A DNA stretch of 64,000 nt from Calditrichia bacterium (GTDB lineage: Bacteria; Calditrichota; Calditrichia; RBG-13-44-9; J075): the NCBI GenBank assembly GCA_028284905.1, contig JANQQU010000073.1, positions 124,001 to 188,000 on the forward strand, in the 5' to 3' direction. A model generated the notes under the pieces. That model did no database searches, was not told where the DNA came from, and was given only the letters and a program-made list of their open reading frames with translations. Both the position numbers and the translations under genes were made by a program. Below are positions 1-64,000 of this stretch, one piece after another (positions within the stretch are counted from its first letter, which is position 1; every line of letters starts with the position of its first letter).

Positions 1-1274
1 GTATACAAGTGGGAATATCCAGTGCTTTCCGATTGAAACCAGACACGCCGATTATCCGGCAGCCAGCCGATATTGCCGGGGAAAAACACCCATCCGGAAA
101 TTCCCGGTCCCCCCACCCAGGCTTCATTATGTTCCCGGTGAAGCAGGCTCAGTTTTCCTTCTGCAGGATCCAGTTGCATAATCCAGCGATCCTTATTATC
201 CCAGGCACGAACAACAACAACTGCATTGGCGCCATTATCGGACCAGTAAGGGCCGTAAACAACCAGGCTTCTCGGTGTTTTATCGGCTTCTTCCGCGCTG
301 GTATCTGCCTCCGTAGCGAGAAAAGCCGGTTGGTCATAAATACCGGGAATCTGTTTTTCGTCCAGATAGTAGACGGTATCCCGTTTCGTGTCATAAATCG
401 CAAACTCATACTTATCTATTGGACTACCGACCTTCGCACGGGCCGGCAGATTTTCCGTAAATCCATCCTCACGGACATAATCCGGCACATTCGTACGCTT
501 CGCACCGCTGGCTGAAGTGATCAGCCGGTAAGTAACAAATCTTTGATCGGGGCTTAATTGCTGCCCATCGATCCGCTTACTGCCAAGGTAAATTTCTTTC
601 GGGCCGTCCGGTTTGTTCTGCTCCCGGCGGTTCTTGCTCAGCTCGGATTTATCAGCGCGCTCCCGGAGAACCTGAATGAGTTTCCGTTCTTCTTTCTTAA
701 GCCACTTTTCATTCTCATTCCGGGGACCATTATCCTTTTTCGGTGCCTGGCCGGAACGAAAGTTTGTCACTTGCTTTACCATGCCATCAGAAATGCGCCG
801 CACATAAATATTACGTTTACGGGTGTAGATAATGTGCTTTTCATCCTGCGAAAATTGCGGATTGCTTTCCCGTTCAACAGTTTGGGTTAAGCGCTGAATA
901 TTGCCATTTACGGTTGTTAACAAATACAGATCACCGTTTTTCGCATACACTTTACGCTTGTAATTTCGGTCGTAATCACCACTGTTCGCCGGAAGCTCTT
1001 GCTGCTTTGCGACAGACACTTTTTCCGGCTGTCCGCCACGTATTGCAACTTTATAAAGCGAGTCTGACTCAGCTTTTTCCGGATTCCAATTGAAATAGAT
1101 CGTTTTACTGTCATCGGACCAGTAGATATTACTTGGCAGACTGCCAATAGAAACAAGCGGGTCCTGCATTATCTTGGCAACACTTAGCGTAATAGGATTC
1201 TCTGTATTCTGGGAAAAAATCGCAGTCGTAGCCAAAAGCAGAATTAAAGCTGCCAGCGGTTTGCAGGTATTCAT
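1..1274 (-). CDS. S9 family (DPP IV-like) peptidase, N-terminal part, cut by window edge
   Basis: The minus strand reads open from an ATG at 1274 to the window edge, about 424 codons with no stop. It opens with a signal peptide (MNTCKPLAALILLLATTAIFSQ region), so the product is exported. The rest is a beta-propeller of the kind that precedes the alpha/beta-hydrolase domain in dipeptidyl-peptidase-IV-like serine peptidases: 'YWSDDSKTIYFNW', 'GPYWSDNGANAVVV', 'WLPDNRRVWFQSE' and 'GYSHLY' are typical propeller-blade phrases of that family. The catalytic Ser-Asp-His domain would lie outside the window, so activity cannot be checked. The lysine/glutamate-rich segment 'KKDNGPRNENEKWLKKEER' is a charged insertion. 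It is followed upstream, in the same orientation, by an M28 peptidase gene, suggesting a pair of extracytoplasmic peptidases for peptide scavenging. Plus-strand open frames here are its codon-aligned shadows. Confidence 0.85.
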   Translation of the reverse strand, partial: MNTCKPLAALILLLATTAIFSQNTENPITLSVAKIMQDPLVSIGSLPSNIYWSDDSKTIYFNWNPEKAESDSLYKVAIRGGQPEKVSVAKQQELPANSGDYDRNYKRKVYAKNGDLYLLTTVNGNIQRLTQTVERESNPQFSQDEKHIIYTRKRNIYVRRISDGMVKQVTNFRSGQAPKKDNGPRNENEKWLKKEERKLIQVLRERADKSELSKNRREQNKPDGPKEIYLGSKRIDGQQLSPDQRFVTYRLITSASGAKRTNVPDYVREDGFTENLPARAKVGSPIDKYEFAIYDTKRDTVYYLDEKQIPGIYDQPAFLATEADTSAEEADKTPRSLVVYGPYWSDNGANAVVVVRAWDNKDRWIMQLDPAEGKLSLLHREHNEAWVGGPGISGWVFFPGNIGWLPDNRRVWFQSESTGYSHLY

Positions 1275-1332
1275 TTAACGCTCCTGTATGAGTAAAAAAA
1301 TAGGGGTGAATTTCGTTGTTAAGTCTTCTGAT

Positions 1333-1388
1333 GATCGTTGTTCGTCCTGGCTATAAAGAACGAACAACGATCAACGAAGAACGAACTA
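1333..1388. repeat. Iterated-word hairpin GTTCGTT type, after M28 gene
   Basis: Perfect 13-bp inverted repeat, gatcgttgttcgt (1333-1345) and acgaacaacgatc (1360-1372), with a 14-nt loop. The flank to 1388 repeats the word acgaa/gaacgaac and runs into the stop codon of the M28 peptidase gene, so the element starts at the 3' end of that gene. The same words recur at 8564-8651. It could act as an RNA 3'-end hairpin; it lacks a clean U-tract. Confidence 0.7.
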
Positions 1389-3197
1389 GTTCCGTGCCTC
1401 GAATGTCATTTCCATCGTCACTTTATCTTCATCTTCGCCGCGCAGAACGGTGATTTCAACAACGTCGCCAGGTTTGTATTTGCCGAGCACATAGGTGTAA
1501 TCATAGATACTTTTCACGTCTGCCCCGCCCATGCTGATGATAATGTCGCCGGATTCCAAACCAGCTTTATCGGCCGGACCGTCTTTCTTAACGCCGGTAA
1601 TGCGCATCCCTTTCGGATGATCGGCATAATCCGGAATAACGCCGCTGGATACTTTAAAGGACATCCGCCGCCCTTCGCGCCCTTCGGATTTTACTTCGAC
1701 ATAATCCGGCCGCTCTTCGTAGTTGCCAATCTCAGTAATTATATCCGTCGCAAAACTTACTATCGTGCTAATGCCATCATAATTTAATTTATCCCAAGTG
1801 TCTGCAGGGCGGTGATAATCGTCGTGTAAACCACTGAAAAGATTCAACACCGGAATTTTTTGACCATTAAAAGATGAATGATCGCTCGCACCAAAGCCAC
1901 CTGCCGACTTGGAAATATTCAGGCCATGCCTGAGGCTGAGCGTATCCACCAGTTCGTTCCAGGTAGATGAGGTGCCAGTACCTGTTACGGTGAGGTGCCC
2001 GTTCTCAAGCCGGCCGATCATATCCATATTTAGCATCATCACTGTGTTGTCAATTGGGTATACAGGATTCTGAACATAATGGGCGGAGCCCAGTAGCCCC
2101 ATCTCTTCCCCGCTAAATCCCATAAAGAGTACAGAGCGCGGTAATGGATTGGCAGCAATATTCCGGGCCACTTCCATCATCGCTGCTGTACCGGAAGCAT
2201 TATCATCTGCGCCATAATGTATTTTCGGCTCGACTCCTTCATATCGGGAGCCGCCACGATCGCCCCAACCGAGATGATCATAATGAGCGCCAACTACGAG
2301 GAATTCATTCGCGCGGGCCGGATCGTTCCCTTTCACTACGCCCAGCACATTATTTGTCGCTTGTTTGACAAATACCAGGTTGCTGGTTAATGTGGCGGAT
2401 ACACCTGCTAATTCAAAGCTTTGGGAAGTAGTGTTTTCTTTAATTGAAGCTTCTAAATCGTCTAAAGACTGACCGGATGGTAAAACCTGATCGATGGCAT
2501 CCCGTAATGCATGAAGTGCAATCATACTCGAACTATTGCCGCCCAGACGGACACTTAACGGCATCAACACATCACCAATATCTGTAGAGCTGACAAAGAT
2601 AACGCCAACGGCGCCATGTTCCTGCGCATTACGCATTTTGTATTCCAGCGGGGCAAATTGTGCCAAAACCCCATGGGGGTTTGCATAATCCGGCGAGCTA
2701 CGCAGGATGATGGCAATTTTGTCAGTGGCATCAATGTTCGCATATTCGTCAAAATCCTGCTCTTTTGCGGTAATACCATACCCTGCGAAAACCAGGCCGG
2801 CAGTAATCGTGGTATCTTTCGAGAATGTTACCGGGCGAAAGTCAGCATCGGCTTCCCAATCAATTCTTTCACCGCTGCGCTCAAAAACGGCAGCATTACC
2901 CTCGCCGACTTTCACTTCCGTGGTGACAGAAAATTCCTGAAAATAGCTGCCTTCCGCAGGACTTAATCCGTACTTCTTAAATTTTTTCACGATATATTCA
3001 GCAGCTTTATTGTTCCCCTCACTACCAGTGCCACGTCCTTCCAACGTCTCGTCGGAAAGAAACTTAACATGATCCTGAATGACATCAGCCATTTTCCCGG
3101 AATGATTACCGGCACTACAAGCATTTAGTAAAAGGGCAAATAAGGCCATTGCCCATAACGGACTTTTTAAAATATTTCTCAGGTGAACGATATTCAT
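1386..3197 (-). CDS. M28 family metallopeptidase lipoprotein with PA and PDZ domains
   Basis: Probably an exported di-zinc aminopeptidase. I place the start at the ATG at 3197 (603 aa): it follows AGGGATTACT and begins a lipoprotein signal ending in the lipobox LLNAC (Cys27); the upstream in-frame extension is unlikely. Order: PA-type insert around 100-270, M28 catalytic domain around 280-490, C-terminal PDZ domain around 515-600 (PAD KAGLESGDIIISM). Metal-site motifs are complete: AHYDH (His305), GADDNASG (Asp331/332), SGEEMG (Glu364/365), MDMIG (Asp392) and DDYHRPADT (His462). The lipidation signal places it in the periplasm or outer membrane. It lies just upstream of the S9 peptidase gene in the same direction, with 111 bp between them occupied largely by a hairpin repeat. 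The substrate is unknown; PDZ plus PA suggests protein or peptide substrates. Confidence 0.92.
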   Translation of the reverse strand: MNIVHLRNILKSPLWAMALFALLLNACSAGNHSGKMADVIQDHVKFLSDETLEGRGTGSEGNNKAAEYIVKKFKKYGLSPAEGSYFQEFSVTTEVKVGEGNAAVFERSGERIDWEADADFRPVTFSKDTTITAGLVFAGYGITAKEQDFDEYANIDATDKIAIILRSSPDYANPHGVLAQFAPLEYKMRNAQEHGAVGVIFVSSTDIGDVLMPLSVRLGGNSSSMIALHALRDAIDQVLPSGQSLDDLEASIKENTTSQSFELAGVSATLTSNLVFVKQATNNVLGVVKGNDPARANEFLVVGAHYDHLGWGDRGGSRYEGVEPKIHYGADDNASGTAAMMEVARNIAANPLPRSVLFMGFSGEEMGLLGSAHYVQNPVYPIDNTVMMLNMDMIGRLENGHLTVTGTGTSSTWNELVDTLSLRHGLNISKSAGGFGASDHSSFNGQKIPVLNLFSGLHDDYHRPADTWDKLNYDGISTIVSFATDIITEIGNYEERPDYVEVKSEGREGRRMSFKVSSGVIPDYADHPKGMRITGVKKDGPADKAGLESGDIIISMGGADVKSIYDYTYVLGKYKPGDVVEITVLRGEDEDKVTMEMTFEARN

Positions 3198-3484
3198 AGT
3201 AATCCCTGCATAGATTATGGTTTTCGAAATTTCATGGCTATTGTAAGCATTTTGCATTTTGAATGCAATCCCTGAAGGTTTTTATCGCAATTCGTTAGGG
3301 AAAAGTTTTCATTAATGGTATTAGTAGAGAATTGTTGTTATATACGAACCGATCGTTATTTGGATAACAGCTTAACGATGTAACGATACTAGATTGTTAA
3401 ATGTATGCACCATTTTTTGCGACGCTTGATTCAAATAAATTGTAACCATAATTTAAAAGGTATTCAGAATTCGAAAGGGCTCAC
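3198..3484. other. Divergent intergenic region
   Basis: AT-rich 287-bp region between the minus-strand M28 gene and the plus-strand beta-propeller lipoprotein gene. It must hold both promoters, but I cannot assign boxes with confidence. No open frame with a ribosome-binding site and no strong hairpin is visible. Confidence 0.4.
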
Positions 3485-4921
3485 ATGAAAATCATTAGTA
3501 TCATCCTGACACTTGTTTTTACTCTCTTAATGATGTCCTGCTCAACCAATTCGACTGAAGTTGGCGGGGAAATTGACTATGGCAATATCACTGATATCGA
3601 TTATGGGGTGCATGTTCAGCCATTATTAGATGAATATGCTACTATTCTCAATAGTAACGGCACTTTCCCGGCAGGTTTGCAGATGAACTCCTGGGAAAAT
3701 TTGGTAAAAGGCTGGGAGCGTGGTGAAGTCGTTATTCCTTTCGATGCTGATAACAGTCTATTGGTAGAATTAATGACCAAACTTGATAATCAAACCGTTT
3801 TAGAGGATGTAAAGCTGGAGTTTTTGAAGCGCTGGATTAACGAAGGTGCCCGCAACGATGCCGGTGAAGTTCCTTATGCGAATGCAACAGATCTACTCTA
3901 TGTTTGCAGCCAGGGCGAGGCCATTATCAACGTTATCGACATGAACTCCCTGCAAGTCATCCGCAACATTAAAATGGTTGATGAAGGCTATCCGGCATTT
4001 TCCAAACCGCACTTTATCGAATTTACACCGAATGGCAGTCACTTTTTCGTTAGCTGCATCGACAACACCGTTAATAAAATTGTTAAATATAGTACCAGCA
4101 CTCACGAAGCGGCCGGTGAAATTAGCACAGACATTCCGGCACTGATGGAACACCACCCCTCTGAAAATGTGCTCTATGTTTCCCGCTTCATGCTGAACAA
4201 TACGCTGACTTCTATTTTCGCTTTTGATTCCGGCACGCTGCAACCGGCAGAAACCGGCAACGATGGGAATATCCTGCTGCCCAACAGTCTTTCCGTACCG
4301 CACGCGATTGCCGTTGGTAATAATGGCGACTATATCTACAGTGCCAGCTTTACCGAAGATGCGCTGGTGATAATCGATAATTCCACGAAAGAATTTGAAG
4401 GCGCAGTTCCTCTGGGCACCGATACCACACCTTTGGACGTAACAATTTCTCCCGACAACAGCCGGGCATACGTTTCCTGCATCGGTAGCGGCGAAATGGT
4501 TGTCGTAAACATTAGCGACCCCAACAATCGTTTCGTGGAATCCCGCATTGCCCTGGAAGCCGGCAGCCAGCCCTGGCATTCCGTTTTTAGCAGCGACGGC
4601 AGCATTCTGTATGTTGGCGATCTGTCCACAAACAAGTTTCATGTTATTACTACTGCCACCGGTGCAGTGCAATCATTTGGTGCCGGCGATGGCTCCGATG
4701 GTCTTTCCATGCCGCATGGTATTGAAATTTCTGCAGATGATAGCCGCGTATTTATTTCTAATCGTAACATTAGCGGAAACTATCAGTCCCCATATCAGTT
4801 CAATGATGCGGATAATGCCAAGGTTGGTACCGTCGTTGTTATAAACACTACGGACAATAGTGTCGAGAAAATCATCGAGATCGAGAACTTCGGTTCCGGT
4901 ATGAAACGCATCTCCCGGTAA
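3485..4921 (+). CDS. Beta-propeller (YVTN-type) lipoprotein with a heme-less cytochrome-like N-terminal domain
   Basis: 478 aa. The signal MKIISIILTLVFTLLMMSC places the lipid-modified Cys at residue 19. Residues about 35-130 follow the pattern of the Planctomycete-type cytochrome c domain (opening 'VQPLLDEYATIL', middle 'GLQMNSWENLVKGWERGEVVIPFDADNSLLVEL', closing 'FLKRWINEGARND'; longer stretches lie between), but the usual CxxCH has been replaced and no heme site remains. Residues about 130-478 form a seven-blade-type propeller with repeats such as 'SPDNSRAYVSCIGSGEMVVV' and 'ADDSRVFISNRNISG', like surface-layer/YVTN and cytochrome-D1-like proteins. It is the first gene of a plus-strand run: the pentaheme cytochrome starts 30 bp later. 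A role as partner or scaffold for that cytochrome is inferred from the context alone. Confidence 0.8.
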   Translation: MKIISIILTLVFTLLMMSCSTNSTEVGGEIDYGNITDIDYGVHVQPLLDEYATILNSNGTFPAGLQMNSWENLVKGWERGEVVIPFDADNSLLVELMTKLDNQTVLEDVKLEFLKRWINEGARNDAGEVPYANATDLLYVCSQGEAIINVIDMNSLQVIRNIKMVDEGYPAFSKPHFIEFTPNGSHFFVSCIDNTVNKIVKYSTSTHEAAGEISTDIPALMEHHPSENVLYVSRFMLNNTLTSIFAFDSGTLQPAETGNDGNILLPNSLSVPHAIAVGNNGDYIYSASFTEDALVIIDNSTKEFEGAVPLGTDTTPLDVTISPDNSRAYVSCIGSGEMVVVNISDPNNRFVESRIALEAGSQPWHSVFSSDGSILYVGDLSTNKFHVITTATGAVQSFGAGDGSDGLSMPHGIEISADDSRVFISNRNISGNYQSPYQFNDADNAKVGTVVVINTTDNSVEKIIEIENFGSGMKRISR

Positions 4922-4951
4922 TCCGGCATTTAAGCGTATCAGGAATTTTTA

Positions 4952-6319
4952 ATGCTCAAAAAAAAGCACTTTCTTTCTTTAGTAATGGTTATCGGTGGGC
5001 TGCTTTTAGCAACCGCTTGTTCACAGTCCACCGATCCACCGGATCCCCCCGATCCGATACCAACGGACTCCGTTGCATTCTTTCGCACAGTATTTTCCGA
5101 CCCGGCCGAATGCGCCAGCTGTCATCCCAATCATTACAACGAATGGCAGACCTCTATGCATGCCTATGGCATGGCAGACCCGATTATGCAAGCGTTGAAC
5201 AAAATTGGTCAGGAGCGCTCCAATGGCACTTTGGATCAATTTTGCATCAAATGCCACAGCCCCTTTTCTCCCCTGCTACAGGAAACGCCCGGTGGAGAAT
5301 TTGAATTTTCCAACCTTAGTCCGATCGTAAAGGCCAGCATCAGTTGCGATGTCTGCCATAGCATGAACACCGAACACATCAAGCGTGGGGAAGGCATCAG
5401 CAAATTTCGCCTCGACCGGGTGCGGCGGGCAACGATTCCCGATCCAGTCGCAAATGAATTCCATGAGTCCGCTTTCGATATCGAATACAGCACTTCCGAT
5501 ATCTGCAGTCCCTGTCATGATCTAAAAGCGCCGGATCTCTCCTTTTTTATCGAGACAACCAATATTGAATGGGATGAAAGTCCTTATCAGGCAATGGGTC
5601 TGGAATGCCAGGATTGCCATATGCCCGCATATGCAGGAAAAGCAGCAACCACCGGCCCGGATCGCGAGGCAGTACATCGTCACTCATTTATCGGCGTGGA
5701 TTATCCGCTGATCGATTTCCCTGGCAAGGAAGAAACCATTGCTGCCGTACGGAACTTGTTAGAGAACTCCGTTTCCATGACGGTCAATGTACGAGATACT
5801 GCGACGCCGGATGATACCCTGAGTATTAACATCCGGATCAAGAATGACCGCACCGGCCACAGCGTGCCATCCGGGGCAATTTTTGAGCGGCAGATGTGGT
5901 TGGAAGTAATACTCAAAGATCCTTTTAGCGAGGAGATATATTACAGCAGCGGTTTACTGGATGATAACAGCGACCTCCGCAATTATCACAGTGAGTATGT
6001 TGCCAGCGGGCAAATTCCGGAAGACACCGCACTGGTTCTTTACAACGGAAAAACTTTTGATGCCAGCAATGAAGAAACACTATTTTTCTGGGAAGCAAAA
6101 TCGGTTGAAAGAAATACCATTGAAGCTTTTAAAACCGCATTTGCGGACTATCAATTACGCACGCCGCTGCAGCCGGGGACATATTTGCTAACCGTTCGTT
6201 TGCGTTTCCGTTCCTTTCCCCCTTATCTCTTTCGGGCGATTGGACAGGAAGAATTGCTTTCCGAGCTGCTTATATTTGATATGGAGACGTTTTCCCGTAA
6301 TATTATTATTTCAAATTAG
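4952..6319 (+). CDS. Pentaheme cytochrome c lipoprotein
   Basis: 455 aa, exported lipoprotein (signal ending LLATAC, Cys23) followed by a Pro/Asp-rich linker. Five heme c motifs are visible: CASCH (54-58), CIKCH (98-102), CDVCH (132-136), CSPCH (185-189) and CQDCH (219-223). This spacing resembles the cytochrome c554-type multiheme family. The C-terminal half (about 265-455) has no heme motif and looks like a beta-sandwich ('IKNDRTGHSVPSGAIFERQM', 'LQPGTYLLTVRLRF'). The protein should sit on the periplasmic or outer face of a membrane and carry electrons. AGGA precedes the ATG. It sits between the propeller lipoprotein and the FG-GAP protein in what looks like one transcription unit. No cytochrome maturation gene lies in the window. 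Confidence 0.9.
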   Translation: MLKKKHFLSLVMVIGGLLLATACSQSTDPPDPPDPIPTDSVAFFRTVFSDPAECASCHPNHYNEWQTSMHAYGMADPIMQALNKIGQERSNGTLDQFCIKCHSPFSPLLQETPGGEFEFSNLSPIVKASISCDVCHSMNTEHIKRGEGISKFRLDRVRRATIPDPVANEFHESAFDIEYSTSDICSPCHDLKAPDLSFFIETTNIEWDESPYQAMGLECQDCHMPAYAGKAATTGPDREAVHRHSFIGVDYPLIDFPGKEETIAAVRNLLENSVSMTVNVRDTATPDDTLSINIRIKNDRTGHSVPSGAIFERQMWLEVILKDPFSEEIYYSSGLLDDNSDLRNYHSEYVASGQIPEDTALVLYNGKTFDASNEETLFFWEAKSVERNTIEAFKTAFADYQLRTPLQPGTYLLTVRLRFRSFPPYLFRAIGQEELLSELLIFDMETFSRNIIISN

Positions 6320-6328
6320 GAATTTTTC

Positions 6329-8536
6329 ATGATGAATCGCCTGCATTTTTTCCGCGGCCCGGCCTTATTACTGCTGTTGGGCCTTTTTCATTTTCTACAA
6401 GCTCAGGACTATCCTTTTGAACGTCGTATTGATCCTTTTCCCTTACTGGATCAAAACGGCTCAACATACGATTATCCCTTTTTCGGGGGCATGAACAGGC
6501 CGGTGCTACAATTTGTCGACATCGACGGAAATAATACGCCGGATCTTTTTGTGCAGGATCGGGCCAGTTCTATCATTTTTTTCCGGAATGAAGGTAGTGC
6601 GCAGAATCCGGACTTCCGTTGGCTTACCGATGCTTACCAGGACTTAACCGTTGGCGAATGGTTTAAATTCGCAGATGTCGATCAGGACAACGATTTCGAC
6701 CTTTTTGCGGAAAATACCAGTGGCAGAATTCGCTATTATCGCAACGATGGTAATGTCAACAATCCGCAATTTACACTTGCCGCCGATCCTCTCCAGGACG
6801 CTGCCGGCATGGATATCAATCTCGGCGGTTTTAGTGTGCCGGAATGGGCGGATATCGATTGCGATAATGAACTGGAGTTTTTCCTCGGTACCCAGGTTGG
6901 CACGGTTTCACTTTATGACTATGACGGGCAGGATGCGAACAACGTCCCCCGCTATATTTTTGTCACCGATACTTTCCAGGGCTTGAGTATACAAACCGGT
7001 GGTGTTCCCAATGGCGGCACCTTGCCGAAAAACAATGGGGGACGGCATGGCGCGAATTCTCTGACCTTTATTGATATCGACAATGATAATGACAAAGATT
7101 TGTTTTGGGGAGACTTCTTCGCCAACAGCCTGATCTACATGGAAAACAGTGGTGATTGCACATCGCCTTCCATCGAGATTACCACCGAGGAATATCCTCC
7201 GGCATCCCCAGTGCAAACCGGCGGATTTAACGTGCCCCGTTTTGCCGATATTGATGGCGATATGGATTACGATATGTTTATCGGCGTCCTTGGCGGCACC
7301 GGTTCATTTATCCTCGATCGGGCGGCAAACTTCTATTTTTATGAAAATGCCGGCACCGTGGAAGCACCGGATTTTTTATTGCGCAACAAACAGTACATCA
7401 ATAGCATGGACGTTGGGCAAAACACCATTCCGGCGCTCATCGATATCGATAATGATGATGATCTCGACCTTTTCCTAACAGCGGAAGAAGACTTGGACTC
7501 TCCCAGCCATGCAAACAGCAGGGTCTATTTTTTTGAGAACCAGGGAGACAAATTCAATCCGGAATTTCGCCTCGTCGATAAAAATTATCTAAACTATGAC
7601 AAGCTCTACGACCTCAACTATGCCCCGGTTTTTATCGATGTCGACAACGATAACGATTATGATCTGCTTATCGGTAAATGGGATGGTAAGATTTCTCTTT
7701 TCAAGAATGAAGGAACACCCACCCAGCCGAGCTTCAGCGTTTCGGAAGAAAATTTTCAAAGCATAGATATTGGCTTTAACAGCACACCGGCCCTGGTAGA
7801 TATCGATGGCGATAACGATCCGGATATGTTCGTCGGAGAATTTAACGGCAACATCAATTTTTTTCGCAATAACGGTAGTTTGGGCGCCCCGGTATTTGAG
7901 CTGGATACCACTCATTACCTGGATATCGACATGGGCAGCTTTAGCTATCCGGCCTTTCACGACATCGACAACGATCAGGATTATGATATGCTCATCGGCA
8001 GCGATGATGGCGGCACCGTTCTTTACCGCAACGATGGCACGCCGCAAAACCCACAATTTGTGCTCGATGAAAACTTTCAAATCTCCATGCATTTACGGAA
8101 TGCCCCGGCCCTGGCAGATATCGACCATGACGGCGATCTGGATCTCTTCTGCGGCGTCGATGGTGGCGGACTGGTATTCTATGAAAACATGACGGTTGCT
8201 GTTGGCATTGAACCGACATCGCCAGAACAGCAGCCGGCCTCTATCTACCTTCTGAAAAATTACCCCAATCCATTTAACCCCAGTACGACTATTGAGTATG
8301 GCTTTAACTTGCCGTTGACCGCTGCAGCCGGTGACCATCGCCTGGTTATCTATAATCTGCTCGGTCAAAAAATGCGCAGTTGGAGTTTCCCGACCAACCG
8401 GCCGGAAATCCAGCGCAGCGTCCAGTGGGATGGGCGGGATCAAAATGGCAGCCCGGTACCCAGTGGCATTTATTTTTACGAGCTGACCGTCGGCAACACT
8501 TACCGGGCCAGTGGGAAGATGCTTTTGGCAAAGTAA
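6329..8536 (+). CDS. Secreted FG-GAP/VCBS-repeat protein with type IX secretion sorting domain
   Basis: 735 aa with signal peptide (cleavage near FLQAQ). The body is built from about ten FG-GAP/VCBS-like repeats with calcium-binding signatures such as 'DIDGDNDPDMFVGEFNGNI', 'DIDNDNDKDLFWG' and 'DVDNDNDYDLLIGKWDGKI', each followed by a 'FFRNNGS/FYENAG' strand. The last 90 residues form the sorting domain: 'NYPNPFNPSTTIEYGF', 'LVIYNLLGQKMRSW', 'PSGIYFYELTVGN' and a final KMLLAK. This type is removed or anchored at the cell surface after type IX export. Start ATG at 6329 follows AGGAATTTTTC, 9 bp after the pentaheme cytochrome stop, so the three genes from 3485 are probably cotranscribed. Integrin-like repeats suggest a surface adhesion or binding role. 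Confidence 0.9.
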   Translation: MMNRLHFFRGPALLLLLGLFHFLQAQDYPFERRIDPFPLLDQNGSTYDYPFFGGMNRPVLQFVDIDGNNTPDLFVQDRASSIIFFRNEGSAQNPDFRWLTDAYQDLTVGEWFKFADVDQDNDFDLFAENTSGRIRYYRNDGNVNNPQFTLAADPLQDAAGMDINLGGFSVPEWADIDCDNELEFFLGTQVGTVSLYDYDGQDANNVPRYIFVTDTFQGLSIQTGGVPNGGTLPKNNGGRHGANSLTFIDIDNDNDKDLFWGDFFANSLIYMENSGDCTSPSIEITTEEYPPASPVQTGGFNVPRFADIDGDMDYDMFIGVLGGTGSFILDRAANFYFYENAGTVEAPDFLLRNKQYINSMDVGQNTIPALIDIDNDDDLDLFLTAEEDLDSPSHANSRVYFFENQGDKFNPEFRLVDKNYLNYDKLYDLNYAPVFIDVDNDNDYDLLIGKWDGKISLFKNEGTPTQPSFSVSEENFQSIDIGFNSTPALVDIDGDNDPDMFVGEFNGNINFFRNNGSLGAPVFELDTTHYLDIDMGSFSYPAFHDIDNDQDYDMLIGSDDGGTVLYRNDGTPQNPQFVLDENFQISMHLRNAPALADIDHDGDLDLFCGVDGGGLVFYENMTVAVGIEPTSPEQQPASIYLLKNYPNPFNPSTTIEYGFNLPLTAAAGDHRLVIYNLLGQKMRSWSFPTNRPEIQRSVQWDGRDQNGSPVPSGIYFYELTVGNTYRASGKMLLAK

Positions 8537-8563
8537 GCGCTTGTTTGCTGTTCGGGCGTCGTT

Positions 8564-8651
8564 GATCGTTGTTCGTTATTTCTTTTTGTTGTATAATTAG
8601 TCTAATCATTTAATGATTTTTCTAAATGCAAATGAATAACGAAGAACGATC
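8564..8651. repeat. Iterated-word hairpin GTTCGTT type, before macrodomain gene
   Basis: 17-bp inverted repeat with one mismatch: gatcgttgttcgttatt (8564-8580) and aataacgaagaacgatc (8635-8651), flanking 54 nt of AT-rich DNA. The first arm shares 13 bp with the element at 1333-1388. It lies 3' of the FG-GAP gene and 5' of the macrodomain gene. An in-frame ATG at 8626 lies just before its second arm and would give a false start for the macrodomain protein. Confidence 0.7.
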
Positions 8652-8685
8652 TTCGAACCACGAATCACCCCTCGGAGGAAACAAA

Positions 8686-9198
8686 ATGGCTGGAAAAATC
8701 GAAGTAATGCTGGGAGATATTACCCAGCTGGCAGTTGATGTCATTGTCAATGCTGCCAACAGTAGCCTTCTCGGCGGCGGTGGTGTCGACGGTGCCATAC
8801 ATCGTGCAGCCGGGCCGGAATTGCTGGCTGAGTGCCTTACTTTAGACGGCTGCTCAACCGGCTGGGCGAAAATAACCGGCGGCTATCAATTACCGGCTCG
8901 TCATGTGATTCATACTGTTGGCCCGGTGTGGGAAGGTGGCAAAGCCAATGAGGCGGAGCTGCTCGCTTCCTGTTATGCCGCCTCGATGGAACTGGCGGTA
9001 ACAAATGGCCTGAAAACGATTGCCTTTCCCGCAATCAGCTGCGGCGTTTACGGCTTTCCCCCGGAAAAGGCAGTGCCAATCGCTGTCGCGGAAGTGCAGG
9101 ATTTTATTTCGGAATATCCGGAAATCGAAAAGGTCATTTTCGTTTGTTTCGATGCGGAGATGGAAGCACTTTACAGAGAAGAGTTGGGTGAATCATAA
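8686..9198 (+). CDS. Macrodomain protein, O-acetyl-ADP-ribose deacetylase-like
   Basis: 170 aa, a single macrodomain of the YmdB/MacroD type, binding ADP-ribose and probably removing it or deacetylating O-acetyl-ADP-ribose in the cytoplasm. Motifs: '[19 protein letters not shown]' (adenine-contact Asp and the catalytic-loop Asn), '[14 protein letters not shown]', '[10 protein letters not shown]' and '[12 protein letters not shown]'. I chose the ATG at 8686 because tcggagg lies just before it; the in-frame ATG at 8626 lies within the repeat region and lacks an SD. It is flanked by intergenic repeats and the MFS gene, 88 bp downstream; nothing suggests a linked ADP-ribosyltransferase. Confidence 0.93.
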
Positions 9199-9286
9199 TG
9201 CCGAATGGTAGAATTTTCTGCCGGCAGATACCAAATTCAATAACTGAATACAATCTAGAGAATCTAATACTGGCAGAATAACGAAT

Positions 9287-10558
9287 ATGTCCGAAACTAC
9301 TCGCACCTTACCTTCCCGCGTTCCTTTCTATTACGGCTGGATCAACCTTGTTATGGCAGCAATTGCCATGATCGCCACTCTGCCGGGCCGCAGTGTTGGC
9401 CAAAGTATGATCGCCGAATCCCTCTTAAGCGACTTTTCCCTTTCCCGCGTGGAATTAGGCGTGATGAACTTTTGGGCGACAATTATTGGCGCCACTTTCG
9501 CATTAATGGCCGGCCCACTCATTGACCGTTTCGGTGTTCGGACAGTCGTCGCGATCAATCTCGCCCTGCTTAGCGTGGTTGTATTTGGCCTGACCGCTTC
9601 CGCTTCTACGATTGCCTTGCTGATTATGTTAATTCTGGTGCGGGGATTTGGCCAGAGTGCCCTTTCCGTTGTCAGCCTTACCATGGTTGGGAAATGGTTT
9701 GTGAAGCGCCTGAGCACTGCGATGGGCATCTTTGCCGCATTATTCAGTATTGGGTTTGTCATTGCTGTACCGTTGGGCATCAGCTACGTTGCTGCCAATG
9801 GATGGCGCCCAACCTGGACGATTATGGCCTGGCTGCTTGCCGGTGCTGCGGTACTATCTTTTCTGTTTGTCCGACGCACGCCGGAATCCTGCGGCATCGA
9901 GCCGGATGAAGATCCGCATAGCAGCGCCGATAGTGATTCCGAGGGCATTGGCTTTACGCTGAAAGGTGCTTTGCGAACCCCGGCTTTCTGGGTTTTTGCC
10001 GTTGGCACAGCCCTGTTTAATCTCGTTCTGGCCGGCATTACTTTCTATAGCGAATCTATTTTACAAGAGGCAGGATTCGATTACCAGGTTTTCCAGTATG
10101 CCATGGGCGGTTTTGTTTTTCTCGGGTTGATCGGTAATTTTCTCGCCGGCTGGCTGGCACAACGCTGGCCGTTGGGCCGTTTAATGGGAATTGCCCTGGC
10201 AATCGTAACTATTTGCATGTTTACATTTCCACTAATTGGCACTGAAGGGCAGGCGATAGCGCAAATGTCTGTATTCGGATTCGCCGGGGGCATGGTAGCG
10301 GTGATATTCTCGACATCTTTCGGAAAGTTGTACGGACGGCCGCATCTCGGAAAAATCCAGGGGCTGGTCCAGGTATTTGCAGTTTTTGCATCAGCCAGTG
10401 GTCCCTGGATGTTCGCAAAAATTTTCGAACTAAATGGTGCTTACGACATGGCCTTCTACAGCATGGGTCCGGTAATTGCGGTTGCAGCTCTGGCAGCCTG
10501 GTGGGTATCTCTGCCCAAACCGGAAGATGTGCTCACTTTATCGCCAAATGCCGGGTAA
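9287..10558 (+). CDS. Major facilitator superfamily transporter, OFA/monocarboxylate-type
   Basis: 423 aa with about 12 hydrophobic helices and the central hydrophilic loop ('RRTPESCGIEPDEDPHSS') between helices 6 and 7. The first-loop signature is present as 'GPLIDRFGVRTV', and 'GWLAQRWPLGRLMG' is the matching element in the second half. N-terminal 'YYGWINLVMAAIAM' and 'SQSMIAESLLSDFSLSR'-like phrasing resemble the oxalate/formate antiporter and monocarboxylate subfamilies. Inner-membrane carrier; substrate not predictable. Weak ribosome-binding site. Convergent with the methyltransferase gene. Confidence 0.88.
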   Translation: MSETTRTLPSRVPFYYGWINLVMAAIAMIATLPGRSVGQSMIAESLLSDFSLSRVELGVMNFWATIIGATFALMAGPLIDRFGVRTVVAINLALLSVVVFGLTASASTIALLIMLILVRGFGQSALSVVSLTMVGKWFVKRLSTAMGIFAALFSIGFVIAVPLGISYVAANGWRPTWTIMAWLLAGAAVLSFLFVRRTPESCGIEPDEDPHSSADSDSEGIGFTLKGALRTPAFWVFAVGTALFNLVLAGITFYSESILQEAGFDYQVFQYAMGGFVFLGLIGNFLAGWLAQRWPLGRLMGIALAIVTICMFTFPLIGTEGQAIAQMSVFGFAGGMVAVIFSTSFGKLYGRPHLGKIQGLVQVFAVFASASGPWMFAKIFELNGAYDMAFYSMGPVIAVAALAAWWVSLPKPEDVLTLSPNAG

Positions 10559-10628
10559 GGAATATTGTTACGATTCAGACGCCAATGATCTCATCTTTAT
10601 TCATACAAAATTTCCGTTCCGACTTCCA

Positions 10629-10655
10629 TTCATCCTGAGCCTGTCGAAGGGTGAA
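10629..10655. repeat. Short dispersed hairpin of 'TCATCCTGAGC..GTCGAAGG' type
   Basis: The sequence ttcatcctgagcctgtcgaagggtgaa has arms ttcatcct and agggtgaa (one G-U pair). It sits between convergent genes. Wording matches a short palindromic element that I know from intergenic DNA of many unrelated bacteria; it may act as a 3'-end hairpin for both genes. Confidence 0.55.
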
Positions 10656-10677
10656 TAACGGTTTCGGACAATACATC

Positions 10678-11706
10678 TTACCTAAGTTGCAACACCACCC
10701 CATTATGTGCCTTGATAGCAGCGCAGCGCTGAACTACGAAACCGTTATCGTAAGCATAAAGCCCCAGTTGCCGGGCAGACATTAGCTCCCGATAGCCAAA
10801 AGTTGTTATCTCTTTCATCGTAAAAAAGAACAGGCGGGATTTGCCTTGCAGGCGGGGCGTTGTCACAATGCCGTATCCTCCCGGTTTCAGATAATAGCGA
10901 TACCATTCAAAAACGCCCGGCTTTTCCATATTGGGAAAATGATCCAGTAAGCCTGCGCTCATCACGACATCAAACTTTCCACGGATATTCAGATCGTTAA
11001 TATCTTCAACAATGTAATCAATATTAAAATCGGCCTTGTTATAAATCTTCCACTGCCCACTGCCATTATCCTTCCCCAAAAAAGGATAATTTTCCGGAAA
11101 TTTCCCAAAGCGAGTCGTTTTCGCAAATTCATCGCAATCGACCATGGTAATTTTGCCGCCAGGGTAAAGCGCCTGCAGCTGCATCGCCTCAAAGCCATCT
11201 CCGGCACCGAGGAAAAGGATATTCGGTTTTTCCAGGGGTAATCCACCAAAAAGTGTGCGAAAGCCGCGGGGATCCCAAACTGCATCAGCGAAACGATGGA
11301 GACGATTCCAAATGCTCAGGTAATGCAATTCCTGGAGCGATTCACCAATATTTCCGAAATCAAAAGCGCGCATGTATTTCAGCATTTTTCGCATTGCAAT
11401 ACGGCGTTCCAGCGGCACATTTGCAGAGAAGAGTTCGTGAACACTACGGTTATAATATTCCCATTGTGTGGCTAAAGGCATCGGTTTTTCATGGGCATAT
11501 TCCCATTCTCTGCGTAGGCTGGAATAGCGCCGCATTACGACTGGCTTACCAATATCCTGCCAACGCAAATCCGCCCAATTGGTCTCACTTTCGTCGATAT
11601 AAATATCCGGCGGGCTGGTGCGCAGGTCAATGCGGTATTGACCGGTGAGTGCTGTGGTTTCCGGTACTAATTCATCCGTGGCTATTTGGGGAGCGTAAAC
11701 GGCCAT
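10678..11706 (-). CDS. SAM-dependent methyltransferase-fold protein
   Basis: 342 aa from the ATG at 11706, preceded by GGAGGAG; the longer frame start at 11736 lies upstream of that ribosome-binding site. A Rossmann methyltransferase core is visible: 'NILFLGAGDGFEAMQLQ' (motif I), 'KITMVDCDEF' (acidic end of strand 2), 'FDVVMSAGLLDHFPN' (motif IV region) and 'YLKPGGYGIVTTPR' (motif VI). The N-terminal 130 residues are a helical extension with many Arg/Trp/Tyr ('WEYYNRSVHELFSANVPLERR'). Cytoplasmic. The substrate is unknown. It is the last gene of a minus-strand run but is separated from the next gene by 153 bp, so it may be transcribed alone. Confidence 0.78.
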   Translation of the reverse strand: MAVYAPQIATDELVPETTALTGQYRIDLRTSPPDIYIDESETNWADLRWQDIGKPVVMRRYSSLRREWEYAHEKPMPLATQWEYYNRSVHELFSANVPLERRIAMRKMLKYMRAFDFGNIGESLQELHYLSIWNRLHRFADAVWDPRGFRTLFGGLPLEKPNILFLGAGDGFEAMQLQALYPGGKITMVDCDEFAKTTRFGKFPENYPFLGKDNGSGQWKIYNKADFNIDYIVEDINDLNIRGKFDVVMSAGLLDHFPNMEKPGVFEWYRYYLKPGGYGIVTTPRLQGKSRLFFFTMKEITTFGYRELMSARQLGLYAYDNGFVVQRCAAIKAHNGVVLQLR

Positions 11707-11859
11707 GTAATATCTCCTCCAAGAAAATATCTCCATTATGTAGACGCAGACCGGCGGACAAGACGGCCTGCATTAAACCAGCGGGAATCACCCCCAACGG
11801 ATTGGGCATTCCCCGGCAGAATAGACTCATATTAAGCGAATTCGGGGATTTAAACAAAA

Positions 11860-14220
11860 TTATTTTTCGGAGATCGCCTCAAATGTTTCATTCATTATGG
11901 GATATTTCTCCCAGCCAGCAAAGTCATAATGCCACCATTCGGCCTTGTAAACTGTAAACCCTTCGGCAATCATAGCATTATAAAGCAACTGCCGATAGTA
12001 GCGTTGCAGACTACTTTCACCGGGATACCAGGGATAGGCACGGTCGGTAAATTCGTCGTAACCGGATACCATATCGACTGCTGCCCCGCCCTGTAATTCA
12101 TACAAGGATAAATCGACCGCGCAACCGCGATTATGCCGGGAACCGTTGGCCGGATTCGCCACGAATATTTTTTGCGCTTCCGGGGTGGCATCCCAAAACA
12201 TTTTCGTGACATACCAGGGCCGATAAGCATCGTAAATCAACAAGCCATAACCCATTCGTTTCATGCGGCGATGCACTCGTAATAAAGCTTCGGCGGCCGG
12301 GCGCTGCAGGTAAGCTTTCTCCTGCTGATAAAACGTCATCCCCATAAAATTATTGTCTGAAGCATAGCGAATATCATATTTGATATCACTGGCCAGCGAT
12401 TTTAACTCCACCAGGTCAGATGGCAGGAAAGGGCCTTCCTCGGCAGGTGGCTGCGCTGCCAGCGCTAATTCCCGCAAGGAATCCGGCGGAATTAACGGAT
12501 CAATTTTGAAGATATCGCCATCAGGAAACCCTTTCCGCCGGCGCTCGAAATAAACCGAGGCAGCGGTGACGCCGGTGGCTTTACCGTTTTCATCCCGCTG
12601 AAAAATCAGCTGTTCGCCATGATATAAACCATAATCCGGAAAGGCATAGACATCCGCGGAAATTTCCTCCAGCGGATAATAAAAGAACCACTCAATCAAC
12701 GTGTATAAACGGCCACCCTTTTCGAGAATATAGAGCGTGTTATGATCCCAGCCATATTCCCCAATCAGCCCTTTCCAATGCGCTGGCAGGGCGGCAGGTC
12801 TTTTTCGTTCGAACTTCCTGAACAAGCGATTGTTGATCCTAAAACTGTCATCATCTTCGATAGTAATGAGCGTACCATGACTGAGGCGCCCGTCCAGAAC
12901 CAGGTTTTCACCGGCCTGCTTCAATGGATTCCATTCGCCCCCGTATCGTAGTAGTAATTCCCCATTTCGTACTTTCAACTCTACCGATCTGTCGCCGTCG
13001 CTGTAATGCCCGGTCAATTCTTTCATTCTCTCCGGTGCTAATCTTTCATAGCGTGGGAAGTCCGGTAATGGTTTTCCTTCTTTTGTTGCGAGTAATAAAC
13101 GAAAGGCGTAATTGTTAATCTGGTCTGCCACGATATTCGCGCAATCTTCGGTAATGATAGTTATGGCACCGAATCCGGCTTCCGGCAGAGCGGCGATTCT
13201 GCTGGCGTAACCATACATTACGCCACCATGACGAATCTGCTGATGGCCATCGAGGTCAGACAGATAAAATCCCAGTCCAAAACCGCTGGTTTGCCCTTCT
13301 TCGGCATACTGAACTTCCCACATCTTTTTCAGAGTTTCCGGGGAAAGCAGCTCGCCATCGAACATTTCCCCGTCGTTGATAAGCACTTGCAAAAAGCGGG
13401 CGAGATCGTTAACGCTGGCGTACATCCCGGCAGCAGGAATCATGCCCAGCTGAAATAACGGCGCCTCAAAACGACGGCCTTCATAGGTCCACATATAACC
13501 GGTAGCGAGATGTCGCGTAACTTTCGATTGCTTGTCAAAACTGCTGCGACTCATACCAATCGGGCGCAGAATTTTTTCCTGCATATATTTCTCAAAAGGC
13601 ATTCCGGCAGCTTTCTCCAGTGCAAGGCCAGCAACAGAGACAGCTGCATTGGAATATTTCGTGCGGGTTTCCGGCGGATAAACCAGGCTTGTATTGTTTA
13701 AACTGGCTACCAGTGCCGCTGTACCCGGCTCTTCGGGGTCAAAATAGCTTCCGACCGGCGGTTCCCGCACCAGACCGGATCGATGGGACATCAGTTGGCG
13801 CAGGGTAATTTCTGTTTCAAAAGGATTCTCCGGTTGAAAATCCGGCAGATAATTTGTCACCGGCGCATCGATATCTACGACGCCCGCTTCCGCCAGTTGC
13901 ATCACCCCAATCGCCGTAAATAATTTCGATAGAGAAGCGACCCGATAGACAGTACCACCATCGGCAGGAATTTTCTTTTCCCGATTCGCCTCTCCGAATC
14001 CTTCCGACCAGATTATCCCGGATTCATCGCTTAGAGCAATAGACAATGCCGGCAAGGATTTATCCTCCATTTGATACTGGATAAATTCACGGACTTTTTC
14101 AAACGCCGCCTGATATTCCGGTTTCGCCGGCACATTTCCGGTTTCTGCAGCAGGATTTTTGCCGCAACCGAAAATCAACAGTATAACGAATAACAACCCG
14201 CAGAAAAGTGGTCTCAACAT
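11860..14220 (-). CDS. Lipoprotein fusing a class C beta-lactamase-like serine hydrolase to a VanX-type D-Ala-D-Ala dipeptidase
   Basis: 786 aa from the ATG at 14220 (GGGAG upstream); the lipoprotein signal ends IFGCGKN with Cys19, so it acts outside the cytoplasm. Residues about 35-390 are a serine beta-lactamase/penicillin-binding fold with SLSK (Ser96, Lys99), YSN (189-191) and HGG (331-333). Residues about 400-570 are a beta-rich linker with two copies of a lipocalin-like pattern ('LTGHYSDGDRSVELKV', 'LIGEYGWDHNTLYIL'). Residues about 605-786 are an M15D dipeptidase with every VanX ligand position: YDAYRP, SRHNRGCAVD (His696, Asp703) and EWWHYDF (Glu761, His764). Both halves can act on D-Ala-D-Ala termini, so the fusion could trim or recycle peptidoglycan stem peptides. 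The in-frame extension upstream overlaps the neighbouring gene and is rejected. Confidence 0.9.
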   Translation of the reverse strand: MLRPLFCGLLFVILLIFGCGKNPAAETGNVPAKPEYQAAFEKVREFIQYQMEDKSLPALSIALSDESGIIWSEGFGEANREKKIPADGGTVYRVASLSKLFTAIGVMQLAEAGVVDIDAPVTNYLPDFQPENPFETEITLRQLMSHRSGLVREPPVGSYFDPEEPGTAALVASLNNTSLVYPPETRTKYSNAAVSVAGLALEKAAGMPFEKYMQEKILRPIGMSRSSFDKQSKVTRHLATGYMWTYEGRRFEAPLFQLGMIPAAGMYASVNDLARFLQVLINDGEMFDGELLSPETLKKMWEVQYAEEGQTSGFGLGFYLSDLDGHQQIRHGGVMYGYASRIAALPEAGFGAITIITEDCANIVADQINNYAFRLLLATKEGKPLPDFPRYERLAPERMKELTGHYSDGDRSVELKVRNGELLLRYGGEWNPLKQAGENLVLDGRLSHGTLITIEDDDSFRINNRLFRKFERKRPAALPAHWKGLIGEYGWDHNTLYILEKGGRLYTLIEWFFYYPLEEISADVYAFPDYGLYHGEQLIFQRDENGKATGVTAASVYFERRRKGFPDGDIFKIDPLIPPDSLRELALAAQPPAEEGPFLPSDLVELKSLASDIKYDIRYASDNNFMGMTFYQQEKAYLQRPAAEALLRVHRRMKRMGYGLLIYDAYRPWYVTKMFWDATPEAQKIFVANPANGSRHNRGCAVDLSLYELQGGAAVDMVSGYDEFTDRAYPWYPGESSLQRYYRQLLYNAMIAEGFTVYKAEWWHYDFAGWEKYPIMNETFEAISEK

Positions 14221-14302
14221 TGGTGCTCCCGTTTTAGGAATCAGAATGCCATACAATTCCGGAAGTGCGCTGGCGTATGGCAAGGTATTAATTTCTATCA
14301 GA

Positions 14303-15289
14303 TTAGGATACAGTTTGCTCAGCAGGATTTGTCGCCGGGCGTGCCTGTTCAGGAATTTCATATCCGGAAAAGAAGAAGCGGGTTTCCGAGGCGTAGAACA
14401 GGCATTTCAGAGCGATACGGATAACAATGTAAATCTGCCCGATAATAATTACGAAGAAAATGCTCACCCACCAGCGCTCTCCCCCACCCGGCGCGATCAA
14501 CCAGTAAATCCCCATTGCCAGAAACCAGAAAACACCGTTCATCAGGTATAAACCAAGCGAACGAAAGGGATAATGACGGAGGAAGTCCAGCGCGGCCCGG
14601 GGCGCCAGATGAATGCTCTTTCGGGGAATATTCCAGCGAACGGTAGCAATTTTACTATAGTCCAGCAGCATGCTAACAAAACAGATCATTCCCCATAACA
14701 ACAGATACTTCCCTACGGTATAGAGGAACAAGGGACGTTCATCGATGAAATCCCGGGAAATTTGCTCGACGAATTGATCCATTAGTGGCAGGACGGCGGA
14801 AAAAAGCAGGATATAGATTAATCCTGCACCAAGAGAAAGTATCAAAAACCTCAGGAAGAATTTTTCTGCGCCCCGAAAGAAGCTTAGTTTCACTTGCCCG
14901 TAAATCGTTATGAAACCGGCAGACAGGAAACACCATAGCAGCCAGTAACTCAAAGCACTCCAGAGTATGCCGGGATGCTGGGAGAGCATTTTCCCCTGCA
15001 GCATTTCATCCAGTCCGTTAAAAACGGCACCGATGCCGGCAACACTGGGGTCGAACGTTTCCGATACCCCCTGTGCGCCCGCGCTAAATCCCTGATACCA
15101 AAGATTATCAAACCCACGCCGGAGAGATTCGGCTGAAAGACTGTTGCCAAGCGATGCTTCGATATCCGCAGCAACGATACTTGCCAATGCCAGCGCCAGC
15201 AAAAAATTAATGCCATACACCAGAAAAATATAGCGCCGGTATCCATATACCAGCTGAGCGCCTTCTTTGATTGCCTTAAAAACTTTCAT
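14303..15289 (-). CDS. Multi-pass membrane protein, unknown function
   Basis: 328 aa. About six hydrophobic segments: near residues 20-42 ('YIFLVYGINFLLALALASIV'), 108-130, 145-170, 190-212, 250-268 and 275-297. A soluble loop of about 60 residues follows helix 1 ('SLGNSLSAESLRRGFDNL'), and a short polar tail ends the protein. No family motif recognised; the arrangement resembles uncharacterised inner-membrane proteins of the DUF4013-like kind, but I cannot claim it. It lies 82 bp upstream of the beta-lactamase/VanX gene and 56 bp downstream of the M1 peptidase gene on the same strand, so it may be cotranscribed with both. Confidence 0.7.
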   Translation of the reverse strand: MKVFKAIKEGAQLVYGYRRYIFLVYGINFLLALALASIVAADIEASLGNSLSAESLRRGFDNLWYQGFSAGAQGVSETFDPSVAGIGAVFNGLDEMLQGKMLSQHPGILWSALSYWLLWCFLSAGFITIYGQVKLSFFRGAEKFFLRFLILSLGAGLIYILLFSAVLPLMDQFVEQISRDFIDERPLFLYTVGKYLLLWGMICFVSMLLDYSKIATVRWNIPRKSIHLAPRAALDFLRHYPFRSLGLYLMNGVFWFLAMGIYWLIAPGGGERWWVSIFFVIIIGQIYIVIRIALKCLFYASETRFFFSGYEIPEQARPATNPAEQTVS

Positions 15290-15345
15290 TCAATTCGTCT
15301 GATTTAATTTTATCTACGCATTAATAGTATTGCTGTATTGCTGCC

Positions 15346-17376
15346 TTAGGAAAAGAAAGCCATAAACTCCAGCATATGCTGCACCCAAAGCATCCATTTC
15401 GATGCCCATTTCCAGGCGGCGGCTTTTTTCTCCGGAGATTTCGTCCAGCTGTTGTTGGTGTAGTTAACATCCAACGCCAATTGATGATTCGGATCGACTT
15501 CCACCTGCACCAGTTCCGCCGGTCGGGTGTAAGTAAATTCTTTCCACCTTTCTTTGCCGGACCATTTTTCTTCGATCACTTCGCCATCACTAAAGGTGAG
15601 GCGGACAGTCATCGGAAAAATCGCTTCGCCCCAGCGCCGCACATATGCCCGGGACAAATAATTCGTTTCGCTATTATCATCCCCCTGCTCGTTCCAGATG
15701 ATATTTTCCTGATCTTCGACATATCCTTTCAGCGGACGCACTTTCTTGCTGCTAACTTTACCAACGCCATAATCGAAGATATTGCTGCTATAATAGGCTT
15801 CATCAAAAAACCAGCCCATATCCTGCCCGCTGATGTCGTTAACTACCGCAAAAAAATCTTCCGGGCGGGGATGATTATATTTCCATTGTTGAAAATAGGC
15901 TGCCAGAACCTGTTGAAAGGTTTCCCATCCCAAATAATTTTCCAGAGTTTGCAGCATCAATGCCGGCTGATTGTAAGCATTGACGCCATATGCACCCGGA
16001 CCGTGCTCCCAGGATGGACGGGCCATGGCATCCCGTTTCAGGGCAGAATAAAAACCCCGGTAGCGATCTGAACCATCGGTGCGATTATTGGTTTTGACAG
16101 CAGAAAAGACCAGTGGTAAGAAACCTTCAAAATATCGTTTGCTAAGCACCGGGCGGGGATAATAATGACGGAAAATACGGTGCTGCGAATAGACATTAAA
16201 TCCTTCGTCCATCCAGGCATGTTCGAACTCGTTATTCGCCACCAGGCCATACCAGAACTGATGTCCGGCCTCATGGATTGTCACGCTTTCCGGCTGGCGC
16301 GTCCCGACCGGGGAAAGCCAGCGGGTCCCCCCGGTAAAAAAGGTGGGATATTCCATCCCTCCGGATTTCGATTGAAAAGCGGGATCGACAATAGTAATGT
16401 GCCCATACGGATAGGGAAAAAACCAGGTGCCGTAATACAGCAATGCATTGGCGGTGGATTGAAAATAACGTTCTTCCTTATCGAGATGGTCGGGCATTAA
16501 CAATAAGCGCATATCTACCGGGGGAAGATTGGCAGATTCGAAGCGGCGGTTGATAACTTTGAAATAGGGTGATGTGGTCCAGGCAAAATCGTGCACCGCT
16601 TCCTGGTAAAAACGGTGTGTTGTGGTGCTATCAGGATTATCAACAGTCTCAATTTCTCTGCCGGTAGCACCGATTACCCAGCCGGTCGGCACGGTTAATT
16701 TCACATCATAAGTACCAAAATTAGAATAATACTCGGTTTGAATATACTGGTGACAATTCCAGTCGCCTTCATATTCCAGTACACCAATTTTGGGAAACCA
16801 TTGCGCGAAAAAATAATAGTCGCTGATGACACCGGTACGATTAAAAGGCCGGGGGATTTTTTCCTCCCAGGTGAACTCCAGCCGAATTGTTTCACCGGGA
16901 AAAACCGGGCGTCTTAAAGGCAGGCGCAAAACCGTCCGGTCATGAATATTACCGTCGTTCGGTTGAATGTATTCCAGGGCCGGGGTCACTTCCAGGCCGG
17001 TATAAAAAGAGTCCGCCTGGATGCGCATCGAGGTAATCTCGCACCAGGCCCAGTCGTCTTTGCCATATTTGCTCAAATCGGTATTACGATATCGAACGGA
17101 GGTCAGATAAGAGCTTTTATCGTTCCGCCAGGCATTATAATATAGATGGAATCGTAATTCAGCCGTCGGCAGGCTGGTGGTATTTTTCCAGGAGAGTTGC
17201 GTGGTGGCAAAAAGCATTTTCTTTTTGGTATCCAGGCGAACATCCATTGTGTAATTGGATATCGCCCGTTCGTCCCGTAAAGACATGCGCAGGCTATCGC
17301 TGGCTGCATCAAGACTGCCGCCCAGTAAAATCAGCATGCCCAGCATGTAAATATAAATCTGCTTGATAATTCCCAT
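15346..17376 (-). CDS. M1 family zinc metallopeptidase, exported
   Basis: 676 aa from ATG 17376 (AAGGGC upstream, then signal peptide 'IYIYMLGMLILLGGSLDAAS'). The zinc site is HEAGH followed 18 residues later by the Glu in 'WMDEGF', and the substrate motif appears as GGMEYP, the usual GxMEN variant. The N-terminal 230 residues form the beta-saddle typical of M1 enzymes ('YTMDVRLDTKKKMLFATTQL'). The C-terminal part after about residue 540 holds a short beta domain, and the last 30 residues are hydrophobic and Trp-rich ('WMLWVQHMLEFMAFFS'). Probably a periplasmic or surface aminopeptidase. The longer frame to 17463 overlaps the HD hydrolase gene and lacks an appropriate signal. Confidence 0.9.
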   Translation of the reverse strand: MGIIKQIYIYMLGMLILLGGSLDAASDSLRMSLRDERAISNYTMDVRLDTKKKMLFATTQLSWKNTTSLPTAELRFHLYYNAWRNDKSSYLTSVRYRNTDLSKYGKDDWAWCEITSMRIQADSFYTGLEVTPALEYIQPNDGNIHDRTVLRLPLRRPVFPGETIRLEFTWEEKIPRPFNRTGVISDYYFFAQWFPKIGVLEYEGDWNCHQYIQTEYYSNFGTYDVKLTVPTGWVIGATGREIETVDNPDSTTTHRFYQEAVHDFAWTTSPYFKVINRRFESANLPPVDMRLLLMPDHLDKEERYFQSTANALLYYGTWFFPYPYGHITIVDPAFQSKSGGMEYPTFFTGGTRWLSPVGTRQPESVTIHEAGHQFWYGLVANNEFEHAWMDEGFNVYSQHRIFRHYYPRPVLSKRYFEGFLPLVFSAVKTNNRTDGSDRYRGFYSALKRDAMARPSWEHGPGAYGVNAYNQPALMLQTLENYLGWETFQQVLAAYFQQWKYNHPRPEDFFAVVNDISGQDMGWFFDEAYYSSNIFDYGVGKVSSKKVRPLKGYVEDQENIIWNEQGDDNSETNYLSRAYVRRWGEAIFPMTVRLTFSDGEVIEEKWSGKERWKEFTYTRPAELVQVEVDPNHQLALDVNYTNNSWTKSPEKKAAAWKWASKWMLWVQHMLEFMAFFS

Positions 17377-17434
17377 AATGCCCTTCTTCCTCAATCTGCC
17401 CTGCCCACAGCCAGGTACAGATAAGCCCCTCAGC

Positions 17435-18082
17435 TCAGGATAAACTGTCGATTTCCCAGGCAATGTTTTCCCGGGCAGTCGATGTTTGCTCGGCTACCAT
17501 CCCGGCACTGTAATAAAGCGGATCCCGCTCCTGGAAAGCCTCTAAAACTGCGATCCGTTTTCTGCCATACATAAAGGACGGCACCCAATAATACTCCTGG
17601 CGAATTTGCTTGCTATATTCCTTGTAGCGCTCCCGTGGCGCCGCCAAAATAGCCAGGTCCGCATCCAAAAAAATTTTCATGTCTTCCGTGGGGCTATTCA
17701 CCTGATGTGTTTTTGTTGCCAGAATCATTTCCTGAACAGTATCGATAATAGCCGCCGGTATCTTCATTTTATCCAATGCTTTACGGGCATGTGCAGCGCT
17801 TTTTTCTTCATTATCATCCTTCAGCGTATTGTATTCCAGATCGTGGAACCAGACGGCAAATGCCACTGCGGCGTTGTTGCTGATCTGCTCCTGTCGGGCC
17901 TCGATAAATGCCAGCATTTCGCTGATATGGCGCAGGTTATGGTAATGCCGGGTTGGATGATCATATTTCCGGGCCATTGCTTCAAACAACTTTGCCGATA
18001 CAGCGGCGCGCACCTGAAATGTATCGGTTAAGCGCTGCCAGCTGGCAAGTAGTGAATCTCTGTCCGTTTGTGTAATGCTCAT
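17435..18082 (-). CDS. HD-domain metal-dependent phosphohydrolase
   Basis: 215 aa, cytoplasmic. An HD fold is indicated by 'HYHNLRHI' (first His), 'WFHDLEYN' (His-Asp pair), and 'FLDADLAIL' (last Asp). The order and spacing match the predicted metal-dependent HD superfamily of about 210 residues (COG4339 group). Substrate unknown, often assumed to be a nucleotide. It is the first gene of the minus run 18082 to 11860, 58 bp upstream of the M1 peptidase, with little functional logic to the pairing. Confidence 0.85.
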   Translation of the reverse strand: MSITQTDRDSLLASWQRLTDTFQVRAAVSAKLFEAMARKYDHPTRHYHNLRHISEMLAFIEARQEQISNNAAVAFAVWFHDLEYNTLKDDNEEKSAAHARKALDKMKIPAAIIDTVQEMILATKTHQVNSPTEDMKIFLDADLAILAAPRERYKEYSKQIRQEYYWVPSFMYGRKRIAVLEAFQERDPLYYSAGMVAEQTSTARENIAWEIDSLS

Positions 18083-18359
18083 ATCAATTCTACTTCCATT
18101 CTTGTGCTAAAAAGAATATCAATTCCCGGCCATTTATGCAAATAAATCTTTCCTGCCCGGGAGCAACCTGAATGAAAACAAATGATTAAAAAGTGCCAAC
18201 AAATTTAATATCACTTAGGGGATTGAGAATGCTCTTGGTAATAGCTGTAGATAATAATAGCCAAATCAGTATTTTTGTATCAAATTGGAAAATTTTCAGG
18301 CGTTAGTTGGACTTAAAAAGTTAACGATTTGGATATACATTTATTTTCGGAGGTTAGTT

Positions 18360-21300
18360 ATGCGTTACATCTGGTTACTGGTTCTAAGCGGCTTTTTCTT
18401 CGCATCGGTTAGTATTTATGCGCAGGAATGGGTTGAGATGATGGAAGATCCATCAGCAAATTTCTATGACACCCAACAGTCCTTTAACAATTACTGGGAT
18501 GGTAAGGAAATTGAAAGAGGGAAAGGCTGGAAACAGTTCAAGCGTTGGGAATATTTTATGGAGCAGCGGGTATTTCCTACCGGCGTTATTCCTGCGCCAA
18601 ATCAGGCAGCGAATGCTTATCAACAATACACTGAGTCACTGGATAACTTTGGCGAAACGGGAGGCAATAATTCGGACTGGAGCTCACTCGGTCCCAGTTC
18701 CTGGCAGGCAATTGGCTGGAATCCCGGTATTGGCCGGGTAAATTGCACCACGGTGGATCCTTTCGACAGCAATACTGTTTACATCGGCGCACCGGCTGGT
18801 GGCTTCTGGGTATCTTATGATCGCGGCGGCTCCTGGGAAACGACGACAGATGACCTGACGGTTCTCGGTGTTACTTCAATTGTCATTCATCCGCAAAATA
18901 GCAATATCATTTATATTGGCACTGGTGACGGCGATGCCGGTGATACTTACAGCATCGGTATATTAAAGTCTGTCGACGGTGGATTTAACTGGTCGCCGAC
19001 CGGTTTGAACTGGGATGTTACCCAAACCCGCCGAATCAGCAAAATTCTCATTCACCCGGATACGCCGGACATAATGCTCGCTGCCACCAACAATGGTGTT
19101 TATAAATCCACCGATGCCGGCGATAGCTGGACGTTGACACGCTCGGGAAATTTTAAGGACATCGAATTTAAACCGGGTGATCCTTCCGTGGTCTATGTTG
19201 CGGGCAGTTCATTTCTCCGTTCGATTGATACCGGCAGTACTTTCGCCGGGGCCAGTGGCATTCCCAGTGGCGGCGTCAATCGTTACGCGCTGGCGGTTAC
19301 GCCGGCCAATCCGGAATATGTCTACGCACTGGCCGGTGCATCTTCGAATTCCGGCTTTTTCGGGTTATATCGCTCCACCAACAGCGGCGCACAATTTACC
19401 CGGCAATCGAACTCGCCCAATCTTATGGGCTGGGCGCTCGATGGAAATGACAGTGGAGGCCAGAGCTGGTACGACTTATCAATTGCCGCATCGCCGGTCG
19501 ATCCGGAAGTGATTTATACCGGTGGGGTTAATATTTGGAAGTCGGTCAACGGTGGCGTCAACTGGTCAATTGCCACCCACTGGAATTACAATACCAGCTC
19601 CGTTCCCTATGCCCATGCCGATATCCATTCCCTGGACTATCACGGTAACACCCTTTTTGCCGGCACAGATGGCGGCTGCTGGATCACCGATAATGATGGC
19701 GGGGACTGGGCAGATATTAGTGCAGGCCTGGTCATCTCCCAATTTTACCGTATCGGCGGTTACCCCGGTGATGCCGGATTGTTAATCGGCGGCACGCAAG
19801 ACAATGGCACCAACCGTCTCGCCGATGGTCAATGGACCCACGTGCTCGGTGCCGATGGTATGGAAGCGGCGATCGATTATTCCGATCCTAACATCATGTA
19901 TGGTTGCATCCAGGGGGGCGCTTTGCAAAGATCTTTTGATGGCGGAAACAATTTTGATGATATTACACCCGCAAATGGTGCCTGGGTGACACCTTACCAG
20001 ATCGACCCACATAACCCGGAGATCCTTTATGGCGCATATTCCAGCCTGCTTAAATCGACCAATCGTGGCAATAGCTGGGCGCCAATCTCTCCCGCCTTCG
20101 GATCGCTGAATTCCCTTGCGGTTTCACCGACCGATCCCAATTATATTTACACTTCGGACAATTCAAATCTCTATCGGACCACTGATGGCGGGGAAAATTG
20201 GGATTTGATTTCCGGTGCTGTGCCGAACTTATATATTACCTATACGGCGGTCTCCAATCATGACCCGCGCCATATCTGGATTACCCTCTCCGGTTATACC
20301 GCCGGGCAAAAGGTGTATCATTCCACAGACGCTGGTGCTACCTGGGAGAATATTTCCGGTAGCCTCCCGAACCTGCCGGCCAACTGTGTGGTTCACCAGA
20401 AAGATGGTTATGATGCTGTTTACGTCGGCACCGATGTTGGCATCTATTATCGTAATGCGACCATGAGCGACTGGGAGCCTTATTTTACCAATTTACCGAA
20501 TGTGATTGTCCAGGAACTGGAAATTCACTATGCATCGAATACTATAAAAGCTGCAACCTTTGGCCGAGGCATTTGGGAGTCTCCGCTGGGTCCCCCATCC
20601 GCCAGTATTGCACATACTCAGTTGGGCAACACAGACGATCTTGATGGTCCGTACGAAGTAACAGCCACCATAGTGCCCGGAGAAGCTAGTTTGAATCTTG
20701 ACAAACTGTTTCTCTTTTATGGCACCGGAGGTGTATTAGATAACTTCACAACGATGACGCCTACCGGAAATCCCCATGAATATAGTGGTTCTATCCCTGC
20801 CCAGGGCAGTGACATCTTTGTCGAGTATTATATTTCTACGGAAGATAACAACGGCTATGTTCGCAATCTTCCCTACAGTGCACCGGAATCGTTTTTCTCT
20901 TTCTATGTTGGTATAGACGATACACCGCCGGCTATCAGCCACGAAACATTTCCATTTGTTGAGTTTTCGGAATTGCCTGCCCATATCAGTACCAGCGCAA
21001 CGGACTTATTTGGCATAGACACCGTTTGGGTAGAGTATTCTGTGAATAACGGACCACTGATGACTTTTGGCTTAAGCGGCGAGAATGAGAATTACAGCGG
21101 TACATTTCCATTCGACAGCACTTCGATCAATATCAATGATGATGTAGAATATACGATTTATGCTCAGGACGCTTCCAGTGCTGGCAACCAAGCCCTCGAC
21201 GGCCCGCATAACTTTTACATTCGCCGGACCCTCAGCACCCTCAAACAAGGGATTATCCGGGTTATTCCCGATAACGATCCGATTGGTTATAGCGATACCT

Positions 21301-22031
21301 TAACAGTGGTTGATCCTGAGAATTATTATGTTCGGGAACTAAAATTTTACGTCAGCAATGTTCATAATAATATCGGGGATCTGGTCTTTAAATTAACGGC
21401 GCCGAATGGCGAACAAATCACTGTTATGGATCGTCCCGGTTATCCTGCCAGTGCTACTGGTAGTCCAGGCAACGGACCGCGCATCTTTCTGGAGGACAAC
21501 GCCGAGGTGAGTATCGAAACCGTCGAGGTTGGCAATACCACGACGCTTACCGGCACATACCGTCCCGATCCTGATTTGCTGAGCACATTTAATGGTGTCT
21601 CCTATGGTGGAGATTGGGTGCTTAACATCAGCGATCATAACCAGGGCATTCTTGGGGTTATCCAGGAATGGGGCATCTACGCCGCGGTTACCACAACCAC
21701 CTCGATTGATGACCGGGAAATTGTGGAAGTGCCCAGGCAATATCATCTTTTCCAGAATTACCCGAATCCCTTTAATCCGGAAACGACTATTCGCTATGAT
21801 CTACCGGCAGCAGGCACAGTGTCTCTGACTATCTACAATGTGCTTGGTCAGCAGGTGCGGCAATTGGTTAATGCGAACCAGGCAGGCGGCAGTTATTCAG
21901 TAGTGTGGGATGGCCAAAATGCATTTGGAACGAAAGCGGCCAGCGGTATCTATTTCTATCGCCTGGTGGTAGAGAATGCAACGAACGGCGAGCAGTTCAA
22001 CCAGATGCACAAAATGCTATTGCTGAAATAA
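18360..22031 (+). CDS. Large secreted Asp-box propeller protein with P domain and type IX sorting domain
   Basis: 1223 aa. ATG at 18360 follows GGAGG (18349-18353) and begins a signal peptide ending SIYAQ; the upstream frame is not used. Residues about 120-770 contain roughly eleven Asp-box turns (for example SYDRGGSW, STDAGDSW, TTDGGENW, STDAGATW), as in sortilin/xyloglucanase-type propellers. Residues about 780-960 are two beta-sandwich segments ('VEYYISTEDNNGYVRNL'). Residues about 985-1130 are a proprotein-convertase P domain ('NIGDLVFKLTAPNGEQ', 'GDWVLNISDHNQGILG'). The end is the sorting domain (NYPNPFNPETTIRYDL, 'GIYFYRLVV', KMLLLK). No sialidase or glycosidase catalytic residues can be assigned. 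Probably a surface binding or hydrolytic protein delivered by type IX secretion. It appears monocistronic, with a hairpin downstream. Confidence 0.9.
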   Translation: MRYIWLLVLSGFFFASVSIYAQEWVEMMEDPSANFYDTQQSFNNYWDGKEIERGKGWKQFKRWEYFMEQRVFPTGVIPAPNQAANAYQQYTESLDNFGETGGNNSDWSSLGPSSWQAIGWNPGIGRVNCTTVDPFDSNTVYIGAPAGGFWVSYDRGGSWETTTDDLTVLGVTSIVIHPQNSNIIYIGTGDGDAGDTYSIGILKSVDGGFNWSPTGLNWDVTQTRRISKILIHPDTPDIMLAATNNGVYKSTDAGDSWTLTRSGNFKDIEFKPGDPSVVYVAGSSFLRSIDTGSTFAGASGIPSGGVNRYALAVTPANPEYVYALAGASSNSGFFGLYRSTNSGAQFTRQSNSPNLMGWALDGNDSGGQSWYDLSIAASPVDPEVIYTGGVNIWKSVNGGVNWSIATHWNYNTSSVPYAHADIHSLDYHGNTLFAGTDGGCWITDNDGGDWADISAGLVISQFYRIGGYPGDAGLLIGGTQDNGTNRLADGQWTHVLGADGMEAAIDYSDPNIMYGCIQGGALQRSFDGGNNFDDITPANGAWVTPYQIDPHNPEILYGAYSSLLKSTNRGNSWAPISPAFGSLNSLAVSPTDPNYIYTSDNSNLYRTTDGGENWDLISGAVPNLYITYTAVSNHDPRHIWITLSGYTAGQKVYHSTDAGATWENISGSLPNLPANCVVHQKDGYDAVYVGTDVGIYYRNATMSDWEPYFTNLPNVIVQELEIHYASNTIKAATFGRGIWESPLGPPSASIAHTQLGNTDDLDGPYEVTATIVPGEASLNLDKLFLFYGTGGVLDNFTTMTPTGNPHEYSGSIPAQGSDIFVEYYISTEDNNGYVRNLPYSAPESFFSFYVGIDDTPPAISHETFPFVEFSELPAHISTSATDLFGIDTVWVEYSVNNGPLMTFGLSGENENYSGTFPFDSTSININDDVEYTIYAQDASSAGNQALDGPHNFYIRRTLSTLKQGIIRVIPDNDPIGYSDTLTVVDPENYYVRELKFYVSNVHNNIGDLVFKLTAPNGEQITVMDRPGYPASATGSPGNGPRIFLEDNAEVSIETVEVGNTTTLTGTYRPDPDLLSTFNGVSYGGDWVLNISDHNQGILGVIQEWGIYAAVTTTTSIDDREIVEVPRQYHLFQNYPNPFNPETTIRYDLPAAGTVSLTIYNVLGQQVRQLVNANQAGGSYSVVWDGQNAFGTKAASGIYFYRLVVENATNGEQFNQMHKMLLLK

Positions 22032-22065
22032 CGAGCTGTGCAAGGTAGTTTCATATTGTAAAAGC

Positions 22066-22156
22066 TGCCCGCGAAAAACGCAAAACATGCGAATTAATTT
22101 CGCTTTTTCTAAAAGAGGTTTTCTTTTTTAGTGTGTTTAGTGTATTTCGCGGGCAG
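22066..22156. repeat. Hairpin repeat of CCGCGAAA words after the Asp-box protein gene
   Basis: 12-bp perfect inverted repeat ctgcccgcgaaa (22066-22077) and tttcgcgggcag (22145-22156). The inside contains further related words (gcgaaaaacg, gcgaattaatttcgc). It lies between convergent genes and may form the 3' end of both transcripts. Confidence 0.65.
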
Positions 22157-22178
22157 TTTATTTATCGGTTTTTGAATG

Positions 22179-23033
22179 CTATAAATAACTCTTGATCAAA
22201 CGTATCGACTGGCCAAGGTAGCCACTACCAAAAAGGTTCAGATGATTGAGTACGTGATAGAGCTTATAAAGGTTTTCCCGGTATTCGTACCCGGCCGGGA
22301 GTGGCCAGGCTTCATTATAGGCCCGGTAAAAATCTTCATCAAATCCCCCAAACAAACGCGTCATTGCTAAATCCGCTTCGCGATGGCCGTAATACACTGC
22401 CGGGTCGATAATACACGCTTCCCCGTCTTCATCAACGAGAAAATTACCACTCCAGAGGTCACCATGCAATAATGCCGGAGATTCTTCGCTATCCCCAATA
22501 ATATCAGCGATTTTTCCCTCCAGTTGAGCGAACAGCTGTTGGAGCTCTCCCCCATAGCCCCTTTTTTCGGCGAAATAAAACTGTGAAAGTAAGCGGTTCT
22601 CCCAATAAAAAGTGCACCAGTCATTTGCTGCGTCAGCAGAAGGCTGGTTGAGCTGCGGCGTAGCACCGATAAAATTGTCTTCTGAAAACCCATATGCTAA
22701 TCCACTATATCGATGCATTGCCGCAAACTTTTCCCCAAACGACCGGAAAAAATTTCTGCTCGGTCTTCCCTGTGGAATATATTCCAGCAGCAACCAGTGC
22801 GGTGTTGCTTTATGTACAGTCGGAATTCGCAAAGTATTTGCTTTCGCCAATTCCCGCAAGCCATTGGCTTCCTTGGCAAACATGGTGGTATCATCGGCAC
22901 CGCTTTTCAGGAAATATTCTTTCCCGGAAGCAGTTACCAGCAGGTAGGTTTGCGCAATACAGCCCCCGGAAAGCGAGCGGGAATCTACAATCTCTTCACC
23001 AAGATGGGCCGAGACCTCAGCAAACAGGTTCAT
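22179..23033 (-). CDS. Fructosamine/ketosamine-3-kinase family protein
   Basis: 284 aa, the usual size for bacterial FN3K-related kinases that phosphorylate sugar-derived ketoamines on protein amines so that they fall off (deglycation). Visible motifs: 'SGGCIAQTYLLVTASGKEYFLKS' pattern with the ATP-binding lysine, the catalytic loop LLHGDLWSGN, and 'IIDPAVYYGHREADLAM' with the metal-binding Asp and family-typical 'YYGHRE.DLAM'. Cytoplasmic. The start codon immediately follows the stop codon of the LMW phosphatase gene (TAAATG), implying translational coupling. Published work on this family reports LMW-PTP-type proteins acting as ribulosamine/erythrulosamine phosphatases, so the pair makes biochemical sense. 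Specificity (ribulosamine or erythrulosamine more likely than fructosamine in bacteria) is inference. Confidence 0.9.
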   Translation of the reverse strand: MNLFAEVSAHLGEEIVDSRSLSGGCIAQTYLLVTASGKEYFLKSGADDTTMFAKEANGLRELAKANTLRIPTVHKATPHWLLLEYIPQGRPSRNFFRSFGEKFAAMHRYSGLAYGFSEDNFIGATPQLNQPSADAANDWCTFYWENRLLSQFYFAEKRGYGGELQQLFAQLEGKIADIIGDSEESPALLHGDLWSGNFLVDEDGEACIIDPAVYYGHREADLAMTRLFGGFDEDFYRAYNEAWPLPAGYEYRENLYKLYHVLNHLNLFGSGYLGQSIRLIKSYL

Positions 23034-23507
23034 TTACAGTTCTTCCCGGATTTTCTCCAGTAATCCGCCACAGGCATCTTCCAAAATATCCAGAACTTCT
23101 TCAAATCCCTGATCGCCACCGTAATAAGGGTCCGGTACGAAAGTGGCTTTTTTTGTCCGGCAAAAATCGGTCATCATATAAATCTTGTCCCGATAGTTTT
23201 GCAGCCGATCCAGACCACGAATATCGCGGTGATTACTGTCGTCCATGGCCAAAATCATATCAAATTTCTCAAAATCTTCTGCCGGATTAATCTGGCGGGA
23301 ACGGCTGTTTAATTCATACCCCCGCCTCTCCGCCGCTTTTCGCATTCGGTAATCGGCTGGCTCGCCGGAATGATAACCGATGGTCCCGGCGGAATCGCAC
23401 CAGACCTGGCCGTCCAATCCTTCTTTTTTTAGAAGCGCCTGCATTACGCCTTCCGCGGCAGGAGAACGGCAAATATTACCCAGACAAACAAACAGAATCT
23501 TTTTCAT
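23034..23507 (-). CDS. Low-molecular-weight protein tyrosine phosphatase family protein
   Basis: 157 aa from ATG 23507 (AAGGAAAA upstream); the longer frame to 23603 has no family homology in its extension. The P-loop CLGNICRS lies at residues 8-15 (Cys8, Arg14), and the general-acid Asp lies in 'VPDPYYGG'. 'DSAGTIGYHSGEPAD' and 'FDMILAMDDSN' are also typical. Cytoplasmic phosphatase acting on phosphotyrosine or, given the coupled ketosamine kinase downstream, perhaps on ketosamine phosphates. It is the first gene of the two-gene operon. Confidence 0.93.
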   Translation of the reverse strand: MKKILFVCLGNICRSPAAEGVMQALLKKEGLDGQVWCDSAGTIGYHSGEPADYRMRKAAERRGYELNSRSRQINPAEDFEKFDMILAMDDSNHRDIRGLDRLQNYRDKIYMMTDFCRTKKATFVPDPYYGGDQGFEEVLDILEDACGGLLEKIREEL

Positions 23508-24010
23508 TCGATTTTCCTTATTCAAGTTAATTTCTGAAGACGTAATACTTTCATTTCTATTATGACAGCGGCTAAAATCTAATGCGGCGACAGTTAAACT
23601 CAAAAGGATTATTTCCGAGAATATACAGGAAATCCCACTAAAAAACTTTGGAATTTTTACCTCGCAACGGCGGTAAAAGCCACAAATCTGTATAATATTT
23701 GCCCAAATTGACCACCGTCAACAATGCGACAAAAAACAAGCACTAAAATCATAAGCATTTGTATTAAAACAACTTAAAGGGGGAACAGCATTTTTGGCAA
23801 GGTTTCTGCACTAATCAGGATGAAGCAGCCACCAGGTGGCAACTTACCGATCTAATCACAAGCAAATTCGAAGACAACAGGGTTGTTGTTATCAATCAAA
23901 ATTGTATCCCAATTTCAATCGGTGATAATCCGAGTCCATTGGGTTGATAGTTTTCGATCAGGAAAATTATTTAAAGTTTTTTTGATTAATTATTTCAAGG
24001 AGGAAATCAG
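23508..24010. other. Long AT-rich divergent intergenic region
   Basis: 503 bp between the minus-strand phosphatase/kinase operon and the plus-strand 88-aa gene. It contains small hairpins (ccaccaggtgg near 23831; acaacagggttgttgt near 23875) but no reading frame with a ribosome-binding site. I see no tRNA or recognisable riboswitch. A long 5' leader for the 88-aa gene is possible. Confidence 0.4.
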
Positions 24011-24277
24011 ATGGTATCGTTTTCAATTTCTCGAATTAAAGGTTTATTAGTAAAAAAGCAGGAAGTAATCAAAGAAGTTACGATGGTAACTTATGATTAC
24101 GTATTGTATGACAGTATTTCCAAAATTAACGGCAGCGGTAAATATCTTTCTCGTAATAACGAGCAGAATCTGGAAAACCGGATCAAAAAAGAATTACTGG
24201 CACACTGGCCGGATGCCCGGAATATTACCATTACCATTCGGGAAATCAACAAAGAGCAGCATTTGGTAGAAGTATAA
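24011..24277 (+). CDS. Small protein of unknown function (88 aa)
   Basis: Real gene judged by the strong ribosome-binding site AGGAGG seven bases before the ATG and the normal codon use. 88 aa, basic, no signal peptide or membrane segment. The pattern 'MVTYDYVLYDSISKING', 'LENRIKKELLAHWPDARNITITIREINKE' suggests an alpha/beta fold with a central helix. I do not recognise the family. It stands alone: divergent operon upstream, 365 bp without genes downstream. Confidence 0.7.
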   Translation: MVSFSISRIKGLLVKKQEVIKEVTMVTYDYVLYDSISKINGSGKYLSRNNEQNLENRIKKELLAHWPDARNITITIREINKEQHLVEV

Positions 24278-24642
24278 ACATTTGCCAATGCTATCCCGAT
24301 TTCAGAATCATCTGAGAACCTCTTCTCGGGTAAAAAACGACTGTGCGCACACCGTTATTGCCAGCCGACATCTCATTTTGAACGCCCGGTGTGCATCAAA
24401 CAAATTCGCACGATGAAATCTGCATAAAAATTTATTTCCTCCACCACATCCTTCAATTATCTATTGGTTGAATTTCTCCGAAATTCATTCATTAATTTCT
24501 CCTCTTTATAAATTCTCCGGAATGTTGTAATTTGCTTTGATTTTGTGTTTCAGCCATATTGCTGTTTCATACGCCCAAATATGCTTCGGGCAAAATTAAA
24601 ACACAGAAATCCGGTAAATCTCATAAACGGGAGAATCTTTCA
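24278..24642. other. Intergenic region before the R2lox operon
   Basis: 365 bp. It holds an imperfect hairpin with arms gcacaccg (24347-24354) and cggtgtgc (24387-24394), without a U-tract, and then AT-rich DNA that should contain the promoter of the operon starting at 24643. An in-frame ATG at 24559 lacks a ribosome-binding site and is not used. Confidence 0.4.
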
Positions 24643-26001
24643 ATGCATGATCTATTTAGCACCCCCTGGGCGAATGCATGGGAAAAAGCCCTTAATAACA
24701 ATAACACCTATCGGAATGCCGCGGAAAAGTGGGAATGGCCGGTTATTCTCGAAATTGAAGACCTGCCTGCGGAAAGCCAGGAGCTGCACTCCCAACTGTA
24801 TCTCGATCTCTGGAGAGGCGAATGCCGTTCGGTGCGGCCGGCCTTACCGGAAGATAATGACAGTGCGGCATATATCATCTCCGCACCGCTGAACGTTTGG
24901 CGCCCGGTCCTTGATGGGCACAGCGACCCCATGATGGCTTTAATGCGCGGCAAGTTGAAGTTGGTGAAAGGGAAGATGTTCAAGCTGGCCCGTTATAGTA
25001 ATGCTGCCAAGCAAATGGTTCTTTCCGCCAGAGAAGTTCCCACACGCTTCCCCGGCGACAACCAGGAAACAGCTGTTCAGGCGAGCACTAATGGCACTCA
25101 GCCTGCAGAAATCATCACTAAAAGGGAATCATTTGTCACAACCAGTGGGAAAGGCCTGAATCACAATAGTTTCCCCATGCGCCTCTATCATAAGGCAAAA
25201 CGACTGGGCATCTGGAATCCTCAGGATATCAATATCGATCAGGATAAAAAAGATTGGCAAAAACTGACAGCGCTGGAGAAAGAAGTCATCCTCCACCTCA
25301 CTTCCCTTTTTCAGGCCGGGGAAGAGTCGGTCACCCAGGATATTCTTCCCCTGTTGATGGTACTTGCCCGGGAAGCCCGCCTGGAAGAAGAAATTTACCT
25401 GACGACCTTTCTCTGGGAAGAAGCAAAACATGTTGAATTTTTTCATCGTTATCTAAGTGAAGTCATCACCGAAACCGGCGATATCAGCCGTTTTCATGGC
25501 CCGAACTATCGCCGCATTTTTTACGAATTGCTCCCGGAAGCAATGAACGCCTTGCTGGAGGATCCATCCCCGGCGGCGCAGATTCGCGCTTCCGTCACCT
25601 ACAACATGATTGTGGAAGGTACGCTTGCGGAAACCGGCTATCACGCCTATTACACCATGCTGGAACGGAACGATATTATGCCCGGCATGCGGGAAGGCAT
25701 CACGTATTTAAAAAGGGATGAATCGCGCCATATTGCCTATGGCATTTATCTCCTCTCCCGTTTGGTAAATAGCGACCCGTCATTATGGCAGGTTCTGGAA
25801 AATCGCATGGAGATGATGATGAATTATGCCCTGGCGAATATCAACGAGCTTTTTGATGCCTACCCGGAAATGCCTTTTGGCTTATCCCTGGAAGATTTTG
25901 TCGACTATGCCACCAATCAGTTTAACAAGCGGATGGATCGAATTGAACGGGCGATTTCCACACCGATGGATAAAATTGCCAATGAACTGGAAAGCGATTG
26001 A
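24643..26001 (+). CDS. SCP2 domain fused to R2-like ligand-binding oxidase (R2lox)
   Basis: 452 aa from ATG 24643 (GGGAG upstream). Residues 1-140 are a complete sterol-carrier-protein-2 domain: 'LFSTPWANAWEKALNNN', 'DSAAYIISAPLNVWRPVLDG', 'DPMMALMRGKLKLVKG', 'ARYSNAAKQM'. Residues about 175-452 are a ferritin-like R2lox. Metal ligands line up at constant offset with the known R2lox numbering: Glu227, Glu260, His263, Glu325, Glu360, His363 (69, 102, 105, 167, 202, 205 in the Geobacillus enzyme). The residues that form the Val-Tyr ether cross-link are also kept: Val230 and Tyr320. R2lox proteins bind a Mn/Fe centre and a long-chain fatty-acid-like ligand; their substrate is unknown. The SCP2 half implies that a lipid is delivered to the oxidase. 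No nrdA is nearby and the cross-link pair argues against ribonucleotide reductase. It leads an operon of four genes. Confidence 0.93.
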   Translation: MHDLFSTPWANAWEKALNNNNTYRNAAEKWEWPVILEIEDLPAESQELHSQLYLDLWRGECRSVRPALPEDNDSAAYIISAPLNVWRPVLDGHSDPMMALMRGKLKLVKGKMFKLARYSNAAKQMVLSAREVPTRFPGDNQETAVQASTNGTQPAEIITKRESFVTTSGKGLNHNSFPMRLYHKAKRLGIWNPQDINIDQDKKDWQKLTALEKEVILHLTSLFQAGEESVTQDILPLLMVLAREARLEEEIYLTTFLWEEAKHVEFFHRYLSEVITETGDISRFHGPNYRRIFYELLPEAMNALLEDPSPAAQIRASVTYNMIVEGTLAETGYHAYYTMLERNDIMPGMREGITYLKRDESRHIAYGIYLLSRLVNSDPSLWQVLENRMEMMMNYALANINELFDAYPEMPFGLSLEDFVDYATNQFNKRMDRIERAISTPMDKIANELESD

Positions 26002-26010
26002 GGATAATCG

Positions 26011-27096
26011 ATGAAAAGTAAATTGATACGCTGGGGGTTAATTTTAGCCGGATTACTGCTCTTCCTGGCACTCTTAATCCGCTTCACGACATTCCACCCG
26101 GCAGATGTGCAGCAGGAAGCCATTATCGGGGCGGAAAATGCCCCGTTGATGCAGCCCGGCGATACCGCAAAGGTCATGAGTTTCAACGTGCAATATATGG
26201 CCAGTAAGAACTACGTCTTCTGGTATGACATGCCCGATGAGAGCGGCCCGGACAGCAAGCCATCGAAAGCGCATGTGCTGGAAACGATTGAGGCGGTTGC
26301 CCGGGTCATTCGCGCGGAAGCACCGGATGTTATCCTTTTGCAGGAAATGCATGAAGATGCCGTTCGTACGTATCACATCGATCAATTAGCCGCATTGCTG
26401 GAATTATTACCCGAGGAATATCGCTGTCATTCCTCGGCTTTTTATTGGAAAGCAGACTTTGTTCCTCATCCGAAAATCCTTGGTTCGGTGGGAATGAAAC
26501 TCAGCACAATCTCAAAATATAAAATTGATCAGTCAATCCGTTATCAGCTTCCCCTCTTTCCCAAGGACATTATTTCCGCGCAATTCTATTTAAAACGGGC
26601 AATACTGGAAACCCGTTTCCCGTTAGCAGGCGGCAGCAGCTTTTACGCCCTCAACACTCATCTCGATGCGTTTGCGCACGGTCAGGATTTAATGCAAAAG
26701 CAGGTCGAAATGGTTGATGATGTTGTCAGTAAACTGGAAAGCGCCGGACATCCCTGGGTTATTGGCGGCGATTTCAACATTCTCCCTCCGGACCAGGATC
26801 CCGCTACGATGCCGGAATACCTGCGGGCCTATCATCGTCCGAAAACCGAACTTTCGCTGCTCTATGACAAGTATCCGGCAGTGCCGGCGAAGTCCGATTA
26901 CCAGGGCACGGAATATGCCCGGTGGCATACCCATTTAGCCAATCATCCCCGCGTAACCGAACCGGACAAAATCATTGACTATTTTTTCTATTCCCCCGGG
27001 CTCCCATTGTATGAAAGTCACGTGCGCCAGCATGATACTCAGGACATTTCCGATCATCTCCCGATTATTGCTACTTTTATTCTACCGGGGAATTAA
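26011..27096 (+). CDS. Membrane-anchored endonuclease/exonuclease/phosphatase-fold hydrolase
   Basis: 361 aa with an N-terminal anchor (residues about 7-25, 'GLILAGLLLFLALLI') and an EEP domain outside the cytoplasm. Motifs in order: 'MSFNVQYM', 'VILLQEMHEDAV' (metal Glu), 'ALNTHLDAFAHG', 'VIGGDFNILPPD' (Asp/Asn) and 'ISDHLPIIATF' (catalytic His). The family includes sphingomyelinases, phosphoinositide phosphatases and nucleases; the anchor and the lipid-binding neighbour favour a phospholipid or lipid-phosphate substrate, as inference. Its ATG lies 9 bp after the R2lox stop with GAGGATAATCG in front, so the genes are cotranscribed and probably coupled. Confidence 0.88.
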   Translation: MKSKLIRWGLILAGLLLFLALLIRFTTFHPADVQQEAIIGAENAPLMQPGDTAKVMSFNVQYMASKNYVFWYDMPDESGPDSKPSKAHVLETIEAVARVIRAEAPDVILLQEMHEDAVRTYHIDQLAALLELLPEEYRCHSSAFYWKADFVPHPKILGSVGMKLSTISKYKIDQSIRYQLPLFPKDIISAQFYLKRAILETRFPLAGGSSFYALNTHLDAFAHGQDLMQKQVEMVDDVVSKLESAGHPWVIGGDFNILPPDQDPATMPEYLRAYHRPKTELSLLYDKYPAVPAKSDYQGTEYARWHTHLANHPRVTEPDKIIDYFFYSPGLPLYESHVRQHDTQDISDHLPIIATFILPGN

Positions 27097-27132
27097 ATAA
27101 CGACTATATCATAGTGGAAAAGAACAGCGCAT

Positions 27133-28014
27133 ATGGAAACGACTCCCCAACACGACACCGGACGCATTGTCAAACTACTGCTGAAACATGCCAGGGATGC
27201 TTTTCTCGACAATAGCCGCATCGATTCGCAATGGCAGACATTAAAATACCTCGAAAAACCAAGCTTAAACCACGCAATTAGGGAATATGAAGAATTTACC
27301 GAATTCCTAAAAGGTACCAATACAGAACTTCATTTTATGCCTCCGGGTGATAATACCGGGCTCGATTCTATTTATGTTCGGGATGCTGTCGTCGCTGCAG
27401 AAGGCGGCATCATTCTCTGCCGAATGGGCAAAGCAGCGCGCAGGAGCGAGCCGGAAGCACAGGCCGCCTATTACCGGGAAATCGGCATTCCGATTCTTGG
27501 TGAGATCAAAGCACCGGGCACTCTTGAGGGTGGCGATGTCGCCTGGCTGAATAAGCGCACCGTTGCGGTTGGGCGCGGCTATCGCACCAACGACGACGGC
27601 ATACGTCAGTTACGGGAATTACTTAGCAATACTATCAATGAATTGATTGAAGTGCCACTCCCCCATTTTCGCGGTCCGGAAGATGTTTTCCATCTGATGT
27701 CGATCTTTAGCCCAATTGACCGGGATCTCGCCGTGGTTTACTCGCCGCTGATGCCGGTTCCCTTCCGGGAAACTTTGTTGGAGCGAGGATACCGCCTGGT
27801 TGAAGTGCCGGAGGCTGAATATGATACCATGGGCTGCAACGTGCTCGCCATCGCCCCCGGCGAATGCCTGATGCTGGAAGGCAATCCGCAAACCCGCGAT
27901 GCTTTGCTCGCCGCCGGTTGCACCGTTCATGAATACCAGGGTAACGAAATTAGCAGGAAAGGCTGCGGCGGACCGACTTGCCTCACCCGCCCCCTGCTTC
28001 GCATCGATGAATAA
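27133..28014 (+). CDS. Dimethylargininase/arginine deiminase-like amidinohydrolase
   Basis: 293 aa, cytoplasmic, pentein fold. Motifs of the DDAH/ADI group: 'SIYVRDAVVAAEGGIIL' , 'GTLEGGDVAWL', His in 'EDVFHLMSIFSPIDRDLAVV', 'MGCNVLAIAPGECLML' and the catalytic Cys near the C terminus in GGPTCLTRPL. Members hydrolyse methylated arginine, arginine or related guanidines to citrulline plus amine. Length fits DDAH (about 260-290) rather than arginine deiminase (about 400). It is third in the R2lox operon, 36 bp after the EEP gene and 31 bp before the PfkB kinase. No arginine-catabolism genes are nearby, so its substrate here is open. Confidence 0.88.
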   Translation: METTPQHDTGRIVKLLLKHARDAFLDNSRIDSQWQTLKYLEKPSLNHAIREYEEFTEFLKGTNTELHFMPPGDNTGLDSIYVRDAVVAAEGGIILCRMGKAARRSEPEAQAAYYREIGIPILGEIKAPGTLEGGDVAWLNKRTVAVGRGYRTNDDGIRQLRELLSNTINELIEVPLPHFRGPEDVFHLMSIFSPIDRDLAVVYSPLMPVPFRETLLERGYRLVEVPEAEYDTMGCNVLAIAPGECLMLEGNPQTRDALLAAGCTVHEYQGNEISRKGCGGPTCLTRPLLRIDE

Positions 28015-28045
28015 TTAATGTTGAATCATTCCGGTAAAGTTAATT

Positions 28046-29161
28046 ATGGCTGCAAAGCAGGATGTCATTCTCACCGTCGGCAGCGGTTCTGCCGAAACTG
28101 TGCTGACTTCGGAGGATACGATCCGCATTGGCCAGAAACATATTACCCGCCGCTATGAGCTGCTGGGCGGCAGCGGACTCAATTTCTCTTTCCGCCTGAT
28201 TCATGCCGGTTTTCCCGCTCTTCCCTGTCTTTCCATCGGGGAAGATCGCACTGGACTTATCATCCGGGAAACTTTTCTGCAATCCCTGAAAACCACGCAG
28301 CCAAACCGTCATCTTATTGACAGGGTTGAATCGGGAGATTTCTTCTGCCCGGGACTGGAAACCCCACACACCACCATTGTTGTCTCCCGGGATACCCGGA
28401 GCATTTTCACTGAAAAGATGCGCAATACCCATATGTTCCGGGAGCATTTTTACCGGCAGATCGAGGCACTGGCGAACGATTCCGACATCAATATTCGCGC
28501 TGTGCTTATCGGGCACATTTACGCGGATCATCCGACGAACAATCCGGAAAATCCCGGCGAAATCACCCGCTTTTTAATTGATCGATTTAGCGAGGATGCC
28601 CTGGTTTATGTCAATCCCGGCCTCAGTCAATTTATTTCCGGTGCCTCAGTTTGGGAAAGCTATCTGGCGAAAATGGGCGTATTTCAAGTTTCTCTCAGCG
28701 AAATCCGCCAGTTTTTCGCAGCAACCCCGGACGTTAATAGCCTGGAAGATATTCTCCATTGGCTGGCCGCCCGGCAGATTACCGCGGTTATCACCCTCGA
28801 TAAATTTGGGGCGATCGGCACCTTTCAGGACGGCACTGACGGATTGATCTTCGCCTGGCCGTTCGAACTGGAGAATATCATCGATTCAACCGGGGCAGGC
28901 GATGCATTCGCCGCAGGATTTACTGCCACACTCTATCAACAACAACCGATAGATTTTTCGGCTTTTCGAGATGCGATTCAAACCGCAACGATTTGGGGCG
29001 CTTACGCCTGTACAACCCTGGGCGGCGCGCAGGACTGCCCGGACCGCAAAACGCTGCACAACTTTGCAAAAGAGATCAACGCTTTCGACAGTGACAATAT
29101 TGAGATCAAAAACGCCCACGATGCCGATTTAATTCTGCGCTTGCTGGACAAAGCTTATTAA
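28046..29161 (+). CDS. PfkB (ribokinase) family sugar/nucleoside kinase
   Basis: 371 aa, cytoplasmic. The second PfkB signature is intact: 'DSTGAGDAFAAGF' with the catalytic Asp; the N-terminal 'LLGGSGLNFSFRLIHAG' corresponds to the first signature region (GG.N.A..la.lG). 'AVITLDKFGAIGTFQDG' is the strand before the anion hole. It is longer than ribokinase (about 310), with extra residues in the middle ('NNPENPGEITRF') and at the C terminus. Last gene of the operon begun at 24643; its stop is followed directly by a repeat hairpin. Substrate cannot be assigned. Confidence 0.85.
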   Translation: MAAKQDVILTVGSGSAETVLTSEDTIRIGQKHITRRYELLGGSGLNFSFRLIHAGFPALPCLSIGEDRTGLIIRETFLQSLKTTQPNRHLIDRVESGDFFCPGLETPHTTIVVSRDTRSIFTEKMRNTHMFREHFYRQIEALANDSDINIRAVLIGHIYADHPTNNPENPGEITRFLIDRFSEDALVYVNPGLSQFISGASVWESYLAKMGVFQVSLSEIRQFFAATPDVNSLEDILHWLAARQITAVITLDKFGAIGTFQDGTDGLIFAWPFELENIIDSTGAGDAFAAGFTATLYQQQPIDFSAFRDAIQTATIWGAYACTTLGGAQDCPDRKTLHNFAKEINAFDSDNIEIKNAHDADLILRLLDKAY

Positions 29162-29240
29162 GTTCAGAGTTCAGAGTTCAGAGTTTTTGCCATTTGCTCA
29201 TTTGCCAAAACTTTGAACTTTAAACTTTGAACTCTGAACT
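29162..29240. repeat. Iterated-word hairpin GTTCAGA type after PfkB gene
   Basis: Immediately after the TAA of the kinase gene comes three copies of the heptamer gttcaga (29162-29182), mirrored by aactttaaactttgaactctgaact (ending 29240). The two sides can pair into a long imperfect hairpin. Likely acts as the 3' end of the R2lox operon. Confidence 0.7.
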
Positions 29241-29263
29241 TCCCTATATTACTTTTCCACTCA

Positions 29264-31585
29264 ATGAAGATTACAACCGACATATTTATCCTGACCGGTG
29301 AATGGCAGGATCTCAAGCGCGATCATTTACTTCGCTACTATGGCCTATCGAAAAAGCATGGTTGTATCGAGATTATTGTTGATAAGCAACGGCCACTTTT
29401 TTTCATTCCGCGCGCAGCAAATTTTCCGGAAGTGTCGGTTCAGGCAACCCGGAAGCCCGTTGCCTTAAAAGGAATGAATGGCGAAGATGTCGACGCTCTC
29501 TACTTCCCTACTCAAAAAACATTACGGCATGCAGCAGCGATTGCCAAAGCCTCCGGGGTGACGACTTACGAAGCAGACATTAAACCGGAACGGCGTTACC
29601 TGATGGAGCGGTTTATCAATGCTCAGGCACGCGTTTCCGGAAAGGCTGTGAAAAAGGGAAGACTGCTTTCCATGCGCAACCCCCAAATTGCCCCCTGCGA
29701 AGTGACGCCTTCTTTTAAAGTTGTTTCCCTGGATATTGAAACGGGTGTGGAGAGTGGCTTACTCTACTCCATCGCTGTTCATCTTACCGGTGCGACTGCA
29801 GAAGAGAAAAAGGTCTTTATGCTCTCCGATCGTTTTCATGCCGATCCGGAAGCCACCCTGTTCTATTACCCAAATGAAAAAGAATTACTCAGTCATTTTT
29901 TTCAATGGCTGGCTGCCGCAGATCCAAACATCATTATTGGTTGGCACGTGATTGGATTCGACCTGATGTTCCTGGAGAAAAAATGCCATGACCTGAATAT
30001 CCCTTTCAATCTGTCCGTCAATGATCGTTCTCCCTTTCTGCGCAAGAAAGAGCGTTTTGGGAACTATGCTGCAGATATTTCCGGCCGTATCGTTATTGAC
30101 GGACCGGCAGCGCTTCGCGGGGCATTCTACAGCTTCCCGGATTTTAAATTGGAAACCGTCGCTCAGCAACTACTCGGCAAGGGGAAACTTATCCAGTCCG
30201 ATGAGGAAAAGATCGCCGAGATAGATCGCCTGTTTCGCGAAGACAAACCCGGGCTGGCACGCTACAATCTGGAAGACTGCATCCTGGTAACAGAAATATT
30301 CCGTAAAACCGGGCTGATCGATCTTTATGCCCGCCGCTCGCAAATTTCCGGTCTGCTGCTAAACCAGGTCGGGATGTCCGTTGCAGCTTTCGATTATTTT
30401 TATCTGCCGGCGCTACACCGCAAAGGCTTTGTTGCGCCTAATGTTGATGATGTCGTTCCCCAGGGTCATGCCGCCGGAGGATACGTCATGGATCCGGTAC
30501 CGGGCATTTACGAACATGTAGCGGTGCTGGATTTCAAAAGTCTGTATCCATCAATCATCCAGTCATTCAAAATTGATCCGCTTTCCCTGATGCAGAAAGA
30601 CATCGATCCGTTGAAGACGCCGACCGGCCATCAGTTTTCGTCTACAGAACACATCCTGCCCGCGTTTATCGATAAACTGATGGCTTTACGCAGCGAAGCA
30701 AAAGCCGCGAAAGACGGGCCGCTCTCCCAGGCGATCAAAATTCTGATGAATAGCTTCTACGGTGTCATGGGCACCTATGGCTGCCGCTTCTACCATCCTG
30801 CGCTCCCCTCGGCAATTACCGGCACCGGACAATGGCTGCTAAAAGGCTGTCGTACATTTCTGGAGGGTCAGGGCTACCGGGTCTTGTACGGCGATACAGA
30901 CTCCGTTTTCGTGCAGCTGAAGGCCGATGATGTTGAGCACCCGGAAGCACAAGGGGAGGCACTGGCTGAAAAGTTGAATGAACACTGGCAAAATACCCTC
31001 AGCGAAATGGGCGTCACCTCTTTTCTGGAAATGGAATACGAAAAATATTACCGCAAATTTGTGCTTCCCCTGGCCCGGGGGCGAAATGGCGGTGCGAGAA
31101 AGCGCTATACCGGAATGATCGACAATAACGGCAAAATAAAACTGGAGTTTGTTGGCATGGAATACGTTCGCTCGGACTGGACCCTGCTGGCAAGAGAGTT
31201 TCAGCATGAACTTTACCGACGTATTCTAACCGGAGAGCCAATCAAAAAATGGATGAATGAGCTGGTAAAATCGGTTACCGGCGGACATTTGGATGATAAA
31301 TTAATTTACCGCAAGCACCTCCGCAAAGCTGCCTCGGAATACACTAAAAATATTTCCCCCCAGGTAAAGGCTGCCCGGATGTTAAAAAAACCGACACGGG
31401 ATGTGCAATATCTGATTACCAAACAAGGGCCGGTGCCGGTGCAGCTAAATCCCACCAATATCGATTATCAACATTATATCGACAAACAGCTCAAGCCCCT
31501 GGCAGATTCCATTCTCGGCCTGCTTGGCACCTCCTTTGATGAACTGGTTGGTCCGCAACAGCTGAACCTTTTCCATGACCATTAA
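29264..31585 (+). CDS. polB: DNA polymerase II (family B)
   Basis: 773 aa, close to the 783 of E. coli Pol II. Proofreading motifs: ExoI DIET (Asp157, Glu159), ExoII 'NIIIGWHVIGFDLMFL', ExoIII 'YNLEDCILV'. Polymerase motifs: A 'LDFKSLYPSIIQSF', B 'KILMNSFYGVMG', C 'YGDTDSVFV'. All catalytic acidic residues are present, so it should be an active, proofreading repair/translesion polymerase. Cytoplasmic. It stands alone between two repeat elements; I see no clear Shine-Dalgarno before the ATG at 29264, and no SOS-box can be asserted. Confidence 0.96.
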   Translation: MKITTDIFILTGEWQDLKRDHLLRYYGLSKKHGCIEIIVDKQRPLFFIPRAANFPEVSVQATRKPVALKGMNGEDVDALYFPTQKTLRHAAAIAKASGVTTYEADIKPERRYLMERFINAQARVSGKAVKKGRLLSMRNPQIAPCEVTPSFKVVSLDIETGVESGLLYSIAVHLTGATAEEKKVFMLSDRFHADPEATLFYYPNEKELLSHFFQWLAAADPNIIIGWHVIGFDLMFLEKKCHDLNIPFNLSVNDRSPFLRKKERFGNYAADISGRIVIDGPAALRGAFYSFPDFKLETVAQQLLGKGKLIQSDEEKIAEIDRLFREDKPGLARYNLEDCILVTEIFRKTGLIDLYARRSQISGLLLNQVGMSVAAFDYFYLPALHRKGFVAPNVDDVVPQGHAAGGYVMDPVPGIYEHVAVLDFKSLYPSIIQSFKIDPLSLMQKDIDPLKTPTGHQFSSTEHILPAFIDKLMALRSEAKAAKDGPLSQAIKILMNSFYGVMGTYGCRFYHPALPSAITGTGQWLLKGCRTFLEGQGYRVLYGDTDSVFVQLKADDVEHPEAQGEALAEKLNEHWQNTLSEMGVTSFLEMEYEKYYRKFVLPLARGRNGGARKRYTGMIDNNGKIKLEFVGMEYVRSDWTLLAREFQHELYRRILTGEPIKKWMNELVKSVTGGHLDDKLIYRKHLRKAASEYTKNISPQVKAARMLKKPTRDVQYLITKQGPVPVQLNPTNIDYQHYIDKQLKPLADSILGLLGTSFDELVGPQQLNLFHDH

Positions 31586-31888
31586 TCAACAATACGGACT
31601 AGCTTTTGTAATTTCGAATTATGGTAGTGTTAAAGAAGTGATGCTGCAAGCTGTCATCGCGAGGAGTGCAACGACGTGGCGATCCCTCTGTGGATGCAAC
31701 TTGTGAGATTGCTTCTCCCGGCAATCCGGGATCGCAATGACAGGTCCGATAGCATTGCATGTTTAATACTACCCGAAATATTCTTTTCTTTCCGGCAACC
31801 TTCCCCGCTTAATTGAGTAAAACCTATCGATCAGGAAGCAATCACAATTCTGCCTGGCAAACATCTTTTGACAGCAAACGAGGCTTTG
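31586..31888. other. Intergenic region between polB and the DUF5686 gene
   Basis: 303 bp; about a third is the dispersed repeat at 31650-31746. The remainder is AT-rich and should hold the promoter of the downstream gene. No small reading frame with a ribosome-binding site. Confidence 0.45.
31650..31746. repeat. Dispersed intergenic repeat, 'GTCATCGCGAGGAG...GCAATGACA' type
   Basis: About 97 bp with outer arms tgtcatcgcga (31652-31662) and tcgcaatgaca (31732-31742) and inner pairs (gcgatccc and gggatcgc). The wording, including gaggag..gcaacgacgtggcgatcc and gagattgcttc, matches a palindromic element I know from intergenic DNA in many phyla. It lies 3' of the polymerase gene. Confidence 0.8.
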
Positions 31889-34264
31889 ATGCGAAATTTT
31901 TACAGTACTTTTTTTCTGCTCTTTTTATTTTTGCTACCACTCAATCTCTTCTCGCAGATTACCCTTGATGGCATTATTCGCAATACCCAAACCGGCGAGC
32001 CGTTACCAGCGGCCAATATCCAAATCGAGAACACTTACGATGGCACCATCACCAACAATGATGGGGAATTTACTTTGCAGATAGATCAGCTGCCGGTAAC
32101 TTTGCTCATCAGCTATATTGGCTATGCCACTGAAAGAGCAACAATTCCTACCGCCGGATTTCATGAAATTTTAATGACCCCGGTGGTGTACGAGCTGGAT
32201 GCAATTTTAGTAACTGACGAAGATCCGGCTGTAAACATTATGCGGAAAGTAATCGAGAAGAAACAACAGTGGCGGGCCGCGCTGCAGACCTATCGTGCGG
32301 AAGCGTATACCCGGGTTATGCTGGAAAATGACAGTGGCATTGTTTCCATTACCGAAACAAGATCGGAAGCCTTCTGGGACCATGAGGAAGGCCCGCGGGA
32401 AGTAATCAAAAACCGCCGGCAAACCAAAAATGTCCGGGAAGAAAATAATTTCGCCGGAGCCAGCTATATTGCCAATTTTTATGATGATGATATCGAAATG
32501 CTCGGTTTCCGCATGGTCGGCCCCACGCATCCCGATGCGATAAAGCATTATCATTTTAAATTGGAAGGGCGCCGCTACCGGGATGACAAGGTTGTTTATG
32601 ACATCTCATTACGTCCGAAGAGCAAATTACAGTCCGCCTTTATCGGTCGTATAGCCGTGCTGGACGAAGCCTATGCGATGATCGAAGTAGATCTGAAACC
32701 GACGGAGAATCTTCTTTACCCGGCGCCTATTCAGGGATGGGATGTTCATTACCGCCAACAGTTCAGCAATTATGGGAAGGCTTTCTGGCTGCCGGTCGAT
32801 GTGCGCATTGAGGGCATGGCGAAATTCGGATTTCCCGGGCTTAGCTTTCCTCCGATTGGATATCGGCAAATCTCCAGCCTTACCGCTTACGAAGTCAATA
32901 TACCCCTGCCTGATTCATTATACATCAGCGACAAAATTTTCCACATCGATTCCACCACAGTTGCGGAACAAGAAAGTGAAGCCGCGTTGGCGATAATTCC
33001 CTTCTCCCCGGAAGAAGATTCTGCTTACAGTACTATTGACAGCAGCGAAACGTTTGCAAAAGCATTTAAACCGTCCGGCCTGCTCGCCCGCTTTGTTGAC
33101 ATGGAAGATGATGACGCAGCCGATGGCGCCGCCAACGATAGGCAGAGAGGGTTCTTCGGCAAGTATGTATCCATTAGTCCCCAGCTGTGGTATAACCGGG
33201 TCGATGGCGGGCATTTTGGCGCCACTTTAAATTTCTCCCCACGGCCAGTGCAAATTTCCGGCGGATTAGCCTACGAACGCGGATTGGAACGCTGGTCCTA
33301 TAATGGCGGCCTGCACATCAACCTCAATCGTTCCGGCAGTATTGCCTGGGAAGCGAAATTTAACCGCGGTGTGCAAAAACGCTATCATTCCGATAGTTAT
33401 TCCGCACTAACGAACAGTATTTCTATCCTGGCCGGCTACGACGATTATTTTGATTATTATTGGGAGAAGTCATTTGACACCCAGTTTTCAGTGCCACTTC
33501 GCCCATTACGCCTGCGTTTGAAAGCTGGATTCTACAGCGGTGATCATCGCTCTCTCAGTAAGCAAACCGATTACAGTTTATTGCAAAATGACCATATACA
33601 GCGGGAAAACCCTCCGATAGCGGAAGGTGTTCTCCGTAGCAGCCGGCTAACCATTTCATATGGTGAGGATTTCGTCCCATTCGGAGTTATTGGCCAAACC
33701 GGCGCCAGGCTGACGATAGAACATAGCAGCCCGGATATCTTTAACAGTGATTTTTCATTCACAAAATATCACTTTAGTGCAGATTGGCGGGTAAATACTT
33801 TTTTCCGGCGCCGTATCCTTCCCAATGCCCTCGATATTCGCCTCGTTGCCGGCACCTCCAGCGGCGATCTTCCTCCACAGCGTTTCGGCATTCTGGAATC
33901 CGGTGTCCGTGCACTAAAACCATTTGGTACTTTCAAAACACTAATTCGCACCCCCTATGAAGGTGAAAAATACGCCGGTATATTCTGGGAACATAATTTT
34001 CGCACAGTGCCTTTCGAGATTATTGGTTTGCGCAGTTTAGCGAAAAGAGGGATTGGTATAATTATTCATGGGGCATCCGGACGGACCTGGTTAGAGGATG
34101 AAACCCTGCAATCACTCAACTACGCTCCCCGGTTCACCTCAGACGTGCATCATGAGGCCGGTATCTCATTCAACAATCTTTTTGGGCTGCTTCGTCTGGA
34201 CCTCTCACAAAGACTGGATAAATCGAATTTTTACATCGGTTTCAGCATGGCAAGATTGTTCTAA
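31889..34264 (+). CDS. DUF5686/carboxypeptidase-like regulatory domain outer-membrane protein
   Basis: 791 aa from ATG 31889 (GAGG six bases upstream; the earlier TTG is unlikely). Signal peptide ends NLFSQ. Residues about 24-105 are a carboxypeptidase-like regulatory (CarboxypepD_reg-like) beta-sandwich: 'LDGIIRNTQTGEPLPAANIQIEN' region, 'LLISYIGYATERA'. The rest follows the DUF5686 layout: 'NIMRKVIEKKQQWRAALQTY', 'YRAEAYTRV', 'WDVHYRQQFSNYGKAFWLPVD', then a C-terminal half rich in alternating aromatic strands ('GGLHINLNRSGSIAWEAKFN', ending 'YIGFSMARLF' with terminal Phe) consistent with a beta-barrel. Probably an outer-membrane barrel protein of unknown function. Monocistronic with a terminator after it. 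Confidence 0.85.
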   Translation: MRNFYSTFFLLFLFLLPLNLFSQITLDGIIRNTQTGEPLPAANIQIENTYDGTITNNDGEFTLQIDQLPVTLLISYIGYATERATIPTAGFHEILMTPVVYELDAILVTDEDPAVNIMRKVIEKKQQWRAALQTYRAEAYTRVMLENDSGIVSITETRSEAFWDHEEGPREVIKNRRQTKNVREENNFAGASYIANFYDDDIEMLGFRMVGPTHPDAIKHYHFKLEGRRYRDDKVVYDISLRPKSKLQSAFIGRIAVLDEAYAMIEVDLKPTENLLYPAPIQGWDVHYRQQFSNYGKAFWLPVDVRIEGMAKFGFPGLSFPPIGYRQISSLTAYEVNIPLPDSLYISDKIFHIDSTTVAEQESEAALAIIPFSPEEDSAYSTIDSSETFAKAFKPSGLLARFVDMEDDDAADGAANDRQRGFFGKYVSISPQLWYNRVDGGHFGATLNFSPRPVQISGGLAYERGLERWSYNGGLHINLNRSGSIAWEAKFNRGVQKRYHSDSYSALTNSISILAGYDDYFDYYWEKSFDTQFSVPLRPLRLRLKAGFYSGDHRSLSKQTDYSLLQNDHIQRENPPIAEGVLRSSRLTISYGEDFVPFGVIGQTGARLTIEHSSPDIFNSDFSFTKYHFSADWRVNTFFRRRILPNALDIRLVAGTSSGDLPPQRFGILESGVRALKPFGTFKTLIRTPYEGEKYAGIFWEHNFRTVPFEIIGLRSLAKRGIGIIIHGASGRTWLEDETLQSLNYAPRFTSDVHHEAGISFNNLFGLLRLDLSQRLDKSNFYIGFSMARLF

Positions 34265-34632
34265 AAACGCTCATTATTACTTCGCTCCATTATTAATATG
34301 GAGCGAATTTTATCCGAGCATCCCCCTTCGAAAAGACGATTCAAATCACGTTTTTAAGAAAACCCATTTTAACTTTTATGACCTTCCTCTCATTTTCATA
34401 CGTTTTTTCAGTTTAATTTTTGTCGTAAAATTACTACATTGGTTTAAAGTATTATAAGAATCTACTTCCGCTGACAACTATTTCGATCGATCAAAGATTC
34501 ATACCAATGCGCCCGGCGGAAAAAGCAGCCAACAGTGAGGGGATTTATAGGGGTTCGTTTTTACTTTTTGAGAGAGTGGGAGAAGTTGTGCGATTATTTA
34601 TTCATTTATTTATAAAATTCGCAAAAGGAAAG
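34265..34632. other. Intergenic region before the hybrid histidine kinase
   Basis: 368 bp; terminator at its left end, then AT-rich DNA (for example ttggtttaaagtattataag near 34439) likely holding the kinase promoter. Right part could be coding if the kinase starts further upstream (GTG at 34588 after GGGAG, or ATG at 34507). Confidence 0.45.
34281..34312 (+). terminator. Intrinsic terminator
   Basis: 10-bp perfect stem ttcgctccat / atggagcgaa (34281-34290, 34298-34307) with a 7-nt loop followed by ttttat. Placed 17 bp after the DUF5686 stop codon. Confidence 0.8.
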
Positions 34633-37600
34633 ATGCATATTTCGTTGCGAACGATCTTTGCCAGAATTTACCCGCTTATTTATTTTTTTCTCATCGTCAC
34701 TGTTTTCGATGTGAATGCCCAGCCGTTTCGCGGCGTCAATTATGACACGGAAACCGGCCTGCCAACCAATCTCACCAAGCGGGTGATACAAGACGACACC
34801 GGTTTTATTTGGGTCGCAACTGACGTCGGCATCGTACGATTCGACGGCCGGAATTTCGTTACCTACATTGAAGGCCTGCCCAGTTTATTCATCAAAGACT
34901 TTTTAATTACCCGCCAGCGGGAACTACTCGCCGTAACCGACATGGGCATTTGCCGCCTGGAGGGTTCACTTAATCAATATCGTTTTACCCCGCTGATTCC
35001 CGGCCACTCGGAAAAAACCGACTCTACCCTCTTCTACCCAAAATCCGTTTATGAAAGCAAAGACGGAACTCTCTGGATCAGTGAAAACAATGCGATCGTG
35101 CGCTTCAGTAATGGCAAATTGACCCGCTATCCATTCGACAAAAAATATGCGTCTGATAGCTTTGCCCGGGCATTTCTCTTTTTTGAGGATCATTTGGGGC
35201 GTTTGATTACAACATCGGAAAAAGGCTACCTGTTCTCCTATGATCCAAATACGGACGCCTTCCGTGAAATTCCGATCGACAAACCTTATCCTTCGATTCT
35301 CATTCATGCCGTTTTAGAAACATCCGGTAACCGCCTGCTCATCGGCGGAGCGAATGGCCTTTTCGAATTACAACTGAACGAAAATTTCACAAATCTTCAG
35401 TGGCAGAAGCTCCCTTTTGATGAAAACATTTCGGACATGGTTCAACTGGCCAATGGTGATATTTTTATTACCAGTTGGCTGAGCGGACTCTATAAATGGC
35501 AGCCAACAGCGGAGCGCTCCCCGGAAAAATATTCGGCCTATCGCTATAATGTTATCAGCGATATTTATGTCGCCCGGGACAGCTCTCTCTGGGTATGCTC
35601 CGACGACGGGTTGACCGTTCTCCATCCATCATTTTTCTCCCAGGTAAGTCTGGAAGCAACCAGTGAATACATTCTTGCCACTGCGACCGAGGATGGCGAA
35701 ACGATTTATGCGACCGAAGGGCAATCGGTTTTTACCCTGGAAAGTGCATCATCGGAAGCGGTTGCGAAGAATATTTATCATAATGACCGGGGCCGTATCG
35801 CCAGCATTACTGTTGCCAACAATGTGCTATGGGTTGGGAATAACAAAGGGGTACTATCAAAATTTGAAAATGGAATAACCCGGCGGCTCGCAATGCCTCA
35901 ATTAGGCACCGATGTGATCGAATCGATAGCCGTGGATAAAGAAAACCGGGTTTGGATGGGCATTAACGGTTTTAAAGGACTGGTTCAGGTAACACCGGAT
36001 GAGCAAATTAATATCTATGATGATCGCCATGGTATCACTTCAGTTATTAACGTCGTAAAAGCAGGGAAGAACCGGGAAATATATGCCGGCGGTAGTGGTG
36101 AAGATGGCTACTTGTATCGCTATAATCCAACCACTAACAAGTTTGAAAATCTTAGCCGTCCGCTACCCGATTCCGTATATGCCCATTTCCAGATTTTCGA
36201 CTTCGATTTCGATCAGAATGACGTTATTTGGCTGGCCTCATCGCAAGGTGTTCTCTATTATAAGGATGGCGAAATACACTATCCAAGCGGTGTTGCAGCT
36301 GCAGAGCGTCAGCAAATCAAGGCAATTGCCGCGGATATTTATGGCAATGTATGGCTCGGCACTGCCCAGGGATTGTTCCGCTACTCCGATGCCCAGCTCA
36401 CTCATTTTGACACCAAGTCCGGGCTGCCCAGTCCAACCATCAGCTTCCGGACACTTTTAATGGATAACCAAAATCGCCTTTGGGTGGGTACTTCCCGTCA
36501 ACTGGCGCGGATGCGCAGCACCACGGAAGAAAAGAAGCAGACGCCAATACCGATATTCACAAATATCGTCGCCGGAGAGAAAGAACATCTGGAATATACT
36601 GATATGGCAATGTCCTTTCCTTCCCAGACCACTATCGTCGCCGATTATGCGTCTTTGACGTTCCCGGCAGATAAAGTCAAATATCGCTACCGGATTCCCG
36701 GCAAGCGGGACAGTTGGTCGAACGCCAGTTATAATCCGCAAACATTTTTAACTGAAATGCCAGCCGGGGATTACAAGCTGGAAGTAGCCGCTCAGCAAAC
36801 CGGATACCTTTGGAGTGAGCCGACGACTTTTACTTTCAGCGTTAACAAACCCTTTTATAAAGCCTGGTGGGCAATTTTAATCTATATAATGGCCGCTGTC
36901 GGTATCGTATTTTTCTTTATGCATTTTCGCCAGGCGGTAAAAAAACGCCGAAAAGCAGAATTGTATGTAGACTCCCAACGTTCATTTTACGAACAGGTGC
37001 TCGGTAATATCGATGCGGAAATTACCGTATTTGACAAAGACCTGCATTACCAGTATATAAATCCCAAGGCGGTTCCCGATGCCCGCCTGCGGGAATGGCT
37101 GATTGGTAAAGATGACTTTGCCTACTGTCTGCAAATCGGTGAAAATATTGATGTTGCCAAGCGGCGCCAGGAGCGGATGAGAACTGCAATCATCCAGCGT
37201 AAGATCGTGGACTTTGACGATGATGTACTCACCCATAGCGGCGAACATGAATACTACATCCGAAAGCTCTGCCCAATCTTTGACAAGAAACAAAAGGTGA
37301 CAAATCTGGTAAGCTACGGTATAAATATCACCCACCGAAAAATTGCCGAGGAAGCGCTGAAAAAGGCCAAGGAAACAGCGGAAATGGCCAGCCGGGCAAA
37401 AAGTGAATTTTTGGCGAATATGAGTCATGAAATTCGCACGCCGCTAAACGGCGTCCTGGGTATGAATCTCCTCTTATTGGAATCTTCCCTGAATAATGAA
37501 CAGCAAGAATATGCCGAGACGATTCAGCAATGCTCGGAAACATTATTAACCCTGATTAACGAAATCCTTGATCTTTCCAAGATTGAAGCGGGCCGTTTGG

Positions 37601-38526
37601 AGTTGGAGTCCATCGATTTTGACTTTGCCCGTTTAATCGAAGAAACCGCACATATTTTTCTCCCGACCTTACGGGAAAGCGGTATCTTCTTCCGGCTGGA
37701 TAACGACACAACACTTCCGAAATATGTTACCGGGGATCCTACCAGAATCCGCCAGGTTTTGATGAACCTGCTCGGCAACGCCACCAAGTTTACCAGAAAA
37801 GGCCATATCGCCATTCGTACCGAGTGCCTTAATTCGCCACTGCAGCAACCGGGTAGTCCCATCGCTATAAAAGTGTTTGTTTCCGATACCGGTATCGGTA
37901 TTCCAGAGGAGAAACAGCGGAAAATTTTCGATAGTTTTTCCCAGGCAGATGGCTCCACCAGCCGGAAATATGGAGGCACCGGATTGGGTCTTACCATCTC
38001 CCAGCAACTGGTTAAGCTCATGAAAGGGGAAATGGGTGTGGAAAGTGAGGAAGGCAAAGGCGCAACTTTCTGGTTTACCATGCAGCTTCGTGAAGCGGAA
38101 AATGCAGACGACTTTTCATATGGCGACACACCCCGGGAATCCCAGCAACCGGAAGAATTACCTTTGAATATTCTGCTCGCGGAAGATAACACTGTAAACC
38201 AGCGCCTGGCAAAAAGGATGCTGGAAAAACGCGGACACAGAATTGATATCGTTAATAACGGTCAGGAAGCGATAGATGCTGTAGCCAACAGCAAATACGA
38301 TGTGGTATTAATGGATATGCAAATGCCGGAAATGGATGGATTGGAAGCAACACAAATTATTCGCCGCTCAGAAGCCAGCAATGGCCATCATATTCCGATA
38401 ATCGCCCTGACAGCCAACGCTATGAAGCGCGACCGCGATGCCTGCCTGGCCGCTGGAATGGATGCTTATATCTCTAAACCGATCAACCCGGAAAAACTCT
38501 TCGAAGAAATCCGAAAATTAATCTAA
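34633..38526 (+). CDS. Hybrid histidine kinase with two-component regulator propeller
   Basis: 1297 aa if started at ATG 34633 (AAAGGAAAG in front; signal 'IYPLIYFFLIVTVFDVNAQ'). Order: periplasmic propeller of Reg_prop repeats (about 30-620, e.g. 'IQDDTGFIWVATDVGIVRFDG', 'IYGNVWLGTAQGLFRYSD' read as separate repeats), Y_Y_Y domain (about 650-745), one membrane helix ('AWWAILIYIMAAVGIVFF'), PAS-like domain ('VLGNIDAEITVFDKDL'), HisKA with 'LANMSHEIRTPLNG', HATPase with N box 'MNLLGNATKF', G1 'VSDTGIGIP', G2 'GGTGLGL', and a C-terminal receiver with 'AEDN' and 'VVLMDMQMPEMDG'. There is no HTH output domain, so the phosphoryl group must pass on to another protein. No partner is adjacent. Propeller kinases of this layout often sense polysaccharide fragments, which is not testable here. 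Confidence 0.93.
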   Translation: MHISLRTIFARIYPLIYFFLIVTVFDVNAQPFRGVNYDTETGLPTNLTKRVIQDDTGFIWVATDVGIVRFDGRNFVTYIEGLPSLFIKDFLITRQRELLAVTDMGICRLEGSLNQYRFTPLIPGHSEKTDSTLFYPKSVYESKDGTLWISENNAIVRFSNGKLTRYPFDKKYASDSFARAFLFFEDHLGRLITTSEKGYLFSYDPNTDAFREIPIDKPYPSILIHAVLETSGNRLLIGGANGLFELQLNENFTNLQWQKLPFDENISDMVQLANGDIFITSWLSGLYKWQPTAERSPEKYSAYRYNVISDIYVARDSSLWVCSDDGLTVLHPSFFSQVSLEATSEYILATATEDGETIYATEGQSVFTLESASSEAVAKNIYHNDRGRIASITVANNVLWVGNNKGVLSKFENGITRRLAMPQLGTDVIESIAVDKENRVWMGINGFKGLVQVTPDEQINIYDDRHGITSVINVVKAGKNREIYAGGSGEDGYLYRYNPTTNKFENLSRPLPDSVYAHFQIFDFDFDQNDVIWLASSQGVLYYKDGEIHYPSGVAAAERQQIKAIAADIYGNVWLGTAQGLFRYSDAQLTHFDTKSGLPSPTISFRTLLMDNQNRLWVGTSRQLARMRSTTEEKKQTPIPIFTNIVAGEKEHLEYTDMAMSFPSQTTIVADYASLTFPADKVKYRYRIPGKRDSWSNASYNPQTFLTEMPAGDYKLEVAAQQTGYLWSEPTTFTFSVNKPFYKAWWAILIYIMAAVGIVFFFMHFRQAVKKRRKAELYVDSQRSFYEQVLGNIDAEITVFDKDLHYQYINPKAVPDARLREWLIGKDDFAYCLQIGENIDVAKRRQERMRTAIIQRKIVDFDDDVLTHSGEHEYYIRKLCPIFDKKQKVTNLVSYGINITHRKIAEEALKKAKETAEMASRAKSEFLANMSHEIRTPLNGVLGMNLLLLESSLNNEQQEYAETIQQCSETLLTLINEILDLSKIEAGRLELESIDFDFARLIEETAHIFLPTLRESGIFFRLDNDTTLPKYVTGDPTRIRQVLMNLLGNATKFTRKGHIAIRTECLNSPLQQPGSPIAIKVFVSDTGIGIPEEKQRKIFDSFSQADGSTSRKYGGTGLGLTISQQLVKLMKGEMGVESEEGKGATFWFTMQLREAENADDFSYGDTPRESQQPEELPLNILLAEDNTVNQRLAKRMLEKRGHRIDIVNNGQEAIDAVANSKYDVVLMDMQMPEMDGLEATQIIRRSEASNGHHIPIIALTANAMKRDRDACLAAGMDAYISKPINPEKLFEEIRKLI

Positions 38527-38533
38527 TTTTTAC

Positions 38534-38581
38534 AAATTCGGAATGCGGAATTCCGAATTCCGAATTCGAAATTCCGAATTT
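38534..38581. repeat. Iterated-word hairpin GGAATTC type between convergent genes
   Basis: aaattcggaat (38534-38544) pairs with attccgaattt (38571-38581); the interior repeats ggaattccgaattc. It fills the 58-bp gap between the convergent kinase and kelch genes and so can serve as a shared 3' hairpin. Confidence 0.7.
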
Positions 38582-38584
38582 GAT

Positions 38585-39715
38585 CTACTTCTTTTTTTCA
38601 TCTACCATTGATTTGATCTGATCCGGATCGATATTTAATTTCCACATATCGTGTAGTTTTTCATCGCTGTAGCGCTTACCTTCATCGCCGGCGACAACAT
38701 TGATTTCTCCGGTAAATGGATTGTAGAACATATTATGATCCATGCGTGGAGAGGGGCCAGGTGTTGCATTTATCCAGAGGTCTTTCTCCGTATCAAATGC
38801 CCAGATATCATTTAACGGCCCGCCAGCGCCACGTCCCCCGAAGATGATCCACAGGCCATTTTCCGGCTCCAGCACAGATCCGACATGACGACGATCCGAC
38901 GGGAAAAACTTTTTACTTTTCGGTGTAATTCGCTTCCACTTGTTATCATCAATCTTGTATGCCCAGGTATTATTGGTAAATACATCTTCTTCTTTATCCC
39001 AGCCACCATAGATGAGAATCCGGTTTTTTCGGCCATCGTAAACCATGGTGTGATCAATTCTGCCATCCGGTCGCTTCTTTCCGGAGGGCTCGACAATATT
39101 CCACTTATAGAAGTCCGGAGAGTCGGGATCAAGATTTAAAAACCAGAGATCATCCAGGCGAGGATCTTTCTCATTCTGTCCTCCAAAGAAATAGGCGCCT
39201 TTTACCGCATCCGCATAGAAAGCGGTGTGATCTTCGATGAATGGCACATCATCATTAGTCATTTGGGTCCATTGCATTGTGGCAAGGTCCAGCTCCCAAA
39301 GTTCATTGCTGGTATCCCCATCTTCTCCCCCATGCATAATCGCCTTATGCCGGAAAGTGTCGTAAATTAAAATATGGTCTTCCCGTGCCGGTGGCGTTAA
39401 GTTGGAGCCGGTCAGTTGCTCCCAACGCTTCTCAGCGGGATAATAAAACCAGGTTTCGTTTAGCGTTTCATCTTTATCGGTTTTACCACCGTAGTAGACC
39501 AACCTTTTTTCCTTGGTATCGAAAGCAACTTCGGCATCTTCCCCGGCGGCGGGTGCTGTTTTCCCGGCAGCAGATCCGTCATGTACTTTTACCCAGCTCG
39601 CGCCACGGTCGGTATCATCGATTGTATCCTTGGAAAGTTTTTTGGAACCACTGCATCCCCAGAAAAGCATCATTACTAATAACATCAAACAGTAAAAGAG
39701 GTATCTGTTCATCAT
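38585..39715 (-). CDS. Kelch-repeat lipoprotein
   Basis: 376 aa from the ATG at 39715 (GAGG six bases upstream). Lipoprotein signal MMLFWGC with Cys near residue 21. Six kelch repeats make a propeller: 'KRLVYYGGKTDKDETLNETW', 'KAIMHGGEDGDTSNELWELD', 'GAYFFGGQNEKDPRLDDLW', 'ILIYGGWDKEEDVFTNNTWA', 'LWIIFGGRGAGGPLNDIWAF' (each a separate blade). Acidic, lysine-rich C-terminal tail. Probably attached to the outer membrane with a binding role. It follows the MacB-type operon on the same strand, 157 bp after the permease stop, with a hairpin in between, so it may be a separate unit. Confidence 0.85.
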   Translation of the reverse strand: MMNRYLFYCLMLLVMMLFWGCSGSKKLSKDTIDDTDRGASWVKVHDGSAAGKTAPAAGEDAEVAFDTKEKRLVYYGGKTDKDETLNETWFYYPAEKRWEQLTGSNLTPPAREDHILIYDTFRHKAIMHGGEDGDTSNELWELDLATMQWTQMTNDDVPFIEDHTAFYADAVKGAYFFGGQNEKDPRLDDLWFLNLDPDSPDFYKWNIVEPSGKKRPDGRIDHTMVYDGRKNRILIYGGWDKEEDVFTNNTWAYKIDDNKWKRITPKSKKFFPSDRRHVGSVLEPENGLWIIFGGRGAGGPLNDIWAFDTEKDLWINATPGPSPRMDHNMFYNPFTGEINVVAGDEGKRYSDEKLHDMWKLNIDPDQIKSMVDEKKK

Positions 39716-39801
39716 CGTCATCCTCATTATTAGGTAAGTACGAATAGTTTCAATATAAAAGCACCAGACCGGCTAGGAATCATCAGCCAGACCAGAAGAA
39801 A

Positions 39802-39823
39802 TATGCGGCAGGTTCGCCGCATA
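39802..39823. terminator. Hairpin after the efflux operon
   Basis: 8-bp perfect stem tatgcggc / gccgcata with a 6-nt loop, 50 bp after the permease stop on the minus strand. The plus-strand side is followed by aaatttttt; on the minus strand the tail is atttcttc, a weak U-tract. Confidence 0.5.
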
Positions 39824-39872
39824 AATTTTTTGCCAGATCATATTAATACAAAGTGGAGAAGAGATTTGCTTA

Positions 39873-41108
39873 TTATTCGGAACGTAAGGCCTGAATCGGG
39901 TCCATTCTCGCCGCTTTTTGAGCAGGATACATACCGAAGACAACCCCAACCAGCACGGATATGCCAAAAGCCGAGACGATGGCAATTCCGGATATTACCG
40001 TATCCCACTCGGCGTAGCGGGTGATGACCTCTGCCATCAGCGCACCCATGAAAATCCCGATGATGCCTCCGGAAACACTGATGAAGACGGTTTCATTAAG
40101 GAACTGCAGCATAATGTCCCGTTCGGTTGCCCCAATTGCCCGGCGGATACCGATTTCTTTAATCCGTTCAGTCACTGTCGCCAGCATAATATTCATAATA
40201 CCAATCCCGCCAACCAGGAGAGAAATTGCAGCGATCGCGCCCATAACAACATTGAAGATCTGCTGGGTTCTTTGCGCCTGCGCCAATAGTTGCCGTGGAA
40301 TTACGATTTCAAAATCCCGTATGCCCTTATGGGTCCGCAAGAGCATCCGTTCCAAAATTTTAGCCGCCGGAATCACCAAATCCTGGTTATTAATCCGCAC
40401 CGCCAATTCATTCATATTGTCATACATCTCGAAGCTGAGCAGGCGATTAAACATCGTGGAAATGGGTATGTAAACATCGCGATTCATATTGCGAACTTCG
40501 ATCACCGTTGATTTGTCTTTCCGGATCGCCTTGGTTTGCATCACGCCAACAACTGTATACCAGTTCTCTTCGATTTTAACTTTTTCGCCGATAGGGTTAT
40601 TCAGCTTGAATAATTCCTTGGCAATATCAACCCCGAGAATACAAACTTTTTTTGCTTCCAGCACATCCAGATCTGAAATAAAGCGACCTTCTTCCGGATA
40701 GAAATTTACGACTTCATCATATTGAGTACTGGTGCCAACAACTCGCCCGGGCGCTTTCAGATCCTGATGGCGTATCTCCACATCAAAAATCTTGATCGGT
40801 GCTACCGCTTCCACGCCGGGAACCACTTGCGGAATCAGATTCACATCGCGAAGGCTGAGCCCCATTGAGCCTCTAAATTCTGCTTCGTCCCGTTGTTCCC
40901 CAGTGAGTTCAACTTGCTTTACCCGAATGTTATTGGTGCCAAGTAATTTGATTTGCTCCAGGGCTGCTTTCTGCGCCCCTCCGGCAATGGACATCATCGC
41001 AATGACTGCCCCAACCCCAAAAATAACCCCCAGCATCGTCAGAAACGATCGCAACTTGTGCTGGGTAATGCTCTTATAGCCGATTTCCAGATATTCCCTG
41101 TAATCCAT
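39873..41108 (-). CDS. MacB-type ABC transporter permease (FtsX-like)
   Basis: 411 aa, inner membrane. N-terminal helix 'SFLTMLGVIFGVGAVIAMMS' is followed by a periplasmic MacB core of about 230 residues and three C-terminal helices ('AIAAISLLVGGIGIMNIMLA', 'VFISVSGGIIGIFMGALMA', 'IAIVSAFGISVLVGVVFG'). The cytosolic loop 'TERIKEIGIRRAIGATERD' is the coupling-helix signature of this family. The ATPase lacks a fused membrane domain, so the transporter is of the split MacB/LolCDE/AcrA-associated type. It is the last gene of the operon TolC - HlyD - ATPase - permease. It probably acts as a mechanotransmission exporter for a peptide, lipid or drug. Confidence 0.93.
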   Translation of the reverse strand: MDYREYLEIGYKSITQHKLRSFLTMLGVIFGVGAVIAMMSIAGGAQKAALEQIKLLGTNNIRVKQVELTGEQRDEAEFRGSMGLSLRDVNLIPQVVPGVEAVAPIKIFDVEIRHQDLKAPGRVVGTSTQYDEVVNFYPEEGRFISDLDVLEAKKVCILGVDIAKELFKLNNPIGEKVKIEENWYTVVGVMQTKAIRKDKSTVIEVRNMNRDVYIPISTMFNRLLSFEMYDNMNELAVRINNQDLVIPAAKILERMLLRTHKGIRDFEIVIPRQLLAQAQRTQQIFNVVMGAIAAISLLVGGIGIMNIMLATVTERIKEIGIRRAIGATERDIMLQFLNETVFISVSGGIIGIFMGALMAEVITRYAEWDTVISGIAIVSAFGISVLVGVVFGMYPAQKAARMDPIQALRSE

Positions 41109-41169
41109 AAGTCCGTTTCTCTATTCTTTTGACCGGCCTTCCTCCGCCGGTATTCTATGTTCAGTTCGT

Positions 41170-41967
41170 TTATAACTGCAGCATATCCGCGGTAATTTTC
41201 TCGCGAAATTCCTGCAGGATTTTCCCATCTTTCATCTGGATAATTCGTTCCGCCCAATTGGCTACCCAGACGTCATGCGTCACCAGCACAATGGTAACTC
41301 CCTGTTCATGCAGGCCGGCAATCAGGTTCATGATTTCTTCTCCGGTCTTTGTATCCAGATTACCAGTTGGCTCATCCGCAAGGATAATGTCCGGATTTAC
41401 CACTAATGCCCGGGCAGCTGCCACACGCTGGTTCTCTCCACCGGATAACTCATTCGGAAAATGATCGAGGCGATGGGAAAGTTTTACATTATCAAGCAGC
41501 TTTCGTGCCCGCTCACGGCGCTCTTCCCGGGTAATTCCGGCATACATCAGCGGCAACTCAACGTTTTCCATCACGGTTAGCTGATTGATCAGGTTAAATG
41601 ACTGGAAAATAAATCCCACCCGGCGATTGCGAAAGCGGGACAATTCCATATCATCCAACTTATTGATTTCGACGCCATCAAAGCGATACTGACCGGCAGT
41701 TGGTTTATCCAAACAGCCGAGCAAATTCATCATGGTCGATTTCCCGGAGCCGGATGGCCCCATAATCGCCATAAACTCGCCCTTTTCGATCTGAATATCC
41801 ACACCACGCAACGCCTTTACCGGCGTCTCACCACGGTAGTAGGTTCTCTCCAAGCCGACAGCTTCGATGAGGCATTCACGGTTGGTTGCATGACTCATAA
41901 TTTTCCGATGCTTTTCTGCAGTTTTTTCTTTACTGGCTCTATCCCTGGATTCCGTATTATTATTCAC
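41170..41967 (-). CDS. ABC transporter ATP-binding protein (MacB/LolD type)
   Basis: 265 aa. Walker A GPSGSGKST, Q-loop 'FQSFNLI', signature LSGGENQRVAAARAL, Walker B 'IILADEPTGNLD', H-loop 'LVTHD'. The 'EPTGNLDTKTGEEI' wording is specific to MacB/LolD/FtsE ATPases. The start is a GTG at 41967 preceded by AGGGGAG and overlapping the end of the HlyD gene by 8 bp; an ATG at 41895 is a weaker alternative that would remove a charged 24-residue tail. Energises the permease encoded 61 bp downstream. Confidence 0.93.
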   Translation of the reverse strand: MNNNTESRDRASKEKTAEKHRKIMSHATNRECLIEAVGLERTYYRGETPVKALRGVDIQIEKGEFMAIMGPSGSGKSTMMNLLGCLDKPTAGQYRFDGVEINKLDDMELSRFRNRRVGFIFQSFNLINQLTVMENVELPLMYAGITREERRERARKLLDNVKLSHRLDHFPNELSGGENQRVAAARALVVNPDIILADEPTGNLDTKTGEEIMNLIAGLHEQGVTIVLVTHDVWVANWAERIIQMKDGKILQEFREKITADMLQL

Positions 41968-43150
41968 TTGGCTCCCCTAATAAAACAATGTCTTTCTCTT
42001 TTATGCCGTCCTTCACTTCTACATTCAGGTCATTGCTTTTGCCAAGTTTTAACAGTCGGCGTTCTATATCACCATCGTTACGGAGATAGACATATGTGCG
42101 ATTGTTTTGCGTAGTAAACACACTTTCGATCGGGATGTAAAGCACGTTCTTCCGCTGATCAACAACGATATCGATTGTGGAACTCAATCCTGGCTTCAAA
42201 CGACGGTCTTTTCCGATCACTTTTACGACCAGATCAAATACTTTGGTATTAGTAGACTTACCAGTCGCAGGATTCACTTTCCGGCGGGCAAGCGTTCCAA
42301 TCTGGTGAACCAGGCCAGTGAAGACGGTATCCGGGAATGCATCCAGGCGAATTTCTACATCCTGCCCGGCCCGCACTTTGTCCAGGTCAACTTCATTCAC
42401 TTCCGATTTAACCAGCATGGATCCAACATCGGGAATATACATCAGGTCCTGGCCCTCGAATGGCACCATTCCCACCTGCATTTTGCGTCGTTGTGTGCCG
42501 CTACCCACGGTTGCATAAACTACCACGCCTTCCCGCGGGGCCAACATTACCGTAGATCGTAATTTCCGGAGCTGATTGCGCTGGCCGCTCATTGCCTTAT
42601 CCACGTCAGCTTCGCGAGCGCTCACTACATTGAAGAAAGACTTCGATTTTGCCTGCTGCTCCAGCCAGGCCAAACGTGCCTGCTCGGATTCACTCTCTAC
42701 CACAAACCCTTTTTTCGCCAATTCTGCGAGAGACTGATATTCTTTCTTCGCAGCTTCTTCCTTGGCACGCTGTGCTTCCAGCTCGTTCAGGGCTTTTTGG
42801 TATTCCGCCTGAGCGACTTTAACAGCGGAGCCGGCTTCTTCCGCATACAGTTTATATTTTTCCGATTCAAAAATGACAACCGTATCCCCTTCTTGTACCC
42901 AGGAACCTTCCGGGGCCAAATAGAGGATTTGCTTATCATTAATCGCGCTCACAGTTGCCTGATTCAACGCAACCAGTTCGCCAAATTCATTAACGGTGAT
43001 CTTTAAATCGCCGCGCTTAACTTCTGTGGTTAATAATTCCCGCAATTCATTATTGCCGGAAGAAGACATTAACATCCAGGCTAATAGGAGCACCACGCCG
43101 GCGCCTATTGCCATATACATTTTCGTGTTGTTTTTGGCTTCTTTTTCCAT
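41960..43150 (-). CDS. HlyD/MacA-type periplasmic adaptor subunit
   Basis: 396 aa with an N-terminal anchor helix ('MYMAIGAGVVLLLAWMLMSS'). A lipoyl/barrel-sandwich half, then a coiled-coil hairpin about residues 85-165 ('EYQKALNELEAQRAKEEAAKKE'), then the second sandwich half and a beta-barrel ('AGQDVEIRLDAFPDTVFTG', 'LKPGLSSTIDIVVD'). It bridges the MacB-like permease and the TolC-like channel. It lies 21 bp after the TolC stop and overlaps the ATPase gene. Confidence 0.93.
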   Translation of the reverse strand: MEKEAKNNTKMYMAIGAGVVLLLAWMLMSSSGNNELRELLTTEVKRGDLKITVNEFGELVALNQATVSAINDKQILYLAPEGSWVQEGDTVVIFESEKYKLYAEEAGSAVKVAQAEYQKALNELEAQRAKEEAAKKEYQSLAELAKKGFVVESESEQARLAWLEQQAKSKSFFNVVSAREADVDKAMSGQRNQLRKLRSTVMLAPREGVVVYATVGSGTQRRKMQVGMVPFEGQDLMYIPDVGSMLVKSEVNEVDLDKVRAGQDVEIRLDAFPDTVFTGLVHQIGTLARRKVNPATGKSTNTKVFDLVVKVIGKDRRLKPGLSSTIDIVVDQRKNVLYIPIESVFTTQNNRTYVYLRNDGDIERRLLKLGKSNDLNVEVKDGIKEKDIVLLGEPSE

Positions 43151-43171
43151 AATACACTCTCGCCAGATATT

Positions 43172-44671
43172 TTATTGGTTAATAATTGGATAGCCACCTA
43201 ACAATTGCTCCAGGCGGGCCTGCTCTATATAGTAAATAGCCAGCTCCGTGGCATAATCAACTTCGGCTGACAGAAGATCTTCCTGGGCATCGGTAATATC
43301 CTTATTATCCGCTTTCCCCAGGTTAAACATCGTATTTGCAAAGGTTACTTTTTCTTTAGAAGCATCAATATTTTTCAGCAGGATATCGAGCCGCTGCTGA
43401 CTGTTCTTCAAATTACGGGTAATTTCCCGTACGGTAATTATTACGAAACGGCGATTATCTTCCAGGTTCTTTTCCGCCTGCTCGGAGGCTAAGGTCGCCC
43501 GACGGTGGGAAGCTCTGCCGCTAAAATTGAAAAGCGGATAGCTCAGCCGAACGCGACCGGTCCAGTTCCGGGTTCTGCTGTCCTGAAAGTCCTGATCATC
43601 CAACGCAGAGTAAGTGCCTTCCAAAGAGATATCCGGCAAACGGCTATTGCCGCTCAACTTTTGTTCAAACTTAATCCGTTCCAGCGAAGTTTCCAGCTGC
43701 TTCAGGGTCATATTATTTTCCAATGCCCGCTGCATCCAGTTATCTTCTTCGATTACCAATGGGGTGAACTCGAGATTCTTCTGCAGTAGAGAAATTTCCC
43801 CCTCAATAGAAATGCCAAGCACATTTTTCAATTGATCAAGACTGGTCGCCAGTTCGGTTTGTGCATTTACGAATTCTGCAAAATCCTGCTGCAGAATAAT
43901 TTCCGCGCTTAAAACATCTCTTCTCGTTGCAATCTTCGCATCTACTTTTGCCTGGGAAAGTTCCTTTAGTTTACGGTCACGCTCAATCGCAGACTCCGTT
44001 ACTGCTACCTGCTTTTGCTGCTGAAGCACATTGAAGTAAGCTTCTTTTACCTGGAAGATAGTGCCAAGAATTGCATTCTGAAGGCGATATTGTTCGATGC
44101 GATAATCGAGATTCGCTAATTTTACATCGCTGTATGCCACGGAATAACCAAATCCCTTTAACAATGGCTGCGTAAAGGAAATTGTCCATTCCCGGCCGGG
44201 ATTATCGGTAAGTCTGGTATTTCCATTGGTCGCCCAGGCCAAACGGCGGGTAAACGAGATAGAGCCTCCCAAAGGCATTCTTTCCGATAGCGAAACACTT
44301 ACTTCATCATCAAAGGTGCGATTAATTTCTCTGCTGGTTAGCGAGTCCACATCTGCCGCTTCGCTGCGTTGAACATTCATAGACAAGCTAGGCAATAAGC
44401 TCTGCCGGGTGCCCCATTTCGAATAATATACCCGGTTATATTCCAGGCGGTCTATCTGCAATAAAACGTTGTTTTTTAGTGCGATAGCAACACAATCATT
44501 TAATGACAACGGCTGCTGTAATAAATTCTCTATGGCCGCATCCGTCAGAACAATCTTTTCCGGCACATATTTCTTAACCAGCGCTTCTTCTTTTCCCCAT
44601 TCACCGCCCATCGCGACTAACGTCAACAATAATAAGCTATTTAAAATTCTTGCAACCAGACTGCCCTTCAT
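43172..44671 (-). CDS. TolC family outer-membrane channel protein
   Basis: 499 aa with a signal peptide ('ILNSLLLLTLVAMGGEWG') and an N-terminal linker. The body is two repeats of long helices and barrel strands typical of OEP proteins: 'LSLNDCVAIALKNNVLLQ', 'WTISFTQPLLKGFGYSVAYSD' and 'VRLSYPLFNFSGRASHRRA' read as separate segments. GAGG lies before the ATG at 44671. It is first gene of the efflux operon and supplies the outer-membrane exit duct. The C terminus is short ('LLGGYPIINQ'), which is normal for this family. Confidence 0.9.
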   Translation of the reverse strand: MKGSLVARILNSLLLLTLVAMGGEWGKEEALVKKYVPEKIVLTDAAIENLLQQPLSLNDCVAIALKNNVLLQIDRLEYNRVYYSKWGTRQSLLPSLSMNVQRSEAADVDSLTSREINRTFDDEVSVSLSERMPLGGSISFTRRLAWATNGNTRLTDNPGREWTISFTQPLLKGFGYSVAYSDVKLANLDYRIEQYRLQNAILGTIFQVKEAYFNVLQQQKQVAVTESAIERDRKLKELSQAKVDAKIATRRDVLSAEIILQQDFAEFVNAQTELATSLDQLKNVLGISIEGEISLLQKNLEFTPLVIEEDNWMQRALENNMTLKQLETSLERIKFEQKLSGNSRLPDISLEGTYSALDDQDFQDSRTRNWTGRVRLSYPLFNFSGRASHRRATLASEQAEKNLEDNRRFVIITVREITRNLKNSQQRLDILLKNIDASKEKVTFANTMFNLGKADNKDITDAQEDLLSAEVDYATELAIYYIEQARLEQLLGGYPIINQ

Positions 44672-44727
44672 TCTCTCGCCTCAGATCCATCTATTTTGAT
44701 TGTTGGTTAATTGTTTAAAAACGGAAT

Positions 44728-44761
44728 CACCACTATCCGTTGATTACTTCGGATAGTGGTG
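44728..44761. terminator. Hairpin between the DUF5666 gene and the efflux operon
   Basis: 12-bp perfect stem caccactatccg / cggatagtggtg with a 10-nt loop. On the minus strand it is followed by attccgttttt, a reasonable U-tract, so it can terminate or attenuate transcription from the DUF5666 gene before the efflux genes. Confidence 0.75.
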
Positions 44762-44779
44762 AAATAAAAACCGCTAAGA

Positions 44780-45331
44780 TTAATTATAAGACTTGAATTT
44801 GGTTTGCTCTGTAAAGGTGAGCACATGTCCGAAAACGGTAATTGTTTTTCCCTGGGGATCGATCGCTTCTACTTTACCGGTCCAGTCTACCATGTGTTTT
44901 TCATCTTCTTTGAAATCCTCAACAGCGATTTCGTCGCCCATAAAAACGCCGTCACGGAGATAAGTACCTTCAACTTCGACATACAAACCAGCTTTGATAT
45001 CGGAGAAAGATTTAAGGCTGCCTCCATCTTCATCATACTCGGCATCTTTCGCCAGTTTAATCGGCAGGTTAACCATGTAAATGGTGCGCTCTTTCAAGGA
45101 AACGCGATTAATCAAGCCGGCAATTTCATAATCATCATCTTCCATTTCGCCACGAACAACTTCGATCTCGTCAACGATTACGGACAAGTCACGCTGCGGT
45201 AAGCCTTCCAGCTCTACCCAATCACCGACTTTCAGGGTGCTCAGGAATTGTTCGATTTTTTGGGCAGATGCGCTGGTGTTTAACATCATCATCGTAATTA
45301 AAGCGGCAAATAATACAGTTAACTTTTTCAT
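44780..45331 (-). CDS. Exported DUF5666-domain protein
   Basis: 183 aa with a clear signal peptide cut near ASAQ (residue 24). The rest shows two OB-like repeats of the DUF5666 type: 'LKVGDWVELEGLPQRDLSVI', 'IKAGLYVEVEGTYLRDGVF', 'GKVEAIDPQGKTITVFG'. Periplasmic; function unknown, sometimes found as metal- or carbohydrate-binding accessory proteins. Good ribosome-binding site (GAGGAGTAACCT region upstream of ATG 45331). It precedes the TolC gene by 108 bp on the same strand, separated by a terminator-like hairpin. Confidence 0.82.
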   Translation of the reverse strand: MKKLTVLFAALITMMMLNTSASAQKIEQFLSTLKVGDWVELEGLPQRDLSVIVDEIEVVRGEMEDDDYEIAGLINRVSLKERTIYMVNLPIKLAKDAEYDEDGGSLKSFSDIKAGLYVEVEGTYLRDGVFMGDEIAVEDFKEDEKHMVDWTGKVEAIDPQGKTITVFGHVLTFTEQTKFKSYN

Positions 45332-45571
45332 AGGTTACTCCTCAGTATATATTGAACGTTTTGTGTGCTAAGTTTAATTTCTGAATTCAATATAGCGGAG
45401 GGATGTACCAGCTAAATCATCGCTATGTAACATCTATGTAACAAATGGGAGAAATGAGGTAAAATCAGAGGTTTATATGAATTGGGAATTGGGAATTCGG
45501 AATGGCGAATGGCGAACTGGGATTGAAGTTTTATAAATTCCGCATTCCCAATTCCGCATTCCGCATTCGTA
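45332..45571. other. Intergenic region with upstream DNA of DUF5666 gene and a repeat
   Basis: 240 bp. Left half holds AT-rich upstream DNA for the DUF5666 gene; right half is the GGGAATT repeat at 45478-45569. Confidence 0.4.
45478..45569. repeat. Iterated-word hairpin GGGAATT/GCGGAAT type
   Basis: On the plus strand aattgggaattgggaattcggaatggcgaatggcgaa is mirrored after a short spacer by attccgcattcccaattccgcattccgcattcg. On the minus strand it begins three bases after the stop codon (TAA at 45572-45574) of the kinase-fold gene. Can form a long imperfect hairpin. Confidence 0.72.
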
Positions 45572-47011
45572 TTAAACAACTTCCGGTGTTTCTAAAACAG
45601 CCATCCATTCGTTGATAACTTCGCAGGCATTGGCAATATTTATCGTCCGCTTTGTGTTGAGCCGTTTCAGGGTAGAATGAATTTTTCCCAGGAGAAATGT
45701 AATGAGATAGAAGCTAATACAGCGGCTATCGCATTCCCAGGGGACCACTGCCTGATACTCCCGGAGAAATTCTTCGATTTTTTCCTGCATGATTGCTGCC
45801 GGGAAATTATCGGTAATTCGCAGATTGATCAACGACGCTAGAAATTCCGCAACGTCATAAAGCGGATCGCCTTCGGAAATCGCATCAAAGTCGATGACTG
45901 CCAGGGCATCTTCCCGATATAAAATCTGCGCCATTTTAAAAGTGCCGTGAATGGTGCTACGCCGATAAGTAGTATCCAAAGATTTACCGGCGGTGGTTAA
46001 CAAGGCAGGAATACGAGAGAGCGCTGGTTTTAATGCCGGCTGAAAACCAATGATATCATTTATCTCTTCACAACTTCGCTTGATGATCGCATCAATTTCC
46101 GTGTCTGGTTTATCATGAAGATTTTCAAGTTTGCTCGTTTGTAGTTCTCCGAGCATATGCGCTATTCGTGCCAGCAGGTCGGTATTCAACATCTTCTCCC
46201 AACCAATTCTTTCCCCGGCCATCCGCAGCTTTTCACCTTGCCATTCTTTCATCCAGTAGCTATTGGCATTATCAAGATGCAACAGCGGTTCCGGCACGCT
46301 GAGGATTCCGTTATTCGCCGAAGTAGCATTATACAGCGATTTCAGGACCCGGTAAACATATTGACTGTGCGGGGAATTATACGTTTTGCTAAACAGAGAA
46401 AGATTTTCCGTATTGCCATTTTTATCATGCATCGCTATTTGATAGCGCAATACACAATTCTTCTTCGGCCGGTATTTGAATTTTTGAATATCAATCGCGC
46501 CACATTGCCATTCATTATCCGCATCTGGAAAGATTTCCGGCAGATGATTATCTACTGTTTGGCGGATAAAATCTTTGCTCATTAGCTCACCCAAATAAGG
46601 CATTCGCGGATCATATGGGAAAGTATAAAGTACAATATTCAGATCATCCCAGGCAAGCATCGGCCTCCAGGAACCACAGCCCGGCCAGGTATCCGGTACA
46701 TCGGATTTTTCCATAAATTTGCTGAGGTTCTTCCGGATCATCACCGCATAAAACCATTGATCAAATGTCTCTCCCGCTCCCCTTTTTCCAGCCAGATGGT
46801 AGGTTATTCCGCAACGTTTCTCCGGTTTGTGATACACCCGGGTTATCTGCAGATTTTCAACAACCATTTCTTCTCCGGGATATTCCCGGTCAAACAGATT
46901 CTGGAAATGTTTGCTCATCAAGTCAGTATTCAACGCAATTGGCAGGTTCGGCATCGTATCATCAGTGCATGCAATGATTTCCGAATTGTTATTATTCTTA
47001 ACACCAGCCAT
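45572..47011 (-). CDS. Phosphotransferase (APH-like) fold protein with altered catalytic loop, paralogue A
   Basis: 479 aa, cytoplasmic. N-terminal half carries two beta-rich segments around 'RVYHKPEKRCGITYHLAG' and 'KYRPKKNCVLRYQIAMHD', ending in the probable ATP lysine 'SLFSKTY'. The helical lobe has the catalytic loop 'IHGTFKMAQIL' (355-364) in place of HGDxHxxN: Asp is Thr357 and the metal-binding Asn is Gln362. The DFG equivalent is kept as VIDFDAISEGDPLYDVAEF (Asp374). This family normally reads HGDFxxxQ. A weak or absent kinase activity is inferred. Paralogue B is at 60169-61683. It is the last gene of the minus-strand cluster, 157 bp after the ABC exporter pair with a terminator between. 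Confidence 0.8.
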   Translation of the reverse strand: MAGVKNNNNSEIIACTDDTMPNLPIALNTDLMSKHFQNLFDREYPGEEMVVENLQITRVYHKPEKRCGITYHLAGKRGAGETFDQWFYAVMIRKNLSKFMEKSDVPDTWPGCGSWRPMLAWDDLNIVLYTFPYDPRMPYLGELMSKDFIRQTVDNHLPEIFPDADNEWQCGAIDIQKFKYRPKKNCVLRYQIAMHDKNGNTENLSLFSKTYNSPHSQYVYRVLKSLYNATSANNGILSVPEPLLHLDNANSYWMKEWQGEKLRMAGERIGWEKMLNTDLLARIAHMLGELQTSKLENLHDKPDTEIDAIIKRSCEEINDIIGFQPALKPALSRIPALLTTAGKSLDTTYRRSTIHGTFKMAQILYREDALAVIDFDAISEGDPLYDVAEFLASLINLRITDNFPAAIMQEKIEEFLREYQAVVPWECDSRCISFYLITFLLGKIHSTLKRLNTKRTINIANACEVINEWMAVLETPEVV

Positions 47012-47117
47012 TTTATCCTCTTTCCTTGATTGGGAATTATTAAAAGCGAGGGAAATTAATAGATCCGCAAAATCTGCCGCTGTAAATGATCAGCTTTCTG
47101 GTTCTATTAATGGTTTT

Positions 47118-47145
47118 AAAAAAGTTAAAGCAGCATATTTGCTGC
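47118..47145 (-). terminator. Intrinsic terminator after the ABC exporter pair
   Basis: On the minus strand the stem is gcagcaaatatgctgc (plus positions 47130-47145) followed by tttaactttttt. It lies 24 bp after the stop of the second half-transporter gene. Confidence 0.7.
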
Positions 47146-47168
47146 CCGGATTAAAAGCAGGAGAAACT

Positions 47169-49052
47169 TTAACCGGTTTCCGCTGTACTTAATTTCTTTG
47201 ATTGCCCATTTTCGATCGGTGCAAACTGGGCGTGATAAAATTCCTGATACGGTAGACAACTTTCCAGTAATTCTTCATGTTTTCCGAATCCGACTAGCTG
47301 TCCTTTATCCAATACCAAGATTTTATCGACATTCGCAATGGTGGAAAATTTATGAGCGATAATAAAAGTCGTTTTATTCCTGGTTAATTCTTCCATAGCT
47401 TGCTGAACGAGCTTTTCGGATTTAGCATCCAGCGCAGTTGCCGGTTCATCCAGAATTAAAATCGGCGTGTTGCGAATCATCGCCCGGGCAATATTGATCC
47501 GCTGCTTTTGTCCTCCGGAAAGATTGTCGCCACCCTCGGAAAGAATCGACTGATACCCCTCCGGTAAATTGCTGATAAAATTGTGTGCCTGGGCAGCCTT
47601 TGCCGCCGCAATAATCTCTGCTTCGCTAGCGTCTTCTTTACCAAATGCGATGTTTTCCTGCACGGATTTTTGAAACAATTGTGCCTCCTGCATGACTATT
47701 GTCAATTGGTTGCGCAAGGACTTGATGGTTGCCTGGCGGATCTCCTGGCCATCCATGAGAATTGCACCCTTTTCAGGATCGTAAAAACGCATCAACAAAG
47801 CAATCAACGTCGATTTACCGGCGCCGCTATGGCCAACCAAAGCCACTGTTTCACCGGCTTCTACCGTAAAGGATACGTCTTTCAACACCGTGAATTCATC
47901 CTGATAACTAAAGGTAACGTTATCGAATGCCACCTTCCCCTTTAAAGGATTCAAAGGTGCTGCATCCGGCACTTCTACCACAGTGCTTTCACTATCCGCA
48001 ACCTCCAGCAGCCGGGCACAGGATACCTGGGCTGTAACGACTTTCAGCAACATTTCGGCAAATTTCTTGATCGGCTTATAAAGATTTCGCAAATAGGCGA
48101 CAAACAGGACCAGGGTTCCCGGAAGAATACTGCCCTCCAGTGCCAGCAGACCACCATAATATGCCACGGCGCCTGTTCCCAGGGCCATGAGGATCTGGTT
48201 CAGTCGTTTGAACAGCTTGGTCAGGCGCATAGCGGAAATACCGGATTCCAGGCTTTCCCTATTCTCCAGGGCAAATCGAGCTTGCTGGGAATCTTCCCGG
48301 CCATACGCTTGTATCAGAGCCATTGCAGTTACATTTTCCGTGACAATCTGGCTAATGTCGCTCTCTTTCTTGCGCTTCTTCTTCACCGCTTTATCGACAC
48401 TTTTACCAAATTTACGATTATAGAGATACAGCACCGGTACAACTGTAAATGCCAGCAGGGCCAGACGCCATTCCAACAGACACATCAGCACCATATGGGC
48501 GATGATTGTCAGCAGACGATAAGTAACAAAATTCGGTAGTTCCACCAAGACCATTTTGACATGATTGATATCGAAAGTCAGACGATAAATCAGATCGCCG
48601 CTCCGGGAAGAATTATGGAAAGACAGGGACAATTGCTGCAGATGAGCAAAGAGGCGATCCCGGATATCGGTAGCCATTTTTTCCCCGGCAGTCAGGAGGC
48701 CGACCCGGTGAAAATAGGACGCAAAACTATCCATCAGATAAAGCACAATGTAGGCAATCACTAATCCGCCGAGCAATGCCATCACCTCGGTGCCAAACCA
48801 GCCATATACAAATGTTGCTTCCGGGGGTAAAGGCGCCTGGAGTATTACGTAGTCGATAATTAATTTCAATGGCCAGGGCAGAAGGAGCGCAATCAGAATA
48901 GTGAATATTTGCCCGCCAAATGCAGCCATCAACGGTTTCCAATGTACTTTGTAGAGATAACCGTACACTCGATACATCCGGAAAATCGTACTATAATCCA
49001 GTTTTGCTTTTTCTTTAGTCTTTTTCGCTTTTTTTGTTTTCTGATCAGCCAT
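47169..49052 (-). CDS. ABC exporter half-transporter (permease + ATPase), second of pair
   Basis: 627 aa from ATG 49052. Lys-rich N terminus, six membrane helices (about 40-330) and a C-terminal ATPase: Walker A GHSGAGKSTL, signature LSGGQKQR, Walker B 'ILILDEPATALD', H-loop 'IIAHKFSTI'. Type IV (MsbA-like) fold. The start lies inside the end of the preceding half-transporter gene (8-bp overlap), so the two are translationally coupled and probably form a heterodimer. Both keep the Walker B Glu, so both sites may hydrolyse ATP. Exports a lipid, glycolipid or small molecule across the inner membrane. Confidence 0.93.
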   Translation of the reverse strand: MADQKTKKAKKTKEKAKLDYSTIFRMYRVYGYLYKVHWKPLMAAFGGQIFTILIALLLPWPLKLIIDYVILQAPLPPEATFVYGWFGTEVMALLGGLVIAYIVLYLMDSFASYFHRVGLLTAGEKMATDIRDRLFAHLQQLSLSFHNSSRSGDLIYRLTFDINHVKMVLVELPNFVTYRLLTIIAHMVLMCLLEWRLALLAFTVVPVLYLYNRKFGKSVDKAVKKKRKKESDISQIVTENVTAMALIQAYGREDSQQARFALENRESLESGISAMRLTKLFKRLNQILMALGTGAVAYYGGLLALEGSILPGTLVLFVAYLRNLYKPIKKFAEMLLKVVTAQVSCARLLEVADSESTVVEVPDAAPLNPLKGKVAFDNVTFSYQDEFTVLKDVSFTVEAGETVALVGHSGAGKSTLIALLMRFYDPEKGAILMDGQEIRQATIKSLRNQLTIVMQEAQLFQKSVQENIAFGKEDASEAEIIAAAKAAQAHNFISNLPEGYQSILSEGGDNLSGGQKQRINIARAMIRNTPILILDEPATALDAKSEKLVQQAMEELTRNKTTFIIAHKFSTIANVDKILVLDKGQLVGFGKHEELLESCLPYQEFYHAQFAPIENGQSKKLSTAETG

Positions 49053-51006
49053 TTTCAATTTCCGGTAGCTTGCCTGTCGTAATTTCCTTTTCTTCGGGGG
49101 TTTGATCTACCAAACCAGAATTCCCTTCCTGCGGGGTTTTACCCGGGAGTTGTCTGTTTTTTGAGCCAAATTGTAATTCGTATAGTTCACGATACTGAGC
49201 GCTTTCGGACAGCAATTGTTCGTGGGTGCCTAAATGTGCCAATTGTCCTTCGTCAAGCAACAGAATTTTATCCGCGCTGGCAATACTGGCAAATTTATGA
49301 GCAATAATAAAAGTAGTTCTCTTTTCGGTCAGATGATGAATCGCTTCGTTGAGTTTTAATTCTGCACGCGCATCCAGTCCGGTTGATGGCTCGTCCAAAA
49401 TAACTATCGGTTTATTACGAATAATTGCGCGAGCAATATTTATCCGTTGCTTCTGGCCGCCGGACAGGTTATTACCACCTTCGGTCATCAGGGTGTCATA
49501 TCCTTCCGGCATATCCATAATAAAATCATGGGCCTGGGCTAGCTTCGCTGCAGCGATAACCATTTCCCGGTCTGCATCGGGATTGCCAAAGGCGATGTTT
49601 TCGTAGACGGACATCTGGAAAAGATTGGCGTCCTGAAGCAGAATAGTAATCTGTTCTCGCAGCGACTTCACCGTAAATTGGTTGATCGGCTGTCCATCGA
49701 TCCGAATCTCGCCGCTTTGGGGATCATAAAATCTCAGCAGCAAACTAATTAGTGTAGATTTACCCGCTCCGCTATGGCCAATCAAGGCAATCGTTTCGCC
49801 GGGGGCGACTTCAAAATTTAGATCACTAAGCACATTCTGCGCTTTTTTATAAGCGAACGACACGTTATCAAAAGTGATTTTCCCTTCGACATTTTCCAAC
49901 GGAACCGCCGCCGGTTCATCTTTCACGATCATATCGTTTTCGACGAGGTCAACCAATTTTTCACAGGAAACCAGTGAGGTCGCCAGTTTAAAGAAAATGT
50001 CGGTCAGGCTTTGCACAATGCCGTAGATTTCCCGCATGTAAGCAAGGAAGACAACCAGTGTTCCTGGTAAGACAGTTCCTCCCAACGCATACATTCCACC
50101 AAAGTAAAGCACACCACCGGTGCTGAGAATGATTAGAAAATCCGCAACCCGCCCGTACGTTTTGAACATGCGTAACGTTTTTAGTTTATGAAGCAGGCTT
50201 TCCTGGTTTTCCTTGTTAAAACGGGCGCGTTCGCTTTCTTCCCGGCCATATGCCTGAACAAGGGCCATCGCAGTAACATTCTCACTAATAATCGATGCAA
50301 CCGCCCCTTCTTTTTTCCGGGATTTCTTCATTGCTTTATTCATCCCGGTGCCGTAATAATTGATAAACCAGGCCAGCAGCGGCACCGCACCGAGCGCTAT
50401 CGCCCCCAGTCGCCAGTCCAGGCTCACCATAATCGCCATGGCACTGATGAATGTAATCGTTCGGAAAAGGAATTCCTGGGGAAAGTCGACCAGGACGTCT
50501 TTCATCTTGGGCATATCGGAGGTGAGCATATAGACGACATCACCGGAATGGGAAGCACTATGAAAAGACAATGACAGACGTTGCAGATGCGCAAATACTC
50601 GCTCGCGAATATCGGCATTTATCCGGTGACCGGTACTCGATATCCAAAATTTGTTCATGTAGGAAAAAATAGCTTCCAGTATTGCCAGAACCACGATCGA
50701 TACTGCTAATATCAGCAATACCGTTTGCGGACTTTCCAGCATTAAAGGATTAAGGAAGGTTAGGGATTCCGGTAGGGGTTGCCCTAAAATAACATAATCG
50801 AGAATGAGTTTTAGCGGCCAGGGCACCAGCATTACTGTTGCAATTGTCGCTAATAAGCTGAGAAAACTGGCTGTAACGACCTTCCAGTATTTTTTGTAAT
50901 GTCTGCCGAAAACTTTGTACACACGCAGCAATACACCGGGCTTAAAGCGTACTTTCTTTTTTCCACCCATCTTGCGCAGTTTAGATAAATCCTTGAACAA
51001 CTTCAT
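49045..51006 (-). CDS. ABC exporter half-transporter (permease + ATPase), first of pair
   Basis: 653 aa with basic N terminus, six helices (about 45-340) and an ATPase domain carrying GHSGAGKSTL, LSGGQKQR, 'IVILDEPSTGLD' and 'IIAHKFASI'. It has a polar C-terminal tail after the ATPase (about 615-653: 'GKTPQEGNSGLVDQTPEEKE') not present in its partner. Nearly the same length and motif layout as the 47169-49052 protein, so the pair arose by duplication. It is the first gene of this pair; a terminator for the upstream phytase gene lies at 51260-51300. Confidence 0.93.
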   Translation of the reverse strand: MKLFKDLSKLRKMGGKKKVRFKPGVLLRVYKVFGRHYKKYWKVVTASFLSLLATIATVMLVPWPLKLILDYVILGQPLPESLTFLNPLMLESPQTVLLILAVSIVVLAILEAIFSYMNKFWISSTGHRINADIRERVFAHLQRLSLSFHSASHSGDVVYMLTSDMPKMKDVLVDFPQEFLFRTITFISAMAIMVSLDWRLGAIALGAVPLLAWFINYYGTGMNKAMKKSRKKEGAVASIISENVTAMALVQAYGREESERARFNKENQESLLHKLKTLRMFKTYGRVADFLIILSTGGVLYFGGMYALGGTVLPGTLVVFLAYMREIYGIVQSLTDIFFKLATSLVSCEKLVDLVENDMIVKDEPAAVPLENVEGKITFDNVSFAYKKAQNVLSDLNFEVAPGETIALIGHSGAGKSTLISLLLRFYDPQSGEIRIDGQPINQFTVKSLREQITILLQDANLFQMSVYENIAFGNPDADREMVIAAAKLAQAHDFIMDMPEGYDTLMTEGGNNLSGGQKQRINIARAIIRNKPIVILDEPSTGLDARAELKLNEAIHHLTEKRTTFIIAHKFASIASADKILLLDEGQLAHLGTHEQLLSESAQYRELYELQFGSKNRQLPGKTPQEGNSGLVDQTPEEKEITTGKLPEIENG

Positions 51007-51322
51007 CCCCAGTCCGTGGTTGATAAAAGTAAAAACTGATATCTATATTGACTAATTTGTATTTTTAATCAGGATAATACTATATCTCGTGCCGAAAACA
51101 GAAATCCCCGGTTTAATAACTTGAGTTACAGCTAAAAATGTAAAAGAAGATCAAAAATAACCAGAAAGAATTTTGGCACTTTATCTTCTTATAATAACAC
51201 GAATGTAACCAATTTGCAAATCATTATTTTGCGTTAGATTAAGATATTCTGCAGGGAAAATAAAAAAACGCCGATACGGGGAAATAATATATCGGCGTTT
51301 GGAAATAAATTAATTGATACCA
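51007..51322. other. Intergenic region before the ABC exporter pair
   Basis: 316 bp. Contains the phytase terminator at its right end and AT-rich DNA (near 51060-51250) likely to hold the promoter for the exporter pair. No other gene. Confidence 0.45.
51260..51300 (-). terminator. Intrinsic terminator of the phytase gene
   Basis: Stem aaacgccgata (51266-51276) / tatcggcgttt (51290-51300), 11 bp, followed on the minus strand by ttttttta. It begins 22 bp after the phytase stop codon. Confidence 0.88.
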
Positions 51323-52732
51323 TTAGCGAGTAAGCTGCATTTTTCGGGTTTGCACCAAATCGTTTGCTTTTAGCCGGTAAAAATAAACGCCACTGGCAAC
51401 TGCTTTCCCATTGTTATCCGTGGCATCCCAAACTGCCGAATATTCACCTGCAGGACGGTTTTCATTTACCAGGGTCTTCACCACACTTCCTTTAATATCA
51501 AAGATTTGTAATTCGACAGAACTAAAGCTTTCGGTACGAAACCTGATTTTGGTTGCAGGATTAAACGGGTTTGGATAATTGGCTGAGAGATTGAATTGGC
51601 GGGGCAACTCTCCGGCATTGCGAATTGCCGTCGAAGGCCCATTATTACGGGGATGCCAGTAGTCTGTATCAATCGCCAGCTGCAGATCCTCGTACGCGCA
51701 AACAAGATTTTCCTTCGGTTCGTTTTCATCATTATGCAGAACGAAAAGTCCCTGGGGAAATGCCGGTCCAAGATTTACATTAATAACATCGATACCATCG
51801 GTACCACTCGCCCCACTCACCTGAAAAGTTTTTACAAAATTATGCGGCGCTTTTCGCTCAAAGACTTTATAGCTATCGCTTCCCTGGTCGGAAACGAGCA
51901 GATAGCCTTCGCCATTGGCAGCATAATATATAGTGACCCCCTCGACATCGCCCTCCAGATTGTTTTGCCCGGTTGGGGCAATCAAATCGGCTGATGGGTT
52001 AGGATTTGTTGAGTTCGCATCGTATTTATATACACCTTCAACCTCATTTGCTGCATAAAGATATCCGGTTTCATCATCTGCAACCATTCCTTCAGTTTGA
52101 TCGCTGCCGTTTTGCCAGGTACGTAATTCAATGCCGCCAATAGTGCCGTCGCCATTATCTTTTAATTCCCACTGGCGGATCTGAGAACTCTTCCCGCAAG
52201 CAAAGGCATAAAACTTATCGGTATCGAGGTTTTGATAGAGGCAGAAGCCATAAATTTCCTCCGGCCAGCTGCCGGCATCGAAGCTGCTGATGAAAGACAA
52301 TTGCCGGGTGCCAGCATCTATCGTATAGAAGACGATTTCCTCATTAGCCCGATCGTTCAAACCAATAATGTCGACGGGTTGCCCCGAGAGCATAAAGTTA
52401 TAACGAATATCAATATTGCCGGGGCGGCCGCTGGTGTTCAATGATTGCACGGTATTACCATCGAGGTCATAAACAAATAGCTTATCGACCGCTTTATCTG
52501 CGGTAATAAAAACACTTTTCGAAGGATCGCTTGGATGTATCCAAATACACATATCATCCTGATCCTCGATTTCATTATTTTCCAGGCTCATCACCGGATC
52601 GACAGTTTGTGCCTGAAGTGTTTGTGTGCTAAAATTTACCACAAATGCAATTAAAATCACTGGCAGGATTGGCCAGTCGATTCTAAAAAATTGCGATATT
52701 CTGAATAAAAACAGATCATTAGTAGTTTTCAT
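51323..52732 (-). CDS. Beta-propeller phytase with type IX sorting domain
   Basis: 469 aa. N-terminal signal ending TLQAQ (about 42). Residues about 45-360 follow the beta-propeller phytase pattern: 'DQDDMCIWIHPSDPSKSVFI', 'RPGNIDIRYNFML', 'EEIYGFCLYQN', 'QTEGMVADDETGYLYAANEVEGVY', 'GDVEGVTIYYA' and 'GTDGIDVI', with the acidic residues that bind calcium and phosphate. The C terminus is the sorting domain: NYPNPFNPATKIRF, 'VWDATDNNGKAVASGVYFY' and final MQLTR. Predicted to be exported and held on or released from the surface to take phosphate from inositol phosphates. It lies between the formyltransferase and ABC exporter genes, with its own terminator. Confidence 0.92.
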   Translation of the reverse strand: MKTTNDLFLFRISQFFRIDWPILPVILIAFVVNFSTQTLQAQTVDPVMSLENNEIEDQDDMCIWIHPSDPSKSVFITADKAVDKLFVYDLDGNTVQSLNTSGRPGNIDIRYNFMLSGQPVDIIGLNDRANEEIVFYTIDAGTRQLSFISSFDAGSWPEEIYGFCLYQNLDTDKFYAFACGKSSQIRQWELKDNGDGTIGGIELRTWQNGSDQTEGMVADDETGYLYAANEVEGVYKYDANSTNPNPSADLIAPTGQNNLEGDVEGVTIYYAANGEGYLLVSDQGSDSYKVFERKAPHNFVKTFQVSGASGTDGIDVINVNLGPAFPQGLFVLHNDENEPKENLVCAYEDLQLAIDTDYWHPRNNGPSTAIRNAGELPRQFNLSANYPNPFNPATKIRFRTESFSSVELQIFDIKGSVVKTLVNENRPAGEYSAVWDATDNNGKAVASGVYFYRLKANDLVQTRKMQLTR

Positions 52733-52844
52733 ATTATTCTCCTGAGTTCACATTATATCCTGAATAATGCAAACCCTTTGCCAAGGTGAGGAAAATGCTT
52801 GTTTGATGAAATACTGTCCGAGGGTGTTTATGGGTTAATAGTTA

Positions 52845-53588
52845 CTATTCATTTCCCCGATTATTTCTTGGGAATGAATAGTAACTTGCGTCCGCTTCGT
52901 TTTGTGGTCTGCGATCAATTGTATCTGAATCTAATTGCTGAACAACTTTTTTCAACAATTTGCCCGCTAACGGAATCGTCTTTTCCAGTAATGAGTTTTC
53001 ATTGTCTCCGGGGGCGATTGGGAACGATGCCTGCTGAATAATATCGCCGGCATCTATTTTTTCGACCATGTAGTGAATGGTAATCCCAGTTTCTTTTTCC
53101 TGATTTTTCAACACCCAATAAAATGGCTCCGGCCCACGATATTTCGGTAGTAAAGAGGGATGAAGATTGATGCATCCTTTTTCCGGAATAGACAAAACCG
53201 GCGCTTTCAGAATGATACTAAAGCCGGCAACAATGATTACATCCGGTTGAAATGATTTTAATGGGGAAAGGCTTGCTTCATCTCTCAGGTTCCCCACCCA
53301 GAAACCCTTTACTTCGTTCGTCTGCAATAATTGCCAGACAGAACGCCCTGATGCTGCCTCTTTTTTTTGTCGAGGGGAAATTTTTGCTGACAATACGTGA
53401 AAAACTTTTTGGGTTGTTTTTATAAGACCGTAGCGTTTTATCCCCTTTTTCAAATTTCCCAGTAAACTTCCGCTGGCAGGACTGTAAACCCCAACGAGTA
53501 TCTGGTGTTCCTCTCGGAGTGCGAGCAAATGTTCCAGACAGCCAATGGTAAAAGCATTATTATTATTACCGAGAAAGAGAATTTTCAT
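52845..53588 (-). CDS. Formyltransferase-fold protein (Met-tRNA/sugar N-formyltransferase-like)
   Basis: 247 aa from ATG 53588; the longer frame to 53705 lacks fold homology at its N terminus. The motifs of 10-formyl-tetrahydrofolate-dependent transferases are present: 'PDVIIVAGFSIIL', catalytic Asn and His in 'GCINLHPSLLPKYRGPEPFYW', and 'TGITIHYMVEKIDAGDIIQQ' with the third catalytic Asp. It has no tRNA-binding C-terminal domain, so it is not a complete Met-tRNA formyltransferase. Size and location in a region with glycosyltransferases suggest an amino-sugar N-formyltransferase; this is inference. The N-terminal 110 residues are only loosely like others ('MKILFLGNNNNAFTIGCLEH'). Confidence 0.83.
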   Translation of the reverse strand: MKILFLGNNNNAFTIGCLEHLLALREEHQILVGVYSPASGSLLGNLKKGIKRYGLIKTTQKVFHVLSAKISPRQKKEAASGRSVWQLLQTNEVKGFWVGNLRDEASLSPLKSFQPDVIIVAGFSIILKAPVLSIPEKGCINLHPSLLPKYRGPEPFYWVLKNQEKETGITIHYMVEKIDAGDIIQQASFPIAPGDNENSLLEKTIPLAGKLLKKVVQQLDSDTIDRRPQNEADASYYSFPRNNRGNE

Positions 53589-53744
53589 CCGTGAACCTGA
53601 ATTATATTGAGGAGCGTCCTTAAAAACACTTCTTAACTTATTAAAAATTATAGCAGATATCAAGGGTGGGATATGGGGGAAAAAGAAAACCCGGTTGGGT
53701 TTCAACCGGGCAATATAAAGGTATGGAGGTGCTTAGAGATAATA

Positions 53745-53993
53745 TTATTCAACTGTTTCCAGAATGGCGCGACCATTGCCGGTATCCTGAAAGAGTGCTT
53801 CAAAAGCTTTTTCTTTTAAATGTTCGTCGATAAACATATATGAATCAATCATCATGGCAACCAGTTCTTCATAGCTATCCGAAGTTAAGCCTTTCTTTTC
53901 GGCCCAATCCTGAACAAACAAACGAAAATACTGTTGAGATGCTTTTTCGATCATTTTTTCCTTCGCCAGATCCTGCACTTTTGTATCAATCAT
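53745..53993 (-). CDS. Small helical protein of unknown function (82 aa)
   Basis: 82 aa, cytoplasmic, acidic, predicted all-helical ('KEKMIEKASQQYFRLFVQD', 'SYEELVAMMIDSYMFIDEH'). AAAGG lies before its ATG at 53993, and codon use is normal. No family recognised. It lies between RtcB and the formyltransferase on the same strand, 156 bp before the latter and 388 bp after RtcB. Confidence 0.62.
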   Translation of the reverse strand: MIDTKVQDLAKEKMIEKASQQYFRLFVQDWAEKKGLTSDSYEELVAMMIDSYMFIDEHLKEKAFEALFQDTGNGRAILETVE

Positions 53994-54381
53994 GTTATTT
54001 ACCTTTCTGCAACTTCATATTCGTTACTCGTAAAATCTACTATTAGTATACAACCCCAATGCTATCATTATGTTTCATTAATGTAAAATCCAGGTAAAAA
54101 ACGTTCATTTAACCGTAATCTGTATAAAGCTTTTACACCCTAAATACATTATGAAATTTTCTTCCCCGGAAAACAACGTTTTCCCGAGATTGGCTATATC
54201 AGGAGCAAAAAGGCTGCCAGTAAAGAGATTTAGAGTAATTTTAAAAAGGAAGGAAATACGCTATTCTGTTAATTAGCAGAATAGCGTATTTAAATTGATG
54301 ATATCTGGCTAAATTGATTTCGGGATATTACAAGTCATATCTGGATAAATGATGCTATCGATCGTGTTTTATTTGATTATT
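53994..54381. other. Intergenic region after RtcB
   Basis: 388 bp. Contains a strong hairpin at 54254-54291 near the RtcB side and AT-rich DNA to its left that should carry the promoter for the 82-aa gene. I see no further gene. Confidence 0.45.
54254..54291. terminator. Hairpin after the HprK-like/RtcB operon
   Basis: 15-bp perfect stem aaatacgctattctg / cagaatagcgtattt with an 8-nt loop, 90 bp after the RtcB stop. On the minus strand the tail is ccttcctttttaa, usable as a U-tract. Confidence 0.75.
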
Positions 54382-55866
54382 CTATCCTTTTAGCGTCGCT
54401 AATGGGCTTACCCGCACTACCGGATTGGCAATATCATATAACTCCATAACCCGCAATACATTATCTATATTTTTGAACGCATCGGGTGCCTGTTCATTAA
54501 TATCGCCTTTCCCATAGCGATAGAGACGAATCCCTCTTGCATTCATCGTTTCCACTACGTCCTCTGCCCCGAAGGCTTCCCGGGCTTCCGGTTTATCCAA
54601 TAGTCTACCGGCACCATGATTGGTGGAACTAAAAGTATGCCGGGCACCTTCAGCCGCTACGGCGATATAGCTGTCTGTCCCCATCGATCCGGGCACTGGA
54701 ATCGGCTGTCCGGTTTCTTTGAACACCGGATGATCGCTCATATAGCTGGCCGGATTGGCCTGGTTTGCGCCATTGCGATGCACCCATAAGTCTTTCCCGT
54801 TATGATTTTCCTGCTGAATGGTTACATGCGAACTGTCATACAACAGCTTGACGCGCAGATCGGGACTTCCAAAAATTTCCCGTAACACATTTTCCGCATG
54901 ATAAGCAATCGTCGCGCGGTTGACGAATCCAAAATTCGCAACGGCATTCACTGCACCGAGAAAATGACGGGCCGTGGGAGAGTCCACCGGAATACCATAG
55001 AGATGAGCGCCTTCCATCCATCTTTGCCGATGTTCATCCAATGGTTGATAATCATGAAACGCCTTTTTCGCTGCTAACCGTTCTGCCACTTTTTTCGGAT
55101 CAGTAATCTTACTGGGTCGATGAAAATATTTTAAAAGCGAACCGCCAAATCCGCCGGTGCCGGTATGGAGCATCAGAACCAGTTGATCTTCTGCCAGGCC
55201 GAGTTTTGCTGCTAACGATGCATCAACCACTTCGCCGATACGCTGCAGTTCCAGGAAATGATTTCCGGAGCCAAGCACCCCAACATTGCGACGGCCTTTC
55301 CGGTACATCACTTCCGGGATCGAATGGAGAATCTCTTTTTCAGTGAAATCGCTACCCCGAAAGAGATTCCCGCGTTTCTCATAATTCTCCATATCTTCAT
55401 CGGGAATATCATATTTTTTCTGCGCCCACTCAGCGCCGGTCATGGCAATTTCTTTCACATCTGCTTCATCAATGGGCAATTCTTTATGCTTGCTTACCGG
55501 CACCCGTTTCATAACTTCGCCGTAAAAACGATCCATGTAATCTGCAGGCATATCCGCTGAGGAAAGTGGCAATGTCATCATGCGAATACCGCAGTTTATT
55601 CCCTTGTCTACCGCAAACGGGATAATGTGATCTTTCGAAACAGTCACCAGACCGGTCGGCACAATATTGCGGCTTTTATAATGGAGATCCGGCAGCGCAA
55701 CGATATGCTCATCCACTTCCGGCATTTGTGATAACTCTTCCAAAGGCTTCAAGGCCCGGTCGTCCGGCATTAATTGATCGTCCAGGTAAAAATGAACCGG
55801 TACTCCACTACCGTCATGATAATCCACCACTCGGGCAGCTTGTTTTTCTTGAGGTTTCGAGGCCAT
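54382..55866 (-). CDS. RtcB family protein, divergent RNA ligase homologue
   Basis: 494 aa from ATG 55866, which overlaps the TGA of the HprK-like gene by one base (TGATG). Recognisable RtcB motifs: 'DKGINCGIRM' (Cys92), 'LGSGNHFLELQ', 'MLHTGTGGFG', 'DSSHVTIQQE', 'PGSMGTDSYIA', the guanylylated-His motif NHGAGR, and a final LKG. RtcB joins 2',3'-cyclic phosphate RNA ends to 5'-OH ends using Mn and GTP. Differences from well-studied enzymes, as I recall them: the Asp of DxxC is displaced by a two-residue insertion (VDKGINC instead of DINC), HTGSRG is HTGTGG, and VHRKGATRAFP is VHRNGANQANP. So it may have changed substrate. No rtcA or archease neighbour is in view. Confidence 0.88.
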   Translation of the reverse strand: MASKPQEKQAARVVDYHDGSGVPVHFYLDDQLMPDDRALKPLEELSQMPEVDEHIVALPDLHYKSRNIVPTGLVTVSKDHIIPFAVDKGINCGIRMMTLPLSSADMPADYMDRFYGEVMKRVPVSKHKELPIDEADVKEIAMTGAEWAQKKYDIPDEDMENYEKRGNLFRGSDFTEKEILHSIPEVMYRKGRRNVGVLGSGNHFLELQRIGEVVDASLAAKLGLAEDQLVLMLHTGTGGFGGSLLKYFHRPSKITDPKKVAERLAAKKAFHDYQPLDEHRQRWMEGAHLYGIPVDSPTARHFLGAVNAVANFGFVNRATIAYHAENVLREIFGSPDLRVKLLYDSSHVTIQQENHNGKDLWVHRNGANQANPASYMSDHPVFKETGQPIPVPGSMGTDSYIAVAAEGARHTFSSTNHGAGRLLDKPEAREAFGAEDVVETMNARGIRLYRYGKGDINEQAPDAFKNIDNVLRVMELYDIANPVVRVSPLATLKG

Positions 55867-56942
55867 CACTCAACTCCTTTTGCTAATTGATCAATCGTTT
55901 CTACCACCGGTGCTACGCCTGCGGAACGGTCTACATAGAGATGATACGCCGGCACTTTTTCCAGGAGCTTTTCCATGGCCCGGAATCCTTCCCGTAATGG
56001 GGAAACTTCCGGACGTAAAAGGTTAAATGTACCAGCAAACCAGTAATAATCGTTCACTTCCCGGGTAAGCATATTGTAATTCTCCAACAGGTTTGCAGCT
56101 TTTGCAGCGGATAATGCTGCGCTATCACCTTCCGGAGCGAATTCCGGTAAAATCATGACGCTGGCGGGAATACTGTCCATCCGGCAATCCGGGTTTACGT
56201 GGAACAGCTGCTTGGGGCGAGTGCCGCCGGGAAACTCCGCCGGAGAAATTACCGATTGTTGATCCCCGAGAATTCTCACCGAATAATCATCCAAGCGGAT
56301 CGGTTCATAGAGCTGATAATAATTTACATCATCATAAAAGATCAAATTTTCCGAGAGCAAGCGGCTGTTTTCCTGTGTCAATAGACCGACGCAGGTTGTC
56401 GTCTTCCCTACCCCGCCAACACCGCCAAGCGCGACGCCACGGCCATCCAACGAAACTCCGGAGGCATGCAGCAAATAACGCTGGCGAAAATGCTCGTTAT
56501 ACCAGATCAATGGCAGATAGAAGAAATATTTTAATAAGCTAAAATATTTCTTGGTCCGGTAGTCGGGATTTTTTTCCAGCTTCCGCTCCGGTAGTTCAAA
56601 ATAATGATCATAGTTAACGTTCAGAGTTTCGCCATCCAGGGAGAGCAACAGCACGAAATATTTCCGGCGGGTAATATCCGTCCAGAGTAAACCTTCCTTT
56701 ACCCGGAAAAGGCGTTTGCCGATTTTATGCGCACCCTTTTCTTCTGCTTTTGCCAGCAGCGGAAACTGCTTTTCCGTTTCCTGCCAGTTGATGTTTATAT
56801 TGATATCAGGTGTTTTATCCGTTTCATCCAGAACGAGGGGGCGAATATGCTCCCGAACGTGGGCAATAAATGGCGAATGATTGCATGACATTCGCACAAT
56901 CACATCATTACAGCCAATAGTTATCGTTGTTGCATTTTCCAA
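55866..56942 (-). CDS. HPr-kinase-like P-loop protein
   Basis: 358 aa, cytoplasmic. P-loop GGVGGVGKTT at residues 173-182, preceded by 'LLHASGVSLDGRGVAL', the usual lead-in of the HprK/P C-terminal domain. Later 'LLSENLIFYDDVNYYQLYEP' contains the acidic residues expected in the metal-binding strand. The N-terminal 150 residues are unlike canonical HprK and look beta-rich. No HPr or PTS gene is in the window, so the target is unlikely to be HPr; family members of this kind occur in gene clusters for surface glycans and modified peptides. Its stop overlaps the RtcB start, so the two proteins are probably made in step. Confidence 0.8.
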   Translation of the reverse strand: MENATTITIGCNDVIVRMSCNHSPFIAHVREHIRPLVLDETDKTPDINININWQETEKQFPLLAKAEEKGAHKIGKRLFRVKEGLLWTDITRRKYFVLLLSLDGETLNVNYDHYFELPERKLEKNPDYRTKKYFSLLKYFFYLPLIWYNEHFRQRYLLHASGVSLDGRGVALGGVGGVGKTTTCVGLLTQENSRLLSENLIFYDDVNYYQLYEPIRLDDYSVRILGDQQSVISPAEFPGGTRPKQLFHVNPDCRMDSIPASVMILPEFAPEGDSAALSAAKAANLLENYNMLTREVNDYYWFAGTFNLLRPEVSPLREGFRAMEKLLEKVPAYHLYVDRSAGVAPVVETIDQLAKGVE

Positions 56943-57162
56943 GTGCTACCTCTTTTCTTAAGTATCTGAATCCATTCAAAATTTTACATCCTTGTAAAAT
57001 AACCATAGGCCGAATGCTGGAATATATTATCCCGGCATGCGGTTTTAAGTATCAAAAATCACCGGAAAACTGGATTTATTTCCGCTGAACATTCATAGAT
57101 CATTGTTTTTTAGGGTAATAGGAATTGCGTCCAGAGGACTGTTTCAGCTACCGTTATATTTA

Positions 57163-57876
57163 TCAGACATCATCACTAAATTTATATCCATATCCGCGGA
57201 CGGTTAGGATAAAACGGGGAGAATCCGGTTCATCCTCAATTTTTTTTCGTAAACGAAGGATGTGGTTATCAACCGTGCGGGTTGTCAGATAGCTGCCGTA
57301 GCTGTCATATTCCCAGACATCCTCCAGCAGGCGGTCGCGGGTAATCAATTTTCCCCGGGCGTTGATCATATATTCCAGCAAGCGAAATTCCCGGTGAGAC
57401 AATTCAATCAGGCGACCATCCTTGCGCACCTCGTGACGTTCGAAATCGACCTCCAGGTTTCCAAAAGTAATTTTTGCCGGAGGGTTATCGGCACTATCGG
57501 TTTGTGTCGTGTATTCTGCCCGGCGGAGCAATGCTTTAACACGGGCAATTACTTCCCGGGGATTAAACGGCTTGGTAACGTAGTCATCTGCGCCCAGCTC
57601 CAGACCGAGAATTTTATCCATGTCATCATCGCGAGCGGTCAGCATTAATACTGGGGTATGTATCCCTTTATCCCGAAGCTTTTTCAGCACTTCAAAACCG
57701 CTCATTCCCGGTAGCATAATATCAAGAATCATAACGTCCGGTGGTTGATTCGTTGCTTGGGAAAGCCCCAACTCGCCACTGGCAGCAGTATTTACCGTAA
57801 AGCCTTCGTCGCTAAAGGTTTTCTGCAAACCCAGTGCGACCGTTTCATTATCTTCGATGATTAAAATATTTGACAT
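57163..57876 (-). CDS. OmpR family response regulator
   Basis: 237 aa. Receiver domain with 'IIEDNE' acidic pocket, phosphoacceptor Asp in 'VMILDIMLPGMSG', 'LTARDDD' and Lys in 'YVTKPFNP'; C-terminal winged helix 'LSHREFRLLEYMINARG', 'TRTVDNHILRLRKKIE', 'FILTVRGYGYKF'. DNA-binding transcription factor. It lies 66 bp after its cognate sensor gene on the same strand. Targets are not shown by the sequence; the neighbouring cluster is an obvious candidate. Confidence 0.94.
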   Translation of the reverse strand: MSNILIIEDNETVALGLQKTFSDEGFTVNTAASGELGLSQATNQPPDVMILDIMLPGMSGFEVLKKLRDKGIHTPVLMLTARDDDMDKILGLELGADDYVTKPFNPREVIARVKALLRRAEYTTQTDSADNPPAKITFGNLEVDFERHEVRKDGRLIELSHREFRLLEYMINARGKLITRDRLLEDVWEYDSYGSYLTTRTVDNHILRLRKKIEDEPDSPRFILTVRGYGYKFSDDV

Positions 57877-57942
57877 GCCCTGTCCGTTAACTTTATGAAT
57901 TTCCTGCCTAAAAATTTCAATATTACCAGTTTGATAGCCTTG

Positions 57943-60093
57943 CTACTCCATTGGCAGTTTAATTGTAAATGTTGATCCTTCGCCATAAATGCTGCGCACA
58001 TCCACTTCTCCTTTGTGAGAGGTAACGATATGCTTTACCATCGGGAGCCCCAGGCCGGTGCCGGCGATGTTCGCAGCGGCATCATCTTTCGCGCGATAAT
58101 AGTCTTCAAAAATGTGACTCAAATCTTTAGATTTAATGCCGACCCCACGGTCCTGCACCTCGATGTTCAAGTATTTACCGTTGGGGAAAACGGTCATCTT
58201 CACTGGATGTTTATCCGTAGAATATTTCACCGCATTCGATAGTAAATTTATCAATGCCTGGGTAATTGCATGGCGATCCATAACGATTTCCGGCAACATT
58301 CCCTGGATGTCCAGTTCAATTGCCACCCCCTGGGATTCCGCATGGTAGCTGAACATATCGACAACCGAGCGGACCACTGCTTCAACTTCCTCGTACTCGA
58401 ATCGATATTTTTTTACGCCGCGTTCGATTTTGGAATAATCGAGCACGTTTTCTACCAGGCGCAGTAAACGTTCACTTTCCCCACGAATGATTCTCAAATA
58501 ACGCTGCGTTTCCGGCTCTTTCTTAAGATCTTCGTTCCGGGTCAAAAAATCGACGAACATCTTGATTGAGGTCAGCGGTGTGCGTAACTCGTGCGATACC
58601 GAGGAAATAAAGGTAGACTTTTGCAACGATTGCCGGCGCTGTTGACGCATCCGGTAAATGAAAACCGCAGATCCGATCATAATAAACAACCAAAGCAGAA
58701 AAATGCCCCATAGCTTTAAATAAAGCCCGGAACTACCTTCATTTACCAGCGGATTATCCAGTGTGGGAAAAATCGCAAGATTCCAAAAATCGAGCGGTTC
58801 CCGCAAGGGTACTTGCGCCATTGGCTCAAAAAAGATTTCCTCGCTATCCCCCATTATCATCTTTTGCTCTTCGTCGAGAACAGCGATGACCACATCTTCC
58901 GGAAATTCTTTTTTCTCCATAATGCGTGGAAAAATTTCCTGCTTCAGTGCGTCAATGTTGACCTGGAATCCCAATGCTGCTTCTACCACACGCTTTTCGC
59001 TTTTCGCCAGCAAAAGATAGCCGACCAGATAGGATTGCTCTGCGGCAAAATCGGAAAAATATTTGATCCGGCTGCGGAATTTATCGCGCTTTAAAATGCC
59101 CCGCCCCAGTCGCTGGTATAATTTTTCTACCAGGTATTTGGTCCCGATACTTTTTTTCTTCTGATCCTGCAGACTGGTAAACGCTTCGCGAAATTTCGGT
59201 TGTTCAGCAGCATCGTATACGCCGATAATTCGCTGGAATAATCGCTGTATCCGCTCCACGAAATATTCGTATTGAATGCGATTTACTTCATCGGAATGAT
59301 CCAGCAAATCCTGATAAAAGCTGAGCAACGTCGGCATCGCTTCTCCCCAGCGATTCATATTTTCCAGGGTAACCACGGCCTGATATTGCGCATTAAAACG
59401 CAGGTGCAAATTATTAAAATCCCGCATCTGGGGATAATTTTCAATGATCTGACGATTGTATTGATACGCCTTTTCCCAATCGGAGCGGAGCATATTAATG
59501 CGGGCTAATTCGCCCAGTGCAATTGCCCGCAGGCGGGGAATCGGATAATTATTGCTAATTTCCCGGTAAATCTCTGCTGCGGCATCCGGGTCATTTTCTT
59601 CAAATTCCCGGTCTTCAGCCTTTTCGGATAGCGCCTGAAAGCGGGATACCCATTCATCAAGTTGCGGTGCGTTAGCATCATCGGGGTTGTTTGCATCCCC
59701 GGAACGAAATCCCCGCAAACCTATGGGATGAAGCACGTTGCCAATATTGCTAATCAGGTAAACTTCAGTTATTAGCGGCTCATTATTGCTCAGCCGGCTT
59801 AATATCGTTTCCCGTTCCTGCTCACTTAAATTCAGCAAACTTTCCGGGTCAGATTCTTCCAGCCAGCGATCACCAATATCTTTTACCTGTTCGTTCAACT
59901 CCCGGGTAACGAAGCGCCCCAGGCCATTGTAGCCTTCGGTAATCCGTTGTTGATAGGCGATCCGCTCCGCCTGAATAGCATTTACACTGAGATAAGCAAG
60001 CAGCAGGCTGGGAAGAATGATCAGGCCCATAAACAGTCCGGCCGATTTGATCATCCACTTTTCCGGAAGGAGATTTTTGATATTGAACGTCAT
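57943..60093 (-). CDS. Sensor histidine kinase with long extracytoplasmic domain
   Basis: 716 aa. Membrane helix 1 at about 16-36 ('SAGLFMGLIILPSLLLAYLS'), an extracytoplasmic domain of about 420 residues with helical, TPR-like phrases ('AAEIYREISNNYPIPRLRAIALGELARINML' split over repeats; 'QYNRQIIENYPQMRDFNN'), helix 2 near 462-482 ('GIFLLWLFIMIGSAVFIY'), HisKA 'SSVSHELRTPLTSIK', HATPase with 'INLLSNAVKYS', 'VQDRGVGI' and 'AGTGLGLPMVKHI'. There is no HAMP domain. The sensor part matches no common sensor domain that I know. It is paired with the response regulator downstream. Confidence 0.92.
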   Translation of the reverse strand: MTFNIKNLLPEKWMIKSAGLFMGLIILPSLLLAYLSVNAIQAERIAYQQRITEGYNGLGRFVTRELNEQVKDIGDRWLEESDPESLLNLSEQERETILSRLSNNEPLITEVYLISNIGNVLHPIGLRGFRSGDANNPDDANAPQLDEWVSRFQALSEKAEDREFEENDPDAAAEIYREISNNYPIPRLRAIALGELARINMLRSDWEKAYQYNRQIIENYPQMRDFNNLHLRFNAQYQAVVTLENMNRWGEAMPTLLSFYQDLLDHSDEVNRIQYEYFVERIQRLFQRIIGVYDAAEQPKFREAFTSLQDQKKKSIGTKYLVEKLYQRLGRGILKRDKFRSRIKYFSDFAAEQSYLVGYLLLAKSEKRVVEAALGFQVNIDALKQEIFPRIMEKKEFPEDVVIAVLDEEQKMIMGDSEEIFFEPMAQVPLREPLDFWNLAIFPTLDNPLVNEGSSGLYLKLWGIFLLWLFIMIGSAVFIYRMRQQRRQSLQKSTFISSVSHELRTPLTSIKMFVDFLTRNEDLKKEPETQRYLRIIRGESERLLRLVENVLDYSKIERGVKKYRFEYEEVEAVVRSVVDMFSYHAESQGVAIELDIQGMLPEIVMDRHAITQALINLLSNAVKYSTDKHPVKMTVFPNGKYLNIEVQDRGVGIKSKDLSHIFEDYYRAKDDAAANIAGTGLGLPMVKHIVTSHKGEVDVRSIYGEGSTFTIKLPME

Positions 60094-60168
60094 TTTATTA
60101 CCAGCATTTTTTGTGTGATGACAAGGATAAAACTACCATCACCTTTTCGCCGGCGTAGTTACACCGGC

Positions 60169-61683
60169 TCAAATCACGTCCGGCACACGGGTTCCCGGTA
60201 CGCTGTCGCTGGAATTTCCCGGCAGGACTTGCCATAAATCGACTAAACGGGTATCCGGCGAAATATTATGATAAAGATCGAGCACCTCTTCCGTCAAGGT
60301 AAGAATGCGATTTATCTTCAATTCCCGATCTTCATGTAAATGCTTCAAATATTTGTATACCTGCTTATGGATCAACAGGCTGGTTAAAAACCACAAGACT
60401 ACTTTCGGGGCAATCGGCCAATTGGAATGATTGGCGTAGCTGGTTAAAAATTGCAGCGAAATGTCGTAGCGTTGCAGACTACTCAATCGATTTTGCGCTT
60501 CGAGATAATACAGGGAAGAAAGAAAATTCGCTACATCATACGCCGGGTGCCCCATTCGTACACTATCCATATCCAGCAAAGCTAACTCGTTATTGTGCAC
60601 AAAAATATGGTTCAAACGGAATGTACCATGCAAAAGAGACAGAAAGAAGTCTTTTTCCGGCAGATTTGTTCCCATCTCCCGGTAAATCCGGTTTAAACGG
60701 GATTTCAAGCGGGGCATTTTTCGGATCACTTTTTGGATCGCCTCATCCATTTCCGCCAGCTCGCCCTCAAAGGAAACGATTTTCCGCGTCGGTTTACAGG
60801 CACAATGGAAATTGGCAAGTAATTCTCCAATCGCGGGAATAATGGTGCGTACATCAATTTCATGCAGTGCCTTCAGCAAATTTTTTCCGGGGAGCTCTTC
60901 GAAATAAACGATGCGGTTGGCTTCGTCATAAGCGAGCGGATAAGGAATGCGCACCGGAAGCTCAAAGCTCTCCGATGTCATCGTATTGATTTCCAAATCG
61001 GAAATATTATCTTTCCAGATTTTCGGAATCATGTAGAGATTGTTGTAGAGTTCGTTCGCTTTACGGGCGCTCTTTAACTGCTTGGCAACAAAGCGGAAGG
61101 TCTTTTCGGTTTTTCGGCCAGTCTTTACCGTTACAATGCAACGCATCGTGAAACGTTTATTGGGGACATAGCGAAGAATCTCGGTTTTAATCTGGGTAAT
61201 CTTCCAACGCTTATTTTTTAACTCGCCCCGGGTAATTTCCGGCAGATAAGCTTTGAGCGATTCCAGCAGAATTTCTTCGGACATCAACCGCATGCCAGCG
61301 TCATTTGGAAACGCCGTCAGCACCATGTTTGCTTCCGGCACCAGGGTTATCGCCCTGCCAACCGGTGGCTCTGCGGCAACCTGCCCCTGCAGGCGTTCGT
61401 AAGCATCCTGCAGCTTTTCGTTGTCATACAAATTGCCGGTATACAGCTGCGTTTGCGGATCGCTGCCTTTGCCGGACAGTGTTGCCTGGTATACAACTGT
61501 CAGCGCCTTGTCAGTATCCCAGGTGTTGATGATCTCCAGGTTGTCGACTGTCCCGGGAGGTTCATCATCGCACCAGATGCAGTTTTCCAGTTCAGCCTTT
61601 AGCCAATTCAGATTAAATGCAGGGGAATGTGTTAAATCCGGTAGTACCTTTTTACCCATGTATGCCCATCCTATCGCTTCCAT
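60169..61683 (-). CDS. Phosphotransferase (APH-like) fold protein with altered catalytic loop, paralogue B
   Basis: 504 aa from ATG 61683, preceded by GGAGG; the frame upstream to 61728 is not used. Same plan as paralogue A at 45572: 'EILRYVPNKRFTMRCIVTVK', lysine strand 'FVAKQLKS', 'YFEELPGKNLLKAL', then the catalytic loop LLHGTFRLNHIFV (351-362) and 'LALLDMDSVRMGHPAYDVANF' (Asp371). Asp of HGD is again Thr (Thr354) and the Asn is His359, so two of the usual catalytic/metal positions are replaced while the DFG-like Asp stays. It lies 61 bp after the GT4 gene on the same strand and before the sensor kinase. Role perhaps in binding a sugar- or lipid-linked intermediate, as inference. Confidence 0.8.
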   Translation of the reverse strand: MEAIGWAYMGKKVLPDLTHSPAFNLNWLKAELENCIWCDDEPPGTVDNLEIINTWDTDKALTVVYQATLSGKGSDPQTQLYTGNLYDNEKLQDAYERLQGQVAAEPPVGRAITLVPEANMVLTAFPNDAGMRLMSEEILLESLKAYLPEITRGELKNKRWKITQIKTEILRYVPNKRFTMRCIVTVKTGRKTEKTFRFVAKQLKSARKANELYNNLYMIPKIWKDNISDLEINTMTSESFELPVRIPYPLAYDEANRIVYFEELPGKNLLKALHEIDVRTIIPAIGELLANFHCACKPTRKIVSFEGELAEMDEAIQKVIRKMPRLKSRLNRIYREMGTNLPEKDFFLSLLHGTFRLNHIFVHNNELALLDMDSVRMGHPAYDVANFLSSLYYLEAQNRLSSLQRYDISLQFLTSYANHSNWPIAPKVVLWFLTSLLIHKQVYKYLKHLHEDRELKINRILTLTEEVLDLYHNISPDTRLVDLWQVLPGNSSDSVPGTRVPDVI

Positions 61684-61789
61684 GCGTCCTCCAGCCAATT
61701 TTGTGGTGATAGCTGAAAAATAATGCATTCACCGACGATGGATTGTGAGCATCACCGCTTGTCAATCGAGAAAAATTAAAACTCATTTT

Positions 61790-62971
61790 TTACCCCATCA
61801 AATTCCTATAAACACTGAGCCACTCGCCGACTTCTTTCTCCTGGGAGAAATATTGCACGGTTTCTGCGGCTTTTTCCCCAAGCTTCTTTCGCAGTGCCTC
61901 ATCACCGGCCAGCTCGCTGATAGCGGCAGCCAGTTCAGATGCGGATCCCGGCGAAACCAGCAGGCCATTTTCCCGGTCGCGAATAACTTCCGGAATTGCC
62001 CCGCAACGGGTGCCGATCACTGGCTTGCCCATTGCCATGCCTTCCAGCATGGATAGCGGACAGCCTTCTGAAAACAAAGAGGGGAAAACAAGAATATCAA
62101 AAAACTGCAGATAATTAGCGATATCCTTGTGTGGTATTTTTCCGGTGACAATTGTACGATCTTCCAGACCATTTTCCCGGAAATAGGACAGATGCGGTTC
62201 ACGATCTTCTTCTTTAAAATAATCGCCGGCCAGTAAAAATGTGAAATCGAATTGATCCCGCAATTGCCCTAATGCTTTACAGAGATAAACGATTCCCTTT
62301 TTATATCGAAACAGGCCGATACTGCCAATCGCCAGCCCACGTTTTTCGATCGCGGGCGTGCCATTGGGGGCAAGATGTTTAAAATTGATTGAGTTGATAA
62401 TCGTTTTTGCCCGGTTGGCAATCGGGGTAATGCCACGGTCCGCCAGCTCTATCATGCTGGTTGCCACCGAAGTAACAAAATCGGCATTTTCCAGACAGGA
62501 TTTGACCATGGGCATCCGTAAAGGATCGAAAGCGTATTTGCCCACATCGTTTCCGCGGATAGAAGTAATATGCTTCACGCCGTGCATACGAGCGACCAGC
62601 CCGGTAATAAATCCCGCCGGGAAAAGGAAAAAAGAATGTAGTACATCGTACTGATATTTCTCCTGAAAGTGCCGCAGCGCATCGAACATTTCCCGATGAT
62701 AGCGGGTCATCACCGTCGTCTCGGACAACTGATTATCTGGCTGGGAAGAGGGATTCCATACCTTGATACGATGCACCAGCACCGGACCTTCCTGGGTCGA
62801 TTCCCAGGCTTCATCGAATGGCACAGGCACGGGATGTTTGATGAAGTTAACGACGTGAACCTCCAGCCCGTTATTGGCCAGTAAATTTGCCACGCGGTTT
62901 GCGGAATGACCGACGCCGCCAATTTGTGGTGGATATTGCCCGGTAACGATACAGGTTTTTACTTTTTTCAT
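61790..62971 (-). CDS. Glycosyltransferase family 4
   Basis: 393 aa, GT-B fold, cytoplasmic face of the membrane. N-terminal domain opens 'CIVTGQYPPQIGGVGHSANR' (glycine-rich GGV loop), C-terminal domain has 'GLFRYKKGIVYLCKA' and the donor-binding EX7E motif 'SEGCPLSMLEGMAMGKPVIGT'. It should move a sugar from a nucleotide donor to a lipid-linked or other acceptor, as in exopolysaccharide or O-antigen synthesis. It lies 20 bp after the second GT4 gene on the same strand, so these are cotranscribed. Confidence 0.93.
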   Translation of the reverse strand: MKKVKTCIVTGQYPPQIGGVGHSANRVANLLANNGLEVHVVNFIKHPVPVPFDEAWESTQEGPVLVHRIKVWNPSSQPDNQLSETTVMTRYHREMFDALRHFQEKYQYDVLHSFFLFPAGFITGLVARMHGVKHITSIRGNDVGKYAFDPLRMPMVKSCLENADFVTSVATSMIELADRGITPIANRAKTIINSINFKHLAPNGTPAIEKRGLAIGSIGLFRYKKGIVYLCKALGQLRDQFDFTFLLAGDYFKEEDREPHLSYFRENGLEDRTIVTGKIPHKDIANYLQFFDILVFPSLFSEGCPLSMLEGMAMGKPVIGTRCGAIPEVIRDRENGLLVSPGSASELAAAISELAGDEALRKKLGEKAAETVQYFSQEKEVGEWLSVYRNLMG

Positions 62972-62991
62972 GAGATTCTCATCTTTCTTTT

Positions 62992-64000
62992 TCAGGAATT
63001 ACGAATTTGATCCACGGCTGCAATAACCTGGGAAAGATTATTATCCCAGGTACGTTCCGCCCGCACCCAACGGCTGGCGGTCTCCCCCATCTCCTTAGAG
63101 ACTGTCGGTTGATCGATCAGCTGTTTCAAAACTTTTGCAAGTCCGGGAATATCTCCCGCTTCGAAAAGCAATCCGGTTTCCCCGGATTTAATCAGTTTTT
63201 CAACCTGTCCAATGCGGGCGCCGACCACCGGCTTTTTCATAATCATGTATTCGAAGATTTTAATCGGGGAGAAATAGAAATTGTCGTTGGGAATATACGG
63301 CGCGGCAGTAATATCCATGGCATCGATATAGCGGGGAATATCATCATGTTGAATTTTGCCGGTGAAAGTTACCGCCGATTGCAATTGATGTTCTGCGGTA
63401 TAGGCTTCCAGCGCCTCCCGGCGGGGACCATCACCAACGATTAACAAGTGGATATTATCGTAAGATGAACGCAGTTGCTGAAAAGCTTCCAGCAAGGTTT
63501 TTGTGCCGTGCCAGGGTTTCAGGCTGCCGACAAATCCGATCACGGTTTTGTTGCCGAGGTTATATTTTTCCCGCACGTCCGCATCATTTTCTGATATTGT
63601 AAAGCGCCAGGGATCTACGCCATTCGGTAACACAGTCACCCGCTCATCCGGGACACCATTGGTTACCAGGAAAGATTTAAGCTCGTCAGAAACCACCATA
63701 GCTCGATCGGTCTCCCGATAAATTTGCAGCTCCATATCATGGGCCATGTCTTTCATTTCCAGGCCGCGCATCTTTTCCTGTTCATACGCCAGCGGGGCAT
63801 TTACTTCTAGAATATGAGGAATCCCCAGCTCGCGGGCGAGGAGAATACCGGCGCGGCTGAAGAGGGTATATCGTTCATAAATAAAATCGATACGACGTGC
63901 TTTCAAATCCTCTAAAACGGTATCCTGCAAGGAGAGATTATAAAGCAGATTGCGCACTTCCTGACGCAGGCGGGAATCCTGGCCAAAAAACAAGTCCAAC
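62992..64000 (-). CDS. Glycosyltransferase family 4, N terminus cut by window edge
   Basis: At least 335 residues visible; the frame is open to the window end (a TTG at 63999 is not a credible start), so the first glycine-rich loop is missing. Visible GT-B features: 'RIDFIYERYTLFSRAGILLARELGIPHILEVNAPLAYE' region (acceptor-domain strand, cited in pieces), 'GFVGSLKPWHGTKTLLEAF', 'LIVGDGPRREALEAY' and the EX7E-like motif 'FSPIKIFEYMIMKKPVVGA'. Cytoplasmic glycosyltransferase acting in the same pathway as its neighbour. More of the cluster probably lies beyond the window. Confidence 0.9.
   Translation of the reverse strand, partial: LDLFFGQDSRLRQEVRNLLYNLSLQDTVLEDLKARRIDFIYERYTLFSRAGILLARELGIPHILEVNAPLAYEQEKMRGLEMKDMAHDMELQIYRETDRAMVVSDELKSFLVTNGVPDERVTVLPNGVDPWRFTISENDADVREKYNLGNKTVIGFVGSLKPWHGTKTLLEAFQQLRSSYDNIHLLIVGDGPRREALEAYTAEHQLQSAVTFTGKIQHDDIPRYIDAMDITAAPYIPNDNFYFSPIKIFEYMIMKKPVVGARIGQVEKLIKSGETGLLFEAGDIPGLAKVLKQLIDQPTVSKEMGETASRWVRAERTWDNNLSQVIAAVDQIRNS

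Follow-up and report, generated by a model that had tools for sequence, protein, structure and literature searches.

Why should a domain of the SCP2 lipid-transfer superfamily sit on the same polypeptide chain as an R2-like ligand-binding oxidase (R2lox), an oxygen-activating metal oxidase of disputed natural substrate? The question is raised by one gene of the window, by which we mean the whole 64,000-nucleotide stretch of Calditrichia bacterium DNA analysed here, part of a genome of 8.55 Mb, and before any function is considered the fusion itself has to be trusted. The frame is open throughout, and a full-length orthologue, 59% identical across residues 2-448 and with the same order of domains, is present in a genome from another genus of the same family of Calditrichota. 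Although draft assemblies are common among the genomes compared, the occurrence of such an orthologue in an independent genome rules out an artefact of assembly or frame as the source of the fusion, and we rejected that reading. Between the two orthologues the SCP2 domain is 49% and the R2lox domain 67% identical; substitutions in both fall preferentially at synonymous sites, although these are saturated: pS is 0.86 versus a pN of 0.34 for the former, and 0.76 versus 0.21 for the latter. Neither the window genome nor that of the orthologue carries a PF00268 protein besides the fusion. We looked in vain for conservation of the genes around the window gene, those flanking the orthologue being different, and with the queries used we found no lipid-metabolism or electron-donor gene beside either. 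Starting 9 nt past the stop of the fusion gene is a gene (26011-27096) that by eye has the look of the endonuclease/exonuclease/phosphatase family; it may be co-transcribed with the fusion gene, and no such neighbour was seen beside the orthologue. Elsewhere in the window, positions 18285-22031 encode a 1248-residue protein in which, by eye, BNR-like repeats and a C-terminal end resembling a sorting signal suggest secretion.

By sequence model and by fold, the N-terminal part of the protein belongs to the SCP2 superfamily. Pfam model PF02036 matches residues 16-122 at 31.4 bits (cut-off 21.3), and residues 3-134 match Thermus SCP2 entries of the PDB (1wfr, E 7e-23; 2cx7, E 1e-22). Modelled alone with AlphaFold, from an alignment with seven SCP2 rows, residues 1-140 reach a pLDDT of 91.8 and find their best solved match in 2cx7 (TM 0.81), the SCP2-like domains of alkylsulfatases and of human MFE-2 being also among the fold matches. 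A sequence-only reading of this DNA had taken residues 1-140 for a whole SCP2 domain, and both the Pfam score and the fold uphold it; that lipid binds in the cavity is inferred. The closest SCP2 type is Thermus TT1886 (1wfr, 2cx7), at 36-37% identity, though in the solved structures the domain stands alone (130-143 residues). In the AlphaFold model of the full chain, pLDDT is below 50 across residues 132-167, and the largest insertion and deletion differences between the two orthologues fall in the linker, which, judging from the model, is probably flexible.

The second half is R2lox by sequence model, by residues and by fold. NCBIfam model NF006202 covers residues 162-449 (E 2.4e-126; 421 bits, cut-off 315), five NCBIfam R2lox models outrank every ribonucleotide reductase (RNR) model, and solved R2lox proteins match with E values down to 4e-67. 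Most of the R2lox part is modelled well in the full-chain prediction, which used an alignment of loci from this analysis, and the 34 best PDB matches of that model are all R2lox, with the ferritin-like R2lox fold. The sequence-only reading had placed R2lox at about residues 175-452 and had named a domain search and a structure prediction as checks; in the outcome both family models score above cut-off, the SCP2 part matches 2cx7 and the full chain matches R2lox structures before any other. Solved R2lox chains (GkR2loxI 4hr0, Mycobacterium tuberculosis 3ee4 and S. erythraea 7qbp) share with the window protein the fold, the six metal ligands, the Val-Tyr pair and the tunnel Ala, but they are about 316-330 residues long and have no carrier domain, whereas the window protein adds the N-terminal SCP2 domain and the linker.

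SCP2 rows and R2lox rows were aligned separately, in two alignments, and the numbering of the ligands and of the Val-Tyr pair in GkR2loxI was taken from PMC10867098. The six ligands, V230 and Y320 are each numbered exactly 158 higher than their GkR2loxI equivalents and are invariant in 20 of 20 aligned R2lox rows, as the claim of a single offset had predicted; V230 and Y320 occupy the V72 and Y162 columns, so that a displacement from the cross-link positions, which would have refuted the claim, is not observed. Taken alone, the Val-Tyr pair is not diagnostic against the R2 subunit of RNR, because two of the three RNR R2 rows also have V and Y at these columns. The better discriminator is the tunnel position of GkR2loxI Ala171, where R2lox conserves Ala and RNR R2 has Phe (PMC6399176): the A329 column holds Ala in all fused proteins and Phe in three of three RNR rows. 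An RNR R2 subunit (NrdB/NrdF) that has acquired an SCP2 domain could draw on the PF00268 match (residues 190-434, above cut-off) and on a fold common to RNR R2, but it was rejected as virtually impossible, given Ala and not Phe at the tunnel position, a best RNR model of 58 bits (cut-off 309) against 421 bits for the best R2lox model, and a tree that groups the window protein with R2lox. The presence of a Mn/Fe cofactor, a formed ether bond and a bound fatty acid remains an inference.

Table 1. Features of the SCP2-R2lox fusion gene, in window positions; residue numbers are those of the fusion protein, with GkR2loxI equivalents in brackets.
Feature	Position	Strand	Basis
Probable ribosome-binding site GGGAG	24629..24633	+	9 nt before the fusion-gene ATG; read from the sequence
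SCP2-R2lox fusion gene	24643..26001	+	452 residues, ATG start, stop included; open frame and 59% identical full-length orthologue
SCP2 domain, residues about 3-134, Thermus TT1886/2cx7 type	24649..25044	+	PF02036, PDB match, model
Linker of varying length and sequence, residues about 135-161	25045..25125	+	low pLDDT; orthologue indels
R2lox domain, residues 162-449	25126..25989	+	NF006202 above cut-off; top fold matches R2lox
Metal ligand E227 (E69)	25321..25323	+	invariant column
Cross-link residue V230 (V72)	25330..25332	+	column invariant among 20 R2lox rows
Metal ligand E260 (E102)	25420..25422	+	invariant column, 20 R2lox rows
Metal ligand H263 (H105)	25429..25431	+	invariant column
Cross-link residue Y320 (Y162)	25600..25602	+	invariant among R2lox rows
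Metal ligand E325 (E167)	25615..25617	+	invariant column, 20 R2lox rows
Tunnel residue A329 (A171), Phe in RNR R2	25627..25629	+	alignment and PMC6399176
Metal ligand E360 (E202)	25720..25722	+	invariant column
Metal ligand H363 (H205)	25729..25731	+	invariant column

Is this arrangement an isolated case? The census that the sequence-only reading had called for was made on samples of 40 Calditrichota genomes, 68 genomes of the phylum of G315, 396 from that of G283 and 385 in a panel spanning the bacteria; the phylum of G283 was judged to be Actinomycetota because that genome carries eleven WhiB genes. The census rests on these genome samples, since the sole pattern scan of contigs was built on the SCP2 half and found nothing beyond the orthologue already known. 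The window type of fusion occurs in two of the 40 Calditrichota genomes, and a fusion in reversed order, R2lox-like domain first and SCP2 at the C-terminus, was recovered with a profile of the C-terminal domains as 16 proteins in 15 of the 396 actinobacterial genomes, 31 of which gave matches (fused loci L125, L127-L130, L132, L134-L136, L138, L139, L142, L143, L146, L149 and L150). When the full-length alignment was used to search 24 genomes from the class of G530, 13 gave matches, some of them having several fused copies. The C-terminal extension is SCP2 above the Pfam cut-off in all nine R2lox-like proteins examined. The nearest NCBIfam models to the C-terminal fusions (five of the nine tested) are R2lox models, matched below cut-off, and we therefore term these proteins R2lox-like and not certified R2lox; the six ligands, the Val-Tyr pair and the tunnel Ala are retained in 16 of 16. 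A recurrent lipid operon around them was sought and not found. Eighteen of the 68 genomes from the phylum of G315 were matched, 17 with R2lox, the match in G421 grouping with RNR; the R2lox loci examined there are unfused, with no nearby SCP2 of either type searched, and a search for two SCP2 types near Mycobacterium-like chromosomal copies of R2lox likewise found none.

To place the two kinds of fusion we used a tree of 61 R2 domains, obtained by a quick search and with SH-aLRT support only. R2lox and RNR are split with a support of 100. Next to unfused R2lox, the window fusion groups in one clade with its orthologue (support 97), and the C-terminal fusions form a separate R2lox-like clade (support 95), whose 19 rows comprise 16 fused proteins, two cut by contig ends and one with a separate SCP2 gene. 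The reversed order of domains is an independent pointer to two fusion events. Tree and domain order together indicate that at least two independent events, of opposite domain order, joined SCP2 to R2lox or R2lox-like domains, a conclusion drawn from sequence data.

Pairing is also found between separate genes. At locus L100 an SCP2 gene begins 5 nt past the stop of an R2lox-like gene, a spacing from which we take the pair to be translationally coupled; the SCP2 scores just below the Pfam cut-off, and the position of the R2lox-like protein in the tree is unsure because its branch is long. On plasmid pROB01 of Rhodococcus opacus B4, R2lox is flanked by an NDMA-dependent alcohol dehydrogenase and by an FAD oxidoreductase, the latter followed by a ferredoxin, an aldehyde dehydrogenase, an SCP2 protein and a fatty acid-CoA ligase. 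The order is repeated on a second R. opacus plasmid, where an MCE-family gene lies farther along, and R. oxybenzonivorans has the same set of genes rearranged, a two-component regulator standing between R2lox and the group of aldehyde dehydrogenase, SCP2 and ligase. A Mycobacterium plasmid carries R2lox, a 136-residue protein, a ligase and an alcohol dehydrogenase; the 136-residue protein, itself among the three sequences from which the profile of the Rhodococcus SCP2 type was made, belongs to that type and scores just below the Pfam cut-off. Rhodococcus R2lox clusters also hold a ferredoxin reductase together with aldehyde dehydrogenase and ferredoxin, and suggest the ferredoxin and its reductase as candidate electron donors. 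In Rhodococcus sp. 008, R2lox is accompanied by such donors, with no SCP2 inside 8 kb. The cluster described for GkR2loxI (PMC10867098) resembles those on the plasmids in placing R2lox beside alcohol and aldehyde dehydrogenases and an acyl-CoA ligase, but its R2lox is unfused and the gene list given there names no SCP2. With phmmer the plasmid SCP2 shows no detectable similarity to that of the window protein, and the plasmid clusters therefore represent a separate pairing and not the direct ancestor of the fusion.

The window genome has just one further SCP2 domain, carried by an acyl-CoA dehydrogenase (ACAD). Positions 1-1779 of L001 (G000:C7, about 263845-265623) encode an ACAD followed by a long low-complexity linker and a C-terminal SCP2, the gene adjoining one that by eye is CaiB/BaiF CoA-transferase-like, and several Calditrichota genomes have comparable ACAD-SCP2 fusions. 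A stand-alone SCP2 gene of the Thermus type (L022, 8116-8529) is clustered with what by eye are acyl-CoA ligase-, thiolase- and DUF35-like genes.

What, then, might the carrier do for the oxidase? We favour the view that the fusion is a self-contained lipid oxidase in which SCP2 feeds a long-chain substrate to R2lox, and put the probability of this at roughly 55%. The N-terminal SCP2 domain would bind a poorly soluble long-chain compound (a fatty acid, alkane, fatty alcohol or acyl-CoA) and, by means of the flexible linker, would concentrate it at the hydrophobic tunnel of R2lox or pass it into the tunnel; there the Mn/Fe (or Fe/Fe) centre would activate O2 and the lipid would undergo a two-electron oxidation, most likely hydroxylation of a C-H bond. 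Delivery is favoured because the coupling of the two domains is repeated, the R2lox tunnel is known to hold a long-chain fatty acid bound at the metal ions (PMC6399176), and GkR2loxI is reported to act as an alkane hydroxylase, C10-C22 alkanes being consumed in crude lysate (PMC10867098). A precedent for such a role is provided by the bacterial alkylsulfatases SdsA1, SdsAP and Pisa1, which also combine a metalloenzyme for long aliphatic chains with an SCP2-like domain, thought to recruit the long-chain substrates, although their catalytic domain is a metallo-beta-lactamase-like hydrolase of different origin; a paralogue without the SCP-2-like domain is inactive on SDS (PMC6107682). The hand-over of ligand, the exact substrate and hydroxylation by the window protein itself are inferred, and a route from pocket to tunnel has not been demonstrated, the relative placement of the domains not being confidently predicted (linker pLDDT below 50).

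An SCP2-like domain is likewise found on human MFE-2 (1ikt), a lipid enzyme that processes acyl-CoAs, but there it accompanies other catalytic domains, in the eukaryotic peroxisome. Several points count against delivery: most R2lox proteins work without SCP2, our queries found no lipid-metabolism or electron-donor gene next to either the window gene or the orthologue, and the evidence for alkane activity of GkR2loxI comes from crude lysate, with activity lost only in part in the E202A/H205A mutant (PMC10867098).

Two other roles for the carrier have to be weighed. SCP2 might be a module for docking to a membrane or partner, or an aid to oligomerisation, its lipid pocket playing no part in catalysis. 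The low-confidence and probably flexible linker, the difference in domain order between the two fusions and the weaker conservation of SCP2 than of R2lox between the orthologues (49% vs 67%) would all fit such a role, but the SCP2 domains coupled to R2lox differ in sequence, the plasmid type not being detectably similar to that of the window. Coupling to such divergent domains suggests that a shared property, lipid binding, is what matters, and we consider docking improbable. Alternatively, SCP2 could remove or shield the oxidised product, or buffer toxic free fatty acid, instead of delivering substrate. This is equal to delivery in anatomy and lipid logic, SCP2 proteins bind both fatty acids and acyl-CoAs, and an acyl-CoA ligase adjoining SCP2 in the plasmid clusters would fit a hand-over of product. 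The alkylsulfatase precedent points to substrate recruitment (PMC6107682), which makes product shielding unlikely in our judgement, though no direct evidence separates it from delivery.

Substrate delivery thus remains the reading we prefer. That the oxidase acts on a lipid, as had been inferred from the presence of the carrier domain alone, is not proven but is strengthened by the second fusion, the coupled gene pair and the operon association. As of 2019 R2lox had no identified physiological function (PMC6399176), and the further statement that its reaction is unknown is no longer wholly correct, given the alkane hydroxylase activity reported for GkR2loxI (PMC10867098); the evidence for this is modest, the one activity that we found described since then having been seen in cells and in crude lysates. 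Lipid substrates in several branches of the R2lox family are indicated by the independent fusions and by the gene pairs with a lipid carrier, and the fused protein, its separated domains and mutants of the SCP2 pocket are ready-made constructs for addressing this question. A wider interpretation, possible but doubtful, is that R2lox and R2lox-like proteins make up a wide class of Mn/Fe lipid oxygenases coupled to SCP2, the joining having recurred as N- or C-terminal fusions, coupled genes or operons, and the fused forms oxidising carrier-bound bulky lipids (acyl-CoA, isoprenoid or sterol-like) beyond the range of unfused R2lox. In agreement with the sequence-only reading, no description of an SCP2-R2lox fusion was found in the open-access literature searched, most subscription journals lying outside our coverage; new here are the fusion in reversed order, the coupled R2lox-like/SCP2 gene pair and the plasmid R2lox clusters with a separate SCP2.

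Some features of the actinobacterial proteins deserve mention in their own right. The C-terminal fusions occur in up to three full-length copies per genome and have Gln at the position of the second-sphere Tyr175 of R2lox, and several of their loci have in common, by eye, a glycyl-tRNA synthetase-like neighbour. In the R2lox-like proteins of L126, L141 and L144, which possibly form a further functional group, Ile replaces the cross-link Val; Gly replaces the tunnel Ala in three actinobacterial rows, probably the same three. Finally, L103 (9313-10284) encodes a relative of R2lox that is probably unable to bind the usual pair of metals, because Lys and Val replace two of the metal-ligand Glu residues.
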